Shown piece by piece: positions 1 through 36,377 of a stretch of DNA of 36,377 bases (position 1 is the stretch's first letter; every line of letters begins with the position of its first letter). Source of the DNA: Acetobacter sp. AN02 (GTDB lineage: Bacteria; Pseudomonadota; Alphaproteobacteria; Acetobacterales; Acetobacteraceae); assembly GCF_029759835.1 (NCBI RefSeq), contig NZ_JAJJND010000018.1, forward strand, positions 1 through 36,377, in the 5' to 3' direction. Position numbers and translations under genes: made by a program. The notes beneath the pieces are model-generated. The model was not told the DNA's origin. It did no database searches and saw only the letters and a program-made list of their open reading frames with translations.

Positions 1-2
1 GG

Positions 3-92
3 CACGGCTTCACGCAGCATAAGACAGGTCAGCCTCAGCCCTATGATCCGCAAAATGCCCAACCCGACAGGCTGCTAGGCGGACAGGGATAA
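3..92 (+). CDS. possible C-terminal tail of an upstream gene (partial)
   Basis: One frame is open from the window edge to a TAA at 90-92. It encodes about 29 residues rich in Gln, Pro and Asp, ending in LLGGQG. The composition fits a disordered protein tail and the frame runs off the left edge, so this may be the 3' end of a gene lying before rnpB. A 29-codon open stretch is easily met by chance in GC-rich DNA, and no domain can be recognised. No function is assigned. Confidence 0.3.
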   Translation, partial: HGFTQHKTGQPQPYDPQNAQPDRLLGGQG

Positions 93-292
93 CAGCTCAG
101 GGCAGCATGCAGGCCGCCATACACAAAAGAATGATGCTGCGGGGCCTCCTCGCCGCCTCCGAAACCACACGCAGAAGCGGCTTCTCAGATCAGGCTCACC
201 AGGCCTCCCGAAAAGGCTGCCACAGGGAAATCATCCGGGTAAACCACATACGCAGACTTGACGCTTCCGCCACGACCTGCGCAAGGTCACGC

Positions 293-698
<406 letters not shown>

Positions 699-743
699 CC
701 TCTCCCTCCCCTTTTTCACACCCCGCGGCATACCGGCCGGATA

Positions 744-780
744 TGGGATGCCATGGGACATCGTCATGGGATTTTATGGA
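744..780 (+). promoter_or_regulatory. distal MraZ-type repeat array (TGGG boxes, + orientation)
   Basis: TGGG occurs at 744-747, 754-757 and 767-770, with a degenerate TGGA at 777-780. The spacings are 10, 13 and 10 bp. MraZ proteins are known to bind direct TGGGN repeats spaced about one helical turn apart before mraZ. This array lies about 250 bp upstream of mraZ, just after rnpB, and contains an exact inverted copy of part of the proximal array (764-778 versus 947-961). Binding is inferred from the motif only. Confidence 0.55.
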
Positions 781-805
781 CATTTCCGAGTCTGCTCTCA
801 GGATA

Positions 806-825
806 AAGAACAAAATAAGAACAAA
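806..825 (+). repeat. tandem 9-bp repeat AAGAACAAA, 11-bp period
   Basis: AAGAACAAA occurs at 806-814 and again at 817-825, placing both copies on nearly the same helix face. The repeat lies in the AT-rich spacer between the two MraZ-type arrays. It could be a protein site or simply A-rich sequence. Confidence 0.5.
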
Positions 826-937
826 TACAGATCATAAGTTCTTTTAATCACAGTCTCTGAAATGACATATTTTTCATGGAGATACTTGTAAACAGATCAT
901 TTCTCCCGGTTTTCTGCTGTTTTCTACCTGTGTTCAT

Positions 938-965
938 TTGACGTCCCATAAAATCCCATGATAAC
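938..965 (+). promoter_or_regulatory. candidate dcw promoter before mraZ
   Basis: TTGACG at 938-943 matches five of six bases of a sigma-70 -35 element. Sixteen bases on, GATAAC at 960-965 matches four of six of a -10 element. A start near 972 would leave a leader of about 58 nt before the GTG of mraZ. The spacer holds two CCCA (TGGG on the other strand) repeats and a third overlaps the -10, so MraZ binding would block polymerase. The promoter is inferred from sequence only. Confidence 0.55.
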
Positions 966-968
966 CCA
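945..968 (-). promoter_or_regulatory. proximal MraZ boxes (three TGGG repeats, 10-bp period)
   Basis: CCCA occurs at 945-948, 955-958 and 965-968, so the minus strand carries three TGGG units at exact 10-bp spacing, the classical MraZ operator layout. It sits 62-85 bp before the chosen mraZ start and overlaps the candidate -10 and spacer. This strongly suggests autoregulation of the dcw operon by MraZ. Confidence 0.75.
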
Positions 969-1029
969 AGTTTAAGCAGTTCGCGGTATTTCTGTCCCCA
1001 TAACCCCTGCCATGAAGGGCCTGTCAGCG

Positions 1030-1494
1030 GTGAGCGTGTTTCTCGGCACACACCAGAATCGATTCGACGCCAAGGGACGCGTCTCGATTCCGGCCGGGTT
1101 CCGCTCAGTGCTCCGGGCTCAGGCAACAGAAGGTGAGTCTCTCTTGATCCTGCGTCCGTCCCATACGCAGCCCTGCATCGAGGCCTGGCCGGCAACGGCC
1201 TTCGCCCGGCTGGCGCAGCCGCTGGACCAGCTCAGCATGTTCTCGGATGAACATGATGACCTGGCCGCAGCGCTGTATGCGGACGCCTACCCCCTTGATC
1301 CCGATCGGGAGGGACGGATCATCCTTCCGGATTTCCTGCGTGAACACGCAGGTCTTTCCGACAGCGTCACCTTCATGGGTCTGGGACGCATCTTCCAGAT
1401 ATGGGAACCCGCCGCCGCACAGCAGCGCGTGGCAGAAGCACGCCAGCGCTCCCGCCGCGTGACGCTCCCGGCACAGAAAGGCGGAGAAGGATGA
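1030..1494 (+). CDS. mraZ: MraZ, dcw cluster transcriptional regulator
   Basis: MraZ is a ring-forming DNA-binding protein of the AbrB/SpoVT fold that represses the division and cell wall operon it heads. The 154-aa product opens with [20 protein letters not shown], the family's signature, and a second half-motif ([15 protein letters not shown]) marks the internal duplication of the fold. I prefer the GTG at 1030 over the in-frame ATG at 1012. The GTG places the family signature right at the N-terminus and has a Shine-Dalgarno-like GAAGGG at 1014-1019, whereas nothing similar precedes 1012. Its stop overlaps the rsmH start (ATGA at 1491-1494). TGGG boxes upstream suggest that it controls its own promoter. 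Confidence 0.95.
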
Positions 1495-2564
1495 ACGCCA
1501 TGTCCTCTGCCCCGCCCCGTCCCGCTCCGGCCTTCGCAGACCTCATGTCACGCGCCGGACACGATCCAGGGCATATCCCGGTCATGCTGGCCGAGGTTCT
1601 CGAAGCCCTGAATCCGGCAGATGCGGAAATCTATGTCGACGGCACATTCGGCGGAGGCGGCTATACCCGCTCCTTCCTCGCCGCCGCGGAATGCCGCGTT
1701 CTGGGAATCGACCGTGATCCGGCCGCCATCAGCCGCGGACAGGATCTGGCCGCAGGATACGGCAGCACGCCCGATGGCCTGCCTCGCCTGACCATGCTGC
1801 ACGGAACCTTCGGCAGCATGGACGAACTGGTGCGCGGGACCGGGCTGTCCTCCGTCAGCGGCATCGTGCTCGATCTCGGCGTCTCGTCCTTCCAGATCGA
1901 TGAGGCCGATCGCGGCTTCTCGTTCCGGGCCGACGGCCCGCTGGACATGCGGATGGGCAGCGAAGGGGAATCAGCCGCAGATCTGGTGAATGCCGCGTCT
2001 GAAAAAGAACTTGCGGACATCTTCCATTTTTACGGGGAAGAGCGTCACGCACGCCGCGTTGCAAAGGCCGTCGTCAGCGCCCGCGCCGACGAGCCGTTCC
2101 GCACGACCCTCCGTCTGGCGGAGCTGATCCGGTCCGTCGTTCCGGCAGACCGCTCCGGCATCGATTCCGCAACACGCAGCTTTCAGGGGCTGCGCATCGC
2201 GGTGAATGACGAGCTGGGAGAAATCGAGCGCGGACTGGACGCCGCCTTCGATCTGATCGCGCCCGGCGGACGGATCGTGGTCGTCTCCTTCCATTCTCTG
2301 GAAGACCGGATCGTCAAGCGCGCCTTCGCAAAGGCCGCCGGAACGGCCCCGACGCCGTCACGCCATAATCCCGGTGCGTTCTCCGCACCGCCCCTCGCAC
2401 CGTTCACGCTGCTCTCGCGGCGCGCGGTGCGCCCCTCGGAAGAGGAGTGCGCACGCAACCCGCGCGCACGAAGCGCCAGACTGCGCGCCCTCCTCCGCCA
2501 CACAGACCCGGCCGCCCGCACTCAGGGTAACAGCACTTTCTCACGACAGGAAACCGACCGATGA
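1491..2564 (+). CDS. rsmH: 16S rRNA (cytosine1402-N4)-methyltransferase RsmH
   Basis: RsmH (MraW) methylates N4 of C1402 in the ribosomal P site using S-adenosylmethionine. The 357-aa product shows [13 protein letters not shown] near residue 23, the SAM-binding loop [11 protein letters not shown] from residue 50, [11 protein letters not shown] near 127, [13 protein letters not shown] near 230, and [14 protein letters not shown] near 267, all typical of the family. The start at 1491 forms an ATGA overlap with mraZ and has GGAGAAGG just before it. The frame is open further upstream, to 1401, but that part lies inside mraZ. The gene overlaps ftsL by 4 nt. Its length is a little above the usual 310-330 aa because of a Pro/Ala-rich N-terminus and an Arg-rich C-terminus. 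Confidence 0.98.
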
Positions 2565-3499
2565 TGAGGTCCCTTACAATACTCTGCGCCGTTTCTGCGG
2601 GTCTGTCCGGTCTGTTCCTGTATTCCAAAAAGCACCAGACAACCCTGCTGGATCGTCAGATAACGGATATCGTGCACAACACGCAGCATATCCGGCAGCA
2701 GACCGCCATGCTCCGCACGGAATGGGCGCTGCTGAACCAGCCGGACCGCCTGACCGGACTGGCCGCACGCTTCACGCCGGATCTCCAGCCCATGGAGCCG
2801 TCACAGTTCGTGCGCCAGGCCGATCTGGCCTCCCGCCTCCCCGCACCGGATGCAGGCCGCAGCGTGCACGCACCGTCCCGGACCGAAACGCCCGCAACGG
2901 AAGCAGCCATCCTCGCCTCCGCCGCCCCGCAGCCCGTGCAGCCGCACGCGGAGCACCCCATTCAGGTCGTGGCCGCACGGCAGATCACGCCCCGTCCGGC
3001 AATACCGCGCCCGGCCGTGGTTCTGGCATCCGCAGCAGCGACCCCCGTCGCACCCGCCTCTGTCACCCCGGCAGTACGACACACGGTGCACCCGGCCGTG
3101 CTCGCGGAAGACACCTCCCGTCTGCCCGAGCTGCGTCATGAGCCCGTTCACGTCGCACTGGCAAAACCTGTCCCGGCCGAGCTGCCGCACCATGCCGCGC
3201 GCAGTGCCATGCAGCTGGCTGACGCCACGCCGCAGCCGCGCCATACCGAGGCCGCCGTATCGGCCCGCAAGGCCGAACGTCATCCTGACAGCGTGATAAA
3301 GGCAGCTCCGACAGAACTGGCATCCGTCACGCATGTGCGCAGCACGGCAAGCCTGCCCGTCACCCGCGTGGCCGCCTGGCGTCCGGTCCGCACGGCTTCG
3401 ACAACACTGGCCTCCGCTTCCATGCAGAGCGGCCGTTCCCTGCTCGGACGGTCCTCACTCAGCGACGAGCTGCCGCCGCCCGTTCCTCTTTCCAACTGA
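2561..3499 (+). CDS. ftsL: cell division protein FtsL with long low-complexity C-terminal extension
   Basis: FtsL is a bitopic membrane protein that, with FtsB and FtsQ, recruits and activates FtsWI at the septum. A single N-terminal membrane segment (about residues 4-20) is followed by a coiled coil and the alphaproteobacterial block [16 protein letters not shown] near residues 56-71, with QPMEPSQFV after it. Position between rsmH and ftsI agrees. The family usually ends soon after this block at about 100-150 aa. Here about 215 further residues follow, rich in Ala, Pro, His, Val and Arg, with no recognisable domain and presumably periplasmic and disordered. The start overlaps the rsmH stop (ATGA), and a second ATG lies at 2564. 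The core assignment is firm; the role of the tail is unknown. Confidence 0.9.
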
Positions 3500-3519
3500 T
3501 CTGAGCCCGGCAGATACAG

Positions 3520-5538
3520 ATGACGGGTCCGTCAGGAGAGTCGCCTCCACCCGGAGAACAGAACGTCCGTGTCACGCTGCCTGAACTGAGGGAGCGGGCC
3601 CGGAGGGAAAAAATGTATGTCCGGCTGCTCGGTGTGGCAGCCGGATTTTGCGCTGTCTATGCAGCCGTCGCCCTGAAACTGACCTACGCCACGATCCTCA
3701 ATCCCAAAGCGCCCGAACCGCACCAGATCCAGCCCCTGGTCCCGGAAATCCCCCATATAGATCCGAGAGATTCCAGAGCCGGAGATCTCAGCCTGCCGCA
3801 GATCCGGCGCGCCTCGATCATCGACCGCAACGGACAGGAACTGGCCATCTCCCTGCCGGTCGCCCAGGTCTACGCCAACCCCCAGGAACTCATAAATCCT
3901 GAGGAAATCGCAAAGAAACTCCGGACCGTCCTGCCCTCACTCGACCCGGATGAAACCGTCCGGCGCCTCTCCATGCCGCACCGGCAGTTCGTCTATCTCG
4001 CCCGCGACATCACGCCCGCTCAGGAAGTCGCCATCAATAATCTCGGAATTCCCGGGATCTACTTCGAACCGAGCGAGCGCAGACACTATCCCCTGGGCCT
4101 GACCGCCGCACACGTGCTCGGCGCAGTGGACATTGATGACAAAGGCATCGCCGGCGTAGAGCGGTTTTTCGAACAGCGCCTGACCTCCAGCCACGCCCCG
4201 CTCCGCCTCTCGCTCGACGTGCGCGTTCAGGGCGTCGTGCGCGAGGAACTGGCAAAGGCAAAGGACGAATTCCAGCCGATCGGCGCAAGCGCCATCGTCA
4301 TGGACGTCAATACCGGCGAGGTCATCGCCATGGTCAGCCTGCCGGATTACGACGCCAACAACTTCAAGAAAGCCACGCCGGACGAACGCTTCAACCGCGC
4401 CGTGACGGGCATGTACGAACCCGGATCAACCTTCAAGCTGCAGACCGCCGCCATGGCGCTCCAGCTCGGCGTCGCCCATATCTGGGACCGCTTCTCCTCC
4501 ATTCCGATCCATATCGGCCGGTTCACCATCTCCGATCTGAAAACCGATCACTTCTCGCCCTGGCTCAGCCTGACCGAAGTGATGGCCTATTCCTCCAACC
4601 CCGCCGCCGCGCATATCGCGCTGGATGTCGGCGGGGAAAGACAGAGAGAATGGCTGCGGAACATGGGATTTTTCTCGCCCGTACCCATCGAGCTGCCAGA
4701 GGCCGGACGCCCCATCTTCCCCGCAATCCGCAACTGGGGCATCTCCACCGTCATGACCGTAGGCTTCGGACACGGCGTGGCCGAACCCCCGCTCGCCATC
4801 GTACGCGGCACCGCCGCCACGGTGAACGGCGGTATCCTCGTCAGACCGACCCTGCTGGCCGCAGACTCCGATGAGGACAGGACGGACGAAGATCCGAAAA
4901 AAGACGCAACCCCGCTGCAGCAGCTCGCGGAAAGAAAGGCGGCAGAATCCGGCAGCACCGCTGCCTCCTCTTCCCCGGCTCCCGCCCCGTCCGCCGCCAC
5001 ACCCGTGGGAACACGGGTCATCTCTCCCGAGAACTCCGCGCTGCTTCGCCGCATCCTGCGCCTCGACGTGGTGAAAGGAACCGGAAAAACCGCCGAATCC
5101 CCGGGCTATTTCGTCGGCGGGAAAACCGGAACGGCGGAAAAGATCGGCCCGCATGGCGGCTATCTCAAACACGTAAATATCTCGGCCTTCACCGGCATTT
5201 TCCCGATGAACGCCCCGCGCTATGCCGTCTATGTCATGCTCGACAGCCCCCATGCGACACCGAAAACCCACGGCTGGACAACCGCCGCATGGAACGCCGC
5301 CCCGACCGTATCGCGAATCATCACCCGCGTCGGACCGATGCTGCAGATCTTCCCTGACACGGCCCATGCGGCGGAAATCGACGCGAAACTCGCCATCCCC
5401 CTGTCCCCGCCGGTGCCCAGGGGCTACCGCGCACTCGGACCGGGCAACGATCCGGGAGATCCGCGCAACAGACAGCCCGCCAGGGCCGGAAAACCCGGAC
5501 GGACAGCCGCCGCCGCTGCCCCCGCACAGCCAGGATGA
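3520..5538 (+). CDS. ftsI: septal peptidoglycan transpeptidase FtsI (PBP3)
   Basis: FtsI cross-links septal peptidoglycan in partnership with FtsW. The 672-aa protein has a cytoplasmic N-terminus of about 32 residues, one membrane segment (about 35-55), a PBP dimerisation domain beginning at RRASIIDRNGQELA, and a transpeptidase domain. The catalytic motifs are intact: STFK at 303-306 (nucleophile Ser303), SSN at 358-360 and KTGT at 535-538. Between the SXN and KTGT motifs lies an acidic, Ala/Ser/Pro-rich stretch at about 448-497, and the C-terminus ends in a Pro/Ala-rich tail. This is the only gene from rsmH to ftsA not overlapping its predecessor (20-nt gap). It overlaps murE by 4 nt. Confidence 0.97.
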   Translation: MTGPSGESPPPGEQNVRVTLPELRERARREKMYVRLLGVAAGFCAVYAAVALKLTYATILNPKAPEPHQIQPLVPEIPHIDPRDSRAGDLSLPQIRRASIIDRNGQELAISLPVAQVYANPQELINPEEIAKKLRTVLPSLDPDETVRRLSMPHRQFVYLARDITPAQEVAINNLGIPGIYFEPSERRHYPLGLTAAHVLGAVDIDDKGIAGVERFFEQRLTSSHAPLRLSLDVRVQGVVREELAKAKDEFQPIGASAIVMDVNTGEVIAMVSLPDYDANNFKKATPDERFNRAVTGMYEPGSTFKLQTAAMALQLGVAHIWDRFSSIPIHIGRFTISDLKTDHFSPWLSLTEVMAYSSNPAAAHIALDVGGERQREWLRNMGFFSPVPIELPEAGRPIFPAIRNWGISTVMTVGFGHGVAEPPLAIVRGTAATVNGGILVRPTLLAADSDEDRTDEDPKKDATPLQQLAERKAAESGSTAASSSPAPAPSAATPVGTRVISPENSALLRRILRLDVVKGTGKTAESPGYFVGGKTGTAEKIGPHGGYLKHVNISAFTGIFPMNAPRYAVYVMLDSPHATPKTHGWTTAAWNAAPTVSRIITRVGPMLQIFPDTAHAAEIDAKLAIPLSPPVPRGYRALGPGNDPGDPRNRQPARAGKPGRTAAAAAPAQPG

Positions 5539-7001
5539 CCGCCATGCGCCTGTCCGACCTCCTCGCGAAAACCCCCCAGCAACTCACGATGTCTCACGGA
5601 TCGGACCCTGAAATCACGGGCCTGACCGGAGACAGCAGAACCTGCGCGCCTGGCATGCTGTTCGCCGCCATCCCCGGCACGCAGTCCGACGGGCGGGACT
5701 ACATCCCCCGCGCCTGCGCCGCAGGGGCCGCCGCCATCCTCACCACACCCGACGCCACCGTGCCCGAAGGCGTCGCGACCATCCGCAGCGATGCCCCGCG
5801 TCACGCCCTGGCCCTGCTCGCCGCCGCCTTCGCCGGACCACAGCCCGGACGTATCGTCGCCATCACCGGCACGAACGGCAAAACCAGCACCGCCGATTTT
5901 CTCCGCCAGATCATGATGCTGCAGGGCCATAAGGCCGTAAGCCTCGGCACGCTCGGCCTTAAACCGGACATGCCCCTGCCGGTCAGCTTCCCGTCCCTGA
6001 CAACACCGGACCCCGTCACGCTCGCCTCCGGCCTGGCCGCGCTGAAAACCGCCGGTGTGACGGATGTCGCCATGGAAGCCTCCTCCCACGGGCTGGACCA
6101 GCAGCGCCTGGACGGCGTGACGCTGTCAGCCGCAGGTTTCACCAACCTCACACGCGATCATCTTGACTATCACGGCAGCCTTGAGGACTACCGTAAGGCC
6201 AAGCTCCGCCTGCTCGATACGCTCCTGCCCGAAGGCGGACTGGTGGCCGCCTGGGCCGATATGGACCCCGAAACACTCGGAGCCATCCGCCGCATCACCA
6301 CAGCACGCAGACAGACCCTTCGCCTGGTCGGAGAGGCCGGAACCACGCTCCGCCTCCTGAAACAGACACCGCAGCCGGACGGGCAGATCCTGAGCCTGGG
6401 CATCGGCGGACGGACCACAGAGGTCGCCCTGAAACTCCCCGGGCGCTTCCAGGCCGACAACGTGCTGCTCGCCGTCGCTCTCGCCGCCACGGATGAAAGC
6501 CGTCTCGAAGACATCCTCGCGCTGTTGCCCCGCCTGGAGGGCGTGCGCGGTCGGATGGAACGCGTACTCCGCCTGCCGGACGGAGCCGCCGCCTATGTGG
6601 ACTATGCCCACACCCCCGACGCCCTGGAGCGCGTGCTGAAATCCCTGCGCCCGCACGCAACGGGACGGCTGATCGTCCTCTTCGGCGCGGGCGGAAACCG
6701 CGACAGGGGCAAGCGCCCGCTCATGGCCCGCGCGGCAGCGGACTACGCCGATCTGGTGATCGTCACGGACGATAACCCCCGGAACGAGGACGCGCGCACC
6801 ATCCGCCAGGACGTGCTCGCAGGCGCGCCGGACGCGATCGAGATCGGAGACCGCCGCAAGGCCATCGCAGAAGCCCTGTCGATGCTCCGCAGCGGAGACG
6901 TGCTGCTTCTGGCAGGAAAAGGACACGAGCAGGGGCAGATCATCGGCTCCGAAATCCATCCGTTTGACGACGCGCAGGTCCTGCGGGAACTGGCGGCATG
7001 A
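5535..7001 (+). CDS. murE: UDP-MurNAc-L-Ala-D-Glu:meso-diaminopimelate ligase MurE
   Basis: MurE adds the third stem-peptide residue to UDP-MurNAc-dipeptide in the cytoplasm, with ATP. The 488-aa protein has the Mur ligase N-terminal domain (LTGDSRTCAPGMLFAA), the ATP loop GTNGKTSTADF near 112-122, NLTRDHLDYHG in the central domain, and the DNPR motif at 413-416. DNPR marks specificity for meso-diaminopimelate rather than lysine, so the organism should make Gram-negative type peptidoglycan. The start forms an ATGA overlap with ftsI; an in-frame ATG at 5544 is an alternative. It overlaps murF by 4 nt. Confidence 0.98.
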   Translation: MTAMRLSDLLAKTPQQLTMSHGSDPEITGLTGDSRTCAPGMLFAAIPGTQSDGRDYIPRACAAGAAAILTTPDATVPEGVATIRSDAPRHALALLAAAFAGPQPGRIVAITGTNGKTSTADFLRQIMMLQGHKAVSLGTLGLKPDMPLPVSFPSLTTPDPVTLASGLAALKTAGVTDVAMEASSHGLDQQRLDGVTLSAAGFTNLTRDHLDYHGSLEDYRKAKLRLLDTLLPEGGLVAAWADMDPETLGAIRRITTARRQTLRLVGEAGTTLRLLKQTPQPDGQILSLGIGGRTTEVALKLPGRFQADNVLLAVALAATDESRLEDILALLPRLEGVRGRMERVLRLPDGAAAYVDYAHTPDALERVLKSLRPHATGRLIVLFGAGGNRDRGKRPLMARAAADYADLVIVTDDNPRNEDARTIRQDVLAGAPDAIEIGDRRKAIAEALSMLRSGDVLLLAGKGHEQGQIIGSEIHPFDDAQVLRELAA

Positions 7002-8374
7002 GCGTGCTCTGGACACGGGACGAACTCGAAACCGCCACGGAAGGACGGTTCACCGGCCCGGGTGACATCGCCGTCTCGGGTATCTCCATCGATACCCGCA
7101 CCCTCTCGCCCGGCGATCTGTTCATCGCTCTGAGGGGCGACGCATCGGACGGACACCGCCACATCGCAATCGCCCTGGAAAAGGGAGCCGCCGCCGTCAT
7201 GAGCCATGACGCCCTGGCTTCCTCCGATCCGCGCATCCTCCTCGTGCAGGACACGATGGCAGGCCTGCAGGCCCTCGGACGGGCCGCCCGCGCACGCTTC
7301 TCCGGACATCTGATCGCCATCACCGGCAGCGTCGGCAAAACAACTACCAAGGAAATGCTCCGCACCGCCTGCTCCGCCCTGGGCAGAACCCACGCCGCCG
7401 TCGCCTCCTACAACAATCACTGGGGCGTCCCCCTCACCCTCGCCCGCATGCCACGCGACGCACAGTGGTGCATCAGCGAAATCGGCATGAACCACCCCGG
7501 AGAGATCGCACCGCTCGCCGCCATGTGCCGGCCGCACACGGCCGTCATCACCACCATCGGCTCCGCGCATCTGGGCCATATGGGCAGTATCGAGGCCATC
7601 GCGGAAGAAAAAGCCGCTGTCATCGACGCACTCCTCCCCGGCGGCACCGCAATCGTCCCGGATGACGCCGTCGGACAGACGCTGTTCTCACAGGCCGCCG
7701 CCAGAGCCGGAGCCACGCTGTGGAAAGCCGGAGAACAGCCGGACAGCACGGCCCTCCTGACCGGTTTTGCCCAGACCGGAGACGGCTCCGCCTTCACCGC
7801 CCGCATCGCGGGCCGGGACTACCCCGTCCGCCTCCCCGCACCCGGCCGCCACCTCGCCCGCAACGCCCTCGCCGCGCTGGCCGCTATCATCGCCTCAGGC
7901 GGAGACGGCACAAAAGCCGCTCCTGCGCTGGATGACTTCCTCCCGGGCGCCGGACGCGGCAGCCGCCGCAGCATCATGAACGGCGTCACCCTCCTGGATG
8001 AAAGCTACAACGCCTCGGTGCCCGCCATCCGCGCCGCGCTCGACGTGCTCGGCGTCATCCCCGCACAAAGACGCATCGTCGTATTGGGCGACATGCGCGA
8101 ACTCGGCGATTTCGCAGATGCCGAACACCTCTCCCTCAGGGAACCGGTCGAAGCCGTCGCAGACAAGGTGTTCTGCTGCGGCCGGCACATGAAACTCCTG
8201 TTCGACGCCCTGCCCCCCGCCCTGCGCGGCGCCTGGTCTCCCGCTTCCGGGGACCTCGCCCCTGCTGTAAGAGCTGCCCTTCACCCCGGAGACGCCGTGC
8301 TCGTAAAAGGCAGCCTCGGCAGCCGGATGAAAGATATCATTGCCGCCCTAGAGACGACGGAAGCGCCCGCCTGA
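6998..8374 (+). CDS. murF: UDP-MurNAc-tripeptide:D-alanyl-D-alanine ligase MurF
   Basis: MurF adds the D-Ala-D-Ala dipeptide made by Ddl, completing UDP-MurNAc-pentapeptide. The 458-aa product contains [17 protein letters not shown] near residue 28, the ATP loop [11 protein letters not shown] near 110-120, [24 protein letters not shown] and, in the C-terminal domain, [16 protein letters not shown]. These are standard MurF blocks, and the length is normal. It overlaps murE by 4 nt and mraY by 1 nt (TGATG), so translation is probably coupled to both. Confidence 0.98.
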
Positions 8375-9465
8375 TGCTGTATCTGCTGGTTTCCCACCAC
8401 GCGCTGGGTCACACCACCTTCCTGAACCTGTTCCGCTATATCACGTTCCGGGCCGGCGGAGCCTGCCTGACCGCGCTTCTGATCGGCCTGCTGCTGGGCA
8501 ATCCCCTGGTCCGCGAACTCAGACGCATCCAGCGCGAAGGCCAGCCGATCCGCGCCTCCGGACCCGAACGGCACATCCTGGAAAAAGCAGGCACGCCGAC
8601 AATGGGCGGCGCGCTGATGCTGCTCGCGCTGTTCGCCTCAACCCTGCTCTGGGCCGATCTGCAGAACGGCTTCGTCTGGGCCGTGCTGTTCATCACCGGC
8701 GCATTCGGCGCGGTCGGCTTCGCGGATGACTATCTCAAGCTCTCCCGCCGCAACACCGCAGGCGTCTCCGGACGCGTCCGCCTGGGCTGCGAATTCACCG
8801 CCTCCCTCATCGCCGGATGGTGGCTGCAGTCCCTGATGCCGCCCGAACTGGCCAATAAGGTCGCCTTCCCCTTCGTGAAGGACTTCCTGCTCCCGCTCGG
8901 CTTCGCCTTCCCGATCTTCGCAATGGTCACCATCGCAGGCTTCGGTAATGCCGTGAACTTCACAGACGGGCTGGACGGACTGGCCACCGTGCCGGTCGTC
9001 ATTGCCGCCTTCGTCTTCGCCCTGATCGCCTATCTCGTCGGCAACCACGTCTTCGCAGACTATCTCCAGCTGCACTACGTCCCCGGAACCGGAGAACTCG
9101 CGATCTTCTGCGCCGGACTGGTCGGCGCCGGACTGGGCTTCCTGTGGTTCAATGCCCCTCCGGCCGCCGTGTTCATGGGAGACACGGGCTCCCTGCCGCT
9201 CGGCGGCGCACTCGGAGCCGTCGCCGTCGCCGTGAAACACGAACTCGTCCTGTGCATCGTCGGCGGTCTCTTCGTGATCGAAACCCTGTCCGTCATCATC
9301 CAGGTGTTCTGGTTCAAACGCACCGGACGGCGCGTGTTTCTGATGGCCCCGCTCCATCACCATTTTGAAAAGAAAGGCTGGCAGGAACCCAAGATCGTCG
9401 TCCGCTTCTGGATCGTGGCCATCATATTCGGCCTGTGCGGCCTCGCCACGCTGAAAATCCGATGA
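8374..9465 (+). CDS. mraY: phospho-MurNAc-pentapeptide transferase MraY
   Basis: MraY transfers phospho-MurNAc-pentapeptide to undecaprenyl phosphate in the inner membrane, forming lipid I. The 363-aa product is strongly hydrophobic, consistent with ten membrane segments. It has the family motifs [19 protein letters not shown] (catalytic Asp pair), [21 protein letters not shown] and, near the C-terminus, [11 protein letters not shown]. Length and start match the family. The ATG shares one base with the murF stop, and the 3' end overlaps murD by 4 nt. Confidence 0.98.
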
Positions 9466-10859
9466 CCGGCTTCCCCGCAGATCTCCTGTCCGGAAAACGC
9501 TATGCCGTCCTCGGCCTCGGCCGCAACGGCCGGGCCGCAGCCTGCGCCCTGGCCGATATGGGAGCAGACGTCACCGCCTGGGACGACAATGAGGCCGGAC
9601 GCGCCCATCTGAAAGACGGCCACAAAAACGTCACCCTGGTACAGCCCGACCCCTCCGCCGGGTTCGATGCGCTCATCCTCTCCCCCGGCATCCCGCATCT
9701 CCTGCCCGAACCGCACCCGCTGGCCGCCGCCTTCCTCAGCGCCGGAATACCGGTTCTGTCGGACGCGGAACTGCTCTTCGAAGCCGTGCGGAAAAGCGGT
9801 TCGAAAGCGCGCTTTGCGGGCATCACCGGCACGAACGGCAAATCGACCACAACCTCCCTGCTCGCCCACACACTGCGCACAGCCGGTATCCCGGTCGCGG
9901 AAGGCGGCAATCTCGGCCCCGCAGCCCTGTTCCTGCCCCTGCTGCCCGATACCGGCGTCTATGTGTTGGAAATGTCGTCCTACATGCTCGAACGGCTGCA
10001 GACCCTGCATTTCGACACGGCCTGCCTGCTGAACATGACGCCAGATCACCTCGACCGCCACGGCGACATGAACGGCTATGCCCGCGCCAAGGCCCATATC
10101 TTCGACCGCATGACCCCGGGCTCCCTCGCCGTCTGCGGGATATCCGATCCCTGGACCCGCGAGATCGCAGCCCCCCTCAGCGCACGCGGCATCCGCACGC
10201 AATACATCACCGGAGAGGACCAGGACGCGGACATCTTCTGCAAAGCCGCCACGATCCGGGACCATAACGGCCTGTCAGTCCCGCAGCCGCCCGCACTTCC
10301 GGGCGCGCATAATGCGGAAAACATCGCCGCAACCATCGCAATGGCCCGCTTCCTCGGCATCTCCGACGCAACGATCGCCGCCGCAGTACAGAGCTTCTCC
10401 GGCCTGCCCCACCGCCAGAAACGCGTGGCCGTCATCAGCGGCATCACATTCATCGACGACAGCAAGGCCACCAATGCCGATGCCGCCTCCCGCGCCCTGG
10501 GATGCTACGACCGGCTGGTCTGGATCGCAGGCGGACTGGCCAAAGCCGGCGGAATCGAGGATCTGATCCCGTATTTCCCCCGCATCGCAAAAGCCCTCCT
10601 GATCGGCCGGGACGCCCCGCTGCTCGCGGAAACACTCAGGGCACACGGCGTGGCTTACGACATCGCGGAAAATCTCGATCACGCCGTCCCGGCCGCCTTT
10701 GCCGCCGCGGAAAAACTGAACGCACCCGTCGTGCTCCTCTCCCCCGCCTGCGCAAGTTTTGATCAGTTTTCAGGCTTTGAGGCACGCGGCCATTATTTTG
10801 CCCGTCTTGTGAGCACTCTGGAGGACCAGAACCCCTTATCTGCGGGAGACCCGGGCTGA
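9462..10859 (+). CDS. murD: UDP-MurNAc-L-alanine:D-glutamate ligase MurD
   Basis: MurD adds D-glutamate to UDP-MurNAc-L-Ala. With the ATG at 9462 the product is 465 aa. It shows an N-terminal Rossmann-like block [14 protein letters not shown], the ATP loop [14 protein letters not shown] near 123-136, [12 protein letters not shown] in the central domain, and [16 protein letters not shown] in the C-terminal part, all typical of MurD. An upstream in-frame ATG at 9435 exists but lies inside mraY. The 9462 start gives the ATGA overlap used throughout this operon. The stop shares one base with the ftsW start. Confidence 0.98.
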
Positions 10860-12040
10860 TGGCGCCTCCGTCGCGCATAGACACCTCTCTTTCCGGCCGC
10901 TGGTGGCGCAGTGTCGATCACGTCACGCTCATCTGCACCGGCATCCTGATCGGCTTCGGCTATATCCTGATGCTGGCCGCAAGCCCGGCCGTGGCCGTCC
11001 GTATCGGCGCCTCGCGCAATATGTTCATCTTCAAGCAGGTGGTCTTCCTCGCCCTCGCAGGCGCAATCGTCGTCGGCCTGTCCATGCTCTCCCGCAAGGC
11101 CGCCACACGCATCGGAATCATCGGCTCGGTCATCGCCATCGCCGCCACCGCCATGACCCTCGTGCACGGCATGGAAATCAAAGGCGCACGGCGCTGGATC
11201 GCTCTGCCGCTGATGTCCGTCCAGCCCTCCGAATTCCTCAAGCCCTGTTTCGCCATCCTCACGGCCTGGCTCCTGACGCAGCGCCGCCTCTCCGGCGCGT
11301 TCTCCGGCATCATCGCCGCCGTCGGGGTCTACGCCATCATCCTGTTCCTGCTGAAATCCCAGCCCGATATCGGCATGCTCACGGTCATCACCGCCGTGTT
11401 CCTCACACAGCTTTTCGTGGACGGACTGAGCCTCTTCCTCGTCGGCGCAGCCGCAGGCGGCGTCGCGGCGGCAGGCGTGGGCGCCTTCTTCCTCTTCCCG
11501 CATGTTCACTCCCGCGTGGAGCGCTTCCTGCACCCGGACAAGGGAGACCACTACCAGATCGACACCGCCCTGCGCGCCTTCGGTAATGGCGGTCTGACAG
11601 GACGCGGCCCCGGTGAAGGCCGCGTGAAAGACCTGCTGCCCGATGCCCACGCAGACTTCGTCTTCGCCGTCGCGGGAGAGGAATACGGCATGCTGATCTG
11701 CGCCTTCATCATCTGCGTGTTCGCCATGATCGTGGTGCGGACCCTGCTGCGTCTCGTCAAAAGCGACGATCCGTTCATCATCCTCGCGGCAACCGGCCTC
11801 GTGACGGGCTTCGGCCTGCAGGCCTTCGTCAACATGGCCTCCACCCTGCATCTCATCCCCACAAAAGGCATGACGCTGCCGTTCATTTCCTATGGCGGAT
11901 CTTCCGCCATGTCCGTCGCACTGACCATCGGACTGCTCCTGGCCCTCACTCGCAACCAGCAGCGCCCGAGCGGTCTGTCACGCTTCCTGCCCGAATCAGA
12001 TATCAGACCCGACGATCTCAGCCGGAGAAGCACGATATGA
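10859..12040 (+). CDS. ftsW: septal peptidoglycan polymerase FtsW (SEDS family)
   Basis: FtsW polymerises lipid II into glycan strands at the septum, working with FtsI. The 393-aa product is polytopic (about ten membrane segments) and carries SEDS blocks: GARRWIALPLMSVQPSEFLK near residue 110, FLLKSQPDIGMLTV, a large extracytoplasmic loop with ALRAFGNGGLTGRGPGEG, HADFVFAVAGEEYG, and FISYGGSSAMSVALTIGLLL near the end. The N-terminus is cytoplasmic and short. The start is TGATG-coupled to murD, and the 3' end overlaps murG by 4 nt. Confidence 0.98.
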   Translation: MAPPSRIDTSLSGRWWRSVDHVTLICTGILIGFGYILMLAASPAVAVRIGASRNMFIFKQVVFLALAGAIVVGLSMLSRKAATRIGIIGSVIAIAATAMTLVHGMEIKGARRWIALPLMSVQPSEFLKPCFAILTAWLLTQRRLSGAFSGIIAAVGVYAIILFLLKSQPDIGMLTVITAVFLTQLFVDGLSLFLVGAAAGGVAAAGVGAFFLFPHVHSRVERFLHPDKGDHYQIDTALRAFGNGGLTGRGPGEGRVKDLLPDAHADFVFAVAGEEYGMLICAFIICVFAMIVVRTLLRLVKSDDPFIILAATGLVTGFGLQAFVNMASTLHLIPTKGMTLPFISYGGSSAMSVALTIGLLLALTRNQQRPSGLSRFLPESDIRPDDLSRRSTI

Positions 12041-13221
12041 AATCCCGCGGTACCATCGTGATCGCCGCCGGCGGAACCGGCGGACATTTCTTCCCCGCAG
12101 AAGCCCTGGCAGAGGAACTCGCCGCCCGCGGATGGACCCTGGCGCTGATGACGGACCAGCGGGCCGGACAGCGCAGCAGCGGAATCTTCTCCCACGGACA
12201 GCAGTTCGTCCTCCCCGGCGCAGGCGTCGCCGGACGCGGCCCCGTCCGCGCCCTCAGAGGCGGCCTGGCATTAAGCTCCGGCGCCTGGCAGGCCCTCAGG
12301 CTCATCCGCCATATCCGCCCCGTCGCTGTCGCAGGCTTCGGCGGATACCCCTCCGTCGCCCCTGTGCTCGGAGCCGCCTTCACCGGAAAAAACCGCCCCT
12401 CCGTCATCCTGCATGAAGGCAACGCCGTGCCGGGCAAGGCCAACGGCTTTCTCGCCCGCTATGCAGACGGAATCGCAACCTCCTTCGCCGACGTAAAGGG
12501 CCTGCCCTCAAAAGCCCGCATCCGGATCACCGGCATGCCCGTCCGCCCGGCCATCGCGCAGCTTACGGGAAAACCGTACATCCCCCCGACAGACACCATC
12601 CGCCTGCTGGTCTGGGGCGGCTCGCTGGGCGCACGCGTGTTCTCCAACGTCGTCCCGGCCGCCGTCACGGCACTTCCGGAAACCCTGCGCGCCAGACTTG
12701 AAATCACACAGCAGGTCCGCGCCGAAGACCTCGACCGCGTCCGCAGCGCCTGGGCCGGAGCCGGAATCACGGCCCGCGTGGAAACCTTCTTCAGCGACGT
12801 GGCTGAACAGCTCAGCCGGGCACATCTGGTCATCGGCCGGGCGGGCGGCTCCTCCGTGGCGGAAATATGCGTCGCCGGACGCCCCTCCGTCCTCGTGCCG
12901 CTGCCATCCGCAGCCAATGATGAACAGACCGCCAATGCCCAGGCCCTGGTCCGGGAAGGCGCGGCCCTGATGGTCCCGCAGAAGGATTTCACGGCCGCCT
13001 CCCTCACCTCAACCCTGTCCGCCCTCCTGACAGACACGGACGGGCTGACCACCGCCGCATCAGCCGCCGCCGCGCTGGGCCTGCCGCACGCCGCATCCGC
13101 ACTCGCCGATCTGGTCGAAGAGTGCTTGCCTTCCTGGTATTCCGCAGCCTATTCCGGCTTCTCCTTTTCCGAACCGCCCGAGGGCTCCCCCCGAATCAAA
13201 CAACCGGAGCAGCACCCATGA
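12037..13221 (+). CDS. murG: lipid II synthase MurG (UDP-GlcNAc transferase)
   Basis: MurG transfers GlcNAc from UDP-GlcNAc to lipid I on the inner face of the membrane, yielding lipid II. The 394-aa product has the Gly-rich loop [16 protein letters not shown] near residues 8-23, [41 protein letters not shown] in the C-terminal half, and [23 protein letters not shown], the nucleotide-sugar site. The C-terminus carries about 25 extra Ser/Pro/Glu-rich residues beyond the usual end. It is flanked by 4-nt overlaps with ftsW and murC. Confidence 0.98.
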
Positions 13222-14651
13222 GAGCCTTGCCACTGTCGATCGGCACCATCCATTTCGTCGGGATCGGCGGGATCGGCATGTCCGGCATCGCGGAGGTGCT
13301 GCATCTCCTGGGATATAAGGTCCAGGGATCGGACATGGCCGAAAACGCCAATGTCCGCCGTCTGCGCGCCTCCGGAATCACCGTCTCGGTCGGCCACGAT
13401 GCCGCACATCTCGGTGATGCCCAGGTCGTCGTGATCTCAACCGCCGTCGGGCGCGACAATCCCGAAGTGCTCGCCGCGCGCGAACGCCTGATTCCCGTCG
13501 TCCGCCGGGCCGAGATGCTGGCGGAGCTGATGCGCCTGCGCTGGTCCGTCTCCGTCGGCGGCACGCACGGCAAAACCACCACAACCAGCCTCGTCGCCGC
13601 CGTGCTGGAAGCCGCACGGCTGGACCCGACCGTCATCAACGGCGGCATCATCGAGGCCTACGGCACCAACACCCGCATGGGCAAAGGCGAGTGGATGGTC
13701 GTGGAAGCCGACGAAAGCGACGGCTCCTTCCTGCGTCTGCCCTCCGTCATCTCTGTCGTGACGAACATGGACCCCGAACATCTCGATCACTGGGGCACCA
13801 AAGAGGCGATGGAAGCGGGCTACCGCCAGTTCGTCTCCAATGTCCCGTTCTACGGCTTCGCCGTGCTGTGCATCGATCATCCCGCCGTGCAGGAAATGAT
13901 CCCCCAGCTCTCGGATCACCGCATCATCACCTACGGCTTCTCCCCGCAGGCCGATATCCGCGCCGAGAAAGTCATCACGGACAAGCTGGGCGCAACCTTC
14001 GAGGTGCAGATCACGGACCGCACCCGCCGCCACTCCCGGCGCGCCGGTCCCTTCCGCCTGCCGATGCTCGGAAACCACAACGTCCAGAACGCCCTGGCCG
14101 CCATCGCCGTCGCCGTGGAAATGGATATCGACGATGCGACCATACGCTCAGGCCTCGCCTCCTTCCGCGGCGTCAAGCGCCGCTTTACCCGCACCGGAGA
14201 ATCCGGCGGCGTCACCGTCATCGATGACTACGGCCACCACCCCGTGGAAATCGCCGCGGTCCTCAACGCAGGCCGCCAGGCCGGGGCAAAACACGTCATC
14301 GCCGTGGTCCAGCCCCACCGCTACTCCCGCCTGCAGACCCTGTTCAGCGAATTCTGCACCTGCATGAACGACGCGGACACCGTAATCGTCGCCGATGTCT
14401 ACGCCGCCGGAGAAGACCCGATCGAAGGTGTGGACCGCGATGCCCTGATCGAGGGCCTGCGCGCACGCGGCCACCGCTCCGTCGTCCCCCTGAGCGATCC
14501 GGCGCAGCTCGCGGAAATGATCAACGCCATCGCCCAGCCGGGCGACTACGTGATCTGCCTCGGCGCAGGCACCATCACGACATGGGCCCAGTCCCTGCCG
14601 GAAGAACTGGCCGCCCTGCAGTCCTCCCGGACAGGCGGCCGCGCGGCATGA
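13218..14651 (+). CDS. murC: UDP-MurNAc:L-alanine ligase MurC
   Basis: MurC starts the stem peptide by joining L-alanine to UDP-MurNAc. From the ATG at 13218 the product is 477 aa. It has [19 protein letters not shown] near residue 10, [18 protein letters not shown] near 112-129, [25 protein letters not shown], and [12 protein letters not shown] with VVQPHRYSR in the C-terminal domain. The frame is open back to 13122, but that part is inside murG and lacks family similarity. The chosen start gives an ATGA overlap. The gene overlaps murB by 4 nt. Confidence 0.98.
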
Positions 14652-15601
14652 CCGCAGCGGCGGAAACAGACACGCTCCCGGCCGTATTTGACGGCATCCG
14701 GGGGAAAATCTCCCGCAATCACGGCCTCGGCGCGCGCACCTGGTTCCGCGTCGGCGGCCCTGCGGAATACTACGTGCAGCCCGCAGATACGGACGACCTC
14801 GCACGGCTGATGAGACAGCTGACGCATGAATGGCCCGTCACGATCCTCGGCGCCTGCTCCAACGTCATCATCCGCGACGGCGGCATCAGGGGCATCGTCA
14901 TCCGCCTCGCACGCGGTTTTGCGGACATCACCCCCGACGGAGAGGACGCCCTGATCGCAGGTGCCGCCGCGCTCGACGTCACGATCGCGGAAACCGCCGC
15001 ATCACACGGCATCGCCGGACTGGAATTCCTGGTCGGCATCCCCGGCTCCCTTGGCGGCGCGGTGTTCATGAACGCCGGGGCCTACGGATCGGACATCTCC
15101 CACATCCTCGACTGGGTGGAGATCATCGACGGCAGCGGCAGCCTCAGACGCCTGACCGCAGCCGAAGCCGGGCTGAGCTACCGCACCTCACGCCTCCCGC
15201 CCGGCGCCATCGTCATCAGGGCACGCCTGCGCGGCACGGCCGGAGATCCCGCGGGGATCACGGCCCGCATGAACGCAATCCGCTCGGCCCGGGAGGACTC
15301 ACAGCCCGTGCGCGCCCGCACCGGCGGTTCCACCTTCCGCAACCCCGCGCCGGACGAAAGCTCCCTCAGCGCCTGGCAGCTCGTGGACGCCGCAGGATGC
15401 CGCGGTCTGCAGAACGGCGGCGCGCAGGTCAGCGAAAAACACTGCAACTTCCTCATCAACACCGGCGACGCCACCGCAGCCGATCTCGAAACTCTGGGCG
15501 ACCTCGTCCGGGAAAAAGTGCGCGCTGCCTCCGGCGTCGATCTCCACTGGGAAATCCGCCGTCTCGGTCTCCCCGCATCCGCAGGCACCTCCTCGCCATG
15601 A
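14648..15601 (+). CDS. murB: UDP-N-acetylenolpyruvoylglucosamine reductase MurB
   Basis: MurB is the FAD enzyme that reduces enolpyruvyl-UDP-GlcNAc to UDP-MurNAc with NADPH. The 317-aa protein has the FAD-binding blocks [14 protein letters not shown] near 30, [14 protein letters not shown] near 70, and [18 protein letters not shown]. It then has TGGSTFRNP with the proton-donating Ser228, and [19 protein letters not shown] near the end. That C-terminal block marks the shorter type II MurB. The start at 14648 forms an ATGA overlap with murC, and an upstream in-frame ATG at 14582 lies inside murC. It overlaps ddl by 4 nt. Confidence 0.98.
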
Positions 15602-16557
15602 CCACCTCCCCCCGCCGCATCACTGTCCTGCTGGGCGGATATTCCTCCGAACGCGAGGTCAGCCTGTCCTCCGGACAGGGCATCGCCCGCGCCCTGCGTG
15701 CCCGCGGATACGATGTCTCGGAGCTGGACGCGGGCCAGCCCCTGGACCGCATCGTCGCCGGACTGCAGGAGCAGAAGCCCGACGTGGTCTTCAACGGCCT
15801 GCACGGCCGCTTCGGAGAGGACGGATCAATCCAGGGCATCCTAGAATGGATGCGCCTGCCTTACACCCATTCCGGCATCCGCGCCTCCGCCGTCGCCATG
15901 GACAAGAACGCGGCAAGACAGCTCTTCCAGGCCGCCGGTCTCCCGGTGGCCCGCGGCACGCTCGTCACCCCCGACGAGCTCGAAACCTCCGATCCCCTGC
16001 CGCTGCCCTATGTCGTCAAACCGCTCAGCGAAGGCTCCTCCGTCGGCGTCTCCATCCTGCGCAAGGGAGACAACCGGCGTGCGGACATCGCACGGTCCTG
16101 GACATGGGGCCCGCAGATCCTCGCAGAGGAGTTTATCCCCGGACGCGAGATCACCGTCGGCGTGCTCGAAGACGAAAGCCGCGTCCCGCACGCCCTGACC
16201 GTCACGGACATCACCCCCGACGCCTCCGCCGCCTTTTATGACTACGACGCCAAATACAAGGCCGGCGGCAGTCGCCACGTGCTGCCCGCAGAGATCCCCG
16301 CCGATATCTTCGCCGAAGCCCGCCGCATCGCGGTCGAGGCCCATCGCACCCTCGGCTGCGCCGGTGCCTCCAGAACCGATTTCCGCTATGACGACACCCT
16401 CACGGACGGCAGCTCCGGCCGCCTCGTGATCCTGGAAGTCAACACGCAGCCCGGCATGACCGCCACCTCCCTGCTCCCCGAGCAGGCAGCATATTGCGGC
16501 ATCTCCTACGAAGACCTGTGCGAACGTCTGGTGATGCTGGCCGGAACCGGACTGTAA
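15598..16557 (+). CDS. ddl: D-alanine:D-alanine ligase
   Basis: Ddl joins two D-alanines using ATP, supplying MurF. The 319-aa ATP-grasp protein begins ITVLLGGYSSEREVSLSSG, the Ddl hallmark near residues 8-26. It contains FNGLHGRFGEDGSIQGILE, YTHSGIRASAVAMDKNAAR, VKPLSEGSSVGVS near 141-153, and ends with VILEVNTQPGMTATSLLPEQA, which holds metal-binding Glu and Asn residues. The same frame is open back to 14830, but that part is an Arg-rich shadow of murB. The chosen ATG overlaps the murB stop by 4 nt. The stop shares one base with the ftsQ start (TAATG). Confidence 0.98.
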   Translation: MTTSPRRITVLLGGYSSEREVSLSSGQGIARALRARGYDVSELDAGQPLDRIVAGLQEQKPDVVFNGLHGRFGEDGSIQGILEWMRLPYTHSGIRASAVAMDKNAARQLFQAAGLPVARGTLVTPDELETSDPLPLPYVVKPLSEGSSVGVSILRKGDNRRADIARSWTWGPQILAEEFIPGREITVGVLEDESRVPHALTVTDITPDASAAFYDYDAKYKAGGSRHVLPAEIPADIFAEARRIAVEAHRTLGCAGASRTDFRYDDTLTDGSSGRLVILEVNTQPGMTATSLLPEQAAYCGISYEDLCERLVMLAGTGL

Positions 16558-17546
16558 TGCACCAGCCCCCCCCGAGAGAGCGCCCCTCGCCGCTCAGACT
16601 GTTCGCCTCACGTCACAGACGGGCGCTTCAGGCCGGCGCGTTCCTGCTCGTCCTCGGAGCGGGAACAGGAGCGCTCTACGCATTCGGCGGGGTCCAGAAG
16701 GTCATGCCCTCCCTCAGATCGGGAATGGACTCCCGCCTGGCCCTGAAAGTGACGTCCATCACCATCACCGGCAACAAGCTGGCAGGCGACGACGCCATCC
16801 GCAAAGCCCTCGGAATCACGGTCGGAGATCCGCTGCTCGAATTCGATGCCCACGCCGCCCACGACCGGATCAGCCAGATCCCCTTCGTCAGCCATGCCAG
16901 CGTGGAAAGAAAATTCTCCGGACAGATCGTCGTCACCATCACGGAACGCCCGCCCTTCGCCATCTGGCAGCATGACCGGCAATTCATCCTGATCGACCGC
17001 AACGGAGACCCGCTCCCGGACCAGACCGTCAAGGGTAAGGACGCGGAAGCCTTCCTGCATCTCCCGCTCCTCGTCGGAGCCGGTGCCAACAAGGAAGCCG
17101 CCACCCTGGTGGACGCCCTGGAAAAAGAGCCGGACATCCGGGATCACATGACCGCCGCCACCCTGGTCAGCCAGCGCCGCTGGACCCTGCTCATGAAAAA
17201 TGGAACGCGGATTCTCCTGCCCGAAGCAGAGGAAACCCCCGCCCTGGAACGCCTCTCCGAACTCAACCGGGACATGAAACTGCTCGATATTCCCGTCGAA
17301 CAGATCGATCTGCGCCTCCCCGACCGCCTGACCATCCAGAAATCAGCCCAGGCAGAACCGCAGGCCGTCCGGGATACCGACAGAAAAGATAAAGATACGG
17401 ACAGGCAGAAAGACGGAACCCCGCCATCCGCCGGCACCGCAGGACACCCCGCGGCAGCGGAGCCTTCCCGCCCCGGACACCCCGCTCCGCCCCCGGCAGC
17501 GGGCAGACACAAAGACCAGCCCCGAGAGGAGCAACGCGCCGGATGA
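16557..17546 (+). CDS. ftsQ: cell division protein FtsQ
   Basis: FtsQ is the bitopic divisome scaffold that binds FtsL and FtsB in the periplasm. The 329-aa product has a basic cytoplasmic N-terminus, one membrane segment at about 24-44, a POTRA domain from about 63 (VTSITITGNKLAGDDAIRKAL through IPFVSHASVERKFSGQ) to about 125, and a beta domain ending near IDLRLPDRLTIQ. After about residue 265 follows a charged, Pro-rich tail of about 65 residues with no recognisable fold. The start uses the TAATG junction with ddl, and an upstream ATG at 16494 lies within ddl. It overlaps ftsA by 4 nt. Confidence 0.95.
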   Translation: MHQPPPRERPSPLRLFASRHRRALQAGAFLLVLGAGTGALYAFGGVQKVMPSLRSGMDSRLALKVTSITITGNKLAGDDAIRKALGITVGDPLLEFDAHAAHDRISQIPFVSHASVERKFSGQIVVTITERPPFAIWQHDRQFILIDRNGDPLPDQTVKGKDAEAFLHLPLLVGAGANKEAATLVDALEKEPDIRDHMTAATLVSQRRWTLLMKNGTRILLPEAEETPALERLSELNRDMKLLDIPVEQIDLRLPDRLTIQKSAQAEPQAVRDTDRKDKDTDRQKDGTPPSAGTAGHPAAAEPSRPGHPAPPPAAGRHKDQPREEQRAG

Positions 17547-18856
17547 TCAGACTGCGCTCCCCAGGCCTTCCCGGCAAATCCCGCACGACCCGTGCCTCGG
17601 AAGGCAGCAGCCCCGCACGCCTCTGGCGACCGGGCGTTTTCGGCGCGCTGGATATCGGCTCCACGAAAATCACCTGCCTGATCGGCCGGGGCGAGGCCGA
17701 TGGCCGTCTCCAGGTCCTGGGCCACGGATGGCTCAGATCAGACGGCGTCAGACACGGCGCCATCGTCGATCTGCGCGCCGCCGAAGCCGTCATCAGAACC
17801 GTCGTCGGCAATGCCGAACGGGAAGCCGCCCGCAGCCTCGACAGCGTGGTCGTCAATCTCTCCGCCGGACACCCCGAAAGCCGGATCTTCAACGTCCACT
17901 GGCCGGTCGGCGGCAGGGAAATCACGGAAGGCGATCTCAGCCGCATCGTCTCCGAAGCCCGCATGAACGCCCGGGCAGAAGGCCGCGCCGTCATCCACAC
18001 CCTCCCGCTCGACTTCGCCGTCGACGAAACCGACGGCGTGCGAGACCCGCGCGGCCATGTCTGCGATCAGCTCCGCGCCCGGATGCACGTGGTGGACGCC
18101 GCCTCCACAGCCCTGCGCACGCTGGACTCCGTCATCTCACGCGCCGAACTCTCGCTCGACGCCCTGGTCTCCGCCCCCCTGGCCGCCGGTCTCTCCGTAA
18201 CGGACGAGGATCAGCGGCAGATCGGAACCATCGTGATCGATATGGGCGGCGGCACGACCTCGATCGCCGTATTCTCGGAAGGCCTGCCCGTCCACACCGC
18301 CCAGATCAGCATCGGCGGCCAGCATGTCACCCGCGATATCGCCAGCGGTCTGGGCACCTCGCTGGAAAACGCCGAACGCCTGAAGACCATGCACGGCCAC
18401 GCCGATCTCTCGGCCGAAACCGATGACGGCATCACCATCCGCATCGAACGCGCAGGCGGCGCCCAGCCCGGCTACGAAGCCGTGCCCCGGTCCGCCCTGG
18501 GGGACATCATCCGCCCGCGCGTGGAAGAAACCTTCGAACTCGTGAGAGACCGCCTCGACAGCGCCGGATTCAGCGGCACCGCAGGATGGCGCGTGATCCT
18601 GACCGGCGGCGGATCGCTGCTGGACGGAACCGGCTCCCTCGCCGCCCGCGTCCTCAACCGCCCGGTCCGCCTCGGGCGCCCCGCAGGCATCCCGGGCCTG
18701 CCCGCGGAATGTGCCGCCGCCAGCTTCGCCACGACAACCGGCCTGCTGATGTGGGCCGCCTCCGCCAGGCGTCCGTTCGGTGACATCGATACACCACCAC
18801 AGAAACCTGCCGGATTCCTGAATAAACTTGTGTCCGCAGTCAGAGAATGGGTTTAA
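17543..18856 (+). CDS. ftsA: cell division protein FtsA (actin-like Z-ring anchor)
   Basis: FtsA is an actin-family ATPase that tethers FtsZ to the membrane and signals to the divisome. The 437-aa product starts its actin fold at FGALDIGSTKITCLIGRG near residue 33. It has VIDMGGGTTSIAVFSEG (phosphate 2 loop) near 232 and VILTGGGSLLDG near 351. It ends with the amphipathic membrane-targeting helix FLNKLVSAVREWV. An N-terminal extension of about 30 residues precedes the fold. The start overlaps ftsQ by 4 nt. It ends 82 nt before ftsZ, the first true gap after ftsL-ftsI. Confidence 0.97.
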   Translation: MIRLRSPGLPGKSRTTRASEGSSPARLWRPGVFGALDIGSTKITCLIGRGEADGRLQVLGHGWLRSDGVRHGAIVDLRAAEAVIRTVVGNAEREAARSLDSVVVNLSAGHPESRIFNVHWPVGGREITEGDLSRIVSEARMNARAEGRAVIHTLPLDFAVDETDGVRDPRGHVCDQLRARMHVVDAASTALRTLDSVISRAELSLDALVSAPLAAGLSVTDEDQRQIGTIVIDMGGGTTSIAVFSEGLPVHTAQISIGGQHVTRDIASGLGTSLENAERLKTMHGHADLSAETDDGITIRIERAGGAQPGYEAVPRSALGDIIRPRVEETFELVRDRLDSAGFSGTAGWRVILTGGGSLLDGTGSLAARVLNRPVRLGRPAGIPGLPAECAAASFATTTGLLMWAASARRPFGDIDTPPQKPAGFLNKLVSAVREWV

Positions 18857-18891
18857 GATATTCCCGGCAGCGTGTATGGCACCATTAACTT

Positions 18892-18914
18892 TGCATTTCA
18901 CTTCCTGAAATACA
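18892..18914. promoter_or_regulatory. operator-like inverted repeat in the ftsA-ftsZ gap
   Basis: TGCATTTCA at 18892-18900 and TGAAATACA at 18906-18914 form an inverted repeat with 9-bp arms, one mismatch and a 5-nt spacer. It sits 25-47 bp before the ftsZ ATG in the AT-richer gap. It could be a regulator site or an mRNA hairpin in the ftsZ leader. A weak TTAACT lies just upstream at 18885-18890, but no convincing promoter pair could be set. Confidence 0.45.
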
Positions 18915-18938
18915 TTCCCGCCCCATCAGGAGTATCGA

Positions 18939-20438
18939 ATGACCCTCAACCTCACCGTTCCGCCCCCGTCTCACTCTGACTTCTCACCGAAAATCACGGT
19001 GATCGGCGTCGGGGGCGGCGGAACGAACGCGGTCGACAACATGATCGCGGCAAATCTGCAGGGGGTTGAGTTCGTCGTCGCCAATACCGACGCGCAGCAG
19101 CTGATGCACAGCCGCGCGGACCGCCGCATCCAGCTCGGACCGCACCTCACCCAGGGACTCGGGGCCGGAGCAAAGCCGGAAATCGGACGTGCCGCAGCCG
19201 AAGAAGCCGCGGATGAGGTCTTGCGCCAGATCGATGGCTGCCACATGGTCTTCATCACGGCCGGTATGGGCGGCGGGACCGGCACGGGCGCAGCCCCGAT
19301 CATCGCACGTATGGCCCGCGAGCGCGGCATCCTGACCGTCGGCGTCGTGACCAAGCCCTTCAGCTTCGAAGGACCGCGCCGCGCAAAAGCCGCAGAGGAA
19401 GGCATTGCCGAGCTTCAGCAGTATGTCGATACGCTGATCGTCATTCCGAACCAGAATCTCTTCCGCATGGCCAACGAACGCACGACCTACAAAGAAGCGT
19501 TCAAAATGGCCGATAACGTGCTCTATATGGGCGTACGCGGCGTGACCGACCTGATGATGGCCCCGGGCCTCGTCAATCTGGACTTCGCGGATATCCGCAC
19601 CGTCATGGCCGAAATGGGCAAGGCCATGATGGGCACGGGCGAAGCCTCGGGTGAGGACCGCGCCCGCCAGGCCGCCGAACTCGCCATCTCCAACCCGCTC
19701 CTGGAAGACACGTCCATGGGCGGAGCACGCGGCCTGCTGATCAACATCACGGGCGGGGAAGACATGACCCTGTTCGAGGTGGACCAGGCCGCCAACCGTA
19801 TCCGCGAAGAAGTCGCGGAAGACGCAAACATCATCTTCGGCTCCGCCATCGACGATTCCCTCGAAGGCCGTATCCGCGTCTCCGTGGTCGCCACAGGCAT
19901 CGATCTCGCGCCCAAAGCCGATCCGGCGGAAGCTCCGCAGGAGGAGTTCCCGGCCGGACAGCAGGGTGCACAGACCCAGTTCACGGCCCCGCAGGCACAC
20001 CCCTCAGAGCCGAAACCGGTCAATATCCCGATGCCGCAGGCAGGCGCCGCCCATGGTGCGCCCCGCCCGGCACCGAATTTCGCCATGCCCCAGGGCGTAC
20101 AGCCCCCCGCAGGCGCACCCGGCGCACCGCAGCGCACACCGTCTCCGCGCGCCGGACTGTTCACGGACGCAGGACGCCCGGCTGCCCATACGCGCCAGCC
20201 CGAGCCCCCGCCGGCGGCTCCGCGTGGGATCTTCAGCTGGATGACCGGTGCAAGCCGCCGCCAGCCGGACCCCGCACCGCAGATGCAGCAGCCTCACCAG
20301 ACCATGCAGCATCCGCAGCCGGTGCAGCAGCAGCCGCATGTTCAGCCTTCACAGCCCCAGACCCAGCCGGTCGTCAAACCGGCAGACGGGGAAGACGGCA
20401 GCCTGGATATTCCGGCCTTCATGCGCCGCCCCCAGTAA
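18939..20438 (+). CDS. ftsZ: cell division protein FtsZ (tubulin-like GTPase)
   Basis: FtsZ polymerises with GTP into the Z-ring that organises division. The 499-aa product has the GTPase domain (about 15-320) with [14 protein letters not shown] near 24, the tubulin signature GGGTGTG at 111-117, and the T7 synergy loop NLDFADI at 213-219. A Pro/Gln/Ala-rich linker of about 165 residues follows. The last ten residues, [10 protein letters not shown], are the conserved C-terminal peptide that binds FtsA. A good ribosome site AGGAG lies before the ATG. Unlike upstream genes it has its own leader, which would allow separate control. A strong terminator follows. Confidence 0.99.
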
Positions 20439-20461
20439 GGCCCGTAAAAAACCTTCTGAAG

Positions 20462-20496
20462 AAACAGGCTCAGGCACTCCCGGGGCCTGTTTTTTT
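20462..20496 (+). terminator. intrinsic terminator after ftsZ
   Basis: AAACAGGC (20462-20469) pairs with GCCTGTTT (20485-20492) around a 15-nt loop, followed by a run of T to 20496. It closes the dcw operon 24 bp after the ftsZ stop. Confidence 0.88.
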
Positions 20497-20786
20497 ATGC
20501 ACACACCCCCGGGATCAGCAGAACGTGAACACTCCGCTGCCCTTAGAAGATTATAACATAGTTTTTCTGCGTGAAAGTCTTCTGAATATCATTTATTCTC
20601 AGATCAGGAAGAAGCCCTGACGGACGGGTTCACGATCCTGTCCGCTCCGGGATTCCTCCTCAGAGACCGTAAAACAGAATCAAAAAGATCGCGTCTCTGC
20701 TCCGAACCTATCGCCGGACACAGCGCCTGCACGGCCTTCCGCAGACCCTGAAAGATTATCCGGCTCCGCTGACAATGGAGACCGCA
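20497..20786 (+). other. AT-richer intergenic leader before the cupin gene
   Basis: This stretch of about 290 bases holds no credible gene. It presumably carries the promoter of the cupin gene. I see TATAAC at 20552-20557 without a good partner. A 6-bp inverted repeat AGAAGA/TCTTCT lies at 20545-20550 and 20578-20583. An imperfect hairpin forms between GGACGGG (20622-20628) and CCTGTCC (20637-20643). None is strong enough to assign a function. Confidence 0.4.
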
Positions 20787-21725
20787 ATGGACACCCTCAC
20801 GCTCGACCGTAACAGCGATGCCCGCACCGCCGTCGCATCAGGTCATTTCTACGAATACAGCAAAGCTGCAAATCCGATCCGACCCGGCCTGACGCCCCGC
20901 GTCCCCTGCCATTTCTTCCCGCCCTCACTCTATGCTGAAGGGGAAAGCCGGATCATCCCGCTCGATCTCAGCGAAGAACTCAGATGCCCCGGACCGGCCA
21001 CCGGACCCGGTCTGTGCGCGAATTTCGTGCGGATCAACGCAGGCGACACGCTGCGGATGACGCCTGACGCCACCTCAATCGTCTTCTACGCCATCCGCGG
21101 CAAAGGCCGCGCCATCTGCGACGCCTCCGATTTCGAATGGAAACACGGCGATTTCTTTGCCGTCCCCGCTGTCGGCGGCATCACGCTCAGCGCATCAGCC
21201 GACGCCGCACTCTACGCCGTACACGATGCCCCGCTGCTCACCTATCTCGGCGTCCATGCCGATAAGGCACGCTTCCGGCCGGTCCTCTTCCGCGCCGAGG
21301 ACGCGGACAGAGAACTCGAACAGGCAAAAAATGCCCCCGCCGCCGCAGAACGCAGCCGCATCAGCGTGCTCCTGGCCGCCGATGAATTTCCGCTGACACG
21401 CACGGTCACCCACACGCTCTGGGCCATGTACGGAACCATCGGAGCCGGAACCTCGCAGAAACCCCACCGCCACCAGTCCATCGCACTCGATTATATCGCC
21501 GCATGCGAACCGGGCTGCTACTCGCTGGTCGGTGCCGAACTGGACGATAACAGTCAGATCAGAAACCCCGTCCGCGTGGACTGGGAAGCAGGCTGCGCCT
21601 TCGTCACCCCGCCGGGATACTGGCACGCACATTTCAATGAATCCGGATCGGAAGCCCGCCTGATCCCGATCCAGGACGCAGGACTGCAGACCTACCTCCG
21701 CACCCTGGACATCCGGTTCACCTGA
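20787..21725 (+). CDS. cupin-domain protein, gentisate dioxygenase-like fold
   Basis: The 312-aa product resembles bicupin proteins related to gentisate 1,2-dioxygenases. The C-terminal cupin has HRHQSIALDYI with His227 and His229 and a second block WHAHF with His280 and His282, which could bind a metal ion. The N-terminal cupin (about 65-140, VFYAIRGKGRAICDASDFEWKH) has lost most His ligands. The Glu of the standard cupin metal motif is not evident. I prefer the ATG at 20787, with GGAG six bases before it, over the in-frame ATG at 20775, which has no ribosome site. The gene stands alone between the ftsZ terminator and a convergent operon, so context gives no clue. The substrate is unknown. 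Confidence 0.85.
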   Translation: MDTLTLDRNSDARTAVASGHFYEYSKAANPIRPGLTPRVPCHFFPPSLYAEGESRIIPLDLSEELRCPGPATGPGLCANFVRINAGDTLRMTPDATSIVFYAIRGKGRAICDASDFEWKHGDFFAVPAVGGITLSASADAALYAVHDAPLLTYLGVHADKARFRPVLFRAEDADRELEQAKNAPAAAERSRISVLLAADEFPLTRTVTHTLWAMYGTIGAGTSQKPHRHQSIALDYIAACEPGCYSLVGAELDDNSQIRNPVRVDWEAGCAFVTPPGYWHAHFNESGSEARLIPIQDAGLQTYLRTLDIRFT

Positions 21726-21747
21726 ACCCCAAGGTCGACATCAGAAC

Positions 21748-21769
21748 GTGACCGGAGCCCTCCGGTCAC
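21748..21769. terminator. hairpin between convergent genes
   Basis: GTGACCGGA (21748-21756) and TCCGGTCAC (21761-21769) form a perfect 9-bp stem with a 4-nt loop. It lies between the ends of the cupin gene and the minus-strand lipoprotein gene. There is no T-run on either side, so it may act with Rho or protect 3' ends rather than be a full intrinsic terminator. Confidence 0.6.
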
Positions 21770-21778
21770 ACCTCTCCC

Positions 21779-22768
21779 TCACCTGGAAGCCGGAACCCCG
21801 CTCTCTGCCTTCTTCTCCGGCGGCGGCGCTGCCTTCCCGTCCGCAGGATCAGGAACAGGCTTGTTATTCCGCCCGGAATAACGGCTGATCATCTCCTCAA
21901 CAGCCTGCGCCGCCTCCTGCGCGGCCGCAAACGCCACATCCCCCCAGTATCCGTCAAGGGAATGCGCGTCGATGTCATGAAGCTGGGTCGCAATCCCGAC
22001 CTCAGAGCCCTTTTTATCCGTCACACGCCAGGCAATCTCGATGCTCTGCGTCGGATGCGCCCTAGAACCGGCCGGACCTTTCGACAGCTTCACCTTCGTA
22101 TGCAGCGTATAATCAGGATTACCCGGCGTCGTCTGAACAATGTCCCTCGCCCCGCGCATGGATGCGACAAACGCCCGCGCCAGCGAGATATTCCCGTCGC
22201 CGGGCGCACCCTCCACACCGGAGAAGTAAATCCGCGCCGGCCGGTGCATCAGACTCTGCGGGTCCTTCTGCATCACAGCCGCCTGAATCCCCGTCAGAAC
22301 CGCCGTCACCTTCGGAACAGCATCCGCCGATATGGCCTTCACAACACTCCCGTCCGCATGCGTCCAGACCTCCAGAGGAACCGGAAGCCCCTCCTCCGTC
22401 GCACGCTCGTGCCCCTGCGGCGTCATCACCGTATAAAGCGGCACAACCTGACCACCCCGGACATCCGCACCCAGCCGCAGCCACCAGTCCCCGGGACGCA
22501 CGCCCTGGGCCATCGCCGGAACCGTCTGCTGCAGAAGACCCGCCGCCAGCTCCTGCGCCCAGACAGGCCCGGCCTCGGCAGGAAGCCCCGCCGGCGCGAC
22601 AGCCGGAATATCCAGACGCGACGGCGGCGGATTCCCCGCCAGCTCCTGCCCGAGCTTCCCCGGATCACGGAACGGATGGGACGTATCCAGACAGGCCGTC
22701 AGCATCAGACAGAGAACAGGCGCGACGGCACACCCGGGACGACGGAGAAAAGACGATATCTTCATCAT
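21779..22768 (-). CDS. predicted lipoprotein of unknown function
   Basis: The 329-aa product begins with a short basic segment, a hydrophobic core and the lipobox LTAC with Cys26, so it should be diacylated by Lgt and anchored in an envelope membrane. The mature part has a Pro-rich linker, then a mixed domain from about residue 65 with WWLRLGADVRGGQVVPLYTV, and a long C-terminal region including PDYTLHTKVKLSKG and IEIAWRVTDKKGSEVG. The last 30 residues are Pro/Lys/Glu-rich. I recognise no named family. It is the last gene of a tightly packed minus-strand set, overlapping pgeF by 4 nt (ATGA), which links it to envelope genes lgt and pgeF. Confidence 0.85.
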   Translation of the reverse strand: MMKISSFLRRPGCAVAPVLCLMLTACLDTSHPFRDPGKLGQELAGNPPPSRLDIPAVAPAGLPAEAGPVWAQELAAGLLQQTVPAMAQGVRPGDWWLRLGADVRGGQVVPLYTVMTPQGHERATEEGLPVPLEVWTHADGSVVKAISADAVPKVTAVLTGIQAAVMQKDPQSLMHRPARIYFSGVEGAPGDGNISLARAFVASMRGARDIVQTTPGNPDYTLHTKVKLSKGPAGSRAHPTQSIEIAWRVTDKKGSEVGIATQLHDIDAHSLDGYWGDVAFAAAQEAAQAVEEMISRYSGRNNKPVPDPADGKAAPPPEKKAESGVPASR

Positions 22769-23571
22769 GACAGAGCTTTTACCGGCACTGTTTTCGCCGG
22801 TGCAATGGCCGAAATCTGATGGCCGATCTGCCCGCCACCCGCCAGCGTCCTCCGCCGGTGGCTGAAGAACCGCGCCTCATCCGCCAGTGTATCAGCCCCC
22901 GTCACCTCAATCTCGCCAGCCCCGGCCCGGCGCAGCCGCGCGGCACAATATCCCGGCAGATCAAACTGATAATGCCCGGCCCTCTTCCCGTCCGCAAAAA
23001 ACGAGGCGGCGGCACCATCCAGCCCGAGAACCTCATCGCGCATGTCATCACTGACCTCATAGGACGCCGGACCGATACACGGACCAACCACCGCGAGAAC
23101 ATCCTCCGCACGCACCCCCAGTTCCGTCATCGCCTCCAGCGTCGCCTCGAGAACCCCCCCCGCCGCACCGCGCCAGCCCGCATGCGCCGCCCCCGCAACA
23201 CGACCATCGCGCGACGCAAACAGAACCGGCCCGCAATCCGCCGTGATCACGCCTATGGCAAGCTCCGGAACCGCCGTCACCAGCGCATCCGCCTCCGGAC
23301 CCGACGCCCAGGGCACCGTCGCCCGCACAACCCCGCACCCGTGAACCTGCGTCACACCCAGCAGGGAAGACGGCCCGACCTCCAGAAATTCCGCCACACG
23401 CCTGCGGTTCTCCCGCAGATTCTCAGGATCATCCCCGGACCGCATCGAACAGTTCAGACTGGCATAAGGACCGGACGACACCCCGCCCAGACGCGTGAAA
23501 AACCCGTGCCGCACCCCCGTCCGCGCCAGAAGCGAAGCCTGCAGAACGGCATCAGCCGGTATCATCCCCAT
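22765..23571 (-). CDS. pgeF: PgeF/YfiH family protein (laccase-domain, peptidoglycan editing factor)
   Basis: Members of this multicopper-oxidoreductase-like family act on purine nucleosides in vitro. In E. coli, YfiH/PgeF removes wrongly added L-Ser from peptidoglycan precursors. The 268-aa product shows VRHGFFTRLGGVSSGPYASLN at the N-terminus and the metal-binding blocks TQVHGCGV (His near 77), TADCGPVLF (Cys near 113) and AAHAGWRGAAGGVL (His near 129). It then has VVGPCIGPASYEV and ARFFSHRR. The first ATG (23571) has GGAG seven bases before it, whereas a second at 23565 would give an ATGA overlap. It overlaps midA on one side and the lipoprotein gene on the other. Confidence 0.93.
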   Translation of the reverse strand: MGMIPADAVLQASLLARTGVRHGFFTRLGGVSSGPYASLNCSMRSGDDPENLRENRRRVAEFLEVGPSSLLGVTQVHGCGVVRATVPWASGPEADALVTAVPELAIGVITADCGPVLFASRDGRVAGAAHAGWRGAAGGVLEATLEAMTELGVRAEDVLAVVGPCIGPASYEVSDDMRDEVLGLDGAAASFFADGKRAGHYQFDLPGYCAARLRRAGAGEIEVTGADTLADEARFFSHRRRTLAGGGQIGHQISAIAPAKTVPVKALS

Positions 23572-24593
23572 TCACTCTCTCCCGCATCCGTACCGGCAGA
23601 ACAGCCCGGCGGCACAGGCAGCCCCGGACTGTGCAGCACAAGAACCCTGAACAGATGACCCATCCGGTCCGGCGCCATCAGCCTGTCCAGACCAGCCGTC
23701 AGCCCCGCCGCCTCCTCAGGCGCCGCCTGACACAGCTGCGCCAGACGCACCCGCGCGCCAAGCACCTCCAGAAACCGCCCCTGCGTTACGGAGGCACAGG
23801 CCACGGCCCCGGCAGACACGGCCGCCTGCGCGACAGCCTGAAAATCCACATGCGCCGTCAGATCAGCCTCCCCCGGATGCTCCAGCGGATCCGCCGGACG
23901 CCCGCCTCGCAATGCCTGAAGCGAATCCCCCGGAAGACTGCGCGAGGTGCCGTAATCACACAGCAGAACAACCCCCGGCACACGCGAAAGCACCCGCCCG
24001 AGCCGCCCGACCGCAGCAAGGCTCAGCGGGCTGATCTCCACGATCTCACCCTCACCCGCCTCACGCCCGGCAAGCTCGGGCGGCACATCCTCCGCCGGAC
24101 ACAGAACCCAGTCCGCCCCCTGCACGAACCGCTCCCGCCAGCCCGCACCGGACCGCACGAACTGCCGCACCGGCAGCGCATCCAGAAACTCATTCCCCAG
24201 CAGAACAAACGGCTGCTCCGGCAGCTCCTCCACCGCGTCATGCCAGATCACCGGAACATCAAACCGGGCCAGAGCCTGCTTCTGCACCTCCCGCAGCCGC
24301 AAAGACGTCTCGACAAGATGAACCGACACACCCGACAGCCCGCCCGGCACGCGGGAAAGAACCCGCAACACGTCGCTCATCAGCGTACCACGCCCCGGCC
24401 CCGCCTCCGCCAGACAGAACGCGCCCGCAGGCAGGGACTGCCGCACGACAGCCACCCACGCCCCGAGAATCTCCCCGAAAATCTGCGATATCTCAGGCGA
24501 TGTCACAAAATCGGAAAACGGATCACGGGACGCATAATAGGCCGCATTGGCCCGCCCCATGAACCGGTCCAGACGCTCGGGAGCGCCGCTCAC
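23562..24593 (-). CDS. MidA/NDUFAF7-family SAM-dependent methyltransferase
   Basis: This family includes the mitochondrial factor NDUFAF7, which methylates an arginine of complex I subunit NDUFS2. The bacterial role is presumed similar but is not shown here. The 343-aa product has AAYYASRDPFSDFVTSPEIS near residue 17, the SAM loop AEAGPGRGTLMSDVL near 62, LLGNEFLDALPVRQFV near 131, and LCDYGTSRSL near 212. The start is GTG at 24593, forming a GTGA overlap with the lgt stop. The order lgt-midA-pgeF recurs in Alphaproteobacteria and supports the call. The C-terminal 30 residues are Pro/Gly-rich. Confidence 0.92.
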   Translation of the reverse strand: MSGAPERLDRFMGRANAAYYASRDPFSDFVTSPEISQIFGEILGAWVAVVRQSLPAGAFCLAEAGPGRGTLMSDVLRVLSRVPGGLSGVSVHLVETSLRLREVQKQALARFDVPVIWHDAVEELPEQPFVLLGNEFLDALPVRQFVRSGAGWRERFVQGADWVLCPAEDVPPELAGREAGEGEIVEISPLSLAAVGRLGRVLSRVPGVVLLCDYGTSRSLPGDSLQALRGGRPADPLEHPGEADLTAHVDFQAVAQAAVSAGAVACASVTQGRFLEVLGARVRLAQLCQAAPEEAAGLTAGLDRLMAPDRMGHLFRVLVLHSPGLPVPPGCSAGTDAGESEWG

Positions 24594-25429
24594 GCCGCAC
24601 CGGCCTCCGGCTCCGCAATCCCGGCATAAGGCGGCTTAATCCGCGCATGAACCATAAGCCCGATCCCGGCCAGCATCATCGGAATGCTCAGGATCTGACC
24701 CATCGTAATCCCGAAGGAAAAATACCCTAAAAACGCATCCGGCTCCCGGAAATGCTCACAGAAAATCCGCGCACAGGCATAACCCGCCAGAAACATCCCC
24801 GCCAGAAATCCGGGCCGCTCACGAATGCTCTGCTTCCGGGCCGCAAGAAACAGCACGGTAAACAGAAGCACACCCTCCGTCAGCATCTCATAAATCTCGG
24901 AAGGATGCCGCGGCACCGGACCGCCGGTGGGAAAGATCATCGCCCAGGGCAGATCAGGACTGGCCGGACGCCCCCAGAGCTCGCCGTTGATGAAATTCGC
25001 CAGCCGCCCGAATCCCAGACCAATCGGCACACACACCGTCGCACGATCGGAAAAGGCCAGAAAACTCAGGCCGTTTTTCCAGGAGAACAGGGCCAGAGCC
25101 AGAACCACACCCAGACACCCGCCATGAAACGACATGCCGCCATGCCAGACCTCCAGCGCCATCAGCGGATGCGCCAGATAAAACCCCGGCTGATAGAACA
25201 GAACATAACCGAGCCGCCCGCCCAGGACGACACCCAGCGTCACCCAGACCAGAAAATCATCCGCCTGCATGACCGTCGCCGCCGCCGGACGCCAGGTCAC
25301 AAGACGCTTGAGCAGCATCACACCCAGGATGATCCCGGCAATATAGGCCAGCGCATACCAGCGGATGGTCAGCGGCCCCAGATGAACGGCAACCGGATCG
25401 AACTGGGGAAACATCAGAACGGGCAGCAT
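24590..25429 (-). CDS. lgt: prolipoprotein diacylglyceryl transferase Lgt
   Basis: Lgt transfers diacylglycerol from phosphatidylglycerol to the lipobox cysteine of prolipoproteins, the first step in lipoprotein maturation. The 279-aa product is polytopic (about seven membrane segments). It carries the family signature GRLANFINGELWGRP near residues 142-156, preceded by HGGMSFHGGCLGV, and RHPSEIYEM afterwards. The start ATG has AAGGA nine bases before it. It overlaps midA by 4 nt and is separated from the upstream ATPase gene by 116 bp. A likely client lipoprotein is encoded three genes downstream. Confidence 0.97.
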   Translation of the reverse strand: MLPVLMFPQFDPVAVHLGPLTIRWYALAYIAGIILGVMLLKRLVTWRPAAATVMQADDFLVWVTLGVVLGGRLGYVLFYQPGFYLAHPLMALEVWHGGMSFHGGCLGVVLALALFSWKNGLSFLAFSDRATVCVPIGLGFGRLANFINGELWGRPASPDLPWAMIFPTGGPVPRHPSEIYEMLTEGVLLFTVLFLAARKQSIRERPGFLAGMFLAGYACARIFCEHFREPDAFLGYFSFGITMGQILSIPMMLAGIGLMVHARIKPPYAGIAEPEAGAA

Positions 25430-25476
25430 AAGAGAAGTTCCTTGATGACCGCCCCGTCACAACACGGGACGGCTCC

Positions 25477-25506
25477 GGCACGAAGAAAAAAGGGCACGAA
25501 GAAAAA
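25477..25506. repeat. 14-bp direct repeat, 16-bp period
   Basis: GGCACGAAGAAAAA occurs at 25477-25490 and 25493-25506 in the gap between lgt and the ATPase gene. On the minus strand the copies read as T-rich tracts. They could help end transcription of the ATPase gene or be a small duplication. Confidence 0.5.
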
Positions 25507-25545
25507 CGAAGGCATAACAGGCCGCCACGCATCCGTGAACCGCCC

Positions 25546-28194
25546 TCAGACCTCCCGCAGCGTCACACGCCGCGCATCGAGATGCCGGAATGCCCGCTCG
25601 TGACACGTCAGAAGCACGATCTGCATCATCCGCGCCTCCTCCTGCAGAAGACCCGTCGCCGCCTCCAGCCGCAGATCATCCGACCAGACCAGCGGATCAT
25701 CCAGCATCATGGAAACCGGAACCCCCTGCTCACGCAGCAGACCGGCAAAAGCCAGCCGCGTCAGCAGCGCGATCTGCTCCTGCGTCCCCCGGCTGAGCGT
25801 ATCGACAGCCTCGCTCTGCCCCTTCCGCCCCAGAGCCTTCAGCGCAATCGTCTCATCAAACTCCGGCTCACAGTCAGGAAATATCCTGGACAGATATCTC
25901 AGGCTACGCTGCGCGACAGGGGCCGCGAATTTCCGGCTGATCTCAGAAGACGCCTCGCGCAGCGTATCGCGCAGCAGCGTCAGCATGTCCGCCTCCGCCG
26001 TCAGACGCTCCAGCTCCTCCCGCGCAGCCTCCTCCTCTTCCCGTGCCCGCGCCAGCTCACCGGGAAGCCCCGCACGCCCCCCGGCCTCGACACGAACCTC
26101 CGCCGCCGCAATCCGTTCGCGCAGGGACTGACACTCCTCCTCAAGCTGCCGCCGCGCCCGCGCCAGACCCTCCAGCCGACGCTCCAGCTCCTCCGGCCTC
26201 TCCCGGTCGCGATTCTGCCGCGCCTGCTCCATCTCAGCCGTCCGCAGCATCAGCCGCTCCCGCGCCTGCTCCGCCCCGGCCGCAGACACATCCTCCCGAC
26301 GCGCCTCTCGCAGCCGCATGGCCCGCTCCTGCGCCCTGTCCAGCGTCTGCCGCGCAAAACCCGCCTCCTGCCGCAGCCTGCGCACCTCTTCTGCAGCCAC
26401 CCGCCGGATGTTCTCCGCCACGTCAAACGCCGCCTGCGTCTCACGAACCGAAACCCGCGCCTCCTGCACGGCCTTCCCGCACGCCGTCAGATCCGGCAGA
26501 TCCTGCCCGGAAAAATCGGCAGGCTCACGCTCATGATGCAGTGCACAGAACGCCCGGAGCGCATCCTCCCCCGCAGCAAGACCACAACGCCCGTCAGCAG
26601 GACACAGACCGCTCCGGCGCTCACGCAAAAAAACCAGATCCTGCCGCGCACGATCCGCAGAAGCCCCCCGCGCCCGCGCCTGCGCCACCGTCGCCACACC
26701 CGCCTTCTCCAGAGCCTGACGCAAAGCCGCCTCCGCTGCCTCCTGCGCCCTGAGCGCATCCCGACCACTCCCCTCAGGCGGAGAGATCACCAGCGTCGCA
26801 TGATCCCCCACCCGGACAGTAACGGGATCCTGAAAAACAACCGTCCCTGAACCGGCTTTTTCTCCATCCACCAGAATCCCGGTTCCGTCATGAACGGCAA
26901 TCTCCATCCGGACCGCCTGCGCCTGCGCGGCAATCTCCGCCCGGAGCACCTCCTTCTCCAGCCCCTCAAGCCGATCAGTAATCTTTGCGGGAAGATCCGC
27001 AGCCACCACCCGCTCCGCCTGGGCCGTGCGCGCATCCGTCTCGGCAAGCTGCCGCAGCCGCTCCCGTGCATCTCTCAACCCGTCAAGAAACTGCCGCTCG
27101 CCATGCGCTTCCTCCACAGACCGCGCAGCCCGGACAGCATGATCCTCGGCAACAACAGCCTGTTTCCGGAGCCCGTCCTTCTCCCCGGCCAGACGCACCG
27201 CCTCATCCAGACGCGCCTGAACCCCGGGAAGCAGCCCCTCCTGACGCGCCACCTCCGCCGCAGCCTCACGCGCCTCGCGCTCCGCCGCCTCCAGCGCCTT
27301 CAGATCAGCCTCAGCCGCCGCAACAACCGCCTTCTGCTCCTTCCACAGCGCCTCTGCCTTCTCAAAAGTCCCGGCAGCCTCACGCGCAATCCGCAGACGC
27401 ACCTCCAGTCCCCGGCGCTCCTCCTCCGGAGCCGGGTCCTCCAGCTCACGCCTGCGCAGGCCCAGCCTGCGGGTACAGTCCTCCAGAGCCTCCAGCTCGT
27501 CAGCATAGTCGCGCGCCTGCCGCTCCGCCCGCTCGCGATACTCCACGGCCTGCTCAGCCTTTTTCTGAGCCGTAAGAAGAGCACCCGTCACCTTCCCGGA
27601 TTTTTCCGTCCGGTATTTCTCGAGATCCGTCGTAATCTCCCGGAACACGCCGTCATAAAGACGACCATCCGTCACAAATCCGGCCTCCGCCTCCAGAGCG
27701 GAGCGGATCGTCTCCAGAGCCCGCTCCCCCGGAGCCCCGGGCTGAAAACCGCCCCCCTGCTCCACCCATATAAACCCGGACACGGAAGACACATCCGGAA
27801 TCTGCTTCGTTTTCGAAGATGCCTTCCCGATCCCGAGAATATCCTCAAGCCGCGCCTCCGCATCCGCCCCCTGGAAACTCCCCGAAGGCCCCTCCAGCAC
27901 ACAGCGCGGAGACTTCAGAAACTGCTTCTCCAGACGGAAACGCTGCCCCTTCTCCTCAAATTCCAGAGCAACCCGCGGCGCCATCCCGCTGCCCGAAGAC
28001 TGGAAAGACCGCACGAGATCACTCTTTCCGGACCAGCCCGCACAGAAAAGAACCGCCCGCATGGCCTCGAAAATCGTGGATTTACCGGCCTCATTCGCTG
28101 CCGCCAGAAGGTTCAGCCCCTCACCGAACCCCTCAACCTTCCATTTTCCGCGGAACTTCCGGAACCACTCGATCTCCAGAGACAGAATCCTCAT
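25546..28194 (-). CDS. SbcC/Rad50/YhaN-like coiled-coil AAA ATPase
   Basis: The 882-aa protein has the split ATPase layout of SMC/Rad50 proteins. Walker A NEAGKST lies at 34-40, long Glu/Arg/Ala-rich coiled coils at about 195-425 and 480-740, signature LSRGTQEQIALL near 798 and Walker B MMLDDPLVW near 830. It is encoded directly after an SbcD-like nuclease with a 1-nt overlap, so the two probably form a DNA end-processing complex. Oddities at the coiled-coil apex are a compact, beta-looking insert at about 430-475 and Cys531-X5-Cys537 followed by CALHH, instead of the CXXC zinc hook of Rad50. It is closer to YhaN-type proteins than to E. coli SbcC (about 1050 aa). The exact role is unknown. 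Confidence 0.88.
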   Translation of the reverse strand: MRILSLEIEWFRKFRGKWKVEGFGEGLNLLAAANEAGKSTIFEAMRAVLFCAGWSGKSDLVRSFQSSGSGMAPRVALEFEEKGQRFRLEKQFLKSPRCVLEGPSGSFQGADAEARLEDILGIGKASSKTKQIPDVSSVSGFIWVEQGGGFQPGAPGERALETIRSALEAEAGFVTDGRLYDGVFREITTDLEKYRTEKSGKVTGALLTAQKKAEQAVEYRERAERQARDYADELEALEDCTRRLGLRRRELEDPAPEEERRGLEVRLRIAREAAGTFEKAEALWKEQKAVVAAAEADLKALEAAEREAREAAAEVARQEGLLPGVQARLDEAVRLAGEKDGLRKQAVVAEDHAVRAARSVEEAHGERQFLDGLRDARERLRQLAETDARTAQAERVVAADLPAKITDRLEGLEKEVLRAEIAAQAQAVRMEIAVHDGTGILVDGEKAGSGTVVFQDPVTVRVGDHATLVISPPEGSGRDALRAQEAAEAALRQALEKAGVATVAQARARGASADRARQDLVFLRERRSGLCPADGRCGLAAGEDALRAFCALHHEREPADFSGQDLPDLTACGKAVQEARVSVRETQAAFDVAENIRRVAAEEVRRLRQEAGFARQTLDRAQERAMRLREARREDVSAAGAEQARERLMLRTAEMEQARQNRDRERPEELERRLEGLARARRQLEEECQSLRERIAAAEVRVEAGGRAGLPGELARAREEEEAAREELERLTAEADMLTLLRDTLREASSEISRKFAAPVAQRSLRYLSRIFPDCEPEFDETIALKALGRKGQSEAVDTLSRGTQEQIALLTRLAFAGLLREQGVPVSMMLDDPLVWSDDLRLEAATGLLQEEARMMQIVLLTCHERAFRHLDARRVTLREV

Positions 28195-29300
28195 CAGCTC
28201 CCGCTCCCCGAAACCCGCAGAACCTCCGTATAAAGCCGCTCCAGAGCGCGCCCGGCCCGCATATCCCCGCCCTCCGCAAGCGCCTTGAGCCGAGCCGCCG
28301 CCAGAGCCAGAGCCCCCTCCGGACCGATACAGGACAGATCCCCCCCGTCGGGACGCCGCACGATCTCATCACGCTGCCGCAGATACAGCAGATGATCCTC
28401 CAGATCCGCCAGCTCCCGGTTCATCTCCGCAAGCGCCGCCAGAGCAAGCGCCCCTTTCAGATGCAGCGACAGCAGCGTGGAAGACGCCCGCCCCCCGGAC
28501 AGCACCGCCTCCTTCTCACGCCGGACATCCTCCGCAGATTCCGGACGCCACTCCCGCTCCGCCCAGACATATCTCCCGACAGAAATCCCTGAAATCTCAG
28601 GCAGACGCCCCGCACCGACATCGGCAAGAACCACATGCCCCGCCTTCTCCTGCCCGAACCGGTCCGGCTCCGGCGTGCCGCTGTAGGCCGTGCGCTGCCC
28701 GATCCGGACAAAACCGTGCCAGTCCCCCAGCGCCAGATAATCCAGACCCGAACGCTCCGCACGATCCGGCGGAATAAGATTGGGCTGCCCCTGCCCGCCG
28801 GATGAGAAATCCTTCACCGGCCCATGGGCAAGACCGATCCGCACCGCCCCCGGCGGCGTCACAACCCTGTCAAACGCCGCCGTCAGATCCTCGGCGGTAT
28901 GACGGTTCACAAGCGGCGCAGGCAGAACCCACACCCCCGCCTCCATCTCCTCCGCCTCCGGACGGTCCAGAACATGCACACAGGCCGACCCGGCCCGCCG
29001 CAGCCGCGGCCACAGCGCCCCGCCCCGCACATGATCGTGATTGCCCGGCATGAGCCACCACTCACACCCGGCCGCCTTCATCCGCGCCAGAGCCTGCGTC
29101 GTCACACGATCGCCCGGATCAGGACTGTCAAACACGTCGCCCGCCACAAGCACATGACGGACATCATTCTCCCGCGCGACAGCCCCGATGCGGTCGATCA
29201 CATCAAGCCGCGCCTCCGCAAGAAGCGTGCGGACACGCTCGGGAAAAGCCGCAAACGGCGCACCGAGCTGCCAGTCCGCCGTATGCAGGATCCTCACCAT
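28194..29300 (-). CDS. SbcD/YhaO-like DNA repair metallophosphoesterase
   Basis: The 368-aa product is a calcineurin-like nuclease related to SbcD/Mre11/YhaO. The metal-binding motifs appear in order: HTADWQLG near residue 6 (a Gln where many relatives have His), VAGDVFDSPD near 52, PGNHDHVRGG near 84, LAHGPVKDF near 156 and LGDWHGF near 191. The C-terminal third is helical and probably binds the partner ATPase, whose start codon shares one base with this stop (TGATG). It follows the PEBP gene by 15 nt. The likely function is processing of DNA ends, inferred from family and pairing. Confidence 0.9.
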   Translation of the reverse strand: MVRILHTADWQLGAPFAAFPERVRTLLAEARLDVIDRIGAVARENDVRHVLVAGDVFDSPDPGDRVTTQALARMKAAGCEWWLMPGNHDHVRGGALWPRLRRAGSACVHVLDRPEAEEMEAGVWVLPAPLVNRHTAEDLTAAFDRVVTPPGAVRIGLAHGPVKDFSSGGQGQPNLIPPDRAERSGLDYLALGDWHGFVRIGQRTAYSGTPEPDRFGQEKAGHVVLADVGAGRLPEISGISVGRYVWAEREWRPESAEDVRREKEAVLSGGRASSTLLSLHLKGALALAALAEMNRELADLEDHLLYLRQRDEIVRRPDGGDLSCIGPEGALALAAARLKALAEGGDMRAGRALERLYTEVLRVSGSGS

Positions 29301-29315
29301 AAGCCGCCCGGACCC

Positions 29316-29807
29316 TCAGCCCTTCGTGCCGTAAAGCAGGGTCAGACGCGCCTCGGTCAGACGATGCTGCCCCAGCATGAACCCGACCACAGCCGGAGAG
29401 GAATCCTCCGGAATCTCCAGAACCGGCACATCAATCGCCGTCACCGTAATGACATAGCGATGCACCCGCCCCGGCGGCGGAGCCGCACCGCCATAGCCCC
29501 TGGTCCCGAAATCCGTACGGATCTGAACAGCCCCCTCAGGCAGACCGCCTTTCCCCGATCCCGCACCCTCTGGAAGAGACGAAACCGACGCCGGAATATT
29601 GATCACAACCCAGTGCCACCAGCCCGACCCCGTCGGCGCATCCGGATCATACATCGTCACGACATAGCTGCGGACACCCTCAGGCGCGCCGCTCCAGGCC
29701 AGAGCCGGAGAGAGATTCTCCCCCGTCTGCCCCATTCCGGAAAACACCTGCTCATGCCGCATCACGGCAGCATTCATATAATCCGGACTGCTCAGAACAA
29801 ACGCCAT
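29316..29807 (-). CDS. YbhB/YbcL-family PEBP protein
   Basis: The 163-aa product belongs to the phosphatidylethanolamine-binding protein (Raf kinase inhibitor-like) family. It shows LSPALAWSGAPEGVRSYVVT, the ligand-pocket block MYDPDAPTGSGWWHWVV near residues 52-68, and YGGAAPPPGRVHRYVITV near 104. There is no signal peptide, so it is probably cytoplasmic. The bacterial role of this family is poorly defined. GGAGG lies seven bases before the ATG, within the end of the preceding small gene, and the two are 2 nt apart, implying coupled translation. Confidence 0.93.
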   Translation of the reverse strand: MAFVLSSPDYMNAAVMRHEQVFSGMGQTGENLSPALAWSGAPEGVRSYVVTMYDPDAPTGSGWWHWVVINIPASVSSLPEGAGSGKGGLPEGAVQIRTDFGTRGYGGAAPPPGRVHRYVITVTAIDVPVLEIPEDSSPAVVGFMLGQHRLTEARLTLLYGTKG

Positions 29808-29809
29808 GA

Positions 29810-30037
29810 TCAGCCCTCCTGCCAGTTCAGACTGATCAACCAGAACTCCTCGGAAGTCAGCGTAATCCCCCCGCTCTGCGGAGACTCCGCCGCAGCCTCC
29901 GCCAGAGCTGCAATCCGCTCCACCATGATCACCTTGCGCTGATGCGCCTCGGACGTCTCACCGGCCGCCTTGAGAACATTAAGCGACGTACGCGCCGCAC
30001 GGGCCACACGGCCCGCATCAAGAAGAGCATAGGACAC
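29810..30037 (-). CDS. small conserved-looking protein of unknown function (75 aa)
   Basis: The frame is open to an ATG at 30166, but its first 43 codons read as unlikely Cys/Arg/Gly-rich sequence. The GTG at 30037 has a strong ribosome site, GGGAG, seven bases before it. From there the product reads V(M)SYALLDAGRVARAART, a helical N-terminal half, then a short C-terminal part with ITLTSEEFWLISLNW. The stop is 2 nt from the PEBP start. I recognise no family. It is the first gene of the minus-strand set and diverges from thrC. Confidence 0.72.
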   Translation of the reverse strand: MSYALLDAGRVARAARTSLNVLKAAGETSEAHQRKVIMVERIAALAEAAAESPQSGGITLTSEEFWLISLNWQEG

Positions 30038-30177
30038 TGTTTTTCTCCCTGTCCGACTACAGTCCCATGAACATGAAGCCCGCCCCCCCATCCCGCAAGA
30101 GCCACGCCGGAAACAGCCCGCGAACAGCATGAAAACACTGCACGGCACCCCCGCGCACGCGCGCAAACATCCCCGGC

Positions 30178-30206
30178 TTCGCGAAGCGGCATTTCGCCGC
30201 TATATT
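30178..30206 (+). promoter_or_regulatory. candidate thrC promoter
   Basis: TATATT at 30201-30206 matches five of six bases of a -10 element, with a poor -35 (TTCGCG, 30178-30183) 17 bp upstream. The expected start, 30213-30214, falls on the ATG of thrC, which has no ribosome site. GCTTCGCGAAGC at 30176-30187 is a perfect 12-bp palindrome over the -35. The assignment is inferred. Confidence 0.4.
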
Positions 30207-30213
30207 GAACCCC

Positions 30214-31614
30214 ATGCGTTACGTCTCGACCCGTGGCCAGGCAGCGTCCCGGTCCTTCTCCGATGTCCTCCTCGCCGGTCTCGCCGAAGACGGCGGCCTC
30301 TTCATGCCGGAAGCCTGGCCGCAGTTCACGGCGAAAGACTGGCGCGCCATGCGCGGCCTGCCCTACCCGGAACTCGCCGCCCGCGTGATCGCCCCCTTCA
30401 CCGAAGGCAGCATCTCACAGGACACGCTCCTCACCCTCGCGCGCGAAGCCTATGCCCGCTTCGACCACGCCGCCATCGTGCCGCTCACGCAGGTTGAGGA
30501 CGGCCTCTTCGTGCAGGAACTGTTCCACGGCCCGACGCTCGCCTTCAAGGACATGGCGATGCAGCTCCTGGGCCGCCTGTTCGATCACGTCCTGACCGAA
30601 CGCGACGAACACGTCACCATCGTCGGCGCAACCTCCGGAGACACAGGCTCCGCCGCCATCGAGGCCTGCCGCGGACGCGACCGCCTCTCCGTCGTGATCC
30701 TGCACCCCGAAGGCCGCACCTCGGAAGTCCAGCGCCGGCAGATGACAACCGTGCCGGACGCCAACATCACCAACCTTGCCGTGCGCGGCACCTTCGATGA
30801 CTGCCAAGACCTCGTCAAAGGCATGTTCTCGGACCTGCCCTTCCGCCGCGACATGCGCCTGTCCGCCGTCAACTCCATCAACTGGGCGCGCATCGCCGCA
30901 CAGATCCCCTACTATATCTATGCCGCCCTCAGCCTCGGCGCCCCCGACCGCGAAGTCTCCTTCGCCGTCCCGACCGGCAATTTCGGCAATATCCTCGCCG
31001 CCTGGGCCACACGGCAGATGGGCCTGCCCGTCCGCCATCTCTGCGTCGGCTCCAACCGCAACGACATCCTCACGCGGTTCCTCAACGCCAACGACATGAC
31101 GATGCACGAGGTCATCCCGAGCCTCTCGCCCTCGATGGACATCCAGGTCTCATCGAATTTCGAACGCCTGCTGTTCGAACTGCTCGGCCGCGATCACGCC
31201 GTCTGCGCCCGCATCATGACCGGATTCCGCACCACCGGACACATGGACGTGCCGGATAAGACCTGGCAGGCCGCACGCACCCTCTTTTCAGGCCTTGCCC
31301 TTGACGACGTCGCAACCACTTCCGAAATCCGTAAACTATGGAAGGAAAGCGGCTACCTCGCAGACCCGCACTCGGCCATCGGCATCGCCGCCGGACGCGC
31401 CGCGCGCGAACCCGGCATCCCGATGGTCGCCATGGCCACGGCCCATCCGGCAAAATTCCCGGATGCGATGAAAACCGCCACCGGAATTCACCCGGCCCTG
31501 CCGCCCGCACTGGCCGATCTGTTCGACCGCACGGAACGGTACCAGGTCGTGGACAACAGCTTGCCGGACATCGAAAACACCATCCGCTCCGCCACCCTGC
31601 GGAACAGCCACTGA
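30214..31614 (+). CDS. thrC: threonine synthase
   Basis: ThrC converts O-phosphohomoserine to threonine with pyridoxal phosphate, the last step of threonine synthesis. From the ATG at 30214 the product is 466 aa, beginning MRYVSTRGQA as is usual. It has LFHGPTLAFKDMAMQLLG with the PLP lysine at about 112, GATSGDTGSAAIEACRG, INSINWARIAAQIPYY-type sequence near 215, and FAVPTGNFGNILAAW. The length is normal. A TTG at 30205 is in frame but offers nothing better. Neither start has a Shine-Dalgarno site, and a -10-like box ends eight bases before the ATG. It is the first gene of a + strand set with the M16 peptidase. Confidence 0.97.
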   Translation: MRYVSTRGQAASRSFSDVLLAGLAEDGGLFMPEAWPQFTAKDWRAMRGLPYPELAARVIAPFTEGSISQDTLLTLAREAYARFDHAAIVPLTQVEDGLFVQELFHGPTLAFKDMAMQLLGRLFDHVLTERDEHVTIVGATSGDTGSAAIEACRGRDRLSVVILHPEGRTSEVQRRQMTTVPDANITNLAVRGTFDDCQDLVKGMFSDLPFRRDMRLSAVNSINWARIAAQIPYYIYAALSLGAPDREVSFAVPTGNFGNILAAWATRQMGLPVRHLCVGSNRNDILTRFLNANDMTMHEVIPSLSPSMDIQVSSNFERLLFELLGRDHAVCARIMTGFRTTGHMDVPDKTWQAARTLFSGLALDDVATTSEIRKLWKESGYLADPHSAIGIAAGRAAREPGIPMVAMATAHPAKFPDAMKTATGIHPALPPALADLFDRTERYQVVDNSLPDIENTIRSATLRNSH

Positions 31615-31633
31615 CCCGACACACCCCCCCCCT

Positions 31634-31657
31634 TTCGCGGGCATCCCGGCCCGCGAA
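31634..31657 (+). other. intergenic hairpin between thrC and the M16 gene
   Basis: TTCGCGGGC (31634-31642) pairs perfectly with GCCCGCGAA (31649-31657) around a 6-nt loop. No T-run follows, and a ribosome site for the next gene lies 10 bp on. It may be a weak terminator or a processing or stability element that lowers expression of downstream genes. Confidence 0.55.
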
Positions 31658-31675
31658 GATATCTCCAGGAACAGA

Positions 31676-32941
31676 ATGACCGATCAGATCAGGCAGACGC
31701 GCCTTCCCTCCGGCCTCACGGTCGTCACCGAACGGATGGATCGTGTCGGAACCGTCTCCTTCGGAGCCTATGTCTCCACCGGAACCCGTAACGAACCGGC
31801 CGCGGAAAACGGCGTGTCCCACTTCCTGGAACACATGGCCTTCAAAGGCACGACCTCCCGCTCAGCCGTGAAAATCGCAGAGGAAATCGAGGATGTCGGC
31901 GGGCACATCAACGCCTACACAGCCCGGGAACAGACCGCCTACTACGTCAAGCTGCTCCGGGAAGACCTCGCACTGGGCGTCGATATCATCGGAGACATCC
32001 TGACCCGCTCCACCTTCGCTCAGGACGAGGTGGAACGCGAACGCGGCGTGATCCTCCAGGAAATCGGCCAGGCCAACGATACCCCCGACGATATCATCTT
32101 CGATCACTTCCAGGAAACCGCCTTCGCCGGACAGCCGATGGGCCGCCCGACACTCGGAACGGAAGACCTGATCCGGGACATGCCGCGCGAAACCCTCATG
32201 TCCTACATGGGCGCACATTACACGACACAGAACATGGTCGTCGCCGCCGCCGGAAACCTCGAACACGACACCGTCGTGAACCTGGTGGAAAAACACTTCG
32301 CAGACCTGCCATCCCGCCCTGTCCCCCCGCGTGACGCAGGCCACTACACAGGCGGGGAATTCCGCCAGGAAAAAGACCTCGATCAGGCCCACCTGGTCCT
32401 CGGCTTCCCCTCCGTCGGCTTCGGAGACCCGGACTACTATCCAGTCATGCTGCTCTCAGCCATCCTCGGCGGCGGCATGTCCTCCCGCCTGTTCCAGGAA
32501 ATCCGGGAAAAACGCGGCCTGGTCTATTCGGTCTATTCCTTCAACCTCCCCTTCACGGACAGCGGAATTTTCGGAATCTACGCCGGAACCGGAGAGAAGG
32601 AAGCAGAGGAACTGGTCCCCGTCACCCTCGCCGAACTCCTGCGCATCCAGCGTGACATCACCCCCCAGGAACTGGCCCGCGCCCGCGCGCAGCTCAAATC
32701 CTCCCTGCTGATGTCACTCGAAAGCACCGGAAGCCGCTGCGAACAGATCGCCCGTCAGCTCCAGATCTACGGCCGCCTCGTCCCGATCAGCGAAACCATC
32801 CGCAAAATCGAGACCGTCACGGCAGAAGACATCCAGCGCGTCGCAACCCGCCTGTTCCGCGGCAGACCCACACTGGCAACGCTCGGCCCGATCTCCCGCG
32901 TACCCTCCCTCGACAGCATCTGCGGGAAACTCGCGGCATGA
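31676..32941 (+). CDS. M16-family zinc peptidase (MPP/PqqL-like)
   Basis: The 421-aa product is a single-unit M16 metallopeptidase. The inverted zinc motif HFLEH lies at 49-53 with a distal Glu near 122-129 (ERERGVILQE). The C-terminal half has LGGGMSSRLFQEIREKRGLVYSVYS, the Gly-rich and Arg-Tyr block that closes over peptide substrates. There is no signal peptide, so it should act in the cytoplasm. AGGAA precedes the ATG. Placement after thrC is common in Alphaproteobacteria. It overlaps the next gene, a TldE/PmbA protein, by 4 nt, suggesting joint work on peptides. The substrate is unknown. Confidence 0.93.
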   Translation: MTDQIRQTRLPSGLTVVTERMDRVGTVSFGAYVSTGTRNEPAAENGVSHFLEHMAFKGTTSRSAVKIAEEIEDVGGHINAYTAREQTAYYVKLLREDLALGVDIIGDILTRSTFAQDEVERERGVILQEIGQANDTPDDIIFDHFQETAFAGQPMGRPTLGTEDLIRDMPRETLMSYMGAHYTTQNMVVAAAGNLEHDTVVNLVEKHFADLPSRPVPPRDAGHYTGGEFRQEKDLDQAHLVLGFPSVGFGDPDYYPVMLLSAILGGGMSSRLFQEIREKRGLVYSVYSFNLPFTDSGIFGIYAGTGEKEAEELVPVTLAELLRIQRDITPQELARARAQLKSSLLMSLESTGSRCEQIARQLQIYGRLVPISETIRKIETVTAEDIQRVATRLFRGRPTLATLGPISRVPSLDSICGKLAA

Positions 32942-34287
32942 GCACGGATAAGAACAGAACAGCCCTCGTCCGGGAACTGATCGATACCGCCGTCAGAGCC
33001 GGCGCAGACGCCGCGGACGCCGTCTTCGTCCGCAGCCTCGCCCTCAGCGCAGGCGTACGTAACGGACAGCCCGAAGACATCGAGCGCTCGGAAACCTGCG
33101 ACCTCGGCCTGCGCGTGTTCGTCGGGAAAAAACCCGCTATCGTCTCCGCCACAACCCTCGATCCCGCCCGCTTCAGAGACCTCGCGGACCGCGCCGTCGC
33201 CATGGCCCGCGTCCTGCCCGAAGACAGCTTCGCAGGCCTTGCGGAAAACGCCCTGCACGGAGAGTTCGATGCACAGGGCATGGACCTCAGCGATACTGCA
33301 CAGCCCGATACGGCAGAACTCCTCAGCCGTGCCAGAGAGGCGGAAGACGCCGCCTTCGCCGTCTCCGGCGTCACCAAAAGCAGCGGCGCAGGCGCGTCGT
33401 GCGGACGCACGGAACTGGTCCTCGCCTCCTCCGCCGGCTTCTCGGGCGCATACAGCCGGACCCGGCACTCCGCCTCCGTCAGCGTGCTGGCCGGAAGCGG
33501 AACCGCCATGCAGCGGGACTATGACTACCACTCAGCAGTCCACCTGGCCGATCTCGATCCCGCAGCCCGGATCGGCCGCAGCGCCGGAGAACACGCCGTC
33601 GCCCGCCTGAACCCGGCCCGCCCGCGCACGGGAAAAATGACCGTGCTCTTCGACCCGCGCGTCGCAGGCAGCATCGCAGGACACCTCACCGCCGCCATCA
33701 ACGGCGCCTCCGTCGCCCGCGGAACCTCCTTCCTCAAGGACCGGCTCGGCACACGCCTCTTCACCCCCGGCGTCTCCGTCATCGATGACCCGACCCGCAT
33801 CCGCGGCCTCGCCTCCCGCCCGTTCGACGGAGAAGGCGTCAGAGCCGGACCGCTGCACCTGGTGGAAGACGGCGTGCTGCAGTGCTGGATCCTGGACAGC
33901 CGCAGCGCCAGACAGCTCGCCCTCCCCTCCTCCAACGGCCGCGCCGCACGCGGCCCCTCCGCCCCGCCACAGCCGTCAACCAGTAACCTGTATATCGCCG
34001 CAGGCAGCCTCTCCCCCGACGCCCTGATGTCAGGCATCACGGAAGGCATCTACATCACGGAAATGATGGGCTCCTCCGTCAGTATGCTCACCGGAGACTA
34101 CAGCCGCGGCGCCTCGGGCTTCATGATCCGGGACGGAAAACTGGCCGAACCGGTCGCGGAATTCACCGTCGCCGGAAACCTCACCGATATGTTCGCACGC
34201 CTCATCCCCGCGGACGATCTGGAATTCCGCCGGGGAACCGATGCCCCCACCCTGCGTATCGACGATATGAGCATCGCCGGCGTCTGA
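32938..34287 (+). CDS. pmbA: TldE/PmbA-family protein
   Basis: TldD and TldE (PmbA) form a protease that trims unfolded peptides and matures some modified peptides; TldD carries the zinc site. The 449-aa product matches PmbA in length and has VLFDPRVAGSIAGHLTAAI near residue 237, ARGTSFLKDRLG, SRPFDGEGV near 296 and MGSSVSMLTGDYSRGASGF near 377. No HEXXXH is present, so it is the TldE-type partner rather than TldD. No tldD gene is in the window. The start overlaps the M16 peptidase stop by 4 nt (ATGA). The call to family is firm; the client peptide is not known. Confidence 0.92.
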   Translation: MSTDKNRTALVRELIDTAVRAGADAADAVFVRSLALSAGVRNGQPEDIERSETCDLGLRVFVGKKPAIVSATTLDPARFRDLADRAVAMARVLPEDSFAGLAENALHGEFDAQGMDLSDTAQPDTAELLSRAREAEDAAFAVSGVTKSSGAGASCGRTELVLASSAGFSGAYSRTRHSASVSVLAGSGTAMQRDYDYHSAVHLADLDPAARIGRSAGEHAVARLNPARPRTGKMTVLFDPRVAGSIAGHLTAAINGASVARGTSFLKDRLGTRLFTPGVSVIDDPTRIRGLASRPFDGEGVRAGPLHLVEDGVLQCWILDSRSARQLALPSSNGRAARGPSAPPQPSTSNLYIAAGSLSPDALMSGITEGIYITEMMGSSVSMLTGDYSRGASGFMIRDGKLAEPVAEFTVAGNLTDMFARLIPADDLEFRRGTDAPTLRIDDMSIAGV

Positions 34288-34324
34288 ACCGCGCCAGCCT
34301 CAGAAAACCCAAGGAGACCGTCCC

Positions 34325-35323
34325 ATTTCCCCGCGATTCCGCTCCGGCCTGCTGGCCCTCTCCCTCTCCCTGACCGTCCTGCCCGGAGCCCTGCTCCCGA
34401 CAGATGCAGACGCACGCCCCGGCCAGGGCGGCTCAATGGGCAGCCGGGGCAGCAGAACATGGAGCGTCCCGCCCGCAACCCGGACCAGCCCGACCGGCAC
34501 GGCCCCGATGCAGCAGTCCATAACCCCGCGCCAGCCCATGCCAGGCACACCGGGCTACGGCTATAACCGGCCCTACCCCGGACCGATGAACAGCGGCTTC
34601 ACCCGCCCGCGTCACCCGTTCCTGACAGGCTTCATGGGCGGAATGCTCGGAGCCGGCCTCTTCGGCCTGCTGAGCGGCCACGGCTTCTTCGGCGGAATCC
34701 ACAGCCTGTTCAGCTTCTTCTGGCTGCTGATCCAGATCGCTCTGGTCATCCTGGTCGTCCGCTGGCTCTGGCGCCTCATCTCGGGCAACCGCAGCGCAGG
34801 CAGCGGCCTCTTCTCCTCCTTCGCAGGCAGACCCGGAGGCATGCCCCCGGGCGGCACACCCTCCGGCGGTTTCCCCCAGAACGGCTTTCCGCAAAACGGC
34901 GCAACACCTTCCGGAAACGTACAGATCGGCCCCCAGGACTATCAGTCCTTCCAGACAACCCTGCTGAATATCCAGAACGCCTGGAACAGCCAGGACATCC
35001 GCGCCATGCAGGGCATGGCCACCCCGGAAATGGTGTCCTACTTCAACCAGCAGCTCGCAGCCCTCGCCAGCCGCGGCGCACGCAACGTCGTCTCGGACGT
35101 AAAATTCATCAGCGGAGACCTCGCAGAGGCCTGGTCAGAAAGCGGATACGACTACGCAACCGTCGCCATGCGCTACAGCCTGATCGACCTCACCACAGAC
35201 CTCACCGGAAACGTCCTGCAGGGCAGCTCAACAGACCCCGTCACCGTCTCCGAAGTCTGGACCTTCATCCGCCCCTCCGCCGGAGGCGCCTGGCTCCTCT
35301 CCGCCATCCAGCAGACCAGATAA
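34325..35323 (+). CDS. Tim44-domain membrane protein, apparent ATT start
   Basis: Starting at ATT 34325 gives 332 aa. The first ATG in frame (34436) would remove a clear export signal: the preceding 37 codons encode SPRFRSGLLALSLSLTVLPG followed by a cleavable-looking ADA region. AAGGAG at 34311-34316 sits eight bases before the ATT, and no ATG, GTG or TTG lies in frame near it. After a Ser/Thr/Pro-rich linker come hydrophobic segments at about 99-155 (including FWLLIQIALVILVVRWLW). A Gly/Pro linker and a C-terminal Tim44-like domain at about 204-332 follow, with NIQNAWNSQDIRAMQGMATP and a final VWTFIRPSAGGAWLLSAIQ. It lies 37 nt after pmbA. The role is unknown; relatives are membrane-anchored. 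Confidence 0.85.
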   Translation: MSPRFRSGLLALSLSLTVLPGALLPTDADARPGQGGSMGSRGSRTWSVPPATRTSPTGTAPMQQSITPRQPMPGTPGYGYNRPYPGPMNSGFTRPRHPFLTGFMGGMLGAGLFGLLSGHGFFGGIHSLFSFFWLLIQIALVILVVRWLWRLISGNRSAGSGLFSSFAGRPGGMPPGGTPSGGFPQNGFPQNGATPSGNVQIGPQDYQSFQTTLLNIQNAWNSQDIRAMQGMATPEMVSYFNQQLAALASRGARNVVSDVKFISGDLAEAWSESGYDYATVAMRYSLIDLTTDLTGNVLQGSSTDPVTVSEVWTFIRPSAGGAWLLSAIQQTR

Positions 35324-35336
35324 CAGTAAATCCCCT

Positions 35337-35350
35337 CCTTCCGCGGAAGG
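35337..35350. other. 14-bp perfect palindrome after the Tim44-domain gene
   Basis: CCTTCCGCGGAAGG is self-complementary and lies 14 bp after the stop codon. With flanking TCCC and GGGA it could fold as a 3' hairpin. There is no T-run, so terminator function is only possible. Confidence 0.4.
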
Positions 35351-35371
35351 GATCGTTATCAGCGGCCTTCT

Positions 35372-35394
35372 CTGATTTCCGGAAAGGAAATCAG
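35372..35394 (+). promoter_or_regulatory. leader hairpin before the exported-protein gene
   Basis: CTGATTTCC (35372-35380) and GGAAATCAG (35386-35394) form a perfect 9-bp stem with a GGAAA loop, ending 42 nt before the next start codon. No T-run follows. It may be an mRNA leader element or a dyad operator. Confidence 0.5.
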
Positions 35395-35436
35395 GGTCCC
35401 GACCAGAAGAAAAACATTCCGGATCATGGGAGTATT

Positions 35437-35952
35437 ATGAAAATTTCCCGTGCTCTGAAATGTATCAGTCTGTTCCTGCCTGTATTCCTCGCCATCCTTT
35501 CCACCTCGATGGCCAGGGCTGATGACGGGCCGGAAATCTGGAAGATCTACGCGAACGCACGGTTTCAGTATCAGATATGCTACCCCTCCACCCTAATCCG
35601 ACCCCAGGGGGAGCCCGATAACGGAGATGGTCAGGTATTTATCGGAGACCACGGAGCGGAATTAAGGGTCTTCGGAAGAAATCGTATCGACAGAATGACA
35701 ATCGCCGATAACGCCATGCTGGCATCCGGACAGCTGACGCAAAGCGGGGGAAAAGTCACCTATCAGGTCATACGCGGAAACCGGGCTGTCATATCCGGAA
35801 CCGATGGAAAAAACGCAGTATTCTACAGCAAAATCATCAGAAACAATGATCACTACGTCATTTTCGAACTGACATACCCGAAGGAACAGCGTGCCGTGTA
35901 TGACAGGATTGCCAGTCATCTCTCCGGATGCCTCAAGGCCGATCCGGGCTGA
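35437..35952 (+). CDS. small exported protein of unknown function (171 aa)
   Basis: The product has a classical signal peptide: basic start, hydrophobic residues 9-24 and an ARA cleavage site before Asp29. The mature part of about 143 aa begins DDGPEIWKIYANARF. It has two Cys (near 48 and 165) that could pair as a disulfide, and patterns such as FQYQICYPSTL and ELTYPKEQRAVYDRI suggesting a compact beta-rich domain. GGGAG lies four bases before the ATG. Its codons are visibly less GC-rich than those of its neighbours (many AAA, ATA, AAT), and it borders an AT-rich stretch, which may point to later acquisition. I recognise no family; periplasmic or secreted location is inferred. Confidence 0.85.
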   Translation: MKISRALKCISLFLPVFLAILSTSMARADDGPEIWKIYANARFQYQICYPSTLIRPQGEPDNGDGQVFIGDHGAELRVFGRNRIDRMTIADNAMLASGQLTQSGGKVTYQVIRGNRAVISGTDGKNAVFYSKIIRNNDHYVIFELTYPKEQRAVYDRIASHLSGCLKADPG

Positions 35953-36320
35953 ATCCCCGCTTCCGATAAATGCGGAAAGCATCCGGAATATATATGTTTC
36001 TTTCCCGACCGCCTTCAGAAAACCCTGTCACCGGCAGCCAATGACTGCAATACGACCTTCCGGCAGCGAGATATATCTGAAGTATACAACGCATACTCAT
36101 AATAAAATATGAAATATATTTATATAATTTTCAAATTAATTTATATACTTATCAAATTACCCGTATTGATATTAGATATTTTATCCGAATTTCCTTTTTT
36201 ATTATCAAAAATATCCTTCTTTTTCGTCGCCAAGGCTGTGATATGCGCTCTTTACTGCATACAAACCTTACGGCGTATCGTCAGTTAAGGAGGATGATGA
36301 CTGATACCAACCATTGATTG
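35953..36320 (+). other. AT-rich non-coding stretch
   Basis: No credible gene is seen in these 368 bases. The part from about 36085 to 36225 is extremely AT-rich, in sharp contrast with the rest of the window. GCTTCCG and CGGAA-AGC near 35960-35980 could form a short hairpin after the preceding gene. AAGGAGG near 36290 followed by ATGATG opens only a seven-codon frame ending at TGA, probably fortuitous. Confidence 0.6.
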
Positions 36321-36377
36321 CTAGAACCTATGCGCCCAATTGCGCAGTCCGATTGACATGATGCGCCAAGGTTGTTC
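36321..36377 (-). CDS. possible 3' end of a minus-strand gene (partial)
   Basis: Reading the minus strand from the window edge gives an open frame of 18 codons, EQPWRIMSIGLRNWAHRF, ending with TAG at 36323-36321. The Trp/Arg-rich composition and a stop next to an AT-rich spacer fit the end of a gene, perhaps of a mobile element, but this is too short to identify. No terminal inverted repeat could be recognised. Confidence 0.3.
   Translation of the reverse strand, partial: EQPWRIMSIGLRNWAHRF

Follow-up and report, generated by a model that had tools for sequence, protein, structure and literature searches.

In Escherichia coli, the codon ATT is a very poor start, and the gene pcnB begins with it. 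Feedback by initiation factor 3 (IF3) is known for infC, which starts at ATT in E. coli and at ATC in Streptomyces; beyond it, starts that depart from ATG, GTG and TTG have been characterised in few bacterial genes, according to the sections consulted of one study (PMC5472188). The same sections describe sigR of Streptomyces as an IF3-repressed gene with a GTC start, the codon being GTC in 32 and GTT in 2 of 34 species (PMC5472188). CUG initiation complexes are less stable than those formed on AUG, GUG or UUG, as stated in the portion available of another report (PMC11497404). The gene described here, which encodes a Tim44-domain protein in Acetobacter sp. AN02 and very probably starts at ATT, can be set beside these systems. 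By analogy, sigR is the closest precedent: both genes are other than infC, have a non-canonical start whose codon varies between species and carry a strong Shine-Dalgarno (SD) sequence, and the importance of the ratio of sigR to its partner gene rsrA invites a likeness to the Tim44 gene. In contrast, sigR encodes a sigma factor for which IF3 repression has been tested, whereas IF3 repression of the Tim44 gene would be putative and its relatives mostly begin with GTG. With infC the gene shares a rare codon behind an SD sequence, but it is a different gene, its start varies within the genus and a feedback loop is not evident. The likeness to pcnB lies in an ATT start outside infC, although the proteins are unrelated. 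A limited search of the literature on noncanonical starts in Acetobacter found no description of the start of the Tim44 gene; a thermotolerance screen in Zymomonas lists a Tim44 gene and is silent on starts in the portion consulted (PMC5571576).

The window, i.e. the whole stretch of DNA analysed, comprises 36,377 nt of an AN02 contig, and the elements of the locus lie on its forward strand. An M16 peptidase gene (31676–32941; Pfam Peptidase_M16) overlaps by ATGA a pmbA/TldD-type peptidase gene (32938–34287; Pfam PmbA_TldD domains), whose stop codon TGA (34285–34287) ends 37 nt before the ATT at 34325. In the gap between pmbA and the Tim44 gene, three of the loci compared (L087, L088 and L089) have a long hairpin, and the changes between these three genomes look compensatory by eye. 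Downstream of the Tim44 gene, the window contains a small gene (35437–35952) whose product seems by eye to carry a signal peptide and for which no Pfam or NCBIfam match was obtained. Further on, an AT-rich stretch is followed by a contig end of different appearance (36080–36377; by eye), which may be the border of a mobile element.

The frame of the Tim44 gene is opened by TGA at 34268–34270, contains no ATG, GTG or TTG between this codon and the ATG at 34436–34438, and has ATT 34325–34327 as its earliest start-like codon when seven are sought (ATG, GTG, TTG, CTG, ATT, ATA and ATC). Read from the ATT, it extends over 332 codons plus the stop (34325–35323, stop at 35321–35323) without internal stops, with the ATG 37 codons downstream and in frame. 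An AAGGAG motif at 34311–34316 precedes the ATT by 8 nt; its six-base match gives a duplex with the anti-SD sequence of -8.3 kcal/mol. RNA folding around the ATT (z -0.11 and -1.20) is unremarkable. The CTG codons at 34349 and 34352 were rejected as candidate starts, as the SD sequence is over 30 nt away from them and a protein begun there would have no charged n-region.

From the ATT, the protein would begin (I/M)SPRFRSGLLALSLSLTVLPGALLPTDADA-RPGQGG, and its first 30 residues (34325–34414), ending in ADA, resemble a Sec signal peptide by eye; a similar stretch stands at the same place in the listed orthologs. A transmembrane-like stretch, FFWLLIQIALVILVVRWLWRLI, follows at 34715–34780 (by eye), and residues 207–330 (34943–35314) match the Tim44-like domain PF04280 with an E-value of 1.7e-27 and 96.8 bits, above the Pfam gathering cut-off of 29.6. 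The protein scores 33 bits against the TimA adaptor family NF033779, below the NCBIfam cut-off of 80, and is therefore considered a different Tim44-domain protein; the Tim44 domain is common to both, the export signal and the transmembrane-like stretch (both by eye) being the features that set the AN02 protein apart. None of the solved structures matched it at E 0.1, and the gene has a single match in the AN02 genome. The first-pass annotation had placed AAGGAG and an in-frame ATT at these coordinates with the same 8-nt spacing, had named ATT as the one well-placed codon and had located an export signal upstream of the first ATG, all of which agrees with the layout found here. Its warning that gene finders would miss the signal peptide is borne out for a list of open reading frames limited to ATG, GTG and TTG, in which the peptide is lost because the gene then begins at 34436.

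An SD sequence followed by ATT says little by itself. A scan of 489 kb of the AN02 genome on both strands for AGGAG or GGAGG followed after 5–9 nt by ATT, ATC, ATA or CTG heading an open frame of at least 100 codons returned 40 rows (17 and 23, a few of them counted under both motifs), most of which look spurious to the eye. Among 298 genes in 489 kb, 14 rows with near-cognate codons were obtained, and a first scan of 250 kb with 133 predicted genes picked out four candidates, infC and the Tim44 gene being the two that looked real. Counts of this kind in a sample of the genome are unsuited to showing an enrichment of near-cognate starts behind SD sequences, since chance alone makes such pairs common. 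Since the pairing of SD and ATT alone is at chance level, the case for the ATT rests on the orthologs.

The Tim44 gene is present in all 49 Acetobacter genomes examined, and the mature protein of many of them is an exact match to named Acetobacter loci. At the aligned start, GTG occurs in 31 genomes, CTG with an ATG three codons further on in 10, CTG alone in 6, ATT in AN02 and ATG in one (G030). Counted back from the MGSRG motif at the internal ATG, the ATT of AN02 is codon -37 and the GTG is codon -36 in 30 genomes; in the remaining GTG genome (G005), a draft rated 92% complete, a frameshift follows just after the GTG. The comparison of orthologous starts, which the first-pass annotation had proposed along with the ATT start itself, thus finds GTG or CTG at the aligned place in 47 of the 48 other genomes, and the relatives begin there rather than at the internal ATG. 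Taken together, a canonical start in the proper place is absent from the AN02 gene, SD spacing is normal and orthologous starts occur at the matching position, as is characteristic of a non-canonical start.

As ATG and ATT are one change apart and AN02 is represented by a single draft genome of 186 contigs, a sequencing or assembly error could have hidden an ATG or another standard start. This is very improbable: the genome is 99.98% complete and 0.01% contaminated, and an error is needless as an explanation because an ATG is likewise absent from the aligned codon in 47 of the other 48 genomes.

The six genomes with CTG alone differ in what else their frames offer. In G011, G452 and G454 no standard start is found before MGSRG in the range shown, in G024 and G012 the sole standard codon is a TTG that falls within the hydrophobic stretch, and in G016 it is a TTG far upstream. 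G016 (L092) is the least sure of the CTG cases, having a weak SD sequence, AT-rich surroundings and possible alternative readings. In total, 7 of 49 genomes show just ATT or CTG at the aligned start. The protein tree, which holds 46 of the 49 Acetobacter genomes and 6 outgroup rows, places the CTG-only state in three positions, one of which (G012 and G016) is nested among GTG rows; off the tree are the frameshifted L090 (G005), L093 (G030), truncated where its contig stops, and L094/L095 (G010), split over two contigs. In the ten genomes with both codons, CTG is codon -35 or -36 with the ATG three codons later, and GGAG stands 7–8 nt from the CTG and 16 nt from the ATG (17 by arithmetic).

The other conceivable start is the internal ATG at 34436, which would yield a protein without signal peptide and is the start chosen by an ORF caller confined to ATG, GTG and TTG. 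No standard start precedes it in the frame, and Acetobacter orthologs often have a methionine at this motif. However, no GGAG occurs in the 20 nt upstream, the listed orthologs encode a signal-peptide-like stretch before it (by eye), and the methionine is replaced by F, V, L or I in other genera. Its surroundings also fold more stably than those of the ATT (-28.6 versus -17.4 kcal/mol over 81 nt), which does not exceed what would be expected from their composition (z +0.88). Initiation at 34436 is therefore regarded as extremely improbable.

A further reading holds that the AN02 lineage has lost its start and that the gene is falling silent. ATT is a poor start, and the residues ISPR that follow it recur within the n-region of two orthologs from other genera (L061 and L066), a weak hint that the ATT could be an old internal isoleucine codon. 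On the other hand, the 332 codons have remained open, the mature protein is 65% identical overall to that of A. conturbans, the closest of the named relatives (72% over the locally matched part), the G+C content by codon position (0.58/0.50/0.82) is coding-like, and the SD match is longer than in the GTG relatives, so that decay of the start is very improbable indeed. The same 65% identity means that the 5' end of the AN02 gene has no close comparison.

Outside the genus, 51 loci from 49 genomes were compared, two from Methylobacterium included (L053/L110 and L054/L113 represent the same genomes twice). An in-frame ATG lies between codons -60 and -28 in 50 of them, the remaining locus (L105) ending short, and in 19 of these 50 the ATG has an SD-like match 3–12 nt before it. 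This shows that an ATG is available in these loci, from which its use as the start does not follow. In 15 of the 51 loci (L061–L070, L071, L072, L074, L075 and L077) the layout is CTG-NNN-NNN-ATG with the CTG nearer to the SD sequence, at a distance of 10 nt in 12 loci and 4 nt in 3. These loci come from genomes which, presumably, resemble Komagataeibacter and Gluconacetobacter. That their CTG might be a piece of the pmbA stop was considered and rejected for L061, L064 and L071, in which pmbA ends upstream of it.

How firmly the weak codons are held can be judged against neutral change in the same gene. In a clade of 11 rows, consisting of the ten CTG+ATG rows and A. conturbans, the CTG is present in 11 of 11, compared to 2 invariant columns among 85 fourfold degenerate ones, and 2 of the 9 bases flanking it (three before and six after) are invariant. 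If the ATG were the sole start, this CTG would be untranslated in ten of the rows, and the eleventh has CTG in place of the ATG. The pattern suggests that the CTG is used in this clade, so that the ten genomes with both codons may truly start at the constant CTG instead of the ATG that follows three codons later. Among the 29 GTG rows, each of 65 fourfold columns varies, although the unanimity of these rows is by construction because they were picked by their GTG; the part of the tree they occupy holds GTG (29 rows) or CTG (G012 and G016) and no ATG. The neighbouring genes start with ATG, in 52 of 52 resolved loci for pmbA (59 loci searched, 58 matched, 6 of which end at or just before its start) and in 20 of 20 resolved loci, out of 22, for the M16 gene, with repeat copies of the same species included in this set.

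The SD sequence varies along with the codon. In the 30 GTG rows used for this comparison (which includes L094, the fourfold comparison being made on 29), 26 have a match of 4 bases at 11–12 nt and 4 have none. The CTG+ATG rows have 4–7 bases at 7–8 nt, five of the ten sharing the 4-base GGAG of the GTG rows; in the CTG-only rows the match is 5 bases at 6–9 nt in five of six, G016 being without a match, and the ATT row of AN02 has 6 bases at 8 nt. Weaker codons thus tend to go with a better SD sequence, the compensation being partial. A rank test on the duplex energies (p 1.7e-5) is a description only, because it ignores relatedness and takes the CTG as the start in the CTG+ATG class. Starts at GUG and UUG are known to receive such compensation, and selection generally favours AUG, as far as the sections consulted of one study state (PMC5622118).

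These patterns bear on whether weak initiation has been selected. It has been argued above that a start other than ATG persists, but selection for weakness is unproven because GTG is an ordinary start, and we put its chance in the genus slightly short of even. Alternatively, constraint on the start could be relaxed, such that a gene with low need drifts among weak codons without the weakness being selected. The occurrence of several start codons across the genus fits this view, which is nonetheless rather unlikely given that the 29 GTG rows have not reverted to ATG despite saturated fourfold sites, that CTG is constant in the 11-row clade and that selection in general favours AUG (PMC5622118, in the sections consulted). 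In the form of stabilising selection for weak initiation, GTG, CTG and ATT would constitute a natural allelic series, each codon paired with a particular SD strength and spacing, and ATT and CTG would tie the output of a membrane protein to the level of IF3; this more specific proposal is tentative and somewhat doubtful.

As to IF3, infC was found in 49 of 49 genomes; in AN02 it starts at ATA behind AGGAG (around position 1466 of L083, contig C57 of genome G000), and the same ATA after AGGAG is present in all 30 Acetobacter loci read (L083 and L164–L192). Because infC begins at ATA in 30 of 30 loci, autoregulation by IF3 through the rare codon probably exists in Acetobacter. The Tim44 gene could then be under meaningful IF3 control, its initiation rising when IF3 falls, in step with infC; the ATA start of infC and the seven of 49 genomes in which the Tim44 gene has just ATT or CTG at its start are in line with this. 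ATT is a codon other than ATG, GTG and TTG, as found in the IF3-regulated class, but relatives do not keep such a codon, as 31 of the 49 genomes have GTG and one has ATG. A conserved IF3 switch is disfavoured because of these 31 GTG genomes, and the start of the Tim44 gene is variable whereas the ATA of infC is constant. Judged from the aligned starts, the trait shared across the genus is a start other than ATG, not an IF3-sensitive codon. The ATT and CTG versions may respond to the level of IF3, and a putative IF3 regulation of the Tim44 gene that matters to the cell is considered unlikely.

The preferred reading, which we consider probable, is that the ATT start is real and that the gene retains a non-ATG start for an exported or membrane-anchored Tim44-domain protein. 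It builds on one AN02 assembly of one strain and on features read directly from the DNA, namely the position and frame of the codon, the orthologous starts, the persistence of GTG and CTG amid neutral change and the ATG of the neighbouring genes. Translation from ATT 34325 would produce the exported or membrane-anchored protein, the weak codon being aided by a good SD sequence at normal spacing, and the Acetobacter gene would manage without a well-placed ATG, with GTG, CTG or ATT at the aligned start. The most likely role of such a start would be to limit this membrane protein to a low and fixed rate of synthesis, perhaps with reference to pmbA just upstream.

One gene that has GTG, CTG or ATT at the same position within one genus could allow start strength, SD compensation and IF3 sensitivity to be compared in natural alleles. 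In the seven genomes with ATT or CTG only, start-finding limited to ATG, GTG and TTG would be expected to truncate or remove the signal peptide, so that the export signal of this protein is easily missed by gene-finding software.
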